Positions 1-64,000 of a DNA stretch of 64,000 nucleotides are shown here, piece by piece. Each line of letters starts with the position of its first letter. Positions within the stretch are counted from its first letter, which is position 1. The DNA is from Microbulbifer hydrolyticus (GTDB lineage Bacteria; Pseudomonadota; Gammaproteobacteria; Pseudomonadales; Cellvibrionaceae). A program made the translations under genes and the position numbers. Where the stretch lies: assembly GCF_009931115.1 (NCBI RefSeq), contig NZ_CP047491.1, positions 3,051,501 through 3,115,500 of the forward strand, given 5' to 3'. The notes beneath the pieces were generated by a model. That model saw only the letters and a list, made by a program, of their open reading frames with translations, made no database searches and was not told the DNA's origin.

Positions 1-669
1 GAGGATGCGGTACTGGTCGATAACAATCGCGTTATCCACACTGCCACCCTGCACCAGACCTTTGGAGCGCAGGTATTCAATTTCATGCATGAAACCAAAG
101 GTGCGCGCACGACTCACTTCCTTCACAAACGAAGTGCTGGAAAAGTCTACCGAGGAGCTCAGGTTGCGCCCCTGAAATACGGGGTGGTCAAAATCGATAG
201 TAAAAGAAACTTTAAAGCCGTTAAAAGGCATGAAACTGGCAACTTTGTCGCCCTCTTCAACCGTAACCGGCTTTTTGATACGCAGGAATTTCTTGGCAGC
301 CGACTGCTCCTGAATACCTGCGGACTGAATAAGGAATACAAACGGGCCGGCACTGCCGTCCATGATCGGAACTTCCTGGGCAGAAAGCTCGACAATCGCG
401 TTGTCGATACCCAGACCAGCCATGGCAGACAGCAGGTGCTCAACGGTGGCAATACGTACATCCCCCTTCACCAAAGTGGTGGAGAGCAGGGTGTCACCCA
501 CGTTTTCAGCACGCGCTTCAATCTCAACCACCGGATCCAGATCGACCCGACGGAATACGATACCGCTGTTTACCGGCGCCGGTTTCAGGGTCAAAACGAC
601 CTTTTTACCGGTATGCAGGCCGACACCAGTGGCTCGAATAGCATTTTTGAGAGTGCGCTGTTTGATCAT
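1..669 (-). CDS. lpxC: UDP-3-O-acyl-N-acetylglucosamine deacetylase (partial)
   Basis: First 223 residues of LpxC, the zinc deacetylase of the committed step of lipid A synthesis in the cytoplasm; the 3' end lies beyond the left edge. The start [11 protein letters not shown] is the family start. The [13 protein letters not shown] segment carries the first zinc-binding His, and the visible part ends at DQYRIL, about three quarters through the usual ~305 residues. It is the last gene of the dcw block, separated from ftsZ by about 660 bases, so it probably has its own promoter. Family assignment is secure. Confidence 0.97.
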
Positions 670-1328
670 CTATGTCTTGGTTCCCATTCGGTGAGCTGCG
701 CGCGAACCGCAGCGAGCCGGCGATAGTAACAGAAAATATACGCCAAAACCACATATAACGCATTGGTCACCTCGCCCAAATACGCTAAGAGTTTCAGACC
801 GGGCTTTCCGCTCTCATCCCTGTAAGCATAGCCCAGAAAGACGACTGCAACGCCAAACCAGCGCACAGGACTGCCATTAATTGTACTGTTATACCAACTG
901 GACGGTGGCGAAATAATGTAAAACCCGAGGCCAAAACCCGGCGGTCACCAGTTTTTTGACAGTTATCACGCCAACCGCAGCTCCGCGCTGAATATAATTT
1001 CAGCAGCCAGCGCGGGAACCTGAACTTCTTCGACGGGCTATCCCCTGACTTTCCCTGTTCACACAACATGGCGCGAGGTCAGAGTTTGCACCCTTGGACT
1101 GAATGCACCCTGAATACCTCGCCCATGCAATTGACCGCGTCCCTGCCTCAATTACTTGATCCTGTTCCGGCGGGTTTCAGATTAGCCACCTGAATCACTC
1201 GACTGGCAATCCAGGCCACATCATCACAAACCCGCACACCGGAGCGGGCGGACGCCCGGCCAAAACGACCGGGCGAAGACATGAGCAGATGGGTTCCGCC
1301 CCACAACACCGGTGGGTGGTAGACGGAA
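670..1328. other. Long intergenic region between ftsZ and lpxC
   Basis: About 660 bases without a convincing gene. It should hold the ftsZ 3' end signals (hairpins at 1231-1275) and the lpxC promoter. An AT-rich stretch at about 735-765, read on the minus strand, is the likeliest promoter area for lpxC, but no good -35/-10 pair stands out. A 66-codon minus-strand frame starting with GTG at 866 overlaps the lpxC start and lacks a good ribosome binding site; I do not call it a gene. Confidence 0.5.
1231..1275 (-). terminator. Two tandem hairpins downstream of ftsZ
   Basis: Two GC-rich inverted repeats lie 54 bases and more past the ftsZ stop: CGCCCGG/CCGGGCG at 1253-1259 and 1269-1275, and CCCGC/GCGGG at 1231-1235 and 1244-1248. 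Neither is followed by a T run on the minus strand, so they may be a weak terminator or an mRNA 3' end stabiliser. Confidence 0.35.
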
Positions 1329-2537
1329 TCAGTCTGCCTGGCGACGCAGGAACGCCGGGATATCCAGGTACTCCATATCCTGATCAGCCGGGTTCATTGT
1401 CGGCATCGCACGCTGGGAACGGTCAGCCTCGCGGGTGCTGCGCACCTCCTGCGACTCACGGGCAGCCTCCACCGGCTTTGCCGGACGCGCCGCTTCGCGC
1501 GCTTCCGCACGGCGGGTATTGGTGTTGTCCACGACCTTCTTTGGACGGACGGCCTGGGCGGACACCTCACCGAGACCCGCGGCCACCACGGTAACGCGCA
1601 TTTCATCACCCAGCTTGTCGTCAACCGCGGTGCCGATCACCACAGTGGCATCATCGGAGGCAATCTCCTGCACGATCTGACCGACTTCGGAGTATTCACC
1701 CAGAGTCAGCTCCTGGCAGCCGCCCTCCTCACTACCAGTGATAATGTTCACCAGGATACCGCGGGCGCCCTGCAGGTTGACGTTATCCAGCAGAGGGCTG
1801 CGTACCGCCTTCTCGGCCGCTTCACGGGCACGGTTTTCACCAACCGCAGCACCGGAACCCATCATTGCCATGCCCATTTCAGACATCACAGTGCGCACGT
1901 CGGCGAAGTCCACGTTCATGATACCCGGGCGAATCATCAGGTCAGCGATGCCCTGTACAGCGCCCAGCAGCACGTTGTCCGCCTCTTTATAAGCGGCCTT
2001 CATGGTGATCTTGTTGCCAAGCACTTCCAGCAGGCGATCATTGGGGATGGTGATCAGGGAATCGACCTTGTCGCGCAACTCGAGAATGCCCTCTTCGGCA
2101 ACGGTCGCACGCTTACGCCCCTCGATCATGAACGGGCGTGTTACGACCGCAACAGTCAGAATCCCCAGATCCTTGGCAATTTCAGCAACGATCGGGGCAC
2201 CGCCGGTGCCAGTGCCGCCGCCCATGCCTGCGGTAATAAACACCATATCGGCACCGGTCAGTACTTCGGCAATGCGCTCACGATCTTCCAACGCAGACTG
2301 GCGACCAACATCGGGGTTAGCGCCCGCACCAAGGCCACGAGTAATGGTGTTGCCCAGCTGCAGGATAGTCTGTGCTTCCACATCCTTCAGCGCCTGCGCA
2401 TCGGTGTTTGCGCAGATAAAGTCCACACCGTTCACTTCACTTGCGATCATGTGCTTGACGGCATTACCGCCACCGCCACCAACACCAATCACTTTAATGA
2501 CAGGCTTATCCTGTACGCTATCTACGAGTTCGAACAT
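1329..2537 (-). CDS. ftsZ: Cell division tubulin homologue FtsZ
   Basis: 402 residues. Cytoplasmic GTPase that polymerises into the Z ring. The N-terminal nucleotide-binding glycine run is at about 19-24, the tubulin signature GGGTGTG is at 106-112, and the T7-loop segment NVDFADVRTVM is present for GTP hydrolysis in the neighbouring subunit. A low-complexity linker (about 320-380) precedes the conserved C-terminal peptide ending LDIPAFLRRQAD, which binds FtsA and ZipA. It follows ftsA by 64 bases. The start MFELVDS is the family start. Length is slightly above E. coli FtsZ (383) because of the linker. Confidence 0.99.
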   Translation of the reverse strand: MFELVDSVQDKPVIKVIGVGGGGGNAVKHMIASEVNGVDFICANTDAQALKDVEAQTILQLGNTITRGLGAGANPDVGRQSALEDRERIAEVLTGADMVFITAGMGGGTGTGGAPIVAEIAKDLGILTVAVVTRPFMIEGRKRATVAEEGILELRDKVDSLITIPNDRLLEVLGNKITMKAAYKEADNVLLGAVQGIADLMIRPGIMNVDFADVRTVMSEMGMAMMGSGAAVGENRAREAAEKAVRSPLLDNVNLQGARGILVNIITGSEEGGCQELTLGEYSEVGQIVQEIASDDATVVIGTAVDDKLGDEMRVTVVAAGLGEVSAQAVRPKKVVDNTNTRRAEAREAARPAKPVEAARESQEVRSTREADRSQRAMPTMNPADQDMEYLDIPAFLRRQAD

Positions 2538-2601
2538 TGCTGTTCCCCTTTTTTGCTCATGTCCAAAATTTAATTATCGATCCCGGTAATTATTTTCTGC
2601 T

Positions 2602-3840
2602 TCAGAGGTTGCCCCTGAACCAGTGTTTGACCTTGTCCCACCACTGGTTTTCGCTTCGCTGAACCGTGGAGTTCCTACTGCCTTTATTGTCTTCCACCTT
2701 GATCGCGTACATCAGCAGACCAACACCGGTGGAGTAAATCGGGTTACTGACGATATCCGTCAATCCCGCAATTCCCTGAGGTACTGCCAGGCGCACGGGC
2801 ATATGGAAAATTTCCTCAGCCAGCTCCACGGCACCTTCCATTTTCGAGGAACCGCCGGTAAGGACGATACCGGCCGCACACAGGTCCTCGAATCCGCTGC
2901 GGCGCAACTCCGCCTGCACCAACGTAAACAGCTCGTCATAGCGAGGTTCAACCACCTCTGCCAGCGCCTGGCGAGACAGATCGCGCGGCGCTCGATCGCC
3001 GACGCTCGGCACCTTGATCGTCTCCCCTTCGCGCGCCAGCTTGGCCAGCGCACATGCGTATTTGATTTTCAACTCTTCAGCATGCGGAGTGGGCGTTCGC
3101 AGGGCCATGGCAATATCATTGGTCACTTGGTCCCCGGCAATCGGGATTACCCCGGTATGCCGAATAGAGCCACCGGTAAATACCGCAATATCGGTAGTGC
3201 CGCCACCGATATCGACCATGCAAACACCAAGTTCTTTTTCGTCGTCCGTCAGCACCGCATAGCTCGACGCCAGCTGCTCGAGAATGACGTCTTCCACTTC
3301 CAGGCCACAGCGACGGATGCACTTTTCAATATTCTGTGCTGCGTTGACCGCGCCACTCACCAGGTGCACCTTGGCCTCGAGACGCACGCCGGACATACCC
3401 AGCGGTTCTTTCACTCCTTCCTGGCTATCGATCAGGTATTCCTGCGGCAAGGTGTGCAGGATTTTCTGATCCGCCGGAATCGCCACTGCACGTGCAGCAT
3501 CGATCACACGATCCAGATCCTGCTGGGTGACCTCACGATCCTTGATCGCGACGATGCCGTGGGAGTTGAGGCTGCGGATATGGCTGCCGGCAATACCCGC
3601 ATAGACAGAATGAATCTCACAGCCGGCCATCAGCTCCGCTTCTTCGACCGCGCGCTGGATGGACTGTACGGTGGACTCGATATTTACCACCACGCCTCGC
3701 TTCATGCCGGTAGAGCGGTGAGAGCCGATGCCGACAATGTTCAGTTCGCCGTCGCCGGAAACCTCACCGACAATCGCCACGACTTTGGATGTACCGATAT
3801 CCAGCCCGACGATCATGCGTGGTTCAGTTGTTTGTGTCAT
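2602..3840 (-). CDS. ftsA: Cell division protein FtsA
   Basis: 412 residues. Actin-like ATPase that tethers FtsZ to the inner membrane and recruits later divisome proteins. The phosphate-1 loop reads GLDIGTSKV near residue 13, a second actin-family motif is VDIGGGTTDIAVF, and the adenosine motif is VLTGGSSKMEG. The C-terminus (WWDKVKHWFRGNL) fits the amphipathic membrane-targeting helix. It sits between ftsQ and ftsZ in the usual order, 92 bases after ftsQ. Full length for the family. Confidence 0.98.
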   Translation of the reverse strand: MTQTTEPRMIVGLDIGTSKVVAIVGEVSGDGELNIVGIGSHRSTGMKRGVVVNIESTVQSIQRAVEEAELMAGCEIHSVYAGIAGSHIRSLNSHGIVAIKDREVTQQDLDRVIDAARAVAIPADQKILHTLPQEYLIDSQEGVKEPLGMSGVRLEAKVHLVSGAVNAAQNIEKCIRRCGLEVEDVILEQLASSYAVLTDDEKELGVCMVDIGGGTTDIAVFTGGSIRHTGVIPIAGDQVTNDIAMALRTPTPHAEELKIKYACALAKLAREGETIKVPSVGDRAPRDLSRQALAEVVEPRYDELFTLVQAELRRSGFEDLCAAGIVLTGGSSKMEGAVELAEEIFHMPVRLAVPQGIAGLTDIVSNPIYSTGVGLLMYAIKVEDNKGSRNSTVQRSENQWWDKVKHWFRGNL

Positions 3841-3932
3841 TGGATTTTCAACCTCGCTGGGTAATTGCGCCGGTCCACATCAGGGATGTCGGATCAGGGC
3901 GGGGCCCAGCTTTTTATCTGCCTGTTTTGTTT

Positions 3933-4763
3933 TCAGTTTTCTGTTTTATCTTTTGGTTTCCATTGCACCGCAACTGCATTGTTATAGCGGGTATCAACGC
4001 CCACGACTTTTTGCAGGTGCGGCGCCAGTACGCCGCGTGTCAGACTGAGGAAGCGGTCAACCCGCTCCAGCAGTTCGTCGTGCCCAAGCTGCAGGCGGAT
4101 ACCACTTACCAGCTCGAGCTGCCAGCCCGCCAGGTCGTCAAACGACAGGCGGCGCACTTCCATATCTTTTGTTGTCAGCAGCCCAGCCAGAGCCTGGTAC
4201 TGCGCCATAATTCGCTCAACCAGCTCCGCATCCCCTGCCAGCTCCGGCAGACGCAGGCCGCGTAGATTCTCGGGCCGGGGCAACAGCTCGCCACTGGCAA
4301 TCAGAAGTTGATCCCCGCCCCAGATGGCGAGAGGCTCAGCCTCTTCCACCACCACCTCGACGCCGTTGGGCCAGCGACGACTCACCGCCGCATTTACAAC
4401 CCACGGGTTGTCCATCAAAGCTGCGCGCACATCGTCGATATCCAGTGCAAAGAACCCATTGCGTAAATGCGGCAGAAGGATATCTTCAATTTCCGTTTCG
4501 GTCACCGCGCGAAATGGAGCCTTGACCCGTACATTTTCCAGCGCATCCACCCGGCTCAGTTCAACTGTGGGTGCCTGTTGCCACAGCCAGCGCGCGCTGT
4601 ACCCGAGCCCCGCCGCCACCAGCAGCAAAAAACTCACCATGAGTATCAAACGCAGCGGGCGCAGCCCCTCATCCTCGTTCGAATCCGGCAGTGCGCGGGC
4701 GCCGCGAGGCGCCTGTTTGCCGCGCGCTTTTTTCTGCTTTTGAGCCTTTTTATCTTTCGTCAC
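3933..4763 (-). CDS. ftsQ: Cell division protein FtsQ
   Basis: 276 residues. Bitopic inner-membrane protein that links early and late divisome proteins and partners with FtsB and FtsL. It has a basic cytoplasmic N-terminus rich in Lys and Arg, one membrane segment at about 37-57, then a periplasmic POTRA domain (about 65-140) and the FtsQ domain. It starts only 35 bases after the murC stop, so no ddl gene lies between them, unlike the layout in E. coli and Pseudomonas. Start chosen as the first ATG after murC. Confidence 0.95.
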   Translation of the reverse strand: MTKDKKAQKQKKARGKQAPRGARALPDSNEDEGLRPLRLILMVSFLLLVAAGLGYSARWLWQQAPTVELSRVDALENVRVKAPFRAVTETEIEDILLPHLRNGFFALDIDDVRAALMDNPWVVNAAVSRRWPNGVEVVVEEAEPLAIWGGDQLLIASGELLPRPENLRGLRLPELAGDAELVERIMAQYQALAGLLTTKDMEVRRLSFDDLAGWQLELVSGIRLQLGHDELLERVDRFLSLTRGVLAPHLQKVVGVDTRYNNAVAVQWKPKDKTEN

Positions 4764-4798
4764 GTTTAACGTTCGCCACCGAGTGTCGTGTCTGCCAC

Positions 4799-6295
4799 TT
4801 ACTTGGCCGAATCGGGCTGGTCACCCAACCGCCATTCCGACAGCTGCTGTGCCAGGCCACCCACATTACCCGCACCCTGGGTAAGCACGATATCGCCCGG
4901 TTCCAGCAAATCTGCCAACACCGGTGGAACCTGCTCAACGGTTTCCACAAAGATCGGGTCAATCTGGCCCCGGTTACGAATGCTGCGCGCGAGCGTGCGG
5001 CCATCTGCACCGGGTATCGCCGCTTCACCGGCGCTATATACATCCAGAAGAACCAGTTTGTCGACCTGAGAAAGCACCTGCACAAAATCTTCAAACAAAT
5101 CCCGCGTGCGGGTATATCGGTGCGGCTGATAGACCATCACCAGACGGCGCTCAGGCCAGCCATCACGTACCGTCTTTATCGTTGCCGCCACCTCACGCGG
5201 GTGATGCCCATAATCGTCCACCAGCATCACCTGCTCAGCGTCGGCATCGTCGCTGACCGGATATTCGCCATAAATCTGGAAGCGGCGACCTACGCCCTGG
5301 AAGCCATTCAGGCCCTCACGAATTGCCTCGTCGCTGACACCCTCCTCGGTCGCTACCGCAATCGCCGCTGTGGCATTCAGGACATTGTGAGTCCCAGGGA
5401 TATTCACGCACACGTCCAGAGCGCTGCCATCGGGACGATGCACGGTAAAGCAACTGCGCAGAGGCTCCTGACGCACTTCACTGATGCGGAAATCGTTACC
5501 CTCGTCAAAGCCGTAGGTCGTCACCGGTCGCGCCATACGCGGAATAACTTCCTGAACATTGGCGTCGTCCCCGCAAACCACAGCCAGCCCATAGAACGGC
5601 AGGTTGTGGATGAAATCGATAAAGATCTGTTTGACCTTTTCGAAATCACCACCGTAGGTTTCCATGTGGTCCGCGTCGATGTTGGTCACGACAGTGACCA
5701 TCGGCTGCAGGTGCAGGAAGGAAGCATCGCTCTCGTCCGCTTCTGCCACCAGATAGCGACTCTCGCCCAGAGCCGCATTCGCCCCCGCACTGTTGACCAA
5801 TCCACCGATAACAAAAGTTGGATCCTTGCCGTCAGCAGCAAAAATCGACGATATCAGGCTCGTGGTTGTGGTTTTTCCGTGCGTACCGGCCACGGCAATG
5901 CCATAGCGATAGCGCATCAATTCGCCCAGCATTTCCGCACGGCGCACTACAGGGATACGGTGCTCTTGCGCCGCGATCAGCTCCGGATTGTCCCCGTAAA
6001 TGGCTGACGAATTGACCACCACATCCACATCGCTGACATTCTCGGCGGCGTGACCGATCTGGACCTTGATTCCCAGGTTGCGCAAACGCTGGGTTACCTT
6101 GCTCTCGCGAAGGTCTGAGCCGGAAACTTCATAGCCCTGGTTTTGCAGGACTTCGGCAATACCACTCATGCCCGCACCGCCCACACCAATAAAGTGGATG
6201 CGACGAATACGGCGCATAGCGGGTACATGGTAGTGGCTGTCGCCGTTGTTCATATCATTCTCAATATTTTCTGAATTCTGTGTTTCGCGAGACAT
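4799..6295 (-). CDS. murC: UDP-N-acetylmuramate-L-alanine ligase
   Basis: 498 residues. Cytoplasmic ATP-dependent Mur ligase that adds L-Ala to UDP-MurNAc. The N-terminal Rossmann-like [14 protein letters not shown] loop binds the UDP substrate, the ATP-binding P-loop is GTHGKTTTT, and the central domain has [12 protein letters not shown]. About 30 polar residues precede the family core, and a second ATG at MNNGDSH is an alternative start. The stop of murG is one base from the first ATG, which favours the longer form through coupled translation. Paralogous to mpl at 57.9 kb. Confidence 0.97.
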
Positions 6296-6296
6296 A

Positions 6297-7391
6297 TCAA
6301 CACCTCATCTCTTCGCGACATACGGCCAACACCCGGTCGGTCGCATCGGGCCTGGCAACGCGGCGTGCCGCCTCCGCCATGGCCAGTAATTGTTGCGGGT
6401 TCGCGAACAGCTCTTCGAGCAACGCTGCCAGTTGGCCAGCATCCAGCGCATCCTGCTGAATTACCCGCGCCGCACCGGCCTGCTGCAGCCACTCACCGTT
6501 TTTGGTCTGGTGGTCGTCAATGGCAAAAGGGAAAGGGACCATGATGGCTCCCAACCCTGCTGCGGCGATTTCGGACACGGTCAATGCGCCAGAACGGCAG
6601 ATCACAAGGTCCGCCTTACCGTAGGCCGCCGCCATGTCAGCAATAAATGGCACTACCTCGGCATCCACACCGGCGCGTTCGTAGGCCTCTTTTGCCAGGT
6701 CCAGATGACGCTGACCAGCCTGATGAACTACCTGAGGTCGCTTTTCCTCAGGAATCTTTGCCAGCGCCTCAGGCACCAGCTCATTGATTGCTACCGCACC
6801 CAGGCTACCGCCAAGAACCAGCAGCTGCGCGGGCGTGTGCTTACCCACGCGCCGGTCAGGAGCCGGAAGCCCCGCGATTTCGGCACGTACCGGGTTGCCA
6901 ACTTCCTGCGCGGCGGGTAATCCGCTCGGAAATGCCTCCAACACCCGGCTGGCAATTCTCGCCAGCAGGCGATTGGTGGTACCGGCCACCGCATTCTGTT
7001 CGTGAATGATCAGTGGTACTCCTGACAGTCGTGCCGCAACGCCGCCCGGGCCCGTAGCAAACCCGCCAAAACCCAATACCGCATCGGGCTTTACGTCCTT
7101 GACGACCCGAAGCGCCTGCCAGATTGCCTTGCTGATCTGAATCGGTGCTTTCAACAGGGAGCGGGCACCTTTACCACGTACCCCTTCCACAGAGATGAAA
7201 TGCAATGGAATTTCTGCGGCCGGGATCAGTTGCGCCTCAATACCGCGCATGGTGCCAAGCCACTCTACCGAGCCGCCCTGCTCCTGTAGCGCACGGGCGA
7301 CGGCCAGTGCCGGAAAAACATGCCCCCCGGTACCCCCAGCCATCACCAGGAATTTCTTACCGGTAAACGGTGCGCTGTCAGTCTGAGCCAT
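6297..7391 (-). CDS. murG: Undecaprenyl-PP-MurNAc-pentapeptide GlcNAc transferase
   Basis: 364 residues. Peripheral inner-membrane GT28 glycosyltransferase that converts lipid I to lipid II on the cytoplasmic face. The N-terminal glycine-rich loop [14 protein letters not shown] and the C-domain segment [15 protein letters not shown], which binds UDP-GlcNAc, are both intact. Its start overlaps the ftsW stop by one base, and murC follows immediately, indicating translational coupling in one operon. Confidence 0.98.
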
Positions 7392-8629
7392 TACGCCGCC
7401 TCCCCGGTTTTTTGATCACCCAGTTGCAGAGGGTTGAAGATCGGTAACTGACGGATCTTCGCAATGCCACCCTCGGACTCTTTTTCATCACTGTTCATTT
7501 CTTTCTGTGCGCGCCACGCAAGACCGAACAGCGCAAAACACACCACCAGGCTGGAGCCGCCGGAGCTGACAAAGGGCAGCGTCAAACCCTTGGTCGGTAA
7601 AAGTCCGGAGGCGACCCCCATATTCACAAACGCCTGGCCTGCCAGCAGCACCGCAATACCGAAAGTCAGTAACGCGGCAAAAAATGCCTGCTTCTCGAGC
7701 GCCTTGCGCACCAGCCGCAATAGTGACCAGGTCAGGGTGGCATAGAGGCCAATTACAACCAGGCCTCCGAACATGCCCCATTCTTCCGCTAGAATGGCGA
7801 ACACAAAGTCCGTATGCGCCTCTGGCAGGTAGAACAGCTTCTGTACGCTGTTCCCCAGCCCCACGCCAAACCACTCGCCACGACCAAAAGCAATCAGGGA
7901 CTGCGTCAGCTGATAGCCCCCGGCAAACTGCTCACCCCAGGGATCCAGGAAGGTGGTCAGGCGCTGCAACCGGTAGGGGCTGACCAGGGCCATCAACGCC
8001 AGCCCACAGGCCGCCAGCCCCACCAGTAAAAATGTATGTGGCAGACGCGCACCCGCGAGAAAAACCATCGCCAGTGCAGTACCTGAAATCACCACTACGG
8101 AACCGAAATCTGGTTCGAGCAGGAGTAGCACTGCCACAATGCCGAGCACCGAAATGGGCACCATAAAGCTGCTCCAGTGCCGCAATTTTTCGTGACGCCG
8201 GGTAAGGAAACTGGCAAAGAAAATCAGGCTGCAGAATTTGGCAATTTCTGCCGGCTGCACGGTAACTGGCCCCAATGCAATCCAGCGCATACTGCCATTC
8301 ACGGAACGTCCCACTCCGGGAATCAACACCACCAGCAACATCCCCAATGCAAAAATCAACAGTGTCCAGGAAAGGTTGGACCAGGTGGCTAGTGAAATCC
8401 GACTTACCACCAGCGCGCCGAATGCCCCTACCGCCAGGAATACCAAGTGCCGCTTCAGGAAATACCACGAGTCGTTGTACATGTCCGCAGCAAAAGCGAT
8501 AGACGCCGAGGCAACCATCACCACGCCAATGCTCGCAAGCGCCAGCACACAGAACGGTAGTACCCAGGAGTACTCGTCTACCGAATCATTCGCAGCCACT
8601 TTCAGCTTTGTCAGATCCTTACGGCTCAC
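7391..8629 (-). CDS. ftsW: Peptidoglycan glycosyltransferase FtsW (SEDS family)
   Basis: 412 residues with about ten predicted membrane segments. SEDS-family septal peptidoglycan polymerase that uses lipid II and works with FtsI. Visible SEDS features are the segment GRGEWFGVGLGNSVQKLFYLP and the conserved Glu/Asp-rich loop with HTDFVFAILAEEWG, followed by GLTLPFVSSGGSS near the C-terminus. It overlaps murD by four bases (ATGA) and murG by one base. The polar N-terminus of about 20 residues is cytoplasmic. Confidence 0.97.
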   Translation of the reverse strand: MSRKDLTKLKVAANDSVDEYSWVLPFCVLALASIGVVMVASASIAFAADMYNDSWYFLKRHLVFLAVGAFGALVVSRISLATWSNLSWTLLIFALGMLLVVLIPGVGRSVNGSMRWIALGPVTVQPAEIAKFCSLIFFASFLTRRHEKLRHWSSFMVPISVLGIVAVLLLLEPDFGSVVVISGTALAMVFLAGARLPHTFLLVGLAACGLALMALVSPYRLQRLTTFLDPWGEQFAGGYQLTQSLIAFGRGEWFGVGLGNSVQKLFYLPEAHTDFVFAILAEEWGMFGGLVVIGLYATLTWSLLRLVRKALEKQAFFAALLTFGIAVLLAGQAFVNMGVASGLLPTKGLTLPFVSSGGSSLVVCFALFGLAWRAQKEMNSDEKESEGGIAKIRQLPIFNPLQLGDQKTGEAA

Positions 8630-10029
8630 TGGCCACCTCCCGTACGTTCTGCGGTATCGGGAGAAGCGATCTGCTCCTTGACCGCACGGCGAAAATCTTC
8701 GCCGCGCGCCTCAAAATTGCGATACATATCAAAACTGGCACAGGCTGGAGACAGCAGTACAAAGTCACCGCTTTCTGCCATGGCAGTAGCCTCGGCAACC
8801 GCGATCTCCATGGTTTCAGCGGATTTTTGAGCCACACGGCCGGAAAAAACCTGCGCAATTCTGGGACCGTCCACACCGATGGTCACCAAACCACGCAGGC
8901 TGTGCGCAACATCTGCCAGAGGCGTGAAGTCTGCGCCCTTGCCGTCGCCTCCGGCAATCAGAACAATCTTGCGATCACCCTCGGCCAAACCATCCAGTGC
9001 CGCGCGGGTCGCCCCCACATTGGTGCCTTTGGAGTCGTTTACATACGTTACTCCGGCATGATCCGCTACCCGCTCGCAACGGTGAGTAAGACCGGTAAAG
9101 GTCCGCAGCACGTCGAGCATTGGCGCCATTGGCAGGCCGACCGCGTTACCCAGCGCCAGGGCTGCGAGTGCATTGGCCACATTATGGCTTCCCACCATCG
9201 CCAGCTCGCTTGCAGGCATCAGCTTGTCTGCGCCCTGCGCCAGCCATTTATCACCGCCTTCGGTTACCACGCCAAATTGCTGCAAATCCGGGCGATTCAG
9301 GCCAAAACTCCACTCGATGCTTTCGCGGGACAAGGGCCCACGAGTGAGCGGATCGCCGCGGTTAATCACGAACTGTTGCGCATGGCGGTAGACCCGCTGC
9401 TTGGCTCGGTGATATGCGGCCAGATCCGCATAGCGATCCATATGATCCGCACTGACATTGAGAATCGTCGCCACATCCGGCTGCAGGGAAAATGTCGTCT
9501 CCAATTGGAAACTGGACAGCTCAAGAACAAACAGCTCAGGCAGTGGCTCTCCACTCGTGAGAAGGTCCAGAACCGGCACACCGATATTCCCGCCTACACG
9601 AACGTCCATCCCGGCGGCTTCTGCCATCAGCCCCATCAGCGTGGTCACGGTACTTTTGCCATTGGAGCCGGTGATGGCGATCACTTTTGGCGCCGGCTGG
9701 ACTTTGGCCAGCTCGCGTGCGAACAGCTCAATATCGCCAACCACCGGAATCTCCGCTGCCACTGCGGCAGCGATCGCAGGTTCGGCCACGCCAACCCCAG
9801 GGCTCGCGATAATTTCACTGGCGGCCAACAGGGTTTCTTTCTTGAGAGGCCCGCACTCAACAGGCACACCGGGGAACTCCGCGCGGAATTTGTCCAGCGC
9901 TGGCGGAGCTTCACGGCTGTCCACAACCACCGGAGAAATACCCTGGCACAGCAGAAAGCGCACTACCGATTGTCCGGTAGCACCCAGTCCGATCACCACT
10001 TTTCTCTCTGATGTTGCGATGAGGCTCAT
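8626..10029 (-). CDS. murD: UDP-N-acetylmuramoyl-L-alanine-D-glutamate ligase
   Basis: 467 residues. Adds D-Glu to UDP-MurNAc-L-Ala in the cytoplasm. N-terminal UDP-binding domain beginning VVIGLGATGQSVVRFL, ATP P-loop GSNGKSTVTT at about 120, and C-terminal ligase domain with YVNDSKGTN. The start is 35 bases after mraY, and the end overlaps ftsW by four bases. Slightly longer than E. coli MurD (438). Confidence 0.98.
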   Translation of the reverse strand: MSLIATSERKVVIGLGATGQSVVRFLLCQGISPVVVDSREAPPALDKFRAEFPGVPVECGPLKKETLLAASEIIASPGVGVAEPAIAAAVAAEIPVVGDIELFARELAKVQPAPKVIAITGSNGKSTVTTLMGLMAEAAGMDVRVGGNIGVPVLDLLTSGEPLPELFVLELSSFQLETTFSLQPDVATILNVSADHMDRYADLAAYHRAKQRVYRHAQQFVINRGDPLTRGPLSRESIEWSFGLNRPDLQQFGVVTEGGDKWLAQGADKLMPASELAMVGSHNVANALAALALGNAVGLPMAPMLDVLRTFTGLTHRCERVADHAGVTYVNDSKGTNVGATRAALDGLAEGDRKIVLIAGGDGKGADFTPLADVAHSLRGLVTIGVDGPRIAQVFSGRVAQKSAETMEIAVAEATAMAESGDFVLLSPACASFDMYRNFEARGEDFRRAVKEQIASPDTAERTGGGQ

Positions 10030-10064
10030 TGGCTCTTTATCTTTTCCCGAGTATCTGTTTTAAA

Positions 10065-11150
10065 TCAGCGAAGTTTCAAAGTCGCCAATCCGGCGAGCAC
10101 CAGTACCACAGTAATAATCCAGAAACGCACAATCACACGCGGCTCCGGCCACCCTTTCAATTCAAAGTGGTGATGCAGTGGCGCCATGCGGAAAATACGC
10201 TTGCCGGTCAACTTGAACGAGGCCACCTGCAATATCACCGATACCGTTTCCATCACGAATACGCCCCCCATGATGAACAGTACGATTTCGTGACGGGTAA
10301 TAACCGCAATGATTCCCAGCGCCGCACCTAACGCGAGCGCACCGACGTCACCCATAAATACCTGCGCCGGATAGGTGTTGAACCAGAGGAATCCAAGCCC
10401 CGCCCCACCGAGTGCGGCGCAGAACACGGCCAGCTCACCGGCCCCCGAAATCGAGGGAATATGCAGGTAAGTGGCAAATTCCACGTGTCCTACCAGATAG
10501 GCGATCACCCCCAGAGCGCCGCCGACCATTACGGATGGCATGATGGCAAGCCCATCCAGTCCATCTGTCAGGTTTACCGCATTACTGGAGCCGACTACCA
10601 CGAAATAGGTCAGCAGTATGAAAGCAACCGGTCCCAGATTGATCGCCACATCCTTGAAGAACGGTACAAACAGCTGGGTTTCCGCTGGGGTTGTCGCACT
10701 CATATACAGGTATATCGCCGCACCAAGCCCCGCCACGGATTGCCAGAAATATTTCCAGCGAGCGATCAGGCCGCGAGAATTTTTCTCCACCACCTTTTTG
10801 TAATCGTCCACGAAGCCCACGGCGCCGAAAACAAAGGTAACCAGCAGCGTCACCCATACCAGCCGGTTGCTGAGGTCGGACCACAGCAACGCGCCGGAAA
10901 AAATCGCCGCGAGAATCAGGGTGCCGCCCATGGTCGGGGTGCCGGACTTGCTCAGGTGTGACTGCGGACCGTCATCGCGCACAGCCTGCCCCACCTGCAG
11001 CCGGTTCAGCCAGGTAATCATGCGAGGGCCTACCAGCAGGGAAATACCCAGGGCCGTCAATGCGCCGAGAATGGCGCGCACGGTGAGGTAGTTGAAGACC
11101 GAAAAGCCCTTCACATAATGTTGTAGATATTCAGCCAGCCATAGCAGCAT
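10065..11150 (-). CDS. mraY: Phospho-MurNAc-pentapeptide transferase
   Basis: 361 residues, ten predicted membrane segments. Makes lipid I by moving phospho-MurNAc-pentapeptide onto undecaprenyl phosphate. The Mg-binding aspartates lie in VDDYKKV and in [11 protein letters not shown], and the conserved cytoplasmic loop [12 protein letters not shown] near the C-terminus is intact. Length matches the family (E. coli 360). The start [12 protein letters not shown] resembles the family start. It sits 15 bases after murF. Confidence 0.99.
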
Positions 11151-11165
11151 CGTTGTAACCTTCTA

Positions 11166-12533
11166 TCAATTCCCGTTGGTCAGTGCCTGCACTACCAGTT
11201 CCATGCGCGCACTGCGGGAACCTTTCACCAGCACGGTGGTGTTTCCATCCAGCTCCGGCGTCAGTGCCTGGATCAGAGCCTCACGCTCGGAAAAATTGCG
11301 TTGTTTGTTTGGATGCCCGGCGGCAAATTCGATACTCGCAGCCGCGCTCAGGGTGCCGAGGGTAAACAGCTGGTCAATGCCACGCTCCAGGGCCAGCCGC
11401 CCCATTTCCCGGTGGGACTGATCCGCTTCCGGGCCCAGTTCCGCCATATCTCCGAGAACCATGATTTTCTTGCCTTCGCGCTGTGCCAATAACTCAATGG
11501 CTGCGCTCACGGACCCCGGGTTTGCGTTGTAGCTGTCATCTATTACCGAGGCACCGGATTTACTCTTGAATGACTGCATGCGGCCGCTGACACCTACCAG
11601 CGCACCGAGCCCTTCGGCAATTTCGCTCACCGGAATACCTGCGGCAAAGGCACAGCCGGCGGCGACCAGAGCGTTGTTCACGTTGTGCTCACCGAGCAAC
11701 TGCAGTTGCACCGGGTGAGATACCCCCTCGACCACCAGATCGAATGATGGGCAGCCACTGGCATCCAGCGTTACGTTGACCGGGTGTACCGCCCACTGAT
11801 GACCAAAGCCGACTTCCAGGGTGCGTACACCTTCGGGCATTCGGCCACGCCAGTAATTCGCGTAATTGTCATCGGCATTGACGACGGCGGTACCCCCGGT
11901 GTGCAGACTGGTATAGATCTGTCCTTTGGCTGTGGCGATACCATCGACGGAGCCAAACCCCTCTACATGTGCAGGTCTTACATTGTTTACCGCGGTAATT
12001 TGCGGCTTGGCGATGCTGCACAGATAGCCTATTTCATTAGGGCCACTGGCCCCCATCTCCACGATCAACACCTGATCCTCCGGCGCCAGGGAGAACAGGG
12101 TCATGGGCACACCAAAATGGTTGTTCAGATTGCCGCGCGTCACGCACACCTTATGGCGCTGACCGAAAATTGCCGCGAGCATTTCTTTCACGGTAGTTTT
12201 GCCGCAGGAGCCGGTAATACCGATGACAGTTCCCTGAAATTGTTCCCGGCACAAAAGGCCGATCTTGCCTAGCGCCACGGTGGTGTCGGCCACCAGCCAC
12301 TGCGGCATTTTCGAGCCTTCAATCACCTTTTCGGTGACGACGCCCAACACCTTGCCGTCGATGTCAGCAAGAAAATCGTGCGCATCAAAACTCTCTCCAC
12401 GCAGGGCAACAAACAGGGCGCCAGCGTCCAGCTTGCGGGTATCCGTGCACACCGCATCAAATTCCACGGAGCCGTTTACCAGCTCGCCGCCAAAACGTTG
12501 TTGCAACTGTTGCAGGGAAAGTGGTGCGATCAT
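11166..12533 (-). CDS. murF: UDP-MurNAc-tripeptide-D-alanyl-D-alanine ligase
   Basis: 455 residues from the ATG at 12533 (MIAPLSLQQLQQ). Adds the D-Ala-D-Ala dipeptide in the last cytoplasmic precursor step. P-loop GSCGKTTVKEM, central motif VVEMGASGPNEIGYLC, and C-terminal DDSYNANPGS are present. A longer frame extends upstream into murE, but the ATG chosen forms a TGATG overlap with the murE stop, the usual arrangement for coupled Mur ligases. The D-Ala-D-Ala ligase supplying its substrate is not encoded in this window. Confidence 0.97.
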   Translation of the reverse strand: MIAPLSLQQLQQRFGGELVNGSVEFDAVCTDTRKLDAGALFVALRGESFDAHDFLADIDGKVLGVVTEKVIEGSKMPQWLVADTTVALGKIGLLCREQFQGTVIGITGSCGKTTVKEMLAAIFGQRHKVCVTRGNLNNHFGVPMTLFSLAPEDQVLIVEMGASGPNEIGYLCSIAKPQITAVNNVRPAHVEGFGSVDGIATAKGQIYTSLHTGGTAVVNADDNYANYWRGRMPEGVRTLEVGFGHQWAVHPVNVTLDASGCPSFDLVVEGVSHPVQLQLLGEHNVNNALVAAGCAFAAGIPVSEIAEGLGALVGVSGRMQSFKSKSGASVIDDSYNANPGSVSAAIELLAQREGKKIMVLGDMAELGPEADQSHREMGRLALERGIDQLFTLGTLSAAASIEFAAGHPNKQRNFSEREALIQALTPELDGNTTVLVKGSRSARMELVVQALTNGN

Positions 12534-14074
12534 CAGCGGCTTCCCTCCACTTCCTGCTCGGCTCTGCGTGCCAAGGCCTCGGCCGCCTGCTCGCGATCGC
12601 AAAAATGCAACTTTTCACCGGCAATCAGCTGGTAGTCTTCATGTCCCTTACCGGCGATCAGCACCGTATCTCCCGCCACAGCCTGGGCGATGGCATATTG
12701 AATGGCTTCGGCGCGATCAACCTTTACGATGCAGTGCTCGCCGTCGGCGCCGCCATCGATTCCTGCGACGATCTCATCCACAATCGCCTGTGGATCTTCA
12801 CTGCGGGGATTGTCGCTGGTCACGACCGCGCGGTCCGAAAGCTCCGCCGCGATACGTCCCATCGGCGCGCGCTTGCCGTTATCCCTGTCGCCACCACAGC
12901 CAAATACACACCACAGCTTGCCGCGGCAGTATGGGCGAGCCGCTTCGAGCGCGGCCCGCAGAGCATCTGGTGTATGCGCGTAGTCAACCAGCACATTGAT
13001 TTCGGCGGCAGACGCGCCGTCACCTACTACCCGCTCCATACGTCCGGGGACCGGCTGGATATGCGGGAACTCGGCGAGAATATCTTGCAGTGGCATACCC
13101 GCGGCACCAACGGCTGCAATCACCGCCAGTGCATTGTGAATATTGAAATCGCCTATCAGAGGCGTACGCAGCTCACCTTCACCCCAGGGTGTAATCAGGT
13201 GTACCGAGAAGCCATCATCCAGACGCTTCAGGTCGCGCACCTGAAGATCTCCAGCCTGCAAGCCATAGGTAACCACTTTGAGACCACGCAATTTGCAGCG
13301 CTCTACCATCTGCGCTCCAAATGGGTCATCAATATTGATGACTCCGCGCTTCAGCTTCGGCAGACCAAACAACTTCTCCTTGGCTGCACCGTAGGCGGCC
13401 ATATTGCCGTGGTAATCCAGGTGGTCGCGGGTGAGATTGGTGAACACTGCAGTATCAAATACCAGGCCGTGCACACGCCCCTGGGCCAAAGAGTGGGATG
13501 AAACTTCCATCGCAGCGGCGCGAGCACCCTGGGCATAAAACGCCGCGTAATCCGCTTGCAAGCGCACAGGATCCGGTGTCGTCAGGCCGGTTTCCTGAAG
13601 GCTGATGGCGCCATTTTTCCACACACCGTTCCCGATGGTGCCCATCACTGCCGCGCTGCCAAAGTGTTTTGCCAGTAGCTGTGAGGTCAGGTAGGCGCAG
13701 GTGGACTTGCCATTGGTGCCTGTTACGCCAACCAGATACATGGATTCAGACGGGTGCCCATAAAATCGCGCGGCAATTTCGCCGACACGGGCTGCGAGCC
13801 CGGGCACGGTGACCACATCAATACCATTGCGCACCTCAATTCCGAGCGCGTCGCCGTCAGCCAGTACTGCTGCCGCACCACTGGCGATGGCGGCATCAAT
13901 ATATTGACGCCCGTCCACCTGGGTTCCGCGCAGGGCCATAAATACATCACCGGCCTCAACCTGGCGGCTATCCAGAGCCACGCCAGTCACCTGGATGTCC
14001 GGAATACCTGCGTAGCCCGGCACCAGGGTGACCAGAGATGCTTTTCGATTCTGCAATTCGTTTTGCTGGTTCAC
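12533..14074 (-). CDS. murE: UDP-MurNAc-tripeptide synthetase (meso-DAP adding)
   Basis: 513 residues. Adds the third residue of the stem peptide. The P-loop is GTNGKSTCAYL, and the amino-acid selection motif is DNPR within TSDNPRSEDP, which in this family marks meso-diaminopimelate rather than lysine specificity. Also seen are AMEVSSHSLAQGR and the VLVDYAHTPDAL segment. It overlaps ftsI by four bases (ATGA) and murF by one. This gene is the direct evidence for DAP-type peptidoglycan in the organism. Confidence 0.98.
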   Translation of the reverse strand: MNQQNELQNRKASLVTLVPGYAGIPDIQVTGVALDSRQVEAGDVFMALRGTQVDGRQYIDAAIASGAAAVLADGDALGIEVRNGIDVVTVPGLAARVGEIAARFYGHPSESMYLVGVTGTNGKSTCAYLTSQLLAKHFGSAAVMGTIGNGVWKNGAISLQETGLTTPDPVRLQADYAAFYAQGARAAAMEVSSHSLAQGRVHGLVFDTAVFTNLTRDHLDYHGNMAAYGAAKEKLFGLPKLKRGVINIDDPFGAQMVERCKLRGLKVVTYGLQAGDLQVRDLKRLDDGFSVHLITPWGEGELRTPLIGDFNIHNALAVIAAVGAAGMPLQDILAEFPHIQPVPGRMERVVGDGASAAEINVLVDYAHTPDALRAALEAARPYCRGKLWCVFGCGGDRDNGKRAPMGRIAAELSDRAVVTSDNPRSEDPQAIVDEIVAGIDGGADGEHCIVKVDRAEAIQYAIAQAVAGDTVLIAGKGHEDYQLIAGEKLHFCDREQAAEALARRAEQEVEGSR

Positions 14075-15831
14075 GATGTCGTACCTCTCTCGTCCAGCTG
14101 CGTCGCCAGCTGCTGATCAGCCGGGGCGACCTTTTCCGGTGGCACCTGAAGCAGGCGCATGGCACCCGTCATAACTTTGCCGAATACCGGCGCCGCCACC
14201 TCACCACCGTAATACTTGGCATGGCTCGGATCATCGATCACGACCACCGCAGCAAGGCGTGGATTGTCGGCCGGGATAAATCCGGCAAATACCGAGCGGT
14301 AGCGGTTATCTGCGTAGCCACCGCTACCGACCTTATGCACCGTGCCCGTCTTTCCCGCCACTCGGTAGCCATCGACCGCGGCACGCTTGCCTGTGCCCTC
14401 AGGGCCAATCACCGTTTCCAGCATGGCAGACACTTGCTGAGCCAGCTCCGAGTCCACTACACGCTCTCCACCTGCGGCTTTTTTGCCCTGCGCCAAAATG
14501 AGCGAAACCGGGCGCTTGAGCCCGGCATTGGCAACGACGCTGTAGGCCTGGGCCAACTGTACGGCGTTCACCGTTAAACCGTAGCCAAAGGCAAAGTTGG
14601 CCAGTTCGATGGGATGCCAGCGATCCCTGGTGGGCAGAATGCCCGGCGCTTCTCCGGGGAATCCGCTGCCAACCGCCTCTCCGAGCCCCAGGCGGTAAAA
14701 AAGTTCACGCAAGGTTTCCGGTTCCAGATCCATCGCCACCTTGGTGATTCCAACCTGGCTGGATTTTGTGATAACCCTGGTCAGGTCGATTTCACCGTAG
14801 TTCACCGGATCCAGTAGCGTCTTCCCCGGAAGGCGGATATATCCGGGGCTGGTATTGATACGGGTATGCGGCGTGTAGCGTCCGGTCTCCAGCGCCGCCA
14901 GTGCGGTAAGCGGCTTAATGGTAGAACCGGGTTCAAACTGGTCGATCAGCGCACGATTGCGCATCGCTGCCGCCTGCACCCCATGACGGTTATTGGGGTT
15001 AAAGGAGGGCTGATTGGCCATGGCCAGCACGTCGCCACTCTGGGTATCCAGAATGACCATAAAACCGGAAGCTGCACCGTTTTCCGCTACCGCCTTCTTG
15101 AGCTCCCGATAAGCCAGATACTGCAGGCGCATATCGATGGTCAGCTGGAGATCACGGCCCGGGCGCGCTTCCTGCTTTACCGCAAGGTCCTGCACCGTAC
15201 GCCCTTTGAGGTCCTTTACTACCTGACGCTTACCGACCTCACCTGCCAGAGACTGCTCGTACGCCAACTCGAGTCCTTCCTGACCGAGGTCGTCAATATT
15301 AGTAAAGCCCAGCAACTGGGCAGTGACCTCACCGGCCGGGTAAAAGCGGCGGTATTCCTTTTTGCTGTATACGCCGGCGAGGTCCAGCGCCAGCACCTTG
15401 TTGGCCCGCTCCGGGGTCATGTGTCGGCGCAGGTACATAAAACCCTTGTTACGGTACTTCTCCAGCCGTTTGGCAAGACGCGCGGGTGGCGTGCCAAGCC
15501 CCGCAGCCAGAGCGCGCAACTCGTCCGCGCTGGCCTCTTTTAACAGTTGAGGATTGGCCCAGATTGTCTGTACCGGTGTGCTTACTGCCAGCAGCTCGCC
15601 ATTACGGTCAACAATGGAGCCTCGATAGGCGGCGATTTCCTCGGTACGGATGGTGCGTGCACGGCCCTGGTCCTGCAGGAAGCGGTAACCCTTATCCTGC
15701 TCGGGAAGTACCTGCAGGCCGGCAAGGTGCACCACCAGCGCCACAGCCAGCAGGCACAGCAAACCGGCCACCAGCGCAAAGCGCCAGCGGGCAATTCCCG
15801 GCTGTTGTTGCTGTTTTTTGACTGCACCCAT
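14071..15831 (-). CDS. ftsI: Septal D,D-transpeptidase FtsI (PBP3)
   Basis: 586 residues from the ATG at 15831, preceded by AGGGAA at a usable spacing; a GTG at 15861 would add ten residues. One N-terminal membrane segment (about 17-38), a dimerisation domain, then the transpeptidase domain. The acylation motif STIK is at 303-306 and KTGT at 494-497, both in family positions. The second motif reads SSQ at 357-359 (Gln codon at 14755-14757) where E. coli and P. aeruginosa PBP3 have SSN. It overlaps murE by four bases. Works with FtsW in septal wall synthesis. Confidence 0.97.
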   Translation of the reverse strand: MGAVKKQQQQPGIARWRFALVAGLLCLLAVALVVHLAGLQVLPEQDKGYRFLQDQGRARTIRTEEIAAYRGSIVDRNGELLAVSTPVQTIWANPQLLKEASADELRALAAGLGTPPARLAKRLEKYRNKGFMYLRRHMTPERANKVLALDLAGVYSKKEYRRFYPAGEVTAQLLGFTNIDDLGQEGLELAYEQSLAGEVGKRQVVKDLKGRTVQDLAVKQEARPGRDLQLTIDMRLQYLAYRELKKAVAENGAASGFMVILDTQSGDVLAMANQPSFNPNNRHGVQAAAMRNRALIDQFEPGSTIKPLTALAALETGRYTPHTRINTSPGYIRLPGKTLLDPVNYGEIDLTRVITKSSQVGITKVAMDLEPETLRELFYRLGLGEAVGSGFPGEAPGILPTRDRWHPIELANFAFGYGLTVNAVQLAQAYSVVANAGLKRPVSLILAQGKKAAGGERVVDSELAQQVSAMLETVIGPEGTGKRAAVDGYRVAGKTGTVHKVGSGGYADNRYRSVFAGFIPADNPRLAAVVVIDDPSHAKYYGGEVAAPVFGKVMTGAMRLLQVPPEKVAPADQQLATQLDERGTTS

Positions 15832-15928
15832 GACGGACTGTTTCCCTGCGCGTTTACGCACTCTTTTATAATTTGCAGCGGAGCTGCACTCTCAACTTAC
15901 GCCCTGCCTGCGCGACCAAGACGGCCGA

Positions 15929-16216
15929 CTATCGCTTGTCTGGCGTCACCAGCACTCGTTCAGCCGGTGTCGGCGCACGCATATTCAGCTCTTCTCGCGC
16001 CACTTGCTCGATCCGGCTGTAAGCGGACCAGGCTCCGCGCTCCAGCAGCAACCGCTCCTGCTCGTATCGCAACTCATCTCGATGCCGCTGGGCCTGCTCC
16101 AACTTTGCGGTCAACGCGCGACTCTGCTGAGTGGTGTGCACTACCCCCAGCGCTGACACCATCAACAGCATCCATAGCGCTGTGAGCAACCATCTGTTTC
16201 CACCTGCCGCCGCCAT
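15929..16216 (-). CDS. ftsL: Cell division protein FtsL
   Basis: 95 residues. Small bitopic divisome protein that forms the FtsQLB complex and helps activate FtsWI. A membrane segment spans about 9-27, followed by a leucine/glutamine-rich periplasmic coiled coil (about 30-70, with ALTAKLEQAQ and ELRYEQERLLLERG), then a short tail. Placed between rsmH (14-base gap) and ftsI, as in all gammaproteobacterial dcw clusters. Identification rests on position and architecture because FtsL sequences diverge. Confidence 0.92.
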   Translation of the reverse strand: MAAAGGNRWLLTALWMLLMVSALGVVHTTQQSRALTAKLEQAQRHRDELRYEQERLLLERGAWSAYSRIEQVAREELNMRAPTPAERVLVTPDKR

Positions 16217-16230
16217 TACGCCCTCGCCCC

Positions 16231-17151
16231 TCAGGCCAGCCGCTCGGCGACACGCATCACCGCGCTGCGAGAGCGCACATTGCCCCCGACTTCCTCGGAC
16301 TCCGCCTTGACGGCCTTGCCCACAGAGCGCAATGTCCTGTGAATCTGGCTATCCATGACCGGCAGGCCACGCGGCAGCTGGGGTCCCTTTTCCTGCTCAC
16401 GAATGAACCGCTTCACAATGCGATCCTCCAGGGAGTGAAAGCTGATCACTACCAGACGACCGCCGGGCTTCAGCAGTGCCAGAGACTTCTTCAATACCGA
16501 CTGCAGGTCATCCAGCTCTCCGTTCACGTGAATCCGGATGGCCTGAAACACCCGGGTCGCAGGGTGTTTACCCTTCTCCCAGGCTGGGTTCGCCGCCTTG
16601 ACTACCTCCGCCAGATCCAGCGTACGCTCGAACGGCTTTTCCGCACGCCGGCGCACAATCGCCCCGGCCATACGGCGCGCAAAACGCTCCTCGCCGTACT
16701 CTTTAAACACTCGCACCAGTTCCGCTTCGGACTCAGTGTTCACCCAGTCTGCCGCGCTCATGCCCCGACTTGTGTCCATCCGCATATCCAGCGGGCCGTC
16801 CTGCATAAAGCTAAAACCGCGCTCAGCCTGGTCCAACTGCGGCGATGACACTCCCAGATCCAACAATATGCCGCTGACCTGCCCGGCTTCCGCAGCCTGA
16901 TCCATATCGGCAAAAGAGCCGTGCCAGATTTCGAACCGCGGCTCATCACCAAAGCGTTCCGCCGCGAACTCGATTGCCTGAGGGTCTTTATCCACCGCCA
17001 GAAGGCGACCAGACTCATTCAAACGGTCGAGCACCAGGGCACTGTGCCCTCCGCGCCCGAAAGTTCCATCTATATAGAAGCCACCCGGATCCACCACCAG
17101 GGCGTCCACAGCTTCGCGCAACAACACACTGCGATGCAGATTCTGGGACAC
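16231..17151 (-). CDS. rsmH: 16S rRNA (cytosine-1402 N4)-methyltransferase RsmH
   Basis: 306 residues. SAM-dependent methyltransferase that N4-methylates C1402 of 16S rRNA; the partner 2'-O-methyltransferase RsmI is also in the window (19.5-20.3 kb). SAM-binding motif [10 protein letters not shown] near residue 28, then [10 protein letters not shown] and [14 protein letters not shown]. The C-terminus has [15 protein letters not shown]. Second gene of the dcw operon, 42 bases after mraZ. Length normal (E. coli 313). Confidence 0.98.
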
Positions 17152-17193
17152 CCGTTTCTCCTGCGATCATCAAAATTCGTTTACAAGGTCGCC

Positions 17194-17637
17194 CTAAAGG
17201 GACAGGGAGGCCATCTCTTCCGGCATTTCACCGTCGTCTTCACTGTCATCCAGCCAGCTCAACCAGCGTTCTTCGCTCCACAGCTCCAGCTTCTTGCCCT
17301 GCCCTACCAGCATCAACTTTTTCTCCAGACCCGCGTACTCGCGCAGGGTTGGCGGAATCAGTACGCGGCCATTGGCATCCACCTGAAGCTCGCAGGCATA
17401 CCCGATCAGCAGCCGCTGGGCCCTGCGCGCCTTCTTGTTGAAGTTGGACAGCCCTTCGATTTTAGGGAGAATTTCGCGCCATTGCGCCTCTGGATAGACG
17501 AGCAAGCAGCGCTCTTCCGTATGCGCCGTCACGACCAGCCGGCCACCGCAATCTTCCAGCAGCGAGTCCCTGACCCGCGCCGGAATGGCCAGACGCCCCT
17601 TGGCGTCCATATTGATTGCGTGACTTCCCAGATACAT
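17194..17637 (-). CDS. mraZ: Transcriptional regulator MraZ
   Basis: 147 residues. First gene of the dcw operon and a DNA-binding repressor of it in E. coli. Two tandem AbrB-like halves each carry the DxxxR-type motif: [13 protein letters not shown] near the N-terminus and [13 protein letters not shown] in the middle. Family members form ring-shaped oligomers that contact several evenly spaced repeats, and such a repeat array lies just upstream at 17723-17784. Start [11 protein letters not shown] is the family start. Confidence 0.96.
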
Positions 17638-17722
17638 GGATCAGGTTCCGCGACCGTGCCTAGCTTCGTTTATTCGTAAATGGTGAAAAATTGCGCGTTT
17701 TTGCCTGGCTGGGCGTGATTAA

Positions 17723-17784
17723 CCACTCACAACCACTTTCATCCCACCAAGCCCCACAAAATTCCACTTTTCTCCACCTCCCAC
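17723..17784 (-). promoter_or_regulatory. MraZ operator: seven GTGG direct repeats
   Basis: On the minus strand seven copies of GTGG (CCAC on the plus strand) start at plus positions 17723, 17733, 17744, 17754, 17764, 17774 and 17781. Steps are 10, 11, 10, 10, 10 and 7 bases, so six copies lie on one helical face. The array lies immediately downstream of the -10 box of the mraZ promoter and covers its transcription start. Known MraZ sites in E. coli and Mycoplasma are short GTGG/TGGG direct repeats with 10-base spacing, so this is very probably the autoregulatory site. Confidence 0.85.
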
Positions 17785-17812
17785 ACTATAAATCTGGCCG
17801 ACGTAAAGTCAA
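17785..17812 (-). promoter_or_regulatory. Sigma-70 promoter of the dcw operon
   Basis: Read on the minus strand: -35 TTGACT (17807-17812), a 16-base spacer, and -10 TATAGT (17785-17790). Transcription would start near 17778, inside the GTGG repeat array and about 140 bases before the mraZ ATG. This is one of the best promoter matches in the window. Confidence 0.8.
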
Positions 17813-18204
17813 GGAAATCGACAGTAACTACAGAGAAAAAGCCCAGTATTTTCGCGGGCTACAGGCGAAGTGTTTACATTTCAGGCAGAGGAGTGGGCGC
17901 GCAAATATTCAACAGAGCAAGTACTTACTTTTGCAAGTTCACAACTTACTTTAAGTTTGGAGAGGAGCCCTATGACGCGAAACAAAAAGCGCATTTGCGA
18001 GTGGGCACTAACCGGATAAATGGCGCACAGATGAGTTTGACGCCAATAATCAATGAAACGCCAGGCGACGGGAGCTCAATGAAACCAGTGCCATACGAAG
18101 GGTTTAGAACAGGAAGGCATATAAAGATCAGCTTTTATTATTTTTAACCCAGTCCAAGTCGCTGTAGTTTTGCGATATTGAAAATTCAGCAGGATTCCAA
18201 AGCC
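17813..18204. other. Intergenic region between mraZ promoter and cysH-like gene
   Basis: About 390 bases between two divergent genes. AT-richer than the surroundings. Two plus-strand frames of 84-87 codons overlap each other here, with no family resemblance and no convincing ribosome binding site. A TATAAA at 18119-18124 could be a -10 box for the cysH-like gene, but no good -35 box matches it. Confidence 0.4.
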
Positions 18205-18882
18205 ATGGGCTTTTCAGCAGGACTGAGCAAACCTTCCGCGACCACCCGCACCTTCCATCACGATGCGGACCTGGACGCGCTCAACCAGCGCTTCAAAGAC
18301 AGCAAGCCCAGCGCGATCATGAAGTTCACCATCGCCGAAGCGGAAAACCCGGTGGTATTCACCAATTTCCGCCCTCTGGCGGTTGCCTTCCTGCATCTGG
18401 TTACCCGCGCCAAGCCTGATATTCCGGTCATCTGGGTCGACCATGGCTACAACACGCCGGAGACCTACCGCCACATCGAGAAAGTGATCAAGCTGCTGGA
18501 CCTCAACCTGTATACCTACTCCCCGAAAATGTCGGCCGCGCACTACAACGCGGTTTACGGCGGCATCCCCCCGCTGGACACGCCAGAGCACGACTTCTTC
18601 TCCCGCACGGTCAAGCTCGAACCGTTCAACCGGGCAATGCAGGAACTGAAACCCGATGTGTGGCTAAACGGCATCCGCCACGACCAGAACGCCCACCGCC
18701 AGGGCCTGGACATATTCACCAAAGGCAACCACGGCACCATTCGCGTCGCACCGATGTTCCACCTGAAGGAAATCGACGTGGAAGAGTACGTGTATGAAAA
18801 CGACCTGCCAGATAACGATGTGTACTTTGACCCGACCAAGGGTGAGGAGCACCGTGAGTGCGGACTACTGCTGCAAAAGTAA
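18205..18882 (+). CDS. CysH-like PAPS reductase family protein (divergent)
   Basis: 225 residues from the ATG at 18205, with AGGA ten bases upstream; a TTG at 18178 would add nine residues. It resembles CysH, which reduces PAPS to sulfite with thioredoxin: VDHGYNTPETYR matches TDTGYLFPETYR, KLEPFNRAM matches KVEPMNRAL, and the end ECGLLLQ keeps the catalytic ECG cysteine. However, the SSSFG nucleotide-loop of CysH is replaced by FTNFRPLA, and the C-terminal region before ECG is shortened. It may be a reduced PAPS reductase or a relative with another substrate. Monocistronic; not next to other cys genes, although sat lies 18 kb away. Confidence 0.75.
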   Translation: MGFSAGLSKPSATTRTFHHDADLDALNQRFKDSKPSAIMKFTIAEAENPVVFTNFRPLAVAFLHLVTRAKPDIPVIWVDHGYNTPETYRHIEKVIKLLDLNLYTYSPKMSAAHYNAVYGGIPPLDTPEHDFFSRTVKLEPFNRAMQELKPDVWLNGIRHDQNAHRQGLDIFTKGNHGTIRVAPMFHLKEIDVEEYVYENDLPDNDVYFDPTKGEEHRECGLLLQK

Positions 18883-19003
18883 CCCGCAGCGCGGACGCCA
18901 AACATCGCAGAATTGGAGAACAGGAAGATACACGGACGTACTGCCACGGATGGCACACTGCTTAAATCCGTAGCGTGACTTAAATACGCAGCGTTGAAAG
19001 GTA

Positions 19004-19037
19004 TCCGGCCTGCGGCGCTGGCGCCGCGGCAACCGGA
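19004..19037 (-). terminator. Hairpin downstream of RNase P RNA
   Basis: Strong stem built from GCGGCGC (19012-19018) and GCGCCGC (19021-19027), extended by TCCGG (19004-19008) and CCGGA (19033-19037). On the minus strand it starts about 13 bases after the RNase P RNA 3' end and is followed by TACCTTTCA, a weak T tract. Probably the rnpB terminator. Confidence 0.5.
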
Positions 19038-19049
19038 CCTCTGGAATTA

Positions 19050-19430
<381 letters not shown>

Positions 19431-19432
19431 GA

Positions 19433-19461
19433 AGAGTAAAGAGCGCCCCACGGGAATGCAA
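19433..19461 (-). promoter_or_regulatory. Candidate rnpB promoter
   Basis: On the minus strand -35 TTGCAT (19456-19461), a 17-base spacer and -10 TACTCT (19433-19438) lie just ahead of the mapped RNA 5' end. Position fits well; the -10 box is only a moderate match. Confidence 0.5.
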
Positions 19462-19475
19462 CTTACTTTTGCACC

Positions 19476-20318
19476 CTATTTTTGCGAAAGCGACCAGTTG
19501 TAGAGCAGCTTCTTGTTCACCCCGGTAATCTCCGCCGCCACTGCCGCCGCACGCTTGGGCGGCAGCTCGGCCAGCAGCAGCGTCATCACCCGCTCAGACT
19601 CCGCATCCAGCTCTGACGACCTGCCCTCGGCCGCACCCCGCACCAGCAGCACTATCTCTCCACGCTGCTGATTGCTGTCCGCGCGCACCCACTCAACCAG
19701 TTCCGCCAGCGGCAGCAGCTGAATCGTTTCGAATGCTTTGCTGATCTCCCGTGCAATCACCGCTTCGCGGGTATCGCCAAACACCAGCCGCATGGCCTCC
19801 AGGGTATCCAGCACCCGGTGTGGCGCCTCGTAAAACACCATGGTACGGGCTTCGCCAGCGAGCGCCTGCAGCGCCTTTTCCCGCGCCAGCGGTTTGGCCG
19901 GCAGGAAACCTTCAAAGGTAAACCGGTCACTGGGCAGCCCCGCCGCAGACAGGGCCGCGACAAAAGCGCAAGCGCCGGGGATGGGAACAACGTTAAAGCC
20001 GCGCTCACGCGCCTCGCGAACCAGACGGTACCCGGGGTCTGAGATCAGCGGGGTACCGGCATCAGAGATCAGGGCGACGGTCTGCCCCTGCTCCAGGCGC
20101 TGGAGAATTTTTGTGGTTCGCTGGTCATCCGAGTGGTCGTGGTACGCCACCAGGGGGGTTTCGATGGAAAAGTGCGAAAAAAGTCTCTGACTGTGACGGG
20201 TGTCTTCCGCCGCCACCAGATCCGCCGATTGTAGAACTTCTATGGCTCGCGGTACCATATCCGCCAAATTGCCAATGGGCGTCGCGACGATATAGAGCAC
20301 CGCTGTATCCAGCCCCAT
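19476..20318 (-). CDS. rsmI: 16S rRNA (cytidine-1402 2'-O)-methyltransferase RsmI
   Basis: 280 residues. SAM-dependent tetrapyrrole-methylase-fold enzyme that 2'-O-methylates C1402, the nucleotide also modified by RsmH. The family signature LYIVATPIGNLADM is at residues 8-21, followed by AAEDTRHS and ALISDAGTPLISDPG. The C-terminal GVNKKLLYNWSL segment is typical. GGAG precedes the ATG. It is divergent from lpoA with only 35 bases between the two start codons. Confidence 0.98.
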   Translation of the reverse strand: MGLDTAVLYIVATPIGNLADMVPRAIEVLQSADLVAAEDTRHSQRLFSHFSIETPLVAYHDHSDDQRTTKILQRLEQGQTVALISDAGTPLISDPGYRLVREARERGFNVVPIPGACAFVAALSAAGLPSDRFTFEGFLPAKPLAREKALQALAGEARTMVFYEAPHRVLDTLEAMRLVFGDTREAVIAREISKAFETIQLLPLAELVEWVRADSNQQRGEIVLLVRGAAEGRSSELDAESERVMTLLLAELPPKRAAAVAAEITGVNKKLLYNWSLSQK

Positions 20319-20353
20319 AGTTCACTCCAGAATAAGTTTTGTGGGAGAAGAAT

Positions 20354-22258
20354 ATGTCCGCCCTTTACCGGCGAATTCCCTTCATTTTCAATGGTCTGGC
20401 TGCCGCCACCCTGACGCTGGCGCTGGCCGGCTGCCAGACCCCCAGTACCGAGCCGGGCGCACAGGTTGCGGTCGATGCGGGCAACGTGGCCACCGCCGAC
20501 CGCCAGAGCGCCATCCGCCTGCTGAATGATGCGCGCCGACTTCCGTCGCCAGAAAAGGATCGTGCGCTGCTGCAGGCGGCCGCCATTCTATACACTCTGG
20601 GCGATAACGCGACGGTCCGGCAAGCTGCCAGCAACATTGATGCGGAACAGCTCACTGACGCCGAGTACGCTCAGTATGCCCAGGTGTACGGCAGCGCTCT
20701 CGCCGCAGACGATGAATTCTTTACCGCACTGGACCTGGTGAGCGCTCCGCGCCTGGAGCAGGCCTGGTTCAAGATCCCCGCGGATACGGCCCTTCCCCTG
20801 CGCAACCTTCGCGCCGACTTGTGGGGCCTGATGGGGGACATCGACAGCGGCATTGCTGAACGTCAGCGCATCGCGCCGCTCGCCCGTGAAGACGAAGCCA
20901 TCTCCGCCAACAATGACGGTTTCTGGCAGCTCCTCACCCAGCTTCCATCCAGTGAGCTCCGCCTGCGGGCCGATGAGAGCCTGGACCCTGAGATGCGGGC
21001 CTGGTACGAGCTGGCACTCCTCGGGCGCGACACCCAGGCAGATATCAGTACCCAGCTGACCGCCCTGAGCCGTTGGCGGCAGCAGTGGCCGAGCCACACC
21101 GCCGTCTCACATCCGCCTCAGGCACTGCAGCTGCTGGAGCGCCTGGCTTCACAGCGCGCGCAAAATGTAGCGCTGCTGCTGCCTCTGTCCGGCTCCCTGG
21201 GGAGCGCCGGACGCGCGATTCGCGACGGCTTTATGGCTGCCTACTATAGTGCGCTGGATGCCGGTGCTCCCACGCCCCAGATTCAGGTATATGACACGGG
21301 CCTGGACCAGCCGTTTGAAGAGATTTACCAGACCGCGGTTAATAACGGTGCCCAGGCGATTGTCGGCCCACTGGATAAAAGCAGGGTCGCCAACCTGCTC
21401 GCCACCGAAATGTTACCGGTCCCTACCCTCGCACTGAATTACGGTGATCAGGGCCGTCTCACTCAGGACCTGGTCCAGTTTGGACTGGCCATTGAAGACG
21501 AAGCTCGCCAGGTAGCGCGCCAGGCCTATCGCCAGGGGCACCGTCAGGCCATGATTCTGACGCCGGAATCCAGCTGGGGCCAACGCGGCCTGGAAGCGTT
21601 CACTGAGGAGTGGAACACGCTCGGAGGGACGGTCACCGAGAGTCGTAACTACCGCGACGACACCAACTTTTCGCAGCTGGTAAGCGATGCGCTGCTGATC
21701 TCCGAAAGCAAAAGTCGCGAGAGTGAATTGCGCAAAAAACTGGCTTCGCCGCTGAAGTTTACCCCGCGCCGACGCGGTGATGTGGACATGCTGTTTGTAC
21801 TGGCCCAGCCGCAACAGGCGCGCCAGATCAAACCCATGCTGTCGTTTTTCTACGCCGGCGAACTTCCGGTGTTCTCTACGTCGCAGATTTTTGCCGGCAA
21901 CATAGACCGCCAGCGCGACCGCGACATCAATGGGGTGCGTTTTACCGCCCTCCCCTGGCTGTTTGAAGACGACAATAAAACCAAGCAGAACATCGTGAAA
22001 CAGGCGGCCCCTTCACCGGCGTTTGCCCGCCTGTACGCGCTGGGCGCGGACGCGTTCCGCCTGTATCCACGCCTGCCTATCCTGCGCCAGTTCCCCGAGC
22101 AGCAGGTTTATGGGCTGACCGGTTCCCTGAGCCTTACCGCCGATGGACGCATCGTGCGTGAACAGATCTGGGCAAAAATCGAAAAGGGAGCGCCGGTACC
22201 GATTACCACAAGCGAGGTCGGCACGGTACCCGCTGACCGAAGCGCCCGCGTCGATTAA
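20354..22258 (+). CDS. lpoA: Outer-membrane lipoprotein LpoA, activator of PBP1A
   Basis: 634 residues from the ATG at 20354 with GGGAGAAG upstream; an in-frame TTG at 20339 is less likely. A lipoprotein signal with lipobox LALAGC lies at about 22-27. The N-terminal half is a TPR-like helical domain and the C-terminal half (about 270-620) a periplasmic-binding-protein-like LppC domain, with VALLLPLSGSLGSAGRAIRDG and AQAIVGPLDKS. In E. coli LpoA reaches through the wall to activate PBP1A. First gene of the lpoA-yraN-diaA-dolP run conserved from E. coli to Pseudomonas. Confidence 0.94.
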   Translation: MSALYRRIPFIFNGLAAATLTLALAGCQTPSTEPGAQVAVDAGNVATADRQSAIRLLNDARRLPSPEKDRALLQAAAILYTLGDNATVRQAASNIDAEQLTDAEYAQYAQVYGSALAADDEFFTALDLVSAPRLEQAWFKIPADTALPLRNLRADLWGLMGDIDSGIAERQRIAPLAREDEAISANNDGFWQLLTQLPSSELRLRADESLDPEMRAWYELALLGRDTQADISTQLTALSRWRQQWPSHTAVSHPPQALQLLERLASQRAQNVALLLPLSGSLGSAGRAIRDGFMAAYYSALDAGAPTPQIQVYDTGLDQPFEEIYQTAVNNGAQAIVGPLDKSRVANLLATEMLPVPTLALNYGDQGRLTQDLVQFGLAIEDEARQVARQAYRQGHRQAMILTPESSWGQRGLEAFTEEWNTLGGTVTESRNYRDDTNFSQLVSDALLISESKSRESELRKKLASPLKFTPRRRGDVDMLFVLAQPQQARQIKPMLSFFYAGELPVFSTSQIFAGNIDRQRDRDINGVRFTALPWLFEDDNKTKQNIVKQAAPSPAFARLYALGADAFRLYPRLPILRQFPEQQVYGLTGSLSLTADGRIVREQIWAKIEKGAPVPITTSEVGTVPADRSARVD

Positions 22259-22293
22259 GCTCAGCGAACATTTATCTATAGGAAAGGATTTCC

Positions 22294-22668
22294 GTGGATA
22301 CAAAAAGCATGGACTCAACAGCAATTGGCAACCGCATGGAAGCGATTGCCGAGCGGCATCTGACAAACGCAGGCCTGCGCATTGTCGAGCGAAACTTTCG
22401 CGGCCGCTTCGGCGAGATTGACCTGATTGCGCGCGATGGCGGCACCCTGGTATTTGTTGAAGTACGTTACCGGCGCAATCGCCGTTTTGGCGGAGCCGGT
22501 GTTTCGGTAGACTTCCGCAAACAACGCAAGCTGCTCACGACAGCCAATGGCTACCTGCAATATCGGAAAATCGATTGCCCATGTCGCTTTGATGTCATCA
22601 CCATCGAGCGTGGCGATCACAAAGAATCACTGGATATCGACTGGATTCAAAACGCCTTCGGGCAGTAG
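22294..22668 (+). CDS. yraN: UPF0102 family protein YraN
   Basis: 124 residues from a GTG at 22294 preceded by AGGAAAGG. Small protein with the restriction-endonuclease-like fold; function not established. The family motif is intact: GEIDLIARDGGTLVFVEVR, with the Glu, Asp and Glu-x-Arg positions seen in related nucleases, and AERHLTNAGLRIVERN near the start. Located 35 bases after lpoA and 28 before diaA, as in enterobacteria. Confidence 0.93.
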   Translation: MDTKSMDSTAIGNRMEAIAERHLTNAGLRIVERNFRGRFGEIDLIARDGGTLVFVEVRYRRNRRFGGAGVSVDFRKQRKLLTTANGYLQYRKIDCPCRFDVITIERGDHKESLDIDWIQNAFGQ

Positions 22669-22696
22669 GCTCACACAGATGGAAACCATAGAATAA

Positions 22697-23290
22697 ATGG
22701 AACAGAGAGTTGTAACCCTGTTTCACCACAGCATTGAAGCAACAATGAATGCTGGTGAACTTTTGGCACCTTTGATTGCCGAAGCCAGCGAAATGATCGT
22801 GCACACGCTGCTGGCCGAAAACAAACTCCTGATCTGTGGAAACGGCCTCAGCGGTGCCCTTTCGCAAAGTTTTTCAGCGCAGTTAATGGGTGGTTTCGAA
22901 CGGGAGCGTCCGGGCCTTCCTGCTCTGGCACTGAACGGCGACGCCATTACCATTGGCACGGTTGCGCGCAACCACGGGCGCGCGGAATCCTATGCTCGGC
23001 AGATCAGGGCGCTGGGCCAGCCCGGCGATCTGCTGGTCATTATCAGTACCGACGGCAGCGACTCCAATCTTGTGCAAGCGATCCGCGCGGCACACGACCG
23101 GGAAATGGGCGTGCTCGCACTCACCGGTGGCGAGAGCGATAGCGACTGTACCGCGCTACTCGATGTGCACGATATTGAACTGCGAGTGCCCTCCCTGGTT
23201 GCCTCGGAGGTACACCAGGTACACCTGTTAACGCTGTTCTGCCTGTGCGACCTGATCGACAGCAGCCTGTTTGGCGGATACGAGGAATAA
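22697..23290 (+). CDS. diaA: SIS-domain DnaA-associated protein DiaA
   Basis: 197 residues forming a single SIS (sugar isomerase) domain. The motif CGNGLSGALSQSFSAQL corresponds to the phosphosugar-binding loop, followed by ERPGLPALALN and LLVIISTDGSDSN. In E. coli the homologue is a tetramer that binds DnaA and promotes timely initiation at oriC. The related GmhA (sedoheptulose-7-phosphate isomerase) is the alternative, but the position between yraN and dolP and the C-terminal LCDLIDSSLF favour DiaA. Confidence 0.88.
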   Translation: MEQRVVTLFHHSIEATMNAGELLAPLIAEASEMIVHTLLAENKLLICGNGLSGALSQSFSAQLMGGFERERPGLPALALNGDAITIGTVARNHGRAESYARQIRALGQPGDLLVIISTDGSDSNLVQAIRAAHDREMGVLALTGGESDSDCTALLDVHDIELRVPSLVASEVHQVHLLTLFCLCDLIDSSLFGGYEE

Positions 23291-23293
23291 TTT

Positions 23294-23893
23294 ATGCAAT
23301 TGACTTCAGGTAAACGCTTTATGAAACCGGTCTCTCTGACCATAGCCGCCTTCGCACTTTCAATTCTGGGCGGGTGCGCCACAGTACTGGATGCGACGCA
23401 TGACGGCCCGATCCAGCCGGATCCGGGTGAGCGCAGCTTCGGCACCTATATCGATGACCAGCAACTGGAAACCATTACCAAGGTCAATATCGGCAAGGCG
23501 CATCCAGACCTGAAAGCGGCCAATATCGATGTAGTCAGTTTCAACGGCGTGGTATTGCTCACAGGCCAGGTACCCTCCAACGAGCTGCGCAACCTGGCCG
23601 GCGGCACAGCGCAGCAGGTACATTCCGTGCGCCAGGTCTACAATGAAATTCAGGTACGCGGAACCACCTCCGTGCTTGCCCGAACCAGCGACACCTGGCT
23701 GACTACAAAAGTGAAAAGCGTCCTGCTGACTGATAAGGAAATCGACAGCGGCCGCATCAAAGTGGTCACCGAAAACGGAGTGGTTTACCTGATGGGTCTG
23801 TTGACCCGCCAGGAAGCAGAAAATGCCGCGGAAAAGACACGCACCGTGGGTGGTGTACAGAAAGTCGTGAAAGCAGTGGAATATATCGACTGA
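23294..23893 (+). CDS. dolP: BON-domain outer-membrane lipoprotein DolP
   Basis: 199 residues. A lipoprotein signal ends in the lipobox ILGGC (Cys at about residue 28). Two BON domains follow, at about 55-115 (with VVSFNGVVLLTGQVPS) and about 130-198 (with VVTENGVVYLMGLLTRQEA). DolP (YraP) is an envelope-integrity lipoprotein that binds anionic phospholipids in E. coli. The ATG at 23294 has GAGG at good spacing; a second ATG at 23324 would also leave a signal peptide. It starts four bases after diaA, and a terminator follows. Confidence 0.92.
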   Translation: MQLTSGKRFMKPVSLTIAAFALSILGGCATVLDATHDGPIQPDPGERSFGTYIDDQQLETITKVNIGKAHPDLKAANIDVVSFNGVVLLTGQVPSNELRNLAGGTAQQVHSVRQVYNEIQVRGTTSVLARTSDTWLTTKVKSVLLTDKEIDSGRIKVVTENGVVYLMGLLTRQEAENAAEKTRTVGGVQKVVKAVEYID

Positions 23894-23922
23894 CGCTTGG
23901 CGGAATTTCAGACAATAAAAAA

Positions 23923-23940
23923 CGGAGGCCTTGGCCTCCG
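23923..23940. terminator. Bidirectional terminator between dolP and the thiolase
   Basis: Perfect stem CGGAGGCC (23923-23930) and GGCCTCCG (23933-23940), with an A run on one side and TTTTATTTT on the other, so it can serve both converging genes. Confidence 0.85.
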
Positions 23941-23966
23941 TTTTATTTTGCCTCGAATGAAGCGGG

Positions 23967-25157
23967 TTACGGGCGCTCGATGGCGACTGCCGTTGCCTCA
24001 CCACCACCGATACACAGACTTGCCACACCCTTTTTCAGGTCGCGGCCTTCCAGTGCGGCGAGCAGGGTCACGATCACCCGCGCACCACTGGCACCGAGGG
24101 GATGTCCGAGCGCACAGGCGCCGCCGTTGACGTTGACCTTGTCGCGGGACAGCTCCAGATCCTTCATCGCCGCCATGGTCACCACAGCAAAAGCTTCATT
24201 GATCTCGAAAAGATCCACATCTGCGACATCCCAGCCGGTCTTCTTCAGCAGGTTGGTCATCGCCGACACCGGCGCAGTGGTAAACCACTCGGGCTCATGC
24301 GCAAACTGGCTCTGCCCTTTCAGCACCGCCAGCACGCGAACACCGCGCGCCTTGGCCTCGCTCTCGCGCATCAGCACCAGTGCTGCGGCACCGTCAGAAA
24401 TCGAACTGGCGTTGGCAGCAGTGACGGTGCCATCTTTGCGGAAAGCCGGACGCAGCTGCGGAATCTTGTCCGGACGTGCACTGCCGGGCCCCTCGTCCAC
24501 GGAAACCTCAACTTCACCTTTGCGCGTGCTGATGGTCACGGGCGAAATTTCCCGCGTGAAAGCGCCGGATTCGATGGCAGCATTGGCCCGCGCCAGGGAC
24601 TCCAGCGCAAATGCATCCTGCTCTTCACGGGTAAACGCGTACTTGTCGGCGGTACATTCGGCAAAATTACCCATCAGCTGGCCGTCGTAGGCGTTTTCCA
24701 GGCCATCGGTAAACATATGGTCGAGCACTTCACTATGGCCGAGTCGCATGCCTGCACGGGCCTTGGGCAGCAGATAGGGCGCATTGCTCATACTTTCCAT
24801 GCCCCCGGCAACTACAACCTTTGCCTCTCCCGCAAGCAGCGCATTCCGAGCCATCATCACGGTTTTCATGCCGGAGCCGCACACCTTGTTTACGGTGGTG
24901 GTTGGCGTGCCTTCCGGGATACCGGCACCCAGTGACGCCTGGCGCGCCGGCGCCTGACCGAGGCCCGCCGGCAAAACACAGCCCATCAGGACTTCATCTA
25001 CGTCGGCTGCCGCCACACCGGCGTCAGCGAGCGCGCCGCGAATCGCGACCGCACCCAGCTCCGGGGCACTCAGCCCGGACAGCGCGCCCTGCATCGCTCC
25101 CATGGGAGTTCGGGATATTCCAACAATGACCACGGGGTCTGTAACTTGCTCACTCAT
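23967..25157 (-). CDS. Acetyl-CoA C-acyltransferase (thiolase)
   Basis: 396 residues. Thiolase that condenses or cleaves acyl-CoA, most likely as an acetyl-CoA acetyltransferase (AtoB/PhaA type). The acyl-accepting Cys is in VNKVCGSGMKTVMMA (about residue 91), the His in ACALGHPLGASGARV, and the second Cys in CIGGGEATAVAIE at the C-terminus. Monocistronic, convergent with dolP. No neighbouring PHA or fatty-acid genes fix the pathway, so substrate length is open. Confidence 0.9.
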   Translation of the reverse strand: MSEQVTDPVVIVGISRTPMGAMQGALSGLSAPELGAVAIRGALADAGVAAADVDEVLMGCVLPAGLGQAPARQASLGAGIPEGTPTTTVNKVCGSGMKTVMMARNALLAGEAKVVVAGGMESMSNAPYLLPKARAGMRLGHSEVLDHMFTDGLENAYDGQLMGNFAECTADKYAFTREEQDAFALESLARANAAIESGAFTREISPVTISTRKGEVEVSVDEGPGSARPDKIPQLRPAFRKDGTVTAANASSISDGAAALVLMRESEAKARGVRVLAVLKGQSQFAHEPEWFTTAPVSAMTNLLKKTGWDVADVDLFEINEAFAVVTMAAMKDLELSRDKVNVNGGACALGHPLGASGARVIVTLLAALEGRDLKKGVASLCIGGGEATAVAIERP

Positions 25158-25369
25158 GCTGTAAACACTCCAGATTTAACGGCAACTGCCACAAAAGGCT
25201 GACCAGCATTGCGGCGACTCGTATTTTCGCGGCAGATTATAACCCAACCCGGGGCCCCTCCGGCTATCCACCTTTCGTTGTAATCTCCATGGTAATATCA
25301 GGCGCAATCGCGGAATCAACCGATACCAACGAAAAAGACTGACTTTTCACAACAGGAAGAAGACCCTCA

Positions 25370-25966
25370 ATGGAAGTTTCAACCATCGTCTGGCTAGTAG
25401 TCCTGGCCGCACTGGTGTTTTACGTTATTAACATCTACAACAAACTGGTTTCCCTGAAGAACCGCTATGAAAACGCATTTGCACAAATCGAAGTGCAACT
25501 GAAACGCCGTTACGACCTGATCCCGAACCTGGTGGAATCTGCAAAAGCCTACCTCAAGCATGAGAGGGAAACCCTCGAGGCGGTAATCAGTGCGCGCAAC
25601 TCGGCCCTGGCCGGCCTGAAGGCGGCATCCAGCAACCCCGGCTCCGCAGCAGCGATGGCCGATCTGGGCAACGCAGAAGGCGCCCTGGCCGGCGCCCTCG
25701 GCCGCCTGAATGTGGTCATGGAGGCCTACCCGGACCTCAAGGCCAACCAGACGGTACAGCAGGTGATGGAAGAGCTGACCAGCACGGAAAACAAGGTATC
25801 TTTCGCGCGGCAGGCCTTCAACGATGGCATTACCGCTTACAACACATTCCGCCAGAGCTTCCCACCGGTATTTTTTGCCGGCTTCTTCGGCCACCGCGAG
25901 AATGGCAAACTGCTGGAATTTGCGGATTCAGAGGCTTTCCAGGCCGCCCCCAAGGTCCAGTTCTGA
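25370..25966 (+). CDS. lemA: LemA family protein
   Basis: 198 residues. One N-terminal membrane segment (about 5-23) followed by a helical LemA domain. The family motif is clear: [20 protein letters not shown] followed by [14 protein letters not shown]. Function is not firmly established; LemA genes very often precede an M48/HtpX peptidase or a TPM protein. Here the M48 peptidase gene starts nine bases after the stop, so the pair is an operon, which suggests joint action at the inner membrane. Confidence 0.93.
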
Positions 25967-25975
25967 CGCCCAGCT

Positions 25976-27988
25976 ATGAATTTTTTTGAATATCAGGATA
26001 AGGCACGCCGCAATTCAACCCTGCTGGTGGTGCTGTTTGCAGTAGCGGTACTCGGGCTCATTGCCATCACCACCTTGTTTATCGCGTTGCTTACACACTA
26101 CTCCCGCGGGCAAGGCTCCGCCTCTTTTACAGAAATCTTCGCGGGGCTAGGCTGGGATATGGTCGCCGGGATTGCGGTAACCATCTCCGCAATTATCGCC
26201 GTGGCCAGCTTCTTTCGCTTGCGCCAACTGGCAGCCGGCGGTCGCGCCATCGCAGAGTCACTCGGCGGCAAAAAAATCAACATCGCTCCCGATGGCCTGG
26301 CCGAGCAGCGCGCTCTGAACGTGGTAGAAGAAATGGCTCTCGCCTCGGGGACGCCAGTGCCCGATGTCTACATCATCGAGGACAGCGCCATCAACGCGTT
26401 TGCGGCCGGCTACAAACCCGCTGACGCCGTTGTAGGGCTTACCCGAGGCTGTATCGAACAACTCAATCGGGAAGAGCTTCAGGGCGTTGTTGCGCACGAG
26501 TTCAGCCATATTTTCAATGGCGATATGCGGCTCAATATTCGCATCGTCGGGTTGCTGCACGGTATCTTGATCATCGGCCTGCTGGGGAGCTGGCTGTTGC
26601 GTGGCAGTCACTGGGCCGGTGGACGCGACAACCGCGGGCGCGCCGCGGCCTTCGCTATCGGTGCGGGGCTCCTGGTTATCGGATACACCGGCACTTTTTT
26701 CGGCAACCTGATCAAATCCGCAGTAAGCCGCCAGCGCGAATACCTGGCGGACGCCTCCGCAGTGCAGTTCACGCGCAGTAATCGGGGGATCGCGGGGGCA
26801 CTGAAAAAAATTGGCAATCACGCTTCAGGCTCAAATCTCAAAGCCGCCAACGCCAGCGAATTCAGCCATATGTATTTCGCCAGCAGCCTCAAACATTCCC
26901 TCTTGGGCTTTTTCGCTACACACCCTCCCCTGACCGCCCGCATCAGCCGCCTGGATCCAGCCTGGACAGGTTTCGGCACGCAGCCGGCATCAGCATCGCA
27001 GGCAGGCGCCGAAACTGGCGGGATGCCCCACTCCGACGCTGATACACAGATAGCCAGCCTGAACCAGGCGGTGGCACACCCGGGTGACACTGCCAGCGAT
27101 GCCGTCAGCCCCTACCAGGCCCGCCTGGATCAGGTACTCGAGACCGTCGACAACAACATCGCAGCCCCCTCCGCGAGCCAGGTTGACCTTGGCCGCAGCC
27201 TGCTTTCGCGGGTTCCGGCAAACCTCAAGTCCGCCGCACATGACCCATTTGCCGCCCGGGCCCTGGCATACGGGCTGTTGATGGCACCGGAACAGCGAGA
27301 ACAGCAACACGACATCCTGACACGGTCCGCGCACCCGGCCGTTCTGCGGGAATTCGGCAAGCTGCAGCCGGCGCTCGAGCACCTTCCTGTGGACTGCCGA
27401 CTGCCCCTGCTGGACCTTTGTGTGCCTGCGCTCAAGGCGCTGGCGCCACAGCAATATCAAATATTCAAGCGCAACGTCATCAAGCTACTGCGTGCCGATG
27501 GCAAAATAGATATCTGGGAATGGGCGCTTTACCGGGTGCTGGTACACGGACTGGAATCGACGCCTGACGCCCAGCGCAAGGTAACCAGTGGTACTGCGAA
27601 GGCCTCTGCTGACGCCCAGCGCTTCCTGCTGGCAACCATGGCCCATGCCGGCAATAGAGATTATCTGGCGGCAAAGCGTGCCTACGAAGCGGGGCTTAAG
27701 CAACTGCAGGTCTCACCCACCCCACTGCCAACCCGTACAGATATCACCCTTCAGCGACTCGACAAGGCGCTCGTCATCGCCGCTGATATTGCACCATTGA
27801 AAAAACCGGCCTTCTTGAAGGCGCTGGCGGTCACGCTGGCACACGATGGAGTGATAGAGGGCACCGAAGTGGAGCTATTGCGGGCTATTGCTGACTGCCT
27901 GGACTGCCCCATGCCGCCATTGCTGTCACCCGCTGACAGTGCCAATACAAGCAAGCACGCCAGTGCAACGGCGCTCCAGTCCGGGTAA
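25976..27988 (+). CDS. M48-family membrane metallopeptidase with long C-terminal extension
   Basis: 670 residues. Two N-terminal membrane segments (about 17-39 and 56-78), then an M48 Ste24/HtpX-like catalytic domain with the zinc motif HEFSH within GVVAHEFSHIFNGD and a downstream YLADASAVQF that supplies the third ligand. Two further membrane segments follow HEFSH. After about residue 340 comes a low-complexity linker, then a ~270-residue helical region ending in a TerB-like pattern (DGVIEGTEVELLRAIAD). HtpX itself is about 290 residues, so this is much longer. Likely membrane-protein quality control; partner is the upstream LemA. Confidence 0.88.
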   Translation: MNFFEYQDKARRNSTLLVVLFAVAVLGLIAITTLFIALLTHYSRGQGSASFTEIFAGLGWDMVAGIAVTISAIIAVASFFRLRQLAAGGRAIAESLGGKKINIAPDGLAEQRALNVVEEMALASGTPVPDVYIIEDSAINAFAAGYKPADAVVGLTRGCIEQLNREELQGVVAHEFSHIFNGDMRLNIRIVGLLHGILIIGLLGSWLLRGSHWAGGRDNRGRAAAFAIGAGLLVIGYTGTFFGNLIKSAVSRQREYLADASAVQFTRSNRGIAGALKKIGNHASGSNLKAANASEFSHMYFASSLKHSLLGFFATHPPLTARISRLDPAWTGFGTQPASASQAGAETGGMPHSDADTQIASLNQAVAHPGDTASDAVSPYQARLDQVLETVDNNIAAPSASQVDLGRSLLSRVPANLKSAAHDPFAARALAYGLLMAPEQREQQHDILTRSAHPAVLREFGKLQPALEHLPVDCRLPLLDLCVPALKALAPQQYQIFKRNVIKLLRADGKIDIWEWALYRVLVHGLESTPDAQRKVTSGTAKASADAQRFLLATMAHAGNRDYLAAKRAYEAGLKQLQVSPTPLPTRTDITLQRLDKALVIAADIAPLKKPAFLKALAVTLAHDGVIEGTEVELLRAIADCLDCPMPPLLSPADSANTSKHASATALQSG

Positions 27989-28044
27989 CGGGTGCAACCG
28001 TAGCAACGTGCCGGCACTCCCGCGGGCAGGAATTGGCCACAAAA

Positions 28045-28066
28045 AAGCCGGCATTCATGCCGGCTT
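28045..28066. terminator. Terminator after the M48 peptidase gene
   Basis: Perfect ten-base stem AAGCCGGCAT (28045-28054) and ATGCCGGCTT (28057-28066) with an A run to the left. Serves the minus-strand Yip1-family gene through the A/T run and possibly the peptidase gene. Confidence 0.75.
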
Positions 28067-28133
28067 CTCACGCTCAACCTGCCGCACCGACCTGGAACCC
28101 ACACTGCGAGAGAAAGTACCCAGGGCAGGAAGC

Positions 28134-28751
28134 TCAAGTGTCCTGATAGACTGGCCCCATCCCCATACTCCAGAGAATAACCGTCCCGACACGCACCGTG
28201 ACCAGAAGCACCAGACCCACGGTCACCACGGAGGATGCGTAAACGAAGGCTCGCTCCTTATCAATATTCATCAGAATGGGGATTCCCTCGTAAATGAGGT
28301 AGATCGAATAACAGGTCGCCAGCAAGGTCACGCCCGCATTCAGCCAGAGACTGGGATAAAGCCCGATAAACCCCACGAGGAATATCGGTGTCGTCGCAAA
28401 TACTGCAAGCGCGGTGCCCTCGTAGTGCCGTGTTTCTTCATTTCCCGGCACCCGGAAAGACTTCGCCATCCAGTTGATGAACTCACCAAAAATATACACA
28501 CCAAACAGAATCGCGAAATAGGTAATGACGGACAGCGTGAGCGCACTGGACGGTGTCAACTTTTGTAAATTGTCACCGATACGAAACCCCACCTGAGTCA
28601 CGCCAATATAGCCTGAGACCACCGGAATGAGCGCCAGAATGGGGACATGACTCAGGAAAACCTGAACAAACGAATGCTTGTCAGATCGAATCGACTGCCA
28701 CTCCTTGTCCGGGTTGGTAAATATGCCAATGGTATGGCTCAGTAATCTCAC
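28134..28751 (-). CDS. Yip1-domain inner-membrane protein
   Basis: 205 residues from a GTG at 28751, preceded by AGGAGAGA at good spacing; a longer frame to 28835 lacks such a site. Five predicted membrane segments after a short cytoplasmic lead (HTIGIFTNPDKEWQ), the typical start of bacterial Yip1-family (PF04893) proteins. Function unknown. Convergent with the M48 peptidase gene and not in an evident operon. Confidence 0.85.
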   Translation of the reverse strand: MRLLSHTIGIFTNPDKEWQSIRSDKHSFVQVFLSHVPILALIPVVSGYIGVTQVGFRIGDNLQKLTPSSALTLSVITYFAILFGVYIFGEFINWMAKSFRVPGNEETRHYEGTALAVFATTPIFLVGFIGLYPSLWLNAGVTLLATCYSIYLIYEGIPILMNIDKERAFVYASSVVTVGLVLLVTVRVGTVILWSMGMGPVYQDT

Positions 28752-28918
28752 TTGTGTCTCTCCTGTGCACCGCTTGATTGCAGTATCGGAAGGCCACCGG
28801 CAAATCACCAATGAATAACAGGAATAAGGCGTCAATTTTTACGCCAGAAGGTATAAAACGAGGGCCGGGGATGGCGACAGGCGATCTGAGCGCGGAAAAA
28901 GGGGAAGAAAAAGCGTCA

Positions 28919-28940
28919 AGCCCCGGCGGAAACCGGGGCT
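28919..28940 (-). terminator. Terminator of the sspA-sspB operon
   Basis: Eight-base stem AGCCCCGG (28919-28926) and CCGGGGCT (28933-28940), about 20 bases after the sspB stop. On the minus strand it is followed by TGACGC and then TTTTTCTT. Confidence 0.65.
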
Positions 28941-28959
28941 CACGAGTATCGCAGCGGAC

Positions 28960-29367
28960 TTACTTGACCACCCGCAGAGAAGGCTTCTTTGAAGGTTTCT
29001 TGAGTGTTGTCGGCGGCGTGGGCTCCGGAGGCTCCGGCGTTTCTTCCGGCTCGAAAACCATACCCTGCCCGTTTTCACGCGCATAGATACCTACCACCGC
29101 ACCCACCGGCACCTGAATGTCGGTAGGCACACCGCCGAAGCGCGCATTAAAGCGAATCGCGTAGTTGTCCATTGTCAGCCCCATTACCGCAGTTTCAGAG
29201 ACATTCAGGACAATCTGCCCATCTTCGTTCACGTGCTGCTGGGGAACCAGCACACCGTTCATATGGGTATCCACCAACAGGTACGGGGTGCACTTGTTGT
29301 CGGTAATCCACTCGTAAAACGCCCGCAGCAGGTACGGGCGGTTTGGGGTCATCGGCGGTTTATTCAA
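28960..29367 (-). CDS. sspB: ClpXP specificity-enhancing factor SspB
   Basis: 135 residues from a TTG at 29367 with GAGGTG just upstream; the next ATG at 29352 has no Shine-Dalgarno. SspB delivers ssrA-tagged proteins to ClpXP. The substrate-binding domain includes RPYLLRAFYEWITDN and FNARFGG. After a Pro/Glu-rich flexible linker the protein ends in SLRVVK, the C-terminal peptide that docks on the ClpX zinc domain. Eight bases after sspA, as in E. coli and Pseudomonas. Confidence 0.96.
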   Translation of the reverse strand: MNKPPMTPNRPYLLRAFYEWITDNKCTPYLLVDTHMNGVLVPQQHVNEDGQIVLNVSETAVMGLTMDNYAIRFNARFGGVPTDIQVPVGAVVGIYARENGQGMVFEPEETPEPPEPTPPTTLKKPSKKPSLRVVK

Positions 29368-29375
29368 TCAGCACC

Positions 29376-30005
29376 TCAGGAGCGCATTTCGCGCTCGAAC
29401 TCGGTCAGGCTCTGCTGGAATGCTTCGCGGGCAAACAGGCGGTCCATGTAGTCCAGCAACGGTTTGACCTGCTTGGTTTTGGGCAGTGCAACCTCCAGCT
29501 GATCCAGACGCCAAAGAAGGGGTGCCATGCAACAATCTACCAGCGAGAACTCCTCGTTAAAGAAGTACGGCAGATCGGTAAACATGGGCGCAATGCCCGC
29601 CAGGCTGTCGCGGAGCTCTTTACGAGCCGCAGCCACATCTTTGCCACCGGCAAGGATCTTGTCGACCAGCGGACACCAGTCACGCTCGATACGATGCATG
29701 ATCTGACGGCTCTGGGCGCGGGCTACCGGATAAACTGGCAGCAGCGGCGGATGCGGGAAACGCTCGTCCAGATACTCCATCATCACCTTGGTTTCAAACA
29801 ACACCAGTTCGCGATCTACCAGAGTCGGCAGGGAGTTATATGGATTCAAATCCGCGAGTTCCGACGGCTTATCGTCCGGATCTACATCGATGATGTCTAC
29901 GGAAACACCCTTTTCCGCCAGGACAATGCGAACCCTGTGGCTGAAATGACAACGACCATCTGAAAAGAAGGTCATGGAGGAGCGCTTGTTGGTCGGCACA
30001 CCCAT
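29376..30005 (-). CDS. sspA: Stringent starvation protein A
   Basis: 209 residues with a glutathione-S-transferase fold: a thioredoxin-like N-domain ([23 protein letters not shown]) and a helical C-domain. SspA binds RNA polymerase and acts as a starvation and acid-stress regulator in enterobacteria; it has no known GST activity. Operon with sspB. The block petA-fbcH-sspA-sspB on one strand matches the pseudomonad order. Confidence 0.95.
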
Positions 30006-30129
30006 TGTGTAACTACCTCAATCTACTGGCCGGTAGAAATCCGACCACTCTTCAAAACGGAAAACGGGCGGCTGACCTTAAACCGGTATACCGGCGGCCT
30101 ACCACCCGGAAAAAACTGCTGGCAATCGC

Positions 30130-32331
30130 TTAGTGGTGAATATCTTTCCAGTATTCGCGATTCAGCAGCCAGGCAAAGATAAAGAACACCAGGATGAACG
30201 CCAGCACATAGAAACCTATGCGCTTGCGGGTTTCCGCCATGGGCTCGGCAATGTACTCCATGAAGTTCACCAGATCGTAGACCGCCTGGTCGAACTGAAC
30301 GTCATCCATGGAGCCTTTTACTTTGTCCACCTTGAGGCTGCCGCAGTTGGCATCCATGATGGGGTTACCCATTTCATCGCGCACCACCTTGCCGTGATCG
30401 CGCTTGGGTCCGGGCGCGCACTCGGGCAGCCCCTGGAGCTCCATCAGCACGTGCGGCATCCCCACGTTGGGGAAGACCTTGTTGTTCACCCCCAGCGGAC
30501 GGCTGTCATCCTTGTAAAAGCTGCGCAGGTAAGTGTACAGCCATTCGGGAGAGCGGGCGCGCGCAACCAGGGTCAGGTCCGGTGGAGCAGCGCCAAACCA
30601 GGTCTTGGAGTCTTCAGGCTTCATCGCGATCTGCATCAGATCACCAATCTTGTCGTCGCCCAGCACCAGGTTCTGTGCCATCAGCTCATTGGGGATACCC
30701 AGGTCAGTAGCAACGCGCTCCCAGCGGGAGAAGTTGGCGCTATGACACCCCATACAGTAGTTCACAAAATACTTGGCACCACGCTGCAGGGACGGCTTGT
30801 CGCCAAGATCAATATTGATGTGGTCCAGTTCAACGGAGCTCTCAGCACCGACCGCCTTGATCGGGATAAAGGTGAGCAGTAAAACTGCAATGATACCGCC
30901 GAACAGCACGATAAACGTTTTACTGCCAGAAGGGCTGGTGACCCGGGCAGGTTCCGCATGTACCACATCGCGATCGGTCAGCCACGGAAGGATCGCAAAG
31001 AATACCGCGAACAACAGGGACATGGCGCAGACAAACAGGCTTGCCTTCCAGTTCACCACAGCCATCCACAGGAACAGCACACCGAAGACACCACTCACGA
31101 TCCAGGACGCCAGGCCTTTACGGGTAGTCGGGTTGGTCCAGATTGGCATGGTGACAAAGAACGCGAAATAGAACAGCGTGGCCACCTGCGCCAGGAAGTT
31201 TCGGCCCGGAGTCGGTGATTTCACACCCAGGTAACCCAGGATGATGAAGACCGCCGCAAAAACCAGCAGCAGAACCTTAGGCAGCACACCTTTGTAGCGA
31301 ATGGACCTCACCGGGCTCTTATCCAGCCACGGCAGTACAAACAGGATGGCGATTGCCGCACCCATGGCAACAAGGCCGAGGAACTTGGCCGTCAGCGGGC
31401 CGATATCGATGGTCACTGCACGCAGCACCGCGTAGAACGGCGTGAAGTACCATACCGGCGCAATATGCTCCGGGGTCTTCAGCGGGTTGGCTTCTTCGAA
31501 GTTGGCATACTCCAGGAAGAACCCTCCCATTTCCGGGAAGAAAAACACCACCACACAGAAAGCGAACAGGAATACGGCCACACCTACCAGGTCATGCACG
31601 GTGTAGTACGGGTGGAAGGCTACGCCATCCAGGGGTACGCCGTTCGCGTCCTTGTTCTTCTTGATCTCGATACCGTCGGGGTTATTGGAACCCACTTCGT
31701 GCAGCGCAAGAATATGCAGGACGACCAGCAGTACCAGTACCAGAGGCAGTGCGATCACGTGAAGAGAGAAGAAGCGCGTGAGGGTAATACCCGAGATCAG
31801 GTAGTCACCACGAATCCATTGCACAAGATCCTCACCGATGCCGGGAATCGCGCCAAACAGGGATACGATCACCTGCGCCCCCCAGTAGGACATCTGCCCC
31901 CAGGGTAGCACGTAGCCCATAAAGGCTTCCGCCATCAGCACCAGGTAAATACACATGCCAAAGATCCACACCAGCTCCCGCGGCGGCTTGTACGAACCGT
32001 ACATCAGGCCGCGGAACATGTGCAGATAGACAACCACGAAGAATGCGGAAGCCCCGGTGGAGTGCAGGTAGCGGATAATCCACCCCATATCCACATCCCG
32101 CATGATGTATTCCACGGAAGCGAATGCGCCCTCAGCCGTCGGGTTATAGCTCATCACCAGCCAGATGCCGGTCAGCAACTGGTTGACCAGAACCAGCATG
32201 GAGAGCACGCCGAAGAAATACCACAGGTTGAAGTTTTTGGGCGCGTAGTACTTGCCCATGTGGGTATCCCACGCGCGATAGATAGGAAGACGCTGGTCGA
32301 CCCAATCTCCCAGTGCAGTTAGCCAGTTCAT
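30130..32331 (-). CDS. Fused cytochrome b / cytochrome c1 (FbcH-like)
   Basis: 733 residues in one uninterrupted frame. Residues 1 to about 400 are cytochrome b: heme-ligand His pairs H90/H104 and H191/H206, the Qo motif PVWY at 292-295. Two extra membrane segments lie at about 407-428 and 430-451. A signal-like segment (471-490) ends in AVGA and leads into cytochrome c1, with the heme site CMGCH at 526-530 and a C-terminal anchor. In Pseudomonas these are separate genes; in Bradyrhizobium FbcH a fused precursor is cut into b and c1. Processing near residue 496 is inferred. Overlaps petA by four bases (ATGA). Confidence 0.93.
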   Translation of the reverse strand: MNWLTALGDWVDQRLPIYRAWDTHMGKYYAPKNFNLWYFFGVLSMLVLVNQLLTGIWLVMSYNPTAEGAFASVEYIMRDVDMGWIIRYLHSTGASAFFVVVYLHMFRGLMYGSYKPPRELVWIFGMCIYLVLMAEAFMGYVLPWGQMSYWGAQVIVSLFGAIPGIGEDLVQWIRGDYLISGITLTRFFSLHVIALPLVLVLLVVLHILALHEVGSNNPDGIEIKKNKDANGVPLDGVAFHPYYTVHDLVGVAVFLFAFCVVVFFFPEMGGFFLEYANFEEANPLKTPEHIAPVWYFTPFYAVLRAVTIDIGPLTAKFLGLVAMGAAIAILFVLPWLDKSPVRSIRYKGVLPKVLLLVFAAVFIILGYLGVKSPTPGRNFLAQVATLFYFAFFVTMPIWTNPTTRKGLASWIVSGVFGVLFLWMAVVNWKASLFVCAMSLLFAVFFAILPWLTDRDVVHAEPARVTSPSGSKTFIVLFGGIIAVLLLTFIPIKAVGAESSVELDHINIDLGDKPSLQRGAKYFVNYCMGCHSANFSRWERVATDLGIPNELMAQNLVLGDDKIGDLMQIAMKPEDSKTWFGAAPPDLTLVARARSPEWLYTYLRSFYKDDSRPLGVNNKVFPNVGMPHVLMELQGLPECAPGPKRDHGKVVRDEMGNPIMDANCGSLKVDKVKGSMDDVQFDQAVYDLVNFMEYIAEPMAETRKRIGFYVLAFILVFFIFAWLLNREYWKDIHH

Positions 32332-32927
32332 GCGCCACCCTCCTGATCCACGCCAATTACGATGACATCGTCGCCTTCATAGGAATACGGCGGAACATCC
32401 AGGTTGGTAGGTGCCGGCACACCCTTATACACGCGGCCAGCCAGATCGTACTTGGAGCCGTGACAGGGGCAGAAAAAGCCGCCCATCCACTCGCTGCCAC
32501 CAAGGTCAGCAGCACCAACTTCCGGGCGATACATGGGCGCGCAACCCAGATGGGTGCACAGGCCCACCAGAACCAGGGTCTGGGGCTTGATCGCGCGATT
32601 TTCAGGATCGACGTAAGCGGGCTGTTTGGACTCGGCTGACTTGGGGTCACGCAACAGCGGATCCACCTTGACCAGGTTATCCAGGGTCTCCTGGGTACGG
32701 CGCACCACGAACACCGGCTTTCCTCGCCACTCAACCGTGACCATCTGGCCCGGTTCAAGCTTGCCGATATTGTATTTTACTGGCGCGCCGGCGGCCTTGG
32801 CCTTAGCACTCGGATTCCAGGAGGCGACAAAAGGTACAGCGACTCCAACCGCGCCTGCGCCACCTACTACAGAGGTGGCGGCGGTCAGAAATCGACGACG
32901 CCCCACATTTACACCGTCATCACTCAT
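32328..32927 (-). CDS. petA: Rieske iron-sulfur subunit of cytochrome bc1
   Basis: 199 residues. Carries a [2Fe-2S] cluster and passes electrons from ubiquinol to cytochrome c1. A twin-arginine signal/anchor is at the N-terminus (GRRRFLTAATS), as usual for Rieske proteins exported folded by Tat. Cluster motifs CTHLGC and CPCHGS are intact. GGGAGA precedes the ATG. First gene of the two-gene bc1 operon. Confidence 0.97.
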   Translation of the reverse strand: MSDDGVNVGRRRFLTAATSVVGGAGAVGVAVPFVASWNPSAKAKAAGAPVKYNIGKLEPGQMVTVEWRGKPVFVVRRTQETLDNLVKVDPLLRDPKSAESKQPAYVDPENRAIKPQTLVLVGLCTHLGCAPMYRPEVGAADLGGSEWMGGFFCPCHGSKYDLAGRVYKGVPAPTNLDVPPYSYEGDDVIVIGVDQEGGA

Positions 32928-33425
32928 GACGTAGTTCTCCCATCACAGCGCCCCGTAATCTACCAACAGGCAAACCCGAGACTGACTGGCCCAAACCCAA
33001 AATTCTGGAAAACCTCTGCAATAAATCTACGCAACCGACACCGGCGGTGTATCAGTACATACCGCAACTGGCTGCGACGGTACCGCCTAGTGGTCGAAAA
33101 CCAGATAGAACAGGGCACCCGAACAGCGGCAAACGACTCACCGCTGCAAAATCAGAGACTTACTACAGAAACTCCCCTACAACTGGCCCGCTCGCATGAC
33201 CATAGAACAAAGTGGCCAAACCCCAAGTGCGAGCGGATAGAAATTCGCGCAATGTTAAAGAAAATGCCAAATTGATACAAGGCGAAACCGGAAGGGAACA
33301 TCGGTAACCTCGCTGCGAACTGGCGGCATTTTATACAAACCCTGTTAGCAGCCCCTCGCAATACAAGCTTTGCGGACAAAAAAAAGCCCGGCATTTGCCG
33401 GGCCAATAAATCCAGTAATTCTCGC
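32928..33425. other. Intergenic region between rpsI and petA
   Basis: About 500 bases without a gene. It contains the rpsI terminator at the right end and must contain the petA promoter. A TATAAA on the minus strand at 33332-33337 is one -10 candidate, without a good -35. A plus-strand frame of 61 codons at 33090-33275 has no family features. Confidence 0.45.
33386..33403 (-). terminator. Terminator of the rplM-rpsI operon
   Basis: Perfect eight-base stem GCCCGGCA (33386-33393) and TGCCGGGC (33396-33403), followed on the minus strand by a run of eight T, 22 bases past the rpsI stop. Confidence 0.92.
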
Positions 33426-33818
33426 TTAACGCTTGGAGAATTGCGGCTTCTTACGCGCTTTGCGCAGACCGACTTTCTTACGCTCAACGGCACGCGCATC
33501 TCGAGTCACGTAGCCAGCTGCACGCAGCGGCTGACGTAGGGACTCGTCATATTGCATCAGAGCGCGGGTAAGACCGTGACGGATAGCGCCCGCCTGACCA
33601 AAGGAACCGCCGCCCTTAACAGTGACGTTGATATCAAATTTTTCGACCATATCGGTCAGCTCAAGCGGTTGACGCACGATCATACGTGCCACTTCGCGAC
33701 CGAAATATTCGTCCAGAGTACGGCCATTAACGCTGATCTTGCCTTCACCCTGCTGGATGAAAACACGCGCAGTGGAGGTCTTGCGACGGCCGGTACCGTA
33801 GTATTGAGTTGTTGCCAT
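33426..33818 (-). CDS. rpsI: 30S ribosomal protein S9
   Basis: 130 residues, the family length. Contains [24 protein letters not shown] in two recognisable parts ([12 protein letters not shown] and GEGKISVNG) and the basic C-terminus ending FSKR, which reaches the P-site tRNA. Fifteen bases after rplM in the universal rplM-rpsI operon. Confidence 0.99.
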
Positions 33819-33833
33819 GAGAATGCTTTCCGT

Positions 33834-34262
33834 TTAGATCGACAGTTCAATCGGCTGCTGAGCCGTGTGAGGATGCTCGCTACCCTTGTACACCTTCAAT
33901 TTCTTGAACATGGCACGGCCCAGAGGACCTTTGGGGAGCATACCTTTAACCGCACTTTGGATAGTGCGCTCAGGCGCCTTGTCGATCAGCTTCTCAAAGC
34001 TGATGGATTTCAGACCACCAGGGTAGCCAGAGTGGCTGTGGTAGATCTTGTCTTTGGCCTTGTTGCCGGTCACGCGGACCTTCTCGGCATTGATCACAAC
34101 GATGTAATCGCCGGTGTCCACGTGGGGCGTGTATTCAGGCTTGTGCTTGCCGCGCAGGCGGTGTGCGATCTCGGCGGAAATACGGCCGAGAGTCTTGTCC
34201 GCAGCGTCAACAATGTACCAGTCGCGAGTTACCGCTTCCGGCTTGGCACTGTAAGTCTTCAT
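33834..34262 (-). CDS. rplM: 50S ribosomal protein L13
   Basis: 142 residues from the ATG at 34262 ([15 protein letters not shown]), identical in length to E. coli L13. An upstream in-frame extension is untranslated leader, since the promoter lies inside it. Conserved segments include [20 protein letters not shown] in parts and [19 protein letters not shown]. First gene of the operon with rpsI. Confidence 0.99.
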
Positions 34263-34320
34263 GTTATAAAACACCTGTATATGGCCCCGGGAATGGAGCC
34301 GTCCCACGAAAAGAGCGCGA

Positions 34321-34349
34321 ATACTACATAAGCACCAAGGGCTTTTCAA
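34321..34349 (-). promoter_or_regulatory. Sigma-70 promoter of rplM-rpsI
   Basis: On the minus strand -35 TTGAAA (34344-34349), a 17-base spacer and -10 TAGTAT (34321-34326). The start would be near 34314, giving a leader of about 50 bases before the rplM ATG. Confidence 0.75.
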
Positions 34350-34398
34350 GCTCAAAGTTGGCCGATATGTGACCAGACAGGTCGATCTTCGCCCGCAC

Positions 34399-35538
34399 TT
34401 ATTCAGGCCGGTGCGGCCGCGCCAGGTACTCCCGCGACTGCATTTCCTGCAACCGACTCATGGTGCGATCAAACTCAAACCGCAGCTGCCGCCCAGCGTA
34501 GAGCGACTCGATCGGCTCGGCTGCCGACACCACCAGCTTGACGCAACGGTCATAAAATTCATCGACCAGATTGATGAAGCGGCGCGCCTGGCTCTCCATA
34601 CGACCATCCATCTGCGGCACATTGGCGAGCAGTACCGTGTGAAACTCGCGGGCCAGCTCGATGTAATCGTTCTGGGAGCGCGGGCCATCGCACAACTCGG
34701 CAAACTCAAACCAGGCCACATCATCCGCCACCTGACTGGCCACTATCGGCCGCCCCTCAATATCCAGGGTGACCGCTTTGCGAACCTCACACCCCTCCAC
34801 CATGAGACTGGCGAAGGAGCGAGCAAGACTCTCATCGGCCTCCCTGTCCAGCGGGCTGTGGTACAGCTCCGCCATTTCCAGGGCCCGCAAACGGTAATCC
34901 ACACCGTTGTCCACATTTACGACTTTGGTGTGCTCCAGTAGAAGATCAATCGCAGGAAGAAACCGAGCCCGCTGTAGTCCATCCTTATATAGGCCCTCGG
35001 GAACGATGTTCGAAGTGGCCACCAGGGTAACACCACGTTCAAACAGCGCCTGCAGCAAGTTCGCCAGGATCATGGCGTCCGTGATATCGGAAACAAAAAA
35101 CTCGTCGAAGCACAGCACCCGCGCCCTGCCCGCTATCCGGTCGGCCACCTTCTCCAGCGGGTTTTTCTCCCCCGCAAGCCCCTTCAGCTGGCGGTGGACA
35201 TCGCGCATAAACCGGTGGAAGTGGGTGCGCTGCTTCTCCTCGAATGGCAGCGCCTCAAAAAAGGCATCCATCAGGTAGGTCTTGCCGCGCCCCACGCCAC
35301 CCCAGAAATAGAGGCCCTTTTCAGGCGTATCCTGATGCCGCCACAAGCGTTTGAGACGGCGCACCACACCCCCTCCCCCGCTCTGCGCCGTCAACAGCCG
35401 CTCATATAGATCCTGCAACTCCTCTACCGCGGCCCTCTGCGCCGGGTCTTCAACGAAATCGGGGCGTTTGAGGTCGCGCAGGTATCTCTCCATCGGCGTC
35501 AGGCGCGAGGATTCGGACGGGGACTGTTCCGTAAGCAT
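34399..35538 (-). CDS. zapE: AFG1-like ATPase ZapE
   Basis: 379 residues. AAA-type ATPase that associates with the Z ring in E. coli and is related to mitochondrial AFG1. The Walker A motif is GGVGRGKT, with Walker B in [11 protein letters not shown], a sensor segment [12 protein letters not shown], and the arginine-rich [11 protein letters not shown] following. It lies upstream of rplM and next to divergent zapG, as the yhcM-yhcB neighbourhood in E. coli. Confidence 0.95.
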
Positions 35539-35704
35539 CTATTCAAACCGTTCAATTGGAAGCCGGCGTTTTTGCCAGAAAGGTGACCGAAAGCTGACTG
35601 CCCGGCCAGTCTGAAAGGCCGAACCTCGGCCACGTGGCGCGCACTTTACCAAATCCGTCACGAGTTGGCACAAACCCGGACAGGGCGCGGCTACCGGAAT
35701 TGCG

Positions 35705-35710
35705 TATAAT
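35705..35710 (+). promoter_or_regulatory. Candidate -10 box for zapG
   Basis: A perfect TATAAT stands 55 bases before the zapG start. No -35 hexamer sits at 16-18 bases upstream, so this is only a candidate. Confidence 0.35.
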
Positions 35711-35764
35711 AGGGTCACCGTCATGGATGGCCGGTGCCACTATTTATCTTGAGGAGGAAGTAAC

Positions 35765-36241
35765 GTGCACTCAACTTCGGTTTTAATTCTGGTCGGCGTA
35801 ATCGGCCTCGGCCTGGGAGCCCTGCTGGCTTTCCTCGCTACACGCAGCCGCCAGAATATCGATCGCACCCAGGAGCTGGAATTGCGCCTGAAGGAAGCCA
35901 ACACCAAACTGGAAGACTTCCAGCTACAGGTGAACGAGCATTTCGACCAGACCTCTCAATTGGTTCACAACCTGACCCAAAGCTACCGGGAGGTGCACGA
36001 ATATCTGGCCAACAGCGCCATGCGCCTATCCAGTCAGGATATCGGCCGCCAGATGCTGGAAGCGGGCAGTGGCCAGCTAAGTGACAACGATGAAAACCTG
36101 AGCGTTCTCCCCCCCAGGGACTGGGCTCCGAAGGAGCCTGGCGCCAAGGGCACGCTTTCAGAGGAGTTCGGGCTGGAGAAAGAAGCCCAGGCGCCCGCCC
36201 CGACCCCGACCCCCACATCGGAAGAGGTGGTCAATCGCTGA
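35765..36241 (+). CDS. zapG: Z-ring/envelope protein ZapG (YhcB, DUF1043)
   Basis: 158 residues from a GTG preceded by the strong site GAGGAGGAAG. One N-terminal membrane segment (about 5-25) followed by a coiled coil (about 35-85, with ELELRLKEANTKLEDFQLQ) and a Pro/Glu-rich disordered tail. YhcB/ZapG couples envelope growth and division in E. coli. Same position relative to zapE and degS as in enterobacteria. Confidence 0.9.
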   Translation: MHSTSVLILVGVIGLGLGALLAFLATRSRQNIDRTQELELRLKEANTKLEDFQLQVNEHFDQTSQLVHNLTQSYREVHEYLANSAMRLSSQDIGRQMLEAGSGQLSDNDENLSVLPPRDWAPKEPGAKGTLSEEFGLEKEAQAPAPTPTPTSEEVVNR

Positions 36242-36267
36242 CCGCCCCGCCAAATAAGGCCGGACAC

Positions 36268-36297
36268 AAAAAAGGCGGGGATATCCCCGCCTTTTTT
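36268..36297. terminator. Bidirectional terminator between zapG and sat
   Basis: Palindromic stem AAAAAAGGCGGGG (36268-36280) and CCCCGCCTTTTTT (36285-36297) around ATAT. It has A/T tracts in both directions and serves both converging genes. Confidence 0.92.
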
Positions 36298-36312
36298 GTG
36301 TCTGCCGCAACC

Positions 36313-37503
36313 TTACAGGCTCTGGTAGTAATCCATCAGGATCTGAGCCACTTCCGGGCGGGAGAACTCAGGAGGCGGTGCAATACCGTCGCCCAGCATC
36401 TCGCGCACCCTGGTGCCGGACAGCAGGATAAAGTCCTCTTTGGTGTGGTCCGGCACATCGCGCATCATCACCACCTTGTTCAGTTTCTTTGAGTAGGCAG
36501 TGTGATCCGCGCGGAAGATCTGAATCTCCAGCGCACCCTCAGGCACCTTCTCATCGAAGATGGTCTGCGCATCGAATGCCCCGTAATAATCACCCACACC
36601 GGCGTGATCCCGGCCCACAATCAGGTGGCTGCACCCACAGTTCTGACGGAATACCGCGTGCAGAACGGCCTCGCGCGGGCCCGCGTAGAGCATATCAAAA
36701 CCGTAGCCGGTCACCATTACCGTGTTCTCGGGGAAGTATTCCTCCACCATTTTGCGGATTGATGCATCACGCACATGGGCGGGGATATCACCTGGCTTCA
36801 GTTTACCCAGCAGCATGTGAATCAGGACGCCGTCGGCATCAACCGCTTCCAGCGCCATTTTGCACAGTTCCTCGTGCGCGCGGTGCATGGGATTGCGAGT
36901 CTGGAAGGCCACAACCTTGCTCCAGCCATGCTCGGCAAATTCGTTGCGGATTTCCACCGCGGTGCGGAAGGTATCCGGGAAGTCCGCCTGGAAATAGCTG
37001 AAGTTCAACACTTCAATTGAGCCGGAGATCAACTGGCGACCAGCGGCCTTGAAGGTGGCGACACCGGGATGGGCGTCATCCAGTGTGCCGAACACATGCT
37101 CGGCGATGGTGTTTATCTGCTCGTCGGAAACGGTTTCAATGGCATCCACATCCATGACCGCCAGAACCGGGTTCCCTTCAACATTGGGGTCGCGCAGCGC
37201 GATGCGCTTGGCACCGGCGATGGCAGAGGTGTCTTCCACCATATTGACTACCGGCACCGGCCAGAACAGGCCGTCTACCGTGCGCAGGGACTCGGCGACA
37301 CTCAGGGTATCCGCCAGATTCATATAGCCGTGCAGCGGGTTGAAGTAACCAGCGCCCAGCATGACCGCGTTGGCAGCGGCGGCGGAGCTGACCACGATGG
37401 ACGGCAGGGATTCTGCCTCCTGTATCAGCTGATGATGACGCTCACTGTCGTAAACGAAACGGGGCTGCAGCTCGACACTGCCGTGTGGACGAACCAGGGA
37501 CAT
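36313..37503 (-). CDS. sat: ATP sulfurylase, homomeric type
   Basis: 396 residues. Makes adenosine 5'-phosphosulfate from ATP and sulfate. The nucleotide motif QTRNPMHRAHE (QxRNPxHxxH) and GRDHAGVGDYYG are intact, as is the N-terminal PUA-like domain with GYFNPLHGYM. This is the Sat family, not the CysDN heterodimer used by E. coli. No APS-kinase domain is fused. AGGAG precedes the ATG. It is flanked by zapG and a DegS-type protease, not by sulfur genes. Confidence 0.95.
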   Translation of the reverse strand: MSLVRPHGSVELQPRFVYDSERHHQLIQEAESLPSIVVSSAAAANAVMLGAGYFNPLHGYMNLADTLSVAESLRTVDGLFWPVPVVNMVEDTSAIAGAKRIALRDPNVEGNPVLAVMDVDAIETVSDEQINTIAEHVFGTLDDAHPGVATFKAAGRQLISGSIEVLNFSYFQADFPDTFRTAVEIRNEFAEHGWSKVVAFQTRNPMHRAHEELCKMALEAVDADGVLIHMLLGKLKPGDIPAHVRDASIRKMVEEYFPENTVMVTGYGFDMLYAGPREAVLHAVFRQNCGCSHLIVGRDHAGVGDYYGAFDAQTIFDEKVPEGALEIQIFRADHTAYSKKLNKVVMMRDVPDHTKEDFILLSGTRVREMLGDGIAPPPEFSRPEVAQILMDYYQSL

Positions 37504-37554
37504 TGGGCACTCCTGAGATTTGTACGAATTTCATACCAGAATTTTGAGGAGCCC

Positions 37555-37582
37555 ATTATACGGATTCCGGCGCCGGCACCAA
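37555..37582 (-). promoter_or_regulatory. Sigma-70 promoter of sat
   Basis: On the minus strand -35 TTGGTG (37577-37582), a 16-base spacer and a perfect -10 TATAAT (37555-37560), about 52 bases ahead of the sat ATG. The -35 lies in one arm of an inverted repeat. Confidence 0.65.
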
Positions 37583-37616
37583 GCGCATCAGATCGGAAAG
37601 CTTAGATCGCTTGGTG
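37577..37616. promoter_or_regulatory. Inverted repeat between sat and degS
   Basis: Nine-base arms CACCAAGCG (37577-37585) and CGCTTGGTG (37608-37616) are perfect inverse copies with a 22-base centre. The left arm overlaps the sat -35 box. This looks like an operator for a dimeric regulator; which one is unknown. Confidence 0.4.
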
Positions 37617-37638
37617 AGGACACATGAACTCAAAGACG

Positions 37639-37644
37639 TATAAT
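37639..37644 (+). promoter_or_regulatory. Candidate -10 box for degS
   Basis: Perfect TATAAT 24 bases ahead of the degS GTG. The nearest -35-like TTGGTG (37611-37616) is 22 bases away, too far for normal sigma-70 spacing, so the promoter assignment is tentative. Confidence 0.35.
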
Positions 37645-37667
37645 GGCGACAAATCGAGGAGTTCCCG

Positions 37668-38810
37668 GTGTCACTACAACGATTTCTGCAAGACTGGGCC
37701 ATCCCGGCCCTTATTGGACTCGCCGCAGCAGCCGTACTGCTACTGCTGTTCCCCCAGTTTCAGGGGAAAACCGAGCGGTCCCGCCTCCCGGCAAGCTTTC
37801 AGGGCCCGGTCTCCTATGCCGACGCGGTAACGCTCGCAGGGCCGGCGGTGGTCAATATATTCACGCGCAAGACGGTCTCCCAGCGCAGACACCCCCTGTA
37901 TAACCACCCGCTGTTCCGCCGCCTGTTCGACAATATGAACGTGCCACAGCAGGAGCGGATGCAGTCAAACCTCGGATCCGGGGTGATCGTAGACCCCGAC
38001 GGCTATATCCTGACCAATTTTCACGTCATTTCCGGGGCAGAACAAATCGCGGTGGTCCTGTCCGACGGGCGGGAGGCCCAGGCAGACCTGGTCGGCGCCG
38101 ACGCGGATTTTGACCTGGCAGTTCTGAAGATTGACCTTCCCGACCTCACCTCCATCGAAGTGGGCGAGCCGGACAGGGCACAGGTCGGCGATGTGGTGCT
38201 GGCAATCGGCAACCCCTTCGGCGTGGGGCAGTCGGTTACCCAGGGCATTATCAGTGCGACCGGACGAGACCTGGCGAACACCGGTACCGGTAGCTACCTG
38301 CAGAATTTTCTGCAGACAGATGCGGCGGTCAATCCGGGCAACTCCGGTGGCGCGCTCGTAGATGCGTACGGCAAACTTCTGGGTATAAACACGTCGATCC
38401 TGAACCAGAGCGGCTCAGCTGGCGGGATCAGCTTTGCCATTCCAGCAAATATCGCGCTCAAAATCATGCAGGACATTATCGAGTTTGGACGGGTCGTACC
38501 CGGGTGGCTGGGGATCGAGGCACAAAACCTCACTCCGCTGCTGGCGCGGTCTTTCAACCTGACATCCACCAACGGAGTCATTATTAGTGCTATCTATAAC
38601 GAGGGGCCCGCGCATCGGGCGGGTCTGAAGCCCGGGGATGTAATCACCCATATCAACGGGGACCCGATCAATGATGGCGAGCACGGTAATGCGGCGATGG
38701 CGACTCTGCGCCCCGGAGAGGTTGTGACCATTACCTATGTGCGCAATGGCGCTACCCTCACCACCCAGGCCACCGTCTCGGAAAAGCCACAACCGCAAGA
38801 TGAAGGCTGA
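37668..38810 (+). CDS. degS: DegS/AlgW-type periplasmic serine protease
   Basis: 380 residues from a GTG preceded by GAGGAG. One N-terminal membrane anchor (about 10-28), a trypsin-like domain with His in TNFHVISG, Asp in DFDLAVLKID and Ser in NPGNSGGALVD, then a single PDZ domain (about 275-365). One anchor plus one PDZ is the DegS/AlgW layout, which senses misfolded porins and cuts the anti-sigma factor RseA/MucA. DegQ-like proteases have two PDZ domains. The residues before the protease domain are a Gln/Arg-rich loop. Confidence 0.9.
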   Translation: MSLQRFLQDWAIPALIGLAAAAVLLLLFPQFQGKTERSRLPASFQGPVSYADAVTLAGPAVVNIFTRKTVSQRRHPLYNHPLFRRLFDNMNVPQQERMQSNLGSGVIVDPDGYILTNFHVISGAEQIAVVLSDGREAQADLVGADADFDLAVLKIDLPDLTSIEVGEPDRAQVGDVVLAIGNPFGVGQSVTQGIISATGRDLANTGTGSYLQNFLQTDAAVNPGNSGGALVDAYGKLLGINTSILNQSGSAGGISFAIPANIALKIMQDIIEFGRVVPGWLGIEAQNLTPLLARSFNLTSTNGVIISAIYNEGPAHRAGLKPGDVITHINGDPINDGEHGNAAMATLRPGEVVTITYVRNGATLTTQATVSEKPQPQDEG

Positions 38811-38875
38811 GGCGGGTGGCTGTGGCCCGTTCAAGAAACCACAGTCCCCAGCCTGAAAACCTTCTACAAGCGACC

Positions 38876-40192
38876 TCAGTCGTCGCCATCACTCACGCGG
38901 AATTCAGCAGACCGCGCGTGGGCATCCAATCCTTCACCGCGCGCCAGCGTTGATGCCACGCGGCCGAGCTTGTCTGCCCCCTGCTCGGAACAGTAAATGA
39001 TCGAGCTGCGCTTCTGAAAATCGTAAACCCCGAGCGGTGACGAAAACCGCGCGGTACCGCTGGTGGGCAACACATGATTGGGGCCAGCGCAGTAGTCACC
39101 CAGCGCCTCTGCAGTATATCGGCCGAGGAAAATAGCACCCGCGTGACGGATGCGGGGCAAATACTGCTCCGGCTCGCTCACCGACACCTCGAGGTGCTCC
39201 GGCGCAATTCGGTTGGAAACGTCGATCGCCTGCTGGATATCCTGCACCAGGACCAACGCCCCGCGTTCGGCGATGGAGCGACTGGCGATAGCCTCACGCG
39301 GAAGCGTTTTCAGCAGCTTTTCCAGCGAGCGCTCCACGGCGTCAAGAAATGCAGCATCCGGGCACAGCAGGATCGACTGGGCCTGCTCGTCGTGCTCGGC
39401 CTGAGACAACAGGTCCATCGCGATCCAGTCCGGGTCAGTCTCGCCATCGCAGATCACCAGGATCTCTGACGGACCAGCAATCATATCAATGGCAACCTGA
39501 CCGAACACGGCGCGCTTGGCAGAAGCGACAAAGATATTTCCCGGACCAACGATCTTGTCCACGCGCCGGATCGAGTCGGTTCCATAAGCAAGGGCCGCTA
39601 CAGCCTGGGCTCCGCCAATGGTAAAGACCCGGTCGACACCGGCTATCGCCGCTGCGGCCAGCACCAGATCATTCAGCTGGCCGTCGGGTGCCGGCACCAC
39701 CATCTGAATTTCATCAACACCGGCAACCTTGGCAGGAATCGCATTCATCAATACCGAGGATGGGTAGCTGGCCTTGCCGCCCGGAACATAGATTCCCACA
39801 CGCTCCATGGGCGTTATCTGCTGACCGAGAATCGTGCCGTCTGCCTCCTGATATTGCCAAGAGGACTGCAGCTGATGTTCATGATACTCCCGCACCCGGC
39901 TGGCGGCCGCCTGTAGCGCATCGCGGCTACTCGCGGGGATACGCTCCAGTGCCGCATGTAGTGCACTGGTATCAAGACAGAACTCTTCCGCACGCTTGAG
40001 GTCCCGGCGATCAAACCGGTTGGTGAACTCAATCACCGCCGCATCACCGCGCACCCTTACCTGCCGGAGTATATCCGCCACAGTCGATTCTACCTGCTGG
40101 TCCGCCACCGACTCCCAGGCCAACAGACGGTCCAGGTCATCGGAGAAACCCGGGCTACCGGCATCCAGCCGGCGAATGGAAAAATCACTCAT
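38876..40192 (-). CDS. hisD: Histidinol dehydrogenase
   Basis: 438 residues. Zinc- and NAD-dependent enzyme for the last two steps of histidine synthesis. Family segments include [20 protein letters not shown] in parts, [25 protein letters not shown], and [19 protein letters not shown] near the end with the zinc-binding His. Thirty-four bases after hisG. The order murA-hisG-hisD is the pseudomonad order. Confidence 0.98.
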
Positions 40193-40226
40193 AGTCTTCG
40201 GTCAAATGTGCTTGAGCAGGGGGAAT

Positions 40227-40865
40227 TCAACTGGCTTTGCGTGCGCTTACCGCTTGCGCCAGCTGTTCGATCAACGCATTGATTGCACTGTATTTCATCT
40301 TCATGGACGCCTTGTTGACGATCAGGCGACTACTGATTTCGGCAATCTTGTCCCGAGCCTCGAGGCCGTTGGCCTTGAGGGTATTTCCGGTATCCACGAT
40401 ATCCACGATTTCGTCGGCAAGATCCATCAGTGGGGCAAGCTCCATGGCCCCATACAGTTTAATGATATCCGCCTGACGCCCCTGGGCAGCGTAATAACGC
40501 TTTGCCGACTGCACAAACTTGGTCGCCACCTTGATCCGGCCACTGGGCAGTGGAGCGCCCTTGATACCCGCCGTCATCAGACGACAGCGAGCAATATTCA
40601 GATCCAGAGGCTCGTAGATGTTGCTATCGTCGTTCTCGAGCAGGTTGTCCTTACCGGCCACCCCCATATCCGCCGCGCCATGCTGCACATAGGTGGGCAC
40701 ATCAGAGCCACGCAATATGAGCAGACGAACGTTTTCCTGATTGGTAGGAAAAATCAGCTTGCGGCTCTTGGCGATATCTTCCAGCGGTTCGAGGCCTGCC
40801 GCCGCCAACAGCGGCAGGGTTTCCTTGAGAATACGCCCCTTGGTCAGGGCAATAGTGATCTGCAT
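40227..40865 (-). CDS. hisG: ATP phosphoribosyltransferase, short form
   Basis: 212 residues. First enzyme of histidine synthesis. This is the short HisG lacking the C-terminal regulatory domain of E. coli HisG (299 residues), so activity should require a HisZ subunit, which is not encoded in this window. Visible motifs are [18 protein letters not shown] and the PRPP loop [15 protein letters not shown]. No clear ribosome binding site precedes the ATG. Confidence 0.97.
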
Positions 40866-40887
40866 AACGATTATGATTATCTGAGAT

Positions 40888-40905
40888 GCCCGGCGAATGC
40901 CGGGC
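40888..40905. other. Hairpin just upstream of hisG
   Basis: Seven-base stem GCCCGGC (40888-40894) and GCCGGGC (40899-40905) around GAAT, 23 bases before the hisG ATG. No T tract follows, so it is not a clear terminator; it may act in the murA-hisG intergenic mRNA. Confidence 0.35.
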
Positions 40906-40975
40906 CTGAAGATGGTGGTAACACCCCCCTAACCCCCGGGAGCATATCGGTCCCTGGATTTCCGCGCCAATACAA

Positions 40976-41007
40976 ATCTAGAATAAATCTAGACGGGAAA
41001 TATCTAG
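40976..41007. promoter_or_regulatory. Three ATCTAG motifs between murA and hisG
   Basis: ATCTAG occurs at 40976-40981, 40987-40992 and 41002-41007, within an AT-rich patch of the murA-hisG gap. The first two are 11 bases apart. It may be part of a hisG promoter or an operator; function not known. Confidence 0.25.
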
Positions 41008-41039
41008 GGAACCCTATTCTATCAAGCAATACATCGGGT

Positions 41040-42326
<1,287 letters not shown>

Positions 42327-42370
42327 CTAACACCCGCCCTCAGCACAAACAGAACTGAGTGCAGGTAAAT

Positions 42371-42604
42371 TTACTGGCCGGCTTCGTCCGGCGTCAGGGT
42401 TTTCATCTGCACCGCGTGCAGGGTGCCATCGGCAATCTTGTCGGACAGCGCGCCATATACCAGCTGCTGCTTTTTCAGCCGGCTGAGGCCATTAAAAGCC
42501 TCACTGACAACGGTCAATTGCAGGTGACTTCCTTCGAAAGCCACTTCGACATGACTTCCTGGAATTTGCCCTTCAATCAGGGACTTGATCTGATCTGGTT
42601 GCAT
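42371..42604 (-). CDS. ibaG: BolA-family protein IbaG
   Basis: 77 residues. BolA-like fold protein that works with monothiol glutaredoxin in iron-sulfur handling and is acid-responsive in E. coli. Contains GSHLQLTVVSEAFNGLSRLKKQ in parts and the conserved His in GTLHAVQMKTLTPDE. Sixty-eight bases ahead of murA, the same pairing as in E. coli and Pseudomonas. Confidence 0.93.
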   Translation of the reverse strand: MQPDQIKSLIEGQIPGSHVEVAFEGSHLQLTVVSEAFNGLSRLKKQQLVYGALSDKIADGTLHAVQMKTLTPDEAGQ

Positions 42605-42711
42605 AGATGGGATTTACAGTCGTGTTAAAAGCGCGCAAGTGTACTGGAATACACAATCTGGCGCAGCCGCCCCAAAGCGGCCACGCCTGTCCCTCTCGGA
42701 GTAAGAGCCAT

Positions 42712-43368
42712 TTAGCCCACTTTATCCGCGGCTGACCAGCCGGCGATCACCTTGTCAATATCGCCCTTGTTCGTCTGCATCGCCTGCGAGAACTGACCGC
42801 GGAAGGTCTTGCCCAGGTTGACGCCATTCAGGATCACGTTGATCAGCTTCCACTGCCCACTGCGATTGCGCACCAGGGTATAAGACACCTTGGTAACGCC
42901 TTCCTTGCTGCGCACTTCTTGCAGCACATTGACGCGTTTGCCACTAGGGGCAGAGCCGGGATTTACCACCTTCACATCCATAGTGCCGAACGTGGCGACG
43001 CCACGTGCGAATGTCGCCACCAGATCGCGCCGGAAAGTGCTGGCAAACTTGGCACGCTGGGCCGGGGTCGCCTTATTCGCGTAGTCGCCCATGACACCGC
43101 GCGCAATAAAATTAAAGTCCACAACTGGAGCCAAAACACGATCAACCGCCGCGTAGTAACGCTGCGGATTGGAATTTACATGCTGCCCCTCAGCGCGAAT
43201 CACACCCAGGAGTTCGTTGGACACACCCTCAATCAGGGTGTAAGGGTTCTGCGCCGCAGCCGCGAAAGGCGACAGACAGCTCAGCAGAAAAGCAGAAAAC
43301 AAAACCCGGACCTTGCTCGAAAGCCGATTGGTGGTGATCCGGGATTGGATGGTGGTGAGTACGCTCAC
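42712..43368 (-). CDS. mlaC: Phospholipid transport periplasmic protein MlaC
   Basis: 218 residues from a GTG at 43368 with GGGAG seven bases upstream; the frame can extend to 43413. A signal peptide ends near PFAAAAQ. The MlaC domain follows, with VVDFNFIARGVMGDYANKA, FRRDLVATFARG and GQWKLINVILNGVNLGKTFR in recognisable parts. MlaC shuttles phospholipids between MlaA at the outer membrane and the MlaFEDB transporter. Here mlaF, mlaE and mlaD are not upstream, and mlaB is not between mlaC and ibaG. Confidence 0.9.
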   Translation of the reverse strand: MSVLTTIQSRITTNRLSSKVRVLFSAFLLSCLSPFAAAAQNPYTLIEGVSNELLGVIRAEGQHVNSNPQRYYAAVDRVLAPVVDFNFIARGVMGDYANKATPAQRAKFASTFRRDLVATFARGVATFGTMDVKVVNPGSAPSGKRVNVLQEVRSKEGVTKVSYTLVRNRSGQWKLINVILNGVNLGKTFRGQFSQAMQTNKGDIDKVIAGWSAADKVG

Positions 43369-43910
43369 AGAATATCTCCCATTGGCAATTCTTCCCTTGG
43401 ATACACGTGACACGGAAAAGTGTCACGACTACGCCGAAAATTTTCGCTGGCGGGCTTGAGCGACCGAGTTATGGCTCAGCCTGTCTCGGTAGCTGACAAT
43501 AGCGGCGGCAAACTATACCATGGCGGCGCTTCGGACAAGCGGCACTGGGTCACTTTCGCCTTGCCACAGCTGGTTCACTTTCAACCTGTGCACCACGTCT
43601 CAGGGACATGACCGACAAAGCGGCCAGACCATATGTTGCTATCGCGGCCCAATGGTGTGGCCAGGCAAGGGATTCCGGCAGACCGGCTGGCGCCCACCTC
43701 CACACCGGCTCTAACTGACACTAAAAGGTTAGCACGTCAGCGCTGGAGGCAACGGATCGTTTAAGGAAGGCCAGACGGCGGTCCAACACCCTACTAGCCG
43801 ACCCTGAACCGCTCCCGCACAGCCAGGCTTTTCTAAAATGAACTGAATGAGCGCGGACGGCAGTTTAACTGCGGAAGCTGCGCCGCACTGGATCATCCAG
43901 CGAGAGATAT
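43369..43910. other. Divergent intergenic region between mlaC and kdsD
   Basis: About 540 bases where mlaF-mlaE-mlaD lie in Pseudomonas. I find no Walker motif, MCE domain or permease remnant in any frame. Next to mlaC there is a perfect eight-base inverted repeat, CGTGACAC (43406-43413) and GTGTCACG (43420-43427). A TAAAAT at about 43835-43840 could be a -10 box for kdsD. Several short frames have no family features. Confidence 0.5.
43406..43427. promoter_or_regulatory. Inverted repeat upstream of mlaC
   Basis: CGTGACAC and GTGTCACG separated by GGAAAA, about 40 bases ahead of the mlaC GTG. It can form a hairpin in the leader or be an operator. Confidence 0.35.
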
Positions 43911-44882
43911 ATGAGTACAGATCTGATCACGCAGGCTGGACGCCGCACCATAGCCATGGAAACAGCGGCAGTCGCCGCGCTGGAATCCCGGATTGGCGAC
44001 GACTTCCACAAAGCCTGCGAGCTGATCCTGGCGTGCAAAGGTCGCGTGATTGTCTCCGGAATGGGCAAGTCCGGTCATATTGGCCGAAAGATCGCCGCCA
44101 CTCTCGCCAGTACAGGCACACCCAGCTTCTTCGTGCATCCAGGGGAAGCAAGCCACGGGGACCTTGGCATGATCACGCGCCAGGACCTGGTGGTCGCGAT
44201 ATCCAATTCCGGCTCTTCCGCCGAGGTGCTCACGCTCCTGCCCCTGCTCAAGCGGCTCGGTATCCCACTGATCAGCATGACCGGCAAGCACGACTCTCCG
44301 CTGGCACAGTCGGCCGATGTAAATCTCGATATTGCGGTGGATACCGAGGCCTGCCCCCTGAACCTGGCGCCGACATCGTCCACCACCGTCACTCTCGTCA
44401 TGGGCGACGCGCTGGCGGTAGCACTGCTGGAAGCACGCGGATTTACCGCGGAAGACTTCGCGTTCTCCCATCCCGGCGGTGCACTGGGGCGGCAACTGCT
44501 TCTGAAAGTAGAAGACGTGATGCACGCCGGCGATGAATTGCCGCAGGTCACGCCGCAGACGCCGCTCTCCACCGCATTACTGGAAATGACCAGCAAAGGC
44601 TTTGGTATGACCACAGTGGTGGATGGCAGCGGCCAGCTGCTAGGCGTCTTTACCGATGGCGACTTGCGCCGGGTGATCGACCAGAAGTTCGAGCTGGACC
44701 GCGCCACCATGGAACAGGTCATGAGCCGCAGGCCAAAAACCGTCAGCGCCCAAACCCTGGCTGCAGAGGCGTTGCGCATTATGGAAGACAACAAGATCAC
44801 AGCGCTGGTCGTCGAGGATTCCGAACATCACCCCGTCGGCCTGCTGCATATGCACGATATACTGCGCGCCGGTGTTATCTGA
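43911..44882 (+). CDS. kdsD: Arabinose-5-phosphate isomerase KdsD
   Basis: 323 residues. Interconverts ribulose-5-phosphate and arabinose-5-phosphate, the first step to Kdo for LPS. An SIS domain (about 35-170) with SGMGKSGHIGRKIAATLAST in parts and ISNSGSSAEV, then two CBS domains (about 205-320). First gene of the kdsD-kdsC-lptC-lptA-lptB run. Confidence 0.97.
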   Translation: MSTDLITQAGRRTIAMETAAVAALESRIGDDFHKACELILACKGRVIVSGMGKSGHIGRKIAATLASTGTPSFFVHPGEASHGDLGMITRQDLVVAISNSGSSAEVLTLLPLLKRLGIPLISMTGKHDSPLAQSADVNLDIAVDTEACPLNLAPTSSTTVTLVMGDALAVALLEARGFTAEDFAFSHPGGALGRQLLLKVEDVMHAGDELPQVTPQTPLSTALLEMTSKGFGMTTVVDGSGQLLGVFTDGDLRRVIDQKFELDRATMEQVMSRRPKTVSAQTLAAEALRIMEDNKITALVVEDSEHHPVGLLHMHDILRAGVI

Positions 44883-44909
44883 CAAACCATAAGATAGAAG
44901 GAAGCCCCC

Positions 44910-45473
44910 TTGAGCCATGCGACCACCGTATCCAGCACACCGGATATTCAGGAGAAACTCCGCAGAGTCCGCCACCTGATTCTTGATGTGGACGGTGTGC
45001 TTACCGACGGACGACTGTATTTCGACAACCATGGCAACGAGCTGAAAACCTTTCACACTCTGGACGGCCATGGCATCAAGATGCTGCAGCAGTCTGGCGT
45101 CGCTGTCGCCATCATCACCGGGCGCCGCAGCGCACTGGTTGAAAAACGCGCGCACGACCTGGGTATAACCCGCCTGATCCAAGGCCGGGAAGACAAATAC
45201 AGCGCGTTTCTGGAGCTGTTCGCCAACGAGCCCTATGACATGGAAAATATCGCGTATATGGGCGACGACTATCCAGACCTGCTATTGATGACCAGGGTCG
45301 GATGCCCCATCGCGGTTCCCAATGCAGCGCCGCCAGTAGCGGAACGCGCCCTGTTTACCACCGAGCGCAGTGGCGGCCTCGGCGCGGTCCGGGAAGTATG
45401 TGACCGCATCATGCTCGCCCAGGGAACGTTTGAAGCGGCACTGTCACCCTACCTGGCTGAAACTGGTAATTAA
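44910..45473 (+). CDS. kdsC: Kdo-8-phosphate phosphatase KdsC
   Basis: 187 residues from a TTG, with AGAAGGAAG upstream. HAD-family phosphatase releasing Kdo from Kdo-8-P. Motif I is LDVDGVLTDGRL, motif II is ITGRRS, and the distal aspartates are in YMGDDYPDL. It is the C0-type HAD without a cap domain, normally a tetramer. Twenty-seven bases after kdsD. Confidence 0.96.
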   Translation: MSHATTVSSTPDIQEKLRRVRHLILDVDGVLTDGRLYFDNHGNELKTFHTLDGHGIKMLQQSGVAVAIITGRRSALVEKRAHDLGITRLIQGREDKYSAFLELFANEPYDMENIAYMGDDYPDLLLMTRVGCPIAVPNAAPPVAERALFTTERSGGLGAVREVCDRIMLAQGTFEAALSPYLAETGN

Positions 45474-45565
45474 CAGCCCTCAGAGCCGGAACCAACCGCC
45501 CCCGGTAAGCGACTAACTGTAAGGCCGACAACAAAGGCCACCGTGCAAAAGGAAACACTCAACGC

Positions 45566-46129
45566 ATGCGCACCTGGCTTCCAATGGTCATTGTGGTCAC
45601 GCTGATTTCCCTCGGGCTCTGGTTTACCGAGAGCCCTCCGGAGCAGTTGCTGGGCAAGCGCCCCACGCAACAGGAGCACAACAAGGCGGCGGATCTTATA
45701 ATCCGGGGCGCCCGCACGCGCCACTACAGCGCCGCGGGCACGCTTGCCTATGAAGTGGATGCCGAGCGCGTGACGTTTTTCCAGTTTGCCCGCCGGGACA
45801 GGGCGGACCTCACCGAACCGCGCATGATGTTCTATCAGGGAGAAGATTCCCGCTGGCGCACAGAGTCCCGCACCGGCGTTGCCTTCAACAATGGGCAACG
45901 GGTGGTACTCGAGGGTGACGTATCCATCCGGGAACTACCGGAACCGGGAATAACCCTGCGCACCCCCAGAATCGTGATCAAGCCCCGTGAGGAATTCGCC
46001 GAGACCGACAAAGTTGTTACCATTGCCGACGGCCCCAATCGCACTACTGGCAAGGGCCTGCGCGCGGATCTCAAACAAGACAAGGTAGAAATTCTGTCCG
46101 ATGTGGAAAGCAGCTATGAAGCCCAATGA
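45566..46129 (+). CDS. lptC: LPS export protein LptC
   Basis: 187 residues. Bitopic inner-membrane protein that passes LPS from LptB2FG to LptA. N-terminal membrane segment (about 4-20), then a periplasmic beta-jellyroll with the LptC pattern of VVLEGDVSI and TPRIVIKPREEFAETDKVV in parts. AAGGAAA precedes the ATG. Its 3' end overlaps lptA by 14 bases. Confidence 0.93.
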   Translation: MRTWLPMVIVVTLISLGLWFTESPPEQLLGKRPTQQEHNKAADLIIRGARTRHYSAAGTLAYEVDAERVTFFQFARRDRADLTEPRMMFYQGEDSRWRTESRTGVAFNNGQRVVLEGDVSIRELPEPGITLRTPRIVIKPREEFAETDKVVTIADGPNRTTGKGLRADLKQDKVEILSDVESSYEAQ

Positions 46130-46673
46130 ATTCGCCCGTCATCGGCCAACGATAACCGCTAAGAGCCGCGCACTTTGGGGCACCGTCCTTGCCACCCTGA
46201 TACTGGCCACCAATGCGCTGGCGCTACCGAATGACCGCGAGCAACCGGTGAAAGTGTCCGCCGATAAACTGGAAGCCAATCGCAGCAAGAACCTCTCTGT
46301 GTACAGCGGCAATGTGGTTATCCGTCAGGGGTCCCTGCAAATTCGCGCGGATCGCGTGGAGGTTCACGGCAGCGCCAAAGGCGAAATCAGCAAGGTAGTG
46401 GCCACCGGCACCCCGGCCCACTTCCAGCAACAGGTGGAGGAAAGCACCAGCCCGGTCAAGGCCCGCGCCAGGCGAATCGAGTTCCTGGTGAGCAGTGACG
46501 CCCTGCAACTGACCGGCGAGGCCTTCGTCGACCGCGATGGCAATACGCTGTCTGCCGAACGTATCGATTACGATCTCAACAGCGAGCAGATGCAGGCTCA
46601 GGGGCAGTCAGAGAAGAAGCGCGTGGAAATGATCTGGAAGCCGGAATCCAAGCCGGCCGAAGACGGCCAGTAG
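46116..46673 (+). CDS. lptA: LPS transport periplasmic protein LptA
   Basis: 185 residues from the ATG at 46116; an earlier in-frame start at 46101 is possible but deeper within lptC. A signal peptide ends near ALALPND. The OstA/LptA domain follows, with VKVSADKLEANRSKNLSVYSG in parts, VVIRQGSLQIRADRVEV and ALQLTGEAFVDRDGNTL. LptA forms the periplasmic bridge for LPS export. Between lptC and lptB as expected. Confidence 0.94.
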   Translation: MKPNEFARHRPTITAKSRALWGTVLATLILATNALALPNDREQPVKVSADKLEANRSKNLSVYSGNVVIRQGSLQIRADRVEVHGSAKGEISKVVATGTPAHFQQQVEESTSPVKARARRIEFLVSSDALQLTGEAFVDRDGNTLSAERIDYDLNSEQMQAQGQSEKKRVEMIWKPESKPAEDGQ

Positions 46674-46760
46674 CCTCCCACTGAGGTCACAAGCGCAAAT
46701 ACCCGAAAAAATTACCAAGCTGGAGCCGCAATGCCGCTCCACTAGATACCGGAATTCGCC

Positions 46761-47486
46761 ATGCCGACGCTCAAAGCGTTACATCTCGCCAAGCAGTACA
46801 AAAAGCGCAAAGTCGTCCAGGATGTCTCCGTGAGCGTATCCAGCGGCCAGGTCGTTGGACTGCTGGGCCCCAACGGCGCAGGTAAAACCACCTGCTTCTA
46901 CATGATTGCCGGACTGGTTCAGGCAGACGCGGGACAGGTGCTGATCGACAGCGAAGACATTACCGGCTTCTCCATGCACGGCCGTGCTCGCAAGGGGATT
47001 GGCTATCTTCCGCAGGAGGCGTCGGTGTTTCGCCGCCTGTCGGTGGCCGACAATATTCTCGCCATCCTGGAAACTCGCAAGGACCTCAGCAAGAGCCAGC
47101 GCAAAGAACAGCTGGAAGCCCTGCTGGAAGAGTTTCACATCACCCATATCCGCGACAGCCTGGGCATGGCGCTGTCTGGCGGCGAGCGCCGACGTGTGGA
47201 GATTGCGCGCGCCCTGGCCACCAACCCGGCTTTTGTCCTGCTCGACGAGCCCTTCGCCGGCGTGGATCCTATCTCCGTCAACGATATCAAGCAGATTATC
47301 CGCCATCTGCGCGACCGGGGTATCGGCGTCCTGATCACCGACCACAATGTGCGCGAAACCCTGGACATCTGCGAGACCGCCTATATCGTCAGTGAGGGCC
47401 ATATTATCGCCTCCGGAAACCCCAGGGACGTCGCAGAAAACAAACAAGTGAAAGATGTCTATCTGGGACATGAGTTCACCATCTAG
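46761..47486 (+). CDS. lptB: LPS export ABC transporter ATPase LptB
   Basis: 241 residues, the family length. Cytoplasmic ATPase that drives LPS extraction with LptF and LptG (not in this window). Walker [11 protein letters not shown]-loop LPQEASVF, signature LSGGERRR, Walker [13 protein letters not shown] and switch His in LITDHNVRE are all intact. Confidence 0.98.
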
Positions 47487-47511
47487 GCAGATTCAGGTAT
47501 TTTCATCTGCC
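47486..47511 (+). terminator. Weak hairpin at the lptB stop
   Basis: Stem GGCAGAT (47486-47492) and ATCTGCC (47505-47511), followed by a pyrimidine tract ATTTCCCTTTTCTTT. It may partly end the lpt transcript before the separate rpoN promoter. Confidence 0.3.
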
Positions 47512-47576
47512 CATTTCCCTTTTCTTTAGGCAGTCATCATACCTAACCCCCCTGTGACCGGAGTCTCAAAATTTTT

Positions 47577-47592
47577 CGGCACGCTTATTGCT
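47577..47592 (+). promoter_or_regulatory. Sigma-54 promoter in front of rpoN
   Basis: The stretch CGGCACGCTTATTGCT matches the sigma-54 consensus TGGCACG-N4-TTGCW at all but the first base. The -24 GG is at 47578-47579 and the -12 GC at 47590-47591, the required 12-base step. Transcription would start near 47603, leaving a leader of about 115 bases that holds a CCGCCGC/GCGGCGG stem (47652-47684). No activator binding site could be identified. Confidence 0.65.
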
Positions 47593-47718
47593 TAACCCGC
47601 CCCTTGTGTTCCGAATTGCCCCGCGGTAGTCTGCAGGAAATGAGCTTTACGCCGCCGCTTCAAGCATCAAATTTGTCGCGGCGGGCCAACGCCAGATTTT
47701 TCTGCCGGCAACCCCCAT

Positions 47719-49194
47719 ATGAAGCAGTCACTCCAGTTAAAACTCGGCACACAGCTGACGATGACACCGCAGCTGCAGCAGGCTATTCGTCTGCTGCAAT
47801 TGTCGACGCTGGATCTGCAACAGGAAATCCAGTCGGCACTCGACAGCAATCCGTTGCTGGAATCGGACTTCGATGAAAATGCCGGCGAGTCCCATCAGGA
47901 CCAGAACACCCCCGCCAGCTCCGAAGGACAGGAGCGGGAAACCGCCGAGCGCGAAAGTGCCCGCGAGGCCCAGAACGAATCCTCCGCTGACGGCGAATGG
48001 AACAGCGAAATCCCGGATGACCTGCCGGTAGACACCCGCTGGGACGACATCTACACCAGTGGCAGTTACAGCGGCGGCGACGGCGAAGACTATGCGCTCG
48101 AGCAACGCAATGCCGCTTCAGAGAGCCTGCAGGATCACCTGGTGTGGCAGCTGAACCTGACCCCACTGACCGATATCGACAAACTGATCGGTGAGGCCCT
48201 GATCGACGCCATCGCCCCCAACGGGTTCCTCGACGCGGACCTCGACGAAATGGCTGCGGCCTTCGGGGTCGACACGGACGAAGTGCAGGCGGTGCTGAAG
48301 ACCATTCAGCAGCTCGAACCCGCAGGTTGCGGGGCCCGAGACCTGCGTGAGAGCCTGCTCCTGCAGCTGCGCCAACTACCCGAACACACCCCCTGGCTCG
48401 CTCAGGCCCAAACTGTTGTGGGCCAGCATCTCGATCTGCTGGGCAAACGGGACTTTCGCCAACTGAGTCGTCGCACCCGCCTGAGCGAAGCACAGCTCGG
48501 CGAGGTCATGCGCCTGATCCAGACCCTCACCCCCTACCCAGGTGAAGCATTTGGCGGCGAAGAACCCCAGTACGTGGTGCCCGATGTGATTGTGAGCCGC
48601 AAGCAGCATCGCTGGGTGGTGGAACTGAACCCGGAAACAACGCCCAAGCTGCGCATCAATGATACCTACGCCTCACTGATCAAGCGCGCTGACAATTCCA
48701 GCGACAACAACTACCTGCGCGATAATTTACAGGAAGCGCGCTGGTTCCTGAAAAGCCTGCAGAGCCGCCACGAGACACTGCTGAAAGTGGCCAGCTGCAT
48801 CGTGGAAAAGCAGCAGGGCTTTTTCGAACAGGGGCCAGAAGCGATGAAACCCATGGTACTGGCCAACATCGCCGAGACCATCGGCATGCACGAGTCCACC
48901 ATCTCCAGGGTTACAACTCAGAAGTACATGCTGACTCCGCGCGGGGTTTTCGAGCTCAAGTACTTCTTCTCCAGCCATGTCAGCACCGACTCCGGCGAGG
49001 ATGCTTCCTCCACCGCCATCCGCGCCCTGATCCGCAAACTGATCGACGCCGAGCAGCCGCGCAAACCCCTGTCTGACAATAAGATTACCCAGGAGCTCGA
49101 CTCCCAGGGCATCAAGGTGGCTCGCCGCACGGTGGCCAAATACCGCGAGTCCATGGGTATACCATCTTCCAGCGAGCGGAAACGACTGATATAG
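47719..49194 (+). CDS. rpoN: RNA polymerase sigma-54 factor
   Basis: 491 residues. Sigma factor for -24/-12 promoters that needs AAA activators. Region I is the Gln/Leu-rich N-terminus ([20 protein letters not shown]), region II is acidic (about 55-110), then the core-binding domain, a helix-turn-helix and the RpoN box [10 protein letters not shown] near the C-terminus. Head of the rpoN-hpf-ptsN-rapZ-npr cluster, directly after lptB as in E. coli and Pseudomonas. Confidence 0.98.
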
Positions 49195-49361
49195 ATAGAT
49201 CAGTCACAAAATAGGGCTGTTCAACACTACCCCGGTCAGTTTCTGGGCAACCAATAGCCAGACATTGAGTGTATCCTTCCATTCTGGCGCACTTCCTAGT
49301 AGGGTTGCCGCCCTGTGCGGGGGTGCAGCCCAATTGTGTTGTACCCGATGAGGAGAAATCC

Positions 49362-49655
49362 ATGCAGATCAATATCAGTGGCCACCATGTAGACGTAACT
49401 CCGGCCATTCGCGATTACTGCCAGACCAAACTGGACAAGCTCTCCCGCCACAATGACCTGATCACCAATACCCAGGTCATCCTGTCCGTCGACAAACTTA
49501 TCCAGAAGGCCGAGGCACGGGTTCACGTGAACGGAAACAAGGATATCTTTGCCGATTCGGAGTCAGAGGACATGTACGCAGCGATCGATTCGCTGACTGA
49601 CAAACTCGACCGGCAACTGCTGAAACACAAAGAAAAGTTACGCAGTCACCGCTAG
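49362..49655 (+). CDS. hpf: Ribosome hibernation promoting factor, short form
   Basis: 97 residues from the ATG at 49362, preceded by GAGGAGAAA. Short HPF (YhbH) that binds the 30S decoding region and promotes 100S dimers with RMF. Starts MQINISGHHVDVTPAIRDY and contains DIFADSESEDMYAAIDSLTDKLDRQL in parts. It lies 167 bases after rpoN. Confidence 0.96.
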   Translation: MQINISGHHVDVTPAIRDYCQTKLDKLSRHNDLITNTQVILSVDKLIQKAEARVHVNGNKDIFADSESEDMYAAIDSLTDKLDRQLLKHKEKLRSHR

Positions 49656-49710
49656 TCGTAACACAACCCAGGTTACCGGCTGGCCTGTACCGCTAGATCA
49701 TCAGTAAGTT

Positions 49711-50172
49711 ATGACATTGGAAGCATTACTCTCTCCCCGCCTGAGCCTTTGCCATCTGGCGGGGAGCAGCAAGAAAAAGCTGTTACTCAACATCGCCCAG
49801 GCGATCTCAGAACAATACCCCGATCTGGATTCCGATACCGTGTTCAACCAGCTGGTAGCCCGGGAACGCCTGGGCTCCACCGGTATTGGCGAGGGTGTTG
49901 CCATCCCCCACTGCCGCCTGCCCGGCTGTGAGCAGCCCATCGGCGTTCTCTGTACTACCTCTCCCGCCGTAGATTTTGATGCCATCGACCGCCAGCCGGT
50001 TGACCTGCTTTTCGCATTGCTGGTTCCTGAAGACTCCGAGCAGGAGCACCTGGACACATTGGCGGAAATTGCCGCCCTGTTCAGCGACAGCCGCGTACGC
50101 GAAAAGCTGCGTGAAGCCACCACCAGCGACGACCTCTACGCACTGGCCATAAACAGCGCCGCCGCGGCATAA
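49711..50172 (+). CDS. ptsN: PTS IIA-Ntr regulatory protein
   Basis: 153 residues. EIIA-Ntr of the nitrogen PTS, phosphorylated by NPr and regulating potassium uptake and other targets by protein contact. The phosphorylated His is in GIGEGVAIPHCRLPG (about residue 68). Fifty-five bases after hpf. The partner npr lies two genes downstream; the ptsP enzyme is not in the window. Confidence 0.97.
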   Translation: MTLEALLSPRLSLCHLAGSSKKKLLLNIAQAISEQYPDLDSDTVFNQLVARERLGSTGIGEGVAIPHCRLPGCEQPIGVLCTTSPAVDFDAIDRQPVDLLFALLVPEDSEQEHLDTLAEIAALFSDSRVREKLREATTSDDLYALAINSAAAA

Positions 50173-50271
50173 TAGCTATCGCGTGTACTGGCGGCACCCC
50201 GTTGCCGGCCGTGCTCAAGTTAGCCATCCCGGCGGTACATCAGCCCCGGTATCAGCAAGGAGTGCTTGTCT

Positions 50272-51132
50272 ATGCGACTGGTCATAATCAGCGGCCGCTC
50301 AGGCTCCGGTAAAAGCTCGGCCCTGCAACTGCTGGAAGATGTTGGCTTCAACTGTATCGACAACCTTCCCGCGAGCCTGCTGCCCGAGCTGATCCGGCGA
50401 GTCGCCGAACAGCCTCCCCAGGAAAACACCCAGCTCGCGCTCGGCATCGATGCCCGTAACCTCTGGCATGATGTTCGCCAGGCCCCCAAGGTCATCAACG
50501 ACCTGCGCGAAAGTGGTATCGACTGCGATGTCATCTACCTGGATGCCCGCTCACCGGTTCTGGTACAGCGCTTCAGTGAAACCCGCCGCAAGCACCCCCT
50601 GAGCGACAGTCACACGCACCTGCTGGAAGCACTCAATCGCGAAAAGGAGCTCCTCGCCCCGCTGGCATCCATGGCCGACCTGGTCATCGACACCAGCAGC
50701 CTCAGCCTGCACCAGCTGCGCGACCAGGTGAAATCCCGCGTGGTGGGCAAGGATTCACCGGGCATGGCGATCCTGTTCCAGTCTTTTGGTTTCAAACACG
50801 GTGTTCCGGTCGATGCCGACCTGGTCTTCGATTTGCGCTGCCTTCCCAATCCCTACTGGATTCCGGAGCTGCGTAACAAGACGGGAATGGATCCCGAGGT
50901 CGCCGAGTTCCTGCGCTCTCACGAGGAGACCGAAGAAATGCAGCGGGACATCACCCGCTTCCTTGAGCGCTGGCTGCCCTCCTATCAGCAGAGCAACCGC
51001 AGCTACACCTCTGTGTCCATTGGTTGCACCGGTGGCCGCCACCGCTCGGTGTATATGGTTGAACAGCTCGCAAAGACCTTCGCCAGCCAGTTCGAAAATA
51101 TCCAGATTCGTCACCGCGAGCAGCAGAAGTAA
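50272..51132 (+). CDS. rapZ: RNase adapter protein RapZ
   Basis: 286 residues from the ATG at 50272, the start matching E. coli RapZ (284); a TTG six bases earlier is an alternative. Walker A GRSGSGKS near residue 8, FGFKHGVPVDADLVFD in the middle, and the C-terminal SIGCTGGRHRSVYMVEQL that in E. coli binds the GlmZ sRNA and directs RNase E, controlling GlmS. Outside enterobacteria GlmZ is not generally found, so its target here is open. Confidence 0.95.
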   Translation: MRLVIISGRSGSGKSSALQLLEDVGFNCIDNLPASLLPELIRRVAEQPPQENTQLALGIDARNLWHDVRQAPKVINDLRESGIDCDVIYLDARSPVLVQRFSETRRKHPLSDSHTHLLEALNREKELLAPLASMADLVIDTSSLSLHQLRDQVKSRVVGKDSPGMAILFQSFGFKHGVPVDADLVFDLRCLPNPYWIPELRNKTGMDPEVAEFLRSHEETEEMQRDITRFLERWLPSYQQSNRSYTSVSIGCTGGRHRSVYMVEQLAKTFASQFENIQIRHREQQK

Positions 51133-51172
51133 GTCCCGAGCAAGCAGAAGAACAGCCCAAAGAATTCAGCCC

Positions 51173-51442
51173 ATGCAAAAAAGCCGCATCACCATCATTA
51201 ACAAACTCGGGCTCCACGCCCGCGCCGCAAGTAAATTTGCCCAGACCAGTGCGCGCTTCTCTTCGGAAGTGAAAGTGCATTGCCAGGGCAAAGCGGTGGA
51301 TGGGAAAAGTGTTATGGCACTGATGCTGCTTGCCGCCGGCAAAGGCGTGGAGCTCGAGCTGGAAATCTGCGGCCGCGACGAAGACGCCGCACACGAAGCC
51401 ATCTGCATGTTGATCAACGACCGGTTTGGCGAAGGCGAATAA
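51173..51442 (+). CDS. ptsO: Phosphocarrier protein NPr
   Basis: 89 residues. HPr-like carrier of the nitrogen PTS (also called npr). The phosphorylated residue is His15 in NKLGLHARAA, and the regulatory-Ser region reads GKSVMALMLLAAG. Forty bases after rapZ, ending the conserved Ntr cluster. Confidence 0.96.
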   Translation: MQKSRITIINKLGLHARAASKFAQTSARFSSEVKVHCQGKAVDGKSVMALMLLAAGKGVELELEICGRDEDAAHEAICMLINDRFGEGE

Positions 51443-51457
51443 AGCTCCTTCTGCCGC

Positions 51458-51463
51458 TATAAT
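51458..51463 (+). promoter_or_regulatory. Candidate -10 box for mgtE
   Basis: Perfect TATAAT 38 bases before the mgtE GTG, followed by a small stem GCACT/AGTGC (51468-51480). No matching -35 hexamer is visible, and the gap to npr is only 59 bases, so mgtE may also be read from the Ntr operon. Confidence 0.35.
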
Positions 51464-51501
51464 GCCGGCACTCACAGTGCTCTCAAACAGCAGGTATCTC
51501 T

Positions 51502-52869
51502 GTGCCCAACCCCGTCAGTGCCGACATTAAATTCCGCGCCCAGAACCAGCTCGGCGAGCTGTACGCTGCGCTGGACAGTGGCACCGGGCGCGAGGTACAG
51601 CGCATGCTGCACTCGCTCTCCCCCCAGAGTATTGCAGAACTGCTGGAAAGCTCCCCGCCGCGCATCCGTCAGGTCCTTTGGAAGCTGATTGACCGCGAGG
51701 TGGAAGGCGAGGTTCTGCAGGAGCTTCCCGACGAGATCCAGAGTCAGATACTCGCCACCATGGACACCGAGGAAATGGTGGCCGTCATGGAGGGGCTGGA
51801 TGCGGACGACGTAGCCGATATTCTCCAGCAACTGCCGGAGCGGGTGATGGCAGAGGTCCTCTCTGCCATGAGCGAAAGCGATCGCCAGCGGGTCGAGGGC
51901 GTGCTCGCCTACGATGAGGAGACCGCCGGCGGCCTGATGGATACGGATATCGTGTCCGTGCGCCCCAACCTGCACCTAGACGTCGTGCTCCGCTATCTGC
52001 GTCGCCACGAACAGCTACCGGAGTCCACCGACAATCTTTTTGTGGTCAACCGCAAAGACCGCTTTATCGGCCTGCTGCCGCTGACCAAGCTGCTCACTAC
52101 CGACCCTTCGGTTACCGTGCGTGAAATCATGATTACCGATGTGGAGCCCATTCCCGCGGACATGCCGGACGACGAAGTAGCCCAGCTGTTTGCCAAGTAC
52201 GACTGGATTACCGCACCGGTGGTGGACGAGGAAAAGCGGCTACTCGGCCGTATTACCATTGATGACGTGGTGGATGTGATTCGCGAGGACGCGGACCACT
52301 CCCTGATGAGCCTCGCCGGCCTGGACGAAGAGGAAGACACCTTCGCCCCGGTAAAACGCACGGCGCCGCGACGCGCCGTATGGCTGGGCATCAATCTCCT
52401 GACCGCCCTGCTCGCCTCATGGGTAATCAACCTGTTCCAGGACACCATCGACAAGGTAGTGGCACTGGCAGTATTGATGCCTATCGTGGCCAGTATGGGC
52501 GGCGTCGCCGGCAGCCAGACATTGACGGTCGTCATTCGCGGAATGGCGCTTGGCCAGGTGGGACGCAGCAACCTTAGCTGGCTGCTCTCCCGCGAACTGG
52601 GGTCCGGGGCGCTCAACGCCATTCTTTGGTCCACCGTCATGGGCGGCGTTGCCGCCTTGTGGTTTGGGGATACCCGCATCGCCCTCATTATCATTGCCGC
52701 CATGGTCATCAACCTGATCACGGCAGCCTTCGCCGGCGCCATCCTGCCGGTAGCCTTGCGCGCCATGCGCATCGACCCGGCCCTGGCTGGCGGCGTGGCA
52801 CTGACCACGGTGACCGACGTGGTAGGCTTTATGTCATTTCTCGGCCTGGCAACCTGGTTCTTTGCCTGA
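51502..52869 (+). CDS. mgtE: Magnesium transporter MgtE
   Basis: 455 residues from a GTG. Dimeric Mg2+ channel gated by cytosolic Mg2+. The N-terminal MgtE_N helical domain (about 20-130) includes LDADDVADILQQLPE, two CBS domains follow (about 140-260), then a plug helix and five membrane segments (about 290-455) with PIVASMGGVAGSQTLTVVIRG in parts. No Mg riboswitch fits in the 59-base upstream gap. Confidence 0.96.
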   Translation: MPNPVSADIKFRAQNQLGELYAALDSGTGREVQRMLHSLSPQSIAELLESSPPRIRQVLWKLIDREVEGEVLQELPDEIQSQILATMDTEEMVAVMEGLDADDVADILQQLPERVMAEVLSAMSESDRQRVEGVLAYDEETAGGLMDTDIVSVRPNLHLDVVLRYLRRHEQLPESTDNLFVVNRKDRFIGLLPLTKLLTTDPSVTVREIMITDVEPIPADMPDDEVAQLFAKYDWITAPVVDEEKRLLGRITIDDVVDVIREDADHSLMSLAGLDEEEDTFAPVKRTAPRRAVWLGINLLTALLASWVINLFQDTIDKVVALAVLMPIVASMGGVAGSQTLTVVIRGMALGQVGRSNLSWLLSRELGSGALNAILWSTVMGGVAALWFGDTRIALIIIAAMVINLITAAFAGAILPVALRAMRIDPALAGGVALTTVTDVVGFMSFLGLATWFFA

Positions 52870-52921
52870 CAGCGACCCGGACAGCCGCCTGACGCTCCAA
52901 CTATTATTTCAGAGACAGTAA

Positions 52922-53443
52922 ATGCACAACTCCGACGATTTCGATGAATTTGAAGACGATCTGCCGAAGAGCAAAACCCAGCTCAAGGAAGAGATGCACC
53001 AGCTTCAGGAACTGGGTAAACAGTTGACCGAGCTGAATGCGGCCAAGCTGGCGGAAGTACCTATGGATGCTGGCCTGACCGAGGCAATCGAAACCATGCA
53101 CCGTATCAAGTCCCGCGAGGCGCGAAGACGACAGTTACAGTACATCGGCAAGCTGATGCGCAAGGCAGATGTAGAGGCGATTGAAGCGGTACTGAACAAG
53201 CAAAAGGAGCATGACCACCAGCACCTTCGCTTTGACCGTATGGCGGAAGAGTGGCGCGAGCGTTTACTGGAACAGGGCAAGGAAGCGCAGAGTGCATTCT
53301 TCGATAGCTTCCCGGGAGCCGATCACCAGCAACTGCGCGCGCTGATCCGCGAATCCAACAAGGAAATTGCCAACAAGAAGCCGCCGACCAACCAGCGTAA
53401 ACTGTTTCGGTATCTGCGGGACTTTTTCATGCAGGAAGAATAG
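52922..53443 (+). CDS. darP: Ribosome biogenesis protein DarP (YjgA, DUF615)
   Basis: 173 residues. Helical protein that associates with late 50S assembly intermediates in E. coli. Characteristic segments are SKTQLKEEMHQLQELG, RIKSREARRRQLQYIGKLMR in parts, and the C-terminal KLFRYLRDFF. Highly acidic start (DDFDEFEDDLP). Fifty-two bases after mgtE. Confidence 0.95.
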   Translation: MHNSDDFDEFEDDLPKSKTQLKEEMHQLQELGKQLTELNAAKLAEVPMDAGLTEAIETMHRIKSREARRRQLQYIGKLMRKADVEAIEAVLNKQKEHDHQHLRFDRMAEEWRERLLEQGKEAQSAFFDSFPGADHQQLRALIRESNKEIANKKPPTNQRKLFRYLRDFFMQEE

Positions 53444-53482
53444 ACACCTGAACAAGGCCGGCCACTGAAATGAGTGCAAAGC

Positions 53483-54118
53483 TCAAGGATCGTCCTTCAG
53501 CACCTCGGCCAGTTCGGCAACCACGATTTCAATGACTGCACGATTCTGCGGCACCCAGCGGTGCAGGCTGACCGGTATCTGGTAGGTTTTTCCCAGCGGC
53601 AGGCGGGAGCTGGATTGCGGCAGGATGGTGGCGTCGTAAGGGGTCCAGATGGATACCGGAGCGGCGCTTTCCAGAACCGACGTATCCCGGTTCAGGCTGC
53701 TGAGAAATTCACTGCCAATTCGCAACTGCCTGCCGCCCTTGTAAGGCAGAAAGTGGGCCCAAAAGCTGCCAAAATGGGGGCTGGAGAGGGCAATAAACTT
53801 GTGCACCCTCTCTGCACCGCCCAGCCTCTGCAGGTAGTAGCGCGCCACTATTCCACCCATACTGAAACCTACCAGGGCACAGGTCTCTCGCGCTACAGTA
53901 ACCTCCTCCACCCGATCGCGCAGCTGTAAGGCCAGATGCTCCATCCCATGCCAGCCGCTGTTGGCTTTCAGGTTGATGCAGTGCGCAGTAAAGCCCGCGC
54001 TCTCAAGGGCACTCCTCATCTGCAGCATTGACTTGCCCCGGTCGAAAATCCCGGGCACAAGTACCGCAACTCGGCTTTTCCGTTTTATCGGCATACAGGC
54101 CATATTCCTTCCACGCAC
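53483..54118 (-). CDS. Alpha/beta-hydrolase, lipase-like
   Basis: 211 residues. The nucleophile elbow GFSMGG is followed by IVARYYLQRLGG, the oxyanion region is VLVPGIFDRG near the start, and a possible catalytic His is in SLHRWVPQ near the end. The layout resembles PGAP1/lipase-type esterases. Substrate unknown. No signal peptide is evident. Convergent with darP, and downstream of the RND gene on the same strand, but separated from it by a terminator. Confidence 0.75.
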   Translation of the reverse strand: MRGRNMACMPIKRKSRVAVLVPGIFDRGKSMLQMRSALESAGFTAHCINLKANSGWHGMEHLALQLRDRVEEVTVARETCALVGFSMGGIVARYYLQRLGGAERVHKFIALSSPHFGSFWAHFLPYKGGRQLRIGSEFLSSLNRDTSVLESAAPVSIWTPYDATILPQSSSRLPLGKTYQIPVSLHRWVPQNRAVIEIVVAELAEVLKDDP

Positions 54119-54217
54119 AGCATAAGACTAGAAGTCAGCGGCGGGGTTTGAATGCTTGAAAGCGCGCGTCTTGTCCTCGAATTCGGCATCAACCAGGCAG
54201 TTTTCGTGGACCGGAAA

Positions 54218-54258
54218 ACAAATCGGGCCCAGGGAGTCAATCCGCGGGCCCGATTTGT
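54218..54258 (-). terminator. Terminator after the RND transporter gene
   Basis: Thirteen-base perfect stem ACAAATCGGGCCC (54218-54230) and GGGCCCGATTTGT (54246-54258) with a 15-base loop, 21 bases past the RND stop and ending in TTTGTTTT on the minus strand. Confidence 0.7.
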
Positions 54259-54278
54259 CACCGAAAGCTTGCAGCCGG

Positions 54279-56885
54279 TCAGCTGGTGCAAGCCTCAGCA
54301 GCTGGTATCGACTTTCCCGGCGGCACATTCTCCGCCGGTTTTGGCAGCGGCTTTATCAGTACCAGTAACAGCGGCAGAAGAGTCAGCGACCCCAGCAACG
54401 CCGCAGTCATGGCCAGTGCAGTCAGCAATCCAAAATAGATCGACGGCACGAACTTGGACAGAGCCAGAATGGAGAAGCCCGCGATGATGGTGATGGCGGT
54501 ATAGAACATCGCCCGCCCGATGGTTGCATGGCTGCGATGCATGGTCGCCACATAATCACCATCTTTGGCAAACTCCTCGCGGAAGCGATACAGGTAGTGG
54601 ATGGCGTGATCCACACCAATCCCCACGGTAATCGCCGCAATGGTAATGGTCATCATATCCAGTGGAATATTGGCCAGTCCCATACCCCCCAACACCACAC
54701 ACGCTGCCAGCATATTCGGCACCAGCGCGATCACCGCCAGCCACAGCGAGCGGAACAGCACCAGAAACATCAGCAGGATACCGGCAAAAACCGCACCCAG
54801 TGTGAGGATCTGGGATTTGAACAGGCTCTGCAGCATGTTGTTGTACAGCACCAGCATCCCGGTCTGGCGGATGTTGTCAGGCGCGATACCCATTTCATTT
54901 TCCGCATAGGCATAGATGCGCTGAATAAGTTCATCCCGGCTCAGGTCGGGATCGGTTTCCATCACGCGCATCGTGATCCGTGCCTCCTGCTGCCCGGGAG
55001 ACCAGTACGGATTCACCAGTACCTGATTGATCTCCTCCGGCAGGCTCTGGCGTGCCACCGCCAGCTCGAAATCATTCAGGCCACCACCGTTCAGGTCCTG
55101 CGCCACCTTGTACAGGGTGGCGAGGGATTGAACTTTGCCGATTTCCGGCTGGGCATCCAGAAAATCGTGTAACTGCTCGATCTGATTCAACCCGGCTACG
55201 GTAAACCAGTAGGCATCCGGCGCCTCACTGTCACCGCCGCTGGCGAAGGGATCATCGGACGCGAAGGGGTCCTCTGCGGCAAACGGGTCGGTCTCGTCCA
55301 TTCCCGTTTCGTCGCTGCCAAAGTCCGCCGCAAACGGATCTTCCTCACCTTCGAATGCCGGCTCCGCCTGCTCCGGCTTACTCAGGACGACATCCAGGTT
55401 GATAGTGCCGCCGAGGCGCTGATCGATTACCAGCATGCCCTGGTGAATCTCGGTGGAATCGTCGAAATAATCGATAAACCGGTTTTCCACCTTGAGGCGA
55501 CTGATACCCACTGCACTGATGACTGCCGCAAGCACCGCCACGCCGAGGACGAGGGCCTTATGGTTTTCTGCAAACCGGGAAAACACCTGGGTAAATGCAT
55601 GGGACTTGTCCCTACCCTGACCTGCATCGCGCTTCTTCAACAGCATCAGGCTCGCGGGAATAATCAGGAACGACAACACCAGTGCCATTGTTACGCCTAT
55701 GGTCATCATCCAGCCGAAGTCGATCACCGGGCGAATACCGCTCACCACCAGAGAAATGAACGCGACCATGGTGGTCAGCCCGGTGTACAGGCAGGGCTTG
55801 GCCATAAACGCCACGGTGGCGGAAGCCAGCTGAAAACGATCCCACTCCGGGTACTCGGAAAAATACTCCCGATAGCGCACGGCCAGGTGAATGGTAATCG
55901 CGAGGGTAATGATCAGCAGCAGTGCAACAAAGTTTGCGGAGATGACCGTCAAGCGCCAGTCGAGCCAGGAAAGAAAACCAAGCATCATCACCGCGGTGGT
56001 CACGCAGGTAATCAGCGGCAACAGCACCCAGCGCGGCTGGCGGAAAATGATCAACAGGGTGATGACGATGAATGCCAGGATACCCGCGCCGAACACCACC
56101 AGGTCACTTTCGATAAACGAAATCATATCCGAAGTGATCATTGTGAGACCACCCAGGAACAGCTCGGCGTTGTCATCGTACTGGGAGAGGATTGCACGGA
56201 CTTCTTGCACGCGTTCCCGCGCCGCAGCCTCCTGAGCGGTTCGATGCTGCAGGTACTCTTCACTCACGACTTCCAGCCGCTGGGACTCGGCCTCGCTCAG
56301 CTCCCCTTCATTACGCTGCCGACGCAGGGCATCCCGCTCGCGCACCAGGTCAAGACCCTCCTTGTCGAGCTCGAGGTTGAGCATCATGGCGGAGGTCTCG
56401 CCGTCCGGGCTCAGGATCAACTCTTTATAAATCGGGCTTTCCAGAAACTCCTTGCGAGCAAGGTCCTTGTCGACACCCGGCGACGAAAGCGTGCGGATGC
56501 CGTCCGCCACGTCGGAGATGGAAAGTTTCGGGCTGTAGAGCAGCGGCACATTCAGAATCGACTGCACCCCGGCAACACCGTCCACCATGGCGAGCTCATC
56601 CTGCAGGCGACGCAGGGTCGCAAGAGAGTCATCGCTGAACAGGTCGCCATCCTTGTAGCGGTAGGTGACCACCAGGAAGTCACCGGAGTTATAACGCTCG
56701 GAAACCTCGCGGAAAAAGTCCAGCGAGTCGTCAGCCTCCAGGGTCAGGGAATCCGCAGATGCATCCAGTTTGAAACGCGGCAGCCCCGCAGCAGCGGCTA
56801 GAGTGAGCAATGCCACCAGCGCCAACACCATTTTCGGGTGTCCGAGCACCAGCTTTTCGTACCAGGTCTTCAAGCCCAACAACAT
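54279..56885 (-). CDS. MMPL-family RND exporter
   Basis: 868 residues from the ATG at 56885 (MLLGLKTWYEKLV). A long upstream frame exists but overlaps the next gene. Twelve predicted membrane segments in two MMPL/SSD-like halves, each with a large periplasmic loop, the layout of HpnN-like and sterol-sensing-like exporters. The second periplasmic loop carries an acidic low-complexity stretch with four DPFA repeats (55241-55340). The substrate is unknown; no membrane-fusion or outer-membrane partner is adjacent. Confidence 0.88.
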   Translation of the reverse strand: MLLGLKTWYEKLVLGHPKMVLALVALLTLAAAAGLPRFKLDASADSLTLEADDSLDFFREVSERYNSGDFLVVTYRYKDGDLFSDDSLATLRRLQDELAMVDGVAGVQSILNVPLLYSPKLSISDVADGIRTLSSPGVDKDLARKEFLESPIYKELILSPDGETSAMMLNLELDKEGLDLVRERDALRRQRNEGELSEAESQRLEVVSEEYLQHRTAQEAAARERVQEVRAILSQYDDNAELFLGGLTMITSDMISFIESDLVVFGAGILAFIVITLLIIFRQPRWVLLPLITCVTTAVMMLGFLSWLDWRLTVISANFVALLLIITLAITIHLAVRYREYFSEYPEWDRFQLASATVAFMAKPCLYTGLTTMVAFISLVVSGIRPVIDFGWMMTIGVTMALVLSFLIIPASLMLLKKRDAGQGRDKSHAFTQVFSRFAENHKALVLGVAVLAAVISAVGISRLKVENRFIDYFDDSTEIHQGMLVIDQRLGGTINLDVVLSKPEQAEPAFEGEEDPFAADFGSDETGMDETDPFAAEDPFASDDPFASGGDSEAPDAYWFTVAGLNQIEQLHDFLDAQPEIGKVQSLATLYKVAQDLNGGGLNDFELAVARQSLPEEINQVLVNPYWSPGQQEARITMRVMETDPDLSRDELIQRIYAYAENEMGIAPDNIRQTGMLVLYNNMLQSLFKSQILTLGAVFAGILLMFLVLFRSLWLAVIALVPNMLAACVVLGGMGLANIPLDMMTITIAAITVGIGVDHAIHYLYRFREEFAKDGDYVATMHRSHATIGRAMFYTAITIIAGFSILALSKFVPSIYFGLLTALAMTAALLGSLTLLPLLLVLIKPLPKPAENVPPGKSIPAAEACTS

Positions 56886-56946
56886 AATCAGTTCACTTAT
56901 ATTCGTAATGAAACGTGTGCTCTGCACACGGTGTTTTCCAACGCGG

Positions 56947-57219
56947 TTATTTGTCGACGTGGCCCAGATCGCGCTCGGGGAATAGTACGTCGCGCACTTT
57001 CTGCTTGAGCTCTTTCGGACCGGGGAAGCCGCCATCGCGCTTGCGCTCCCAGATCAGCTCATCCCCCACCTTGATCTCGAAGACGCCGCCGCTACCGGGC
57101 TTGAGCGCGACCTGCTCAAGGTCCTCCGCGAAGGTGTAAAGCAGTTCCTGAGCCATCCAGGTGGCTCGCAGCATCCAGTTGCACTGTACGCAGTAGTGAA
57201 TGGTGACGATTTTTTGCAT
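56947..57219 (-). CDS. SelT/SelW/SelH (Rdx) family selenoprotein-like protein
   Basis: 90 residues from the ATG at 57219. Thioredoxin-like Rdx family with the redox motif CVQC in IHYCVQCNW, the cysteine form of the CxxU motif of SelW. The C-terminal segment GGFPGPKELKQKVRD is typical. Function is unknown beyond a proposed thiol redox role. Same strand between ubiX and the RND gene; the longer frame to 57246 would overlap ubiX by four bases. Confidence 0.88.
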   Translation of the reverse strand: MQKIVTIHYCVQCNWMLRATWMAQELLYTFAEDLEQVALKPGSGGVFEIKVGDELIWERKRDGGFPGPKELKQKVRDVLFPERDLGHVDK

Positions 57220-57242
57220 AGATCTCGCCGGACGAAAACGGT

Positions 57243-57863
57243 TCAATACTCGCCCCAGGGGGGCAGCAGTGTCTGGTCAATACCGAGTTGGCTCAGGATT
57301 CTGGCCACCACAAAATCCACCAGGTCCTCCACCGTGCGCGGCTTCTGATAAAAGCCGGGACTGGCCGGCAGAATCACCGCACCCATACGCGTGAGCTTCA
57401 GCATATTTTCCAGGTGGATCTCTGAATAAGGTGCCTCTCGCGGCACCAGGATCAGCTGCCGGCGCTCTTTCAGCGCAACATCCGCCGCGCGCTCGATCAG
57501 GTTGTTGGAGGCCCCGCAAGCGACTGCCGACAGTGTGCCACCACTGGCCGGGCACACGACCAGACTGTTGGCGGCGCCCGTGCCGGAGGCAACTGGCGAG
57601 AACCAGTCACGCTTGCCAAACAGGGTCAACTGCCCCTCTTCCGCGCCATACAGCTCACGCAAAAATGCCTCAGTACGGCTTTCGTCCTCCGGCAGGGACA
57701 CATCGGTTTCGGTGTCGATCACGATGCGTGCGGCATCCGAGAGCAATAGCCATACCCGCACTCGCGCCGCCAGCAGGCACTGCAACAGACGCAGCCCATA
57801 CTGGGCACCAGAGGCACCGGTCATCGCCAGAGTTACTGTTTTGGGAAAAGTCGGCTCAGCCAA
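57243..57863 (-). CDS. ubiX: Flavin prenyltransferase UbiX
   Basis: 206 residues from a TTG at 57863, 32 bases past the mpl stop. Makes prenylated FMN, the cofactor of the decarboxylase UbiD in ubiquinone synthesis. Motifs seen are MTGASGAQYGLRLL near the start, CPASGGTLSAVACG in the middle and PREAPYSEIHLENMLKL near the end. The frame stays open into mpl, so the start is uncertain; TTG is chosen because no ATG precedes the first strand and longer forms would overlap mpl. Confidence 0.9.
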   Translation of the reverse strand: MAEPTFPKTVTLAMTGASGAQYGLRLLQCLLAARVRVWLLLSDAARIVIDTETDVSLPEDESRTEAFLRELYGAEEGQLTLFGKRDWFSPVASGTGAANSLVVCPASGGTLSAVACGASNNLIERAADVALKERRQLILVPREAPYSEIHLENMLKLTRMGAVILPASPGFYQKPRTVEDLVDFVVARILSQLGIDQTLLPPWGEY

Positions 57864-57894
57864 AGAGGTATCCGTATTCGCCCCGGGTAAGGGG

Positions 57895-59277
57895 CTATTT
57901 GCCGTATTTCTGTTCCAGCGCCTGGAGCAGGCGCTGGTGCACACCGCCGAAGCCACCATTGCTCATCACAATCACGTGACTGCCGGGGGCTGACAGCTCG
58001 AGTACGGATTCTACCGCAGCGTCGATACTGTGGAGAACCTTTGCGGGCACCGTGGAGTGGTGGACCACCTCATCCAGAGACCAGTTCATTCCCTCGGGCT
58101 GGTACCAGAGCACAAGATCCGCCCCCGCACAGGCCCGCGCAAGCTGGCCCTGATGGTGCCCCATACGCATGGTATTGGAGCGCGGCTCGATCAGGGCGAT
58201 GATCTTTTCGTCCCCAACCTTGGCCCGCAAGCCGTTCAGGGTGGTCTCGATGGCCGTTGGGTGGTGGGCAAAATCGTCGTAGACACGGATCCCCTGGATA
58301 TCCCCCAGACACTCCATACGGCGCTTTACGCCACCAAACTTACCCAGCGCTTCCGCCGCGGTTGCCGGCTCGACGCCAACATGGCGCGCTGCCGCCATGA
58401 CCGCAAGGCCATTCTTCACGCTGTGCAGCCCGGTCTGCTGCCACTGTACGCTGGCAACCGTGCTGCCTTCCAACTGCACATCAAAGCGGCTACCGTCCGC
58501 GGCAATATTCACCGCACACCAGTCACCCAGGCGCACACCATCTTCCGTCTCCACGTCAAAGCGCTGGACCTCGCTCCAACAGCCCTGCTCCAGTACCTGT
58601 GAGACCGCGTCTTCCTGAGCTGCGACAATCAGGCCGCTGCCGGGTACGGTGCGCACCAGGTGGTGAAACTGTCGCTGGATGGCCGCCAGGTCATCGAAAA
58701 TGTCCGCATGGTCAAATTCGAGATTGTTGATAATCAGGGTACGCGGGCGATAGTGGACAAACTTGGAGCGCTTGTCGAAGAACGCCGTATCGTACTCGTC
58801 CGCCTCTACCACGAAAAACGGAGTAGTCCCCAGCCGCGCGGAAACATCAAAGTTCTGGGGCACGCCGCCGATCAGGAACCCCGGGTCCATACCCGCGTAA
58901 TCCAGTACCCAGGCCAACATGCTGGCCGTGGTGGTCTTGCCGTGGGTACCGGAAACCGCCAGTACCCAGCGCCCACCAAGAAAGTGATCACACAGCCACT
59001 GGGCACCGGAGGTATAGGCCAACCCCCTTTCCAGTACCGCCTCCACGGCGGGGTTCCCCCGTGACAGTGCGTTGCCAACAATCACCAGGTCCGGCGCGGG
59101 CTCCAGCTGGGCCGGGTCGTACCCCTCGGTCAACGCGATACCAGCGCGCTCCAGCTGGGTGCTCATCGGCGGATAGACGTTCGCATCCGAGCCGGTCACT
59201 TTGTGCCCCTCGGCTACGGCCAGCTGGGCCAGACTGCCCATAAAGGTTCCGCAGATACCTAGAATATGAATATGCAT
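57895..59277 (-). CDS. mpl: UDP-MurNAc:L-Ala-gamma-D-Glu-meso-DAP ligase
   Basis: 460 residues from the ATG at 59277 (MHIHILGICGTFMG), matching E. coli Mpl (457). Murein-recycling ligase that joins the salvaged tripeptide to UDP-MurNAc. P-loop GTHGKTTTA, central VEADEYDTAFFDKRSKF in parts, and C-terminal VYDDFAHHPTAI. Paralogue of MurC. Together with murE it confirms DAP-type wall. Confidence 0.97.
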   Translation of the reverse strand: MHIHILGICGTFMGSLAQLAVAEGHKVTGSDANVYPPMSTQLERAGIALTEGYDPAQLEPAPDLVIVGNALSRGNPAVEAVLERGLAYTSGAQWLCDHFLGGRWVLAVSGTHGKTTTASMLAWVLDYAGMDPGFLIGGVPQNFDVSARLGTTPFFVVEADEYDTAFFDKRSKFVHYRPRTLIINNLEFDHADIFDDLAAIQRQFHHLVRTVPGSGLIVAAQEDAVSQVLEQGCWSEVQRFDVETEDGVRLGDWCAVNIAADGSRFDVQLEGSTVASVQWQQTGLHSVKNGLAVMAAARHVGVEPATAAEALGKFGGVKRRMECLGDIQGIRVYDDFAHHPTAIETTLNGLRAKVGDEKIIALIEPRSNTMRMGHHQGQLARACAGADLVLWYQPEGMNWSLDEVVHHSTVPAKVLHSIDAAVESVLELSAPGSHVIVMSNGGFGGVHQRLLQALEQKYGK

Positions 59278-59655
59278 GCCAGTAGGGTCGCCCTGATTGG
59301 TGGAAACAAGAGTCTGTCGAAACAGGTGCCAGATGAGACCGCGCACTCACGCAATCATTCCCACCTGCTCACCTGTATTTTGGCACTTTGGATGCTCCGG
59401 CCCGCTTTTTGCTGGCCTTTTCAGGGAGAAAAGGCCGGGAACGAGGCGCCGACAGCAATTGTCGTCAAACCCCGCACACTTAGCGTCGCGCCAGCTTATC
59501 ACGGGTTTTAACCACAGTAAGTGTCGAATGTCCGCAATTCCATGCAATTGCCATATGAATACATTAGACTTCGCGCCGCGTGAGGTAGCCACCAGAAGCC
59601 GCCCGCCGAGACCACGCCCACACGTGACCATTAGACGAGAAGCCATAGGATAGAC
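59278..59655. other. Divergent intergenic region between mpl and the phosphofructokinase gene
   Basis: About 380 bases with no gene. It contains a perfect eight-base inverted repeat, GGCCTTTT (59414-59421) and AAAAGGCC (59429-59436). No convincing -35/-10 pair was found for either gene. Confidence 0.45.
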
Positions 59656-60924
59656 ATGTCGAAGAAGAACGCTTTTTACGCGCAATCCGGCGGGGTTACC
59701 GCCGTCATCAACGCCTCCGCCTGCGGTGTCATCGAGACCGCCCGCCAGCATAGCGACAAGATCGGCAATGTCTATGCCGGACTCAACGGTATCGTCGGCG
59801 CCCTCAAGGAGGAACTGATCGATGTCAGCCAGGAAAGCCGCGAAACAATTGCCGCGCTGCGTCACACGCCTTCCGGTGCCTTTGGCTCCTGTCGCTACAA
59901 ACTGAAAAGCCTGGAACAGAACCGCGCAGAGTACGAGCGACTGATCGAGGTGTTCAAGGCGCACAATATCGGCTACTTCTTCTATAACGGCGGCGGCGAT
60001 TCGGCCGACACCTGCCTCAAGATTTCCCAGCTGTCGGAGAAGATGGGCTACCCCATCCAGGCCATCCACATCCCCAAGACCGTGGACAATGACCTGCCGT
60101 TCACCGACAACTGCCCGGGCTTTGGCTCAGTGGCAAAATATGTCGCGGTATCCACCAGGGAAGCCGCTCTGGATGTGGCCTCCATGTGCGCCACGTCCAC
60201 CAAGGTTTTCATTGTCGAAGTGATGGGACGCCACGCGGGCTGGATTGCCGCCGCCGGCGCCCTTGCCCAGGAGCAGGAAGGTGATGCCCCGCATATCATC
60301 CTGCTGCCGGAAGTCGCCTTCGATAAAGACAAGTTCCTGAAGAAGGTGCAACAGACCGTCGACGACAAAGGCTACTGCGTGATCGTTGCCTCCGAAGGCG
60401 CCCAGTACGAAGATGGCACTTTCCTCGCTGACGCGGGCAGTGTCGATGCCTTCGGCCACAAGCAGCTGGGCGGCGTAGCGCCGACCCTCGCGCAAATGGT
60501 CAAGGACGAGCTGGGCTTCAAATACCACTGGGCCCTGGCCGACTACCTGCAGCGTGCCGCGCGCCATATTGCTTCCGCCACCGATGTGGAGCAGGCGTAC
60601 GCCGTGGGCAAGGCCGCAGTAGAAGCGGCAGTTGCCGGCAAGAACGCAATCATGCCCACAATCGAGCGCAACGGCAGCACAACCGCCGACTACAGCTGGA
60701 GCATCGGTGAAGCGCCGCTGTCCGAGGTGGCCAACGTCGAGAAGTTTATGCCCGAGGAATTCATCTCCGAGGATGGCTTCGGTATCACTCAGGCTGCCCG
60801 CGACTACCTCGAGCCGCTGATTCAGGGCGAAGATTACCCGCCATATAAAAACGGGATCCCGCAGTACGCGCGCCTGAAGAAAGTACTGGTCGAGAAGAAG
60901 CTGAAAGACGGCTTCGACGTGTAA
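59656..60924 (+). CDS. 6-phosphofructokinase, probably PPi-dependent
   Basis: 422 residues. Phosphorylates fructose-6-phosphate. The substrate motif reads PKTVDNDL: Lys replaces the Gly of ATP enzymes (GTIDND), and the nucleotide-site motif reads GGGDS with Asp at the position that is Gly in ATP-PFK (GGDGS). Both features are those of pyrophosphate-dependent PFK, so PPi is the likely phosphate donor; this is an inference from residues. GRHAGWIAAAGAL is also intact. Longer than E. coli PfkA (320). Monocistronic with a strong terminator. Confidence 0.9.
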   Translation: MSKKNAFYAQSGGVTAVINASACGVIETARQHSDKIGNVYAGLNGIVGALKEELIDVSQESRETIAALRHTPSGAFGSCRYKLKSLEQNRAEYERLIEVFKAHNIGYFFYNGGGDSADTCLKISQLSEKMGYPIQAIHIPKTVDNDLPFTDNCPGFGSVAKYVAVSTREAALDVASMCATSTKVFIVEVMGRHAGWIAAAGALAQEQEGDAPHIILLPEVAFDKDKFLKKVQQTVDDKGYCVIVASEGAQYEDGTFLADAGSVDAFGHKQLGGVAPTLAQMVKDELGFKYHWALADYLQRAARHIASATDVEQAYAVGKAAVEAAVAGKNAIMPTIERNGSTTADYSWSIGEAPLSEVANVEKFMPEEFISEDGFGITQAARDYLEPLIQGEDYPPYKNGIPQYARLKKVLVEKKLKDGFDV

Positions 60925-60941
60925 TCACGGCAGCGCAACCA

Positions 60942-60981
60942 AAAAAAGGCCCCCACCCGTTCCCGGGTGGGGGCCTTTTTT
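60942..60981. terminator. Strong bidirectional terminator
   Basis: Twelve-base perfect stem GGCCCCCACCCG (60948-60959) and CGGGTGGGGGCC (60964-60975), with seven A on the left and six T on the right. It serves the phosphofructokinase and the converging glutamine-synthetase-family gene. Confidence 0.93.
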
Positions 60982-61019
60982 GTTTCCACTGCGGTTGCCT
61001 CCCGCACGGACAGGGTGAA

Positions 61020-62408
61020 CTAAACGTTCAGCAACAGGTGCTGCCGCTCCCAGGGCGAAATTTCCCGGTGAAACAGCCGCATTTCTTCATTTTTTACCGC
61101 CGCGTAAAGCTGGCAGAAATCCTCTCCGAGCGCATCGCGAACCTCCCCGGCGGCCTCAAAAATACGCAACGCCTCATCAAAGGTACCCGGGATATAAAAG
61201 CTGGACTCCTGCTCTTCATCCAGTTCCGATGCCGCCGGTGCGCTGGGCTCCACACCATTCAGCATACCCAGGTAACCACAGACCAGACTGGCGGCGATGG
61301 CCAGGTAGGGGTTTGCGTCCACTCCGACCACGCGATTTTCCAGACGGCGATCCTGGACGCCGGAATTGGGCACGCGCAATCCCGTGGCCCGATTGTCGTA
61401 GCCCCATCCGGTATTGGTTGGTGCACTGGAATTGTCGGCTCCTTCAAATCGGCGATAAGAATTCACGTTGGGCGCGATAAACGGCATGATTTCCCGTAGG
61501 TGCTTCTGGGTACCGCCGATAAAGTAACGGAACAGGTCCGAGGCACTGCCGTCATCCGCGGAAAAGATATTTTTACCACTGGCAATATCCACCACACTCT
61601 GGTGAATATGCATGGCACTGCCGGGCTGGTCGCGCATGGGCTTGGCCATAAAGGTCGCGAACATACCGTTTTTCAGCGCCGCTTCGCGAATGATGCGCTT
61701 GAAATAAAAAACCTGATCGGCAAGTAGGAGCGGGTCACCGTGAGTCAGATTGAACTCCACCTGCCCGGCACCGTCCTCCTGGATGACAGAATCAATATGC
61801 AAACCGGCGGCTTCTGCGTACTCGTAAATCGTGTCGATTACCGGGCCATATTCATCGATAGCGGTCATCGAATAGGACTGCAACGAATTCCCCGAACGAC
61901 CACTGCGGCCAATCGGCGGCTGAATGGGTTCATTGGGGTCAATGTTTGGCCGGGTTAGGTAGAACTCCAGTTCCGGCGCCACGATCGGCTGCCAGCCCTT
62001 GTCCCGGTACATTCCGATCACCCGCTTCAGCACATTACGCGGTGCGCAGGAAATGGGATTGCCATCGAGATCCTGCAGGTCGTGAATAATCTGCAGCGCT
62101 GGCGTTTTCGCCCAAGGCACCGCCATCGCGGTGGACATGTCAGGCACCAGTGCCATATCGCTTTCCGCCCACTGGTTTTCAATGTCCATTTCCACATCCT
62201 GGCCGGTAATGGTCTGGTAAAAAATGGAAATAGGTAAAAAGATCGGCGTTTGCGGGGAAAACTTGCTAAGTGGCATCGCCTTGCCGCGGGACATACCATT
62301 CAGGTCCGGGACAATGCACTCTACCTCGTCCAGGCGGCGACCATTCAGGTATTTCAGGAAGGCTTCGGGCAGGGTATCCAGCCAGGAAGTTACATCGGGC
62401 TGAGTCAT
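61020..62408 (-). CDS. Glutamine synthetase family protein (PuuA-like)
   Basis: 462 residues. ATP-dependent glutamate-amine ligase fold. Active-site segments are PELEFYL, QEDGAGQVEFNLTHGDPL, MHIHQSV, and NSYRRFEG, with the ENRVVGVDANPYLAIAASL segment near the end. The pattern resembles gamma-glutamylputrescine synthetases (PuuA/SpuI) more than GlnA: it lacks the adenylylation loop region typical of GlnA. No other putrescine genes are adjacent, so substrate is tentative. GGAG precedes the ATG. Confidence 0.85.
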   Translation of the reverse strand: MTQPDVTSWLDTLPEAFLKYLNGRRLDEVECIVPDLNGMSRGKAMPLSKFSPQTPIFLPISIFYQTITGQDVEMDIENQWAESDMALVPDMSTAMAVPWAKTPALQIIHDLQDLDGNPISCAPRNVLKRVIGMYRDKGWQPIVAPELEFYLTRPNIDPNEPIQPPIGRSGRSGNSLQSYSMTAIDEYGPVIDTIYEYAEAAGLHIDSVIQEDGAGQVEFNLTHGDPLLLADQVFYFKRIIREAALKNGMFATFMAKPMRDQPGSAMHIHQSVVDIASGKNIFSADDGSASDLFRYFIGGTQKHLREIMPFIAPNVNSYRRFEGADNSSAPTNTGWGYDNRATGLRVPNSGVQDRRLENRVVGVDANPYLAIAASLVCGYLGMLNGVEPSAPAASELDEEQESSFYIPGTFDEALRIFEAAGEVRDALGEDFCQLYAAVKNEEMRLFHREISPWERQHLLLNV

Positions 62409-62630
62409 GCAGGCTCCGGAAAATTGGATTGGGACTCGCAGTGTAAAGGAAACGGCAAGCGGGAAGAACGCATCTTTTCAGACAATACGTGTGCGCGTTC
62501 TTCGCGAAGGCACACTGACACCTGAGAGTGCCACATGCGTTGCCAGGTGATCCGTTTCTTTTTAAGAGAGCATGCAAACTGGCACATCGACGTACATGCA
62601 ATGGCAATGGTTAGCCAACAGAGGGGCCAG

Positions 62631-63104
62631 CTATTCATGAGTGACCCTGTCGTTTGCCGCCTTTTTTGTCAAAAAGCGTTGCTCGTCTGCTTTATCGGGT
62701 ACAACGCAAACATCACGTTTACCGAACAGACGATAACGATTGCGCGCAACGCGATCGTAAACCCAGTCCCGCACAGGGCGAGGGATCAGGCGGAAACAGC
62801 CCAGTATCGGCCAGGGGAAGGGGAGCTGTTTGATGATGCGCAGCAGCCCATCGGACTTTCCAAACACCTGATTGCCCTCGACCAGGAGCATGGTTTCATA
62901 TTGATCCAGTGGCAACCCGAAAAAAGATAGGATCGCCTGCCCTTCCTCCGACTGCACGGTGGCCAGCTTGAATCGACATTCGCAGTCGAACCTCAACAGG
63001 AAGCGCGCCCAGGCGGAGCACAGACGGCAAACACCATCAAACAGAACCACCCGATCTCCCTCCTGGAGGTAGGGTGCAAGATCTTCCTCATTTCCACTCG
63101 ACAT
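62631..63104 (-). CDS. DCC-family thiol-disulfide oxidoreductase-like protein
   Basis: 157 residues from the ATG at 63104 (MSSGNEEDL); the frame stays open to 63158. The DCC family is named for its N-terminal DxxCxxC motif, seen here as DGVCRLC. The rest includes SEEGQAILSFFGLPLDQYETM in parts and CFRLIPRPVRDWVYDRVARNRYRLFG in parts, typical of the family. Function is not established. Between the GS-family and RpiB-family genes on the minus strand. Confidence 0.88.
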   Translation of the reverse strand: MSSGNEEDLAPYLQEGDRVVLFDGVCRLCSAWARFLLRFDCECRFKLATVQSEEGQAILSFFGLPLDQYETMLLVEGNQVFGKSDGLLRIIKQLPFPWPILGCFRLIPRPVRDWVYDRVARNRYRLFGKRDVCVVPDKADEQRFLTKKAANDRVTHE

Positions 63105-63156
63105 ATAACGCGCATTCCTGATCAAACAACACCGCATTTGTCGAAGCACTTTAAAC

Positions 63157-63190
63157 AAAAAGACCGCTCCGGATAACCCGGGCGGCCTTT
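63157..63190 (-). terminator. Terminator of the RpiB/LacAB-family gene
   Basis: Imperfect hairpin with CCGG/CCGG core (63169-63172, 63178-63181) extended by CCG/CGG, followed on the minus strand by TCTTTTTG, 40 bases past the stop. Confidence 0.6.
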
Positions 63191-63229
63191 CTGTTCAGCG
63201 CGTATTCTATGCACTCACTACTGTTTCAC

Positions 63230-63868
63230 TCAGGAGTCCAGCACACTGCGAACGAAGTCGGTCAGTTCCTGATCCTGGCTGTTCTCGAAGAAACAGGCCT
63301 GGAAGCGCTCGCCGGACACTGCGGTTTTCACCAGTTCAGGATCGATCGCCTTGAGGCCGTCGAGGTAACTTTTCGCAGTAGCTTCCTTGATATGGTTGAG
63401 AATACCAGCGTTGGCTACCTGGGACTCTTTGCGCTCTGGCGGATATCCCTGGCCTTTATCACCGGTAAAGGCTTTCTCGAAGATGTAGCGGATATTTAGC
63501 TCCGCACCCCAGCCAAAGCCCTTGGCATAAGGGATTGCCAGCGCATTGCCGTTATTGATCTGGGCGAACAGGTAGGCGTCGGCAGGATCTATACAGTAAC
63601 CACAGTTCACGCCCGGGTAGGCATTCAGGGACATCAGCGCGCCCTGGCCGGTGCCACAACCACTCACAACAAAATCTACGGCCTTCGAGTTCAGCAGCAG
63701 GCTACCCATGATACCCAGGTGGATGTACGTCAGGCGGTGGTCGTTGTCGTCGCTCATACCGGTGTTGTATACGGTGTGGCCCAGCTCGCCGGCGACATGT
63801 TGCAGCTCTTTCAGCACGATGGCGTTCTTGGATGCCTGACTGAATTCGTTCATCAGTGCGATTTTCAT
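63230..63868 (-). CDS. RpiB/LacA/LacB-family sugar-phosphate isomerase
   Basis: 212 residues from the ATG at 63868, preceded by AGGAGA. The family active-site loop SGCGTGQG with its Cys is present. The N-terminal SDHAG motif of ribose-5-phosphate isomerase B is replaced by MNEFSQASK, and a C-terminal extension of about 60 residues follows the usual end (RpiB is about 150 residues). Substrate therefore uncertain; possibly a sugar-phosphate other than ribose-5-phosphate. Confidence 0.82.
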   Translation of the reverse strand: MKIALMNEFSQASKNAIVLKELQHVAGELGHTVYNTGMSDDNDHRLTYIHLGIMGSLLLNSKAVDFVVSGCGTGQGALMSLNAYPGVNCGYCIDPADAYLFAQINNGNALAIPYAKGFGWGAELNIRYIFEKAFTGDKGQGYPPERKESQVANAGILNHIKEATAKSYLDGLKAIDPELVKTAVSGERFQACFFENSQDQELTDFVRSVLDS

Positions 63869-64000
63869 GAATCGGTCTCCTGTTGCCCTGCGGCGCAGGG
63901 GACGGAAAGTATTTCGCCACCGAGGCTGTACGATTTTCATACCAGCCGAGTTCGGTGCGGCTTGTTATCTGTCCGCGCATTATAAGTGTTTGGCCGATTA
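63869..64000. other. Upstream region of the RpiB-family gene
   Basis: 132 bases to the window edge. No gene seen on either strand. No confident promoter seen. Confidence 0.4.

Follow-up and report, generated by a model that had tools for sequence, protein, structure and literature searches.

A fused cytochrome b/c1 precursor gene in Microbulbifer hydrolyticus and a two-state helix G/H segment probably exchanged between its relatives

We analysed a stretch of 64,000 nucleotides from Microbulbifer hydrolyticus (contig NZ_CP047491.1, positions 3,051,501 to 3,115,500; hereafter the window), which encodes cytochrome b and cytochrome c1 as one protein. The explanation that best fits our results, and that we consider likely, is a fused bc1 precursor that is cut, and that carries a two-state segment exchanged by homologous recombination. 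An extra membrane hairpin would travel with helices G and H as a long version of this segment, relatives would carry a short version, and the two versions would have been swapped between lineages by homologous recombination within the gene. The switching segment is the surprising part of the analysis and was absent from the original prediction for this DNA. As a rule, cytochrome b is regarded as an invariant core of eight helices and is used to trace descent. The features are as follows, in window coordinates, with residue numbers of the fused protein.

30130..32331, minus strand: fused cytochrome b / cytochrome c1 precursor gene, 733 codons plus stop
31126..32331, minus strand: cytochrome b core, residues 1-402, with eight helices, two His pairs and PVWY (8smr_I alignment, Pfam)
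30946..31284, minus strand: two-state segment, residues about 350-462, comprising helices G and H, the optional hairpin and the first part of the tail; the right-hand limit is approximate
30973..31113, minus strand: extra membrane hairpin, helix 9 (407-426) and helix 10 (432-453)
30937..30957, minus strand: conserved C-terminal tail of cytochrome b, AEPARVT, residues 459-465
30844..30927, minus strand: signal-like helix of c1, residues 469-495, running into AVGA (493-496), a likely signal peptidase I site
30133..30843, minus strand: cytochrome c1, residues 497-733, with CMGCH at 526-530 and a C-terminal anchor at 699-732
32328..32927, minus strand: Rieske iron-sulphur subunit (petA), identified through TIGR01416

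The fused gene is a single ATG-to-stop frame with no internal stops, and it is the only match in the one-contig genome of 4.2 Mb. The original prediction had read both cytochromes, b and c1, as complete in this frame, and this was confirmed. Pfam places Cytochrome_B at residues 27-214, Cytochrom_B_C at 280-389 and Cytochrom_C1 at 511-730. The cytochrome b part thus has both its N- and C-terminal domains, together with two His pairs (H90/H104/H191/H206) and the PxWY motif as PVWY at 292; the c1 part has PF02167, a CxxCH motif and the C-terminal anchor. The Pseudomonas aeruginosa structures align to residues 9-403 (8smr_I, cytochrome b, the best solved relative of the core) and 501-729 (8smr_J, c1). 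These are the closest solved b and c1; however, they are two separate chains, and the P. aeruginosa cytochrome b has 403 residues and lacks the hairpin. The Rieske gene precedes the fused gene and overlaps it by four bases, and the neighbouring frames are those that we take to be sspA, sspB, rpsI and rplM. From its sequence, the gene encodes a working-looking precursor of respiratory complex III (the bc1 complex).

The two extra membrane segments that had been proposed at 407-451 are real by both methods used. Hydropathy peaks lie at 408-426, 430-448, 473-491 and 705-723, and the AlphaFold2 model, built from 27 sequences and with a mean pLDDT of 70.6, places helices at 349-369, 375-393, 407-426, 432-453 (broken into 432-446 and 448-453), 469-495 and 699-732; block pLDDT values are 86-96 across residues 391-460. 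Ten helices are therefore predicted before the signal helix instead of the standard eight, and the first eight align with the standard cytochrome b fold. On this model, the predicted ten-helix count is that of a long variant of cytochrome b and gives no ground for excluding the protein. In 24 long-form rows, the loop between helices H and 9 carries on average 1.9 K/R and 0.4 D/E, which fits the cytoplasmic side, and the loop between helices 9 and 10 carries 0.7 K/R and 1.4 D/E, which fits the periplasmic side. In a Foldseek search against the PDB, the longest alignment among the 50 matches listed of 187 covered 416 columns; the alignment lengths are consistent with there being no solved cytochrome b that has the hairpin. 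A search of literature titles and abstracts, in which subscription journals are thinly covered and which is weak evidence, returned no account of this lineage's b/c1 fusion or of the hairpin, and the parts of PMC6256036 and PMC10715153 that were available describe no b/c1 fusion. The hairpin is thus a cytochrome b variant for which the literature searched gave no description.

Both states of the segment occur within one genus in five genera among those read (g2, g9, g14, g23 and g29), and the genus of the window, which is long, has a short-form sister genus. Nine long/short pairs from the same genus had mean identities of 95, 96, 97, 95 and 95% over five windows of residues 5-300, then 86% at 300-350, 69% at 350-375 and 57% at 375-402. 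The last two values are close to those of long/short pairs from different genera (62.5% and 57.5%). Downstream, the same-genus pairs reached 63% at 455-480 and 76-92% over 480-700, with 92% at 580-640; the different-genus pairs had 57-77% over 480-700. The pair L032/L042 was identical in all five windows of 5-300 and had 92% identity at 300-350, 72 and 62% past residue 350, and then 87-97%.

Phylogenies of the core and of the segment were compared in 40 family rows (at most two rows per genus and state, drawn from 70) and in 67 rows (23 of the 31 loci of genus g1 left out); the core trees leave out the G/H columns. With 40 rows, the core tree had 10 state changes, and the tree constraining the long forms to a single clade was rejected (lnL 775 lower, p-AU 0.0005). 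The tree of the segment (350-402 plus 455-462) had one state change, with the long/short split supported at 100/99. With 67 rows, the core tree had 11 changes and the segment tree again one. Windows of 42-61 columns along the protein gave 10-18 changes, except for 4 at 300-349, a window that touches the two-state segment, and 1 at 350-402. Beside the segment, shorter windows (26-36 columns) gave 8 at 310-345, 9 at 320-345, 8 at 455-490 and 11 at 465-500. When its 11 state-linked columns were removed, the segment still gave only 5 changes against 10-17 in controls.

The residues of the two forms differ in a consistent manner. Cys384 is found in 27/27 short forms of the family, in 30/34 other short forms and in 27/43 unfused sequences of the order, as against 1/68 long forms of the family and 0/13 other long forms. 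The short form also keeps Ser351 and an EKT-type motif before the tail, as in unfused relatives, and is therefore not merely the long form with a deletion. One long form, L051, is placed within the short forms of genus g23 (branch of five rows, 98 starred), and its hairpin belongs to the common family of hairpins; judging from this placement, the hairpin of L051 was probably imported.

These observations argue for repeated exchange of a cassette comprising helices G and H, with or without helices 9 and 10, possibly in short patches, and we regard such exchange as probable. We favour, with somewhat less assurance, the broader reading that the cassette moves repeatedly, and probably both ways, from genus to genus inside a respiratory gene present in single copy, and that each move would switch the outer surface of complex III in one step. 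The alternative is that no DNA was exchanged: gains or losses of the hairpin occurred in place, and helices G and H then adapted at the same positions each time (convergent co-adaptation). We consider this rather unlikely, although several results fit it. It has to contend with the unfused-type residues and motif of the short form, and with L051, which is long among short forms and yet has a hairpin of the common family.

Codon usage bears on both readings. We compared codon identity at shared residues, in pairs that are not independent of one another. At codons 300-349 the excess over expectation was +11 to +12 for same-genus pairs, both of the same and of different state. For same-genus pairs of the same state it was +10 at 350-361 and +11 at 375-402; same-genus pairs of different state lost it, with -6 and +2, respectively, which argues against adaptation in place. 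Codons 362-374 were uninformative (+1 and +4). Taken over the segment as a whole, the excess was +3.0 for near pairs of different state (+13.3 in the flank) and +3.1 for pairs from different genera, but only +6.6 for same-genus pairs of the same state, a difference within error. Two near pairs retain a clear excess in the segment (L192/L199, +16; L032/L042, +12), as adaptation in place would predict. Third positions outside the 11 state-linked columns gave 14 changes versus 13-20 in controls, with no clear grouping by state, which likewise favours that alternative; near-invariant codons gave 19 versus 17-20, with no state signal. Signal at both kinds of site is probably saturated. In the five closest pairs, codons 362-374 keep their native similarity (67%, expected 45%), which also fits adaptation in place; any exchange would thus have been patchy, or part of the change would be co-adaptation. 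The background columns of the segment retain part of the genus signal (63%, between 78% and 55%), a further point against exchange.

A further point, which fits both readings, is that the state-linked residues of helix H (384, 387, 394 and 397) recur every three to four residues and lie on one face, the pattern expected if helices 9 and 10 pack directly there. The test for this face gave p = 0.011, uncorrected and the best of nine stretches; the state-linked positions in helix G (350/351, 354, 357 and 361) are suggestive only (p = 0.16). Our guess is that the hairpin packs against the outward-facing side of helices G and H, where it would alter contacts with lipid or with a partner complex; a docking surface on G/H is our best guess for its role. 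We also considered terminal oxidase content as a cause of the hairpin, and saw no simple link when the matches were read by eye. Over the cut-off, 114/120 family genomes have ccoN and 104/120 have CtaD, and the genomes with only a weak best CtaD match include both states (G096, G112 and G132 long, G056 short).

In these bacteria a helix pair has come and gone in cytochrome b many times, with matching changes in G and H. The same-genus long/short pairs offer natural near-isogenic material for studying what this face of the complex does, be it in partner docking, with lipids or in supercomplexes. Cytochrome b trees of these bacteria may mix two histories.

The precursor would be processed in the manner of FbcH. 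FbcH of Bradyrhizobium japonicum is a cytochrome b/c1 precursor with a Rieske gene upstream, and it is cut after synthesis into b and c1. Thony-Meyer (1989) is listed for it among the references of PMC6256036. As in the FbcH type, the gene in the window has b and c1 in one open frame, and a signal-type helix with a cleavage motif precedes c1. The helix (469-495) ending in AVGA (493-496) was as originally described, and the solved P. aeruginosa c1 aligns from residue 501, just past this motif. In the proposed sequence of events, the ten helices of b would thread into the membrane with the tail of b staying in the cytoplasm, helix 11 would lead c1 to the periplasm, haem would be attached to c1 and, by analogy with FbcH, signal peptidase I would cut behind residue 496 and so release b and c1 as two proteins. 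The fusion might instead remain uncleaved, so that the complex would contain a single b/c1 polypeptide. Our searches returned no cleavage data for this lineage, which leaves some room for this; however, it is improbable given the FbcH precedent and an AVGA-type motif between tail and CxxCH in 114/132 fused loci (loose motif search).

The layout nevertheless differs from the classical FbcH type, as had been suggested. Five fused loci of family f250, from another class of the phylum, are Bradyrhizobium-like in layout and have the one frame, the tail, the signal-type helix and the cleavage-like site; all five lack the extra helices. The original prediction placed these helices at the b/c1 junction. 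Their position does not bear this out. The conserved tail of cytochrome b (PxPxRVT) lies near the protein end in unfused relatives, which in this order commonly end in an EKTKPVPERVT-type tail. In short fused forms this type of tail continues directly into the c1 signal helix. In long forms the hairpin lies between helix H and the tail and adds about 50-70 residues, with more in L038 and L039. Being upstream of the conserved tail, the hairpin at 407-453 is, by sequence position, part of cytochrome b and not a product of the fusion. The idea that the helices are a spacer, required by the fusion for insertion or cutting of c1, draws on their closeness to the junction and is very improbable: 26/90 fused loci of the family and the five of f250 do without the hairpin, and other families of the class have unfused cytochromes b with a hairpin at the same place.

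The hairpins of different fused families are homologous to one another (hhalign E 8.6e-15 without the tail). The short-form fused proteins of Cellvibrionaceae, Halieaceae and Spongiibacteraceae belong to the same fusion clade and share the tail and the signal helix with the protein in the window; they differ in lacking helices 9-10 and in their helix G/H residues. Loci L076-L085 and L088 encode the unfused long cytochromes b just mentioned, in frames of 460-496 codons with the hairpin before a PxPERV tail, and form one clade (9 rows kept). Their hairpin has no detectable homology to that of the fused forms: hhalign probabilities of 92.7 and 94.7% with the tail dropped to 0.7 and 0.5% without it. 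The idea that the hairpin arose by duplication of helices G and H found no support. The hhalign probabilities were 1.2% (family set), 0.6% (unfused set) and 26% (other-family set, tail included); with the tail removed they were at most 16%, and an unrelated control stretch reached 9.8%. Two of all these weak alignments spanned 40-42 columns. In L123 (Methylomonas) and L134 (Crenotrichaceae), cytochrome b extends about 60-70 residues past the tail, by eye with no membrane hairpin. L039 (G095) has a fused form of 815 codons whose loop between helices 9 and 10 contains additional hydrophobic stretches, two helices as judged by eye; L038 (G015) has a smaller insertion in that loop.

The fusion itself is ordinary for the family and FbcH-like in design. 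All 48 genomes of the genus match the fused protein, 47 of them, including that of the window, in one piece over residues 1-733; the 48th (G015, locus L038) has a single longer frame of 771. A sequencing or assembly error that merged two genes, which the original prediction had named as a possible refutation at 30.85-30.95 kb, can be dismissed on this count and on the intact frame. Among Cellvibrionaceae, 120/120 drawn genomes match. The frames were read directly in 91 family loci, since listed frame lengths read through stops (L089-L091 have long listed frames and proved split once read); 64 were fused and long, 26 fused and short, and one (L040) was broken, with an undetermined residue near the break. 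The fusion is therefore not unusual for the lineage, contrary to the original prediction, which had allowed for the same fused form throughout relatives: this holds for the fusion (90/91) but not for the extra helices, which 26 of those 90 lack. What stands of the earlier interpretation is the b/c1 fusion, the cleavage-like site and the non-classical layout, and what falls is the rarity of the fusion and the junction role of the helices.

Among the 80 best-matching named loci, 27 were fused (6 long, 21 short) and 53 split. The fused ones include Cellvibrio, Marinimicrobium, Gilvimarinus, Endobugula, Halieaceae, Porticoccaceae, Zhongshania and Pseudohongiella. A single precursor for b and c1 is shared by a large group of families. 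All loci of Pseudomonadaceae (17/17), Halomonadaceae (7/7) and Marinobacteraceae (5/5) were split (29/29), in line with the earlier statement that Pseudomonas keeps the two genes separate. In a chosen set of 16 loci from other orders of the class, none was fused.

A tree of 147 rows, which includes the G/H columns, was calculated without L040, L130, L134, L177, L187, L208 and same-state near-copies of more than 90% identity; rows L176 (no recognised cytochrome b) and L087 and L147 (no c1 found) were dropped. The fused rows of the lineage form one clade (75 rows, 97 starred), with the split family f14 inside it. Rows of f44 (Pseudohongiellaceae-type) and one member of f46 fall outside this clade, with split lineages between. 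The f250 fusions also fall outside, and the unfused lineages that separate them from the lineage's fusion speak against common descent. Several independent fusions are the simplest reading of this tree, and the fusion of the lineage probably arose separately from the alphaproteobacterial-type (FbcH) fusion. The f44 loci L072, L113-L115, L117, L118, L120, L219 and L220, together with L073 (f46), are apparently independent b/c1 fusions within the same order, and in the f44-type fusions the junction that follows the tail reads GRW or GRF, as opposed to the DGG/NGG type elsewhere.

In family f14 (L063, L064, L209 and L210, with L208 partly undetermined), the genes are split and cytochrome b ends in a junction-like helix. 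This retained helix and the nested position of the family (95/95) make it likely that a fused gene was split again, which would have left a nine-helix cytochrome b. The alternative, that f14 represents the state before fusion, was not rejected (p-AU 0.289) in a test that also includes the G/H columns. The c1 was read in two of these loci (L063 and L064), where it carries a signal peptide of its own.
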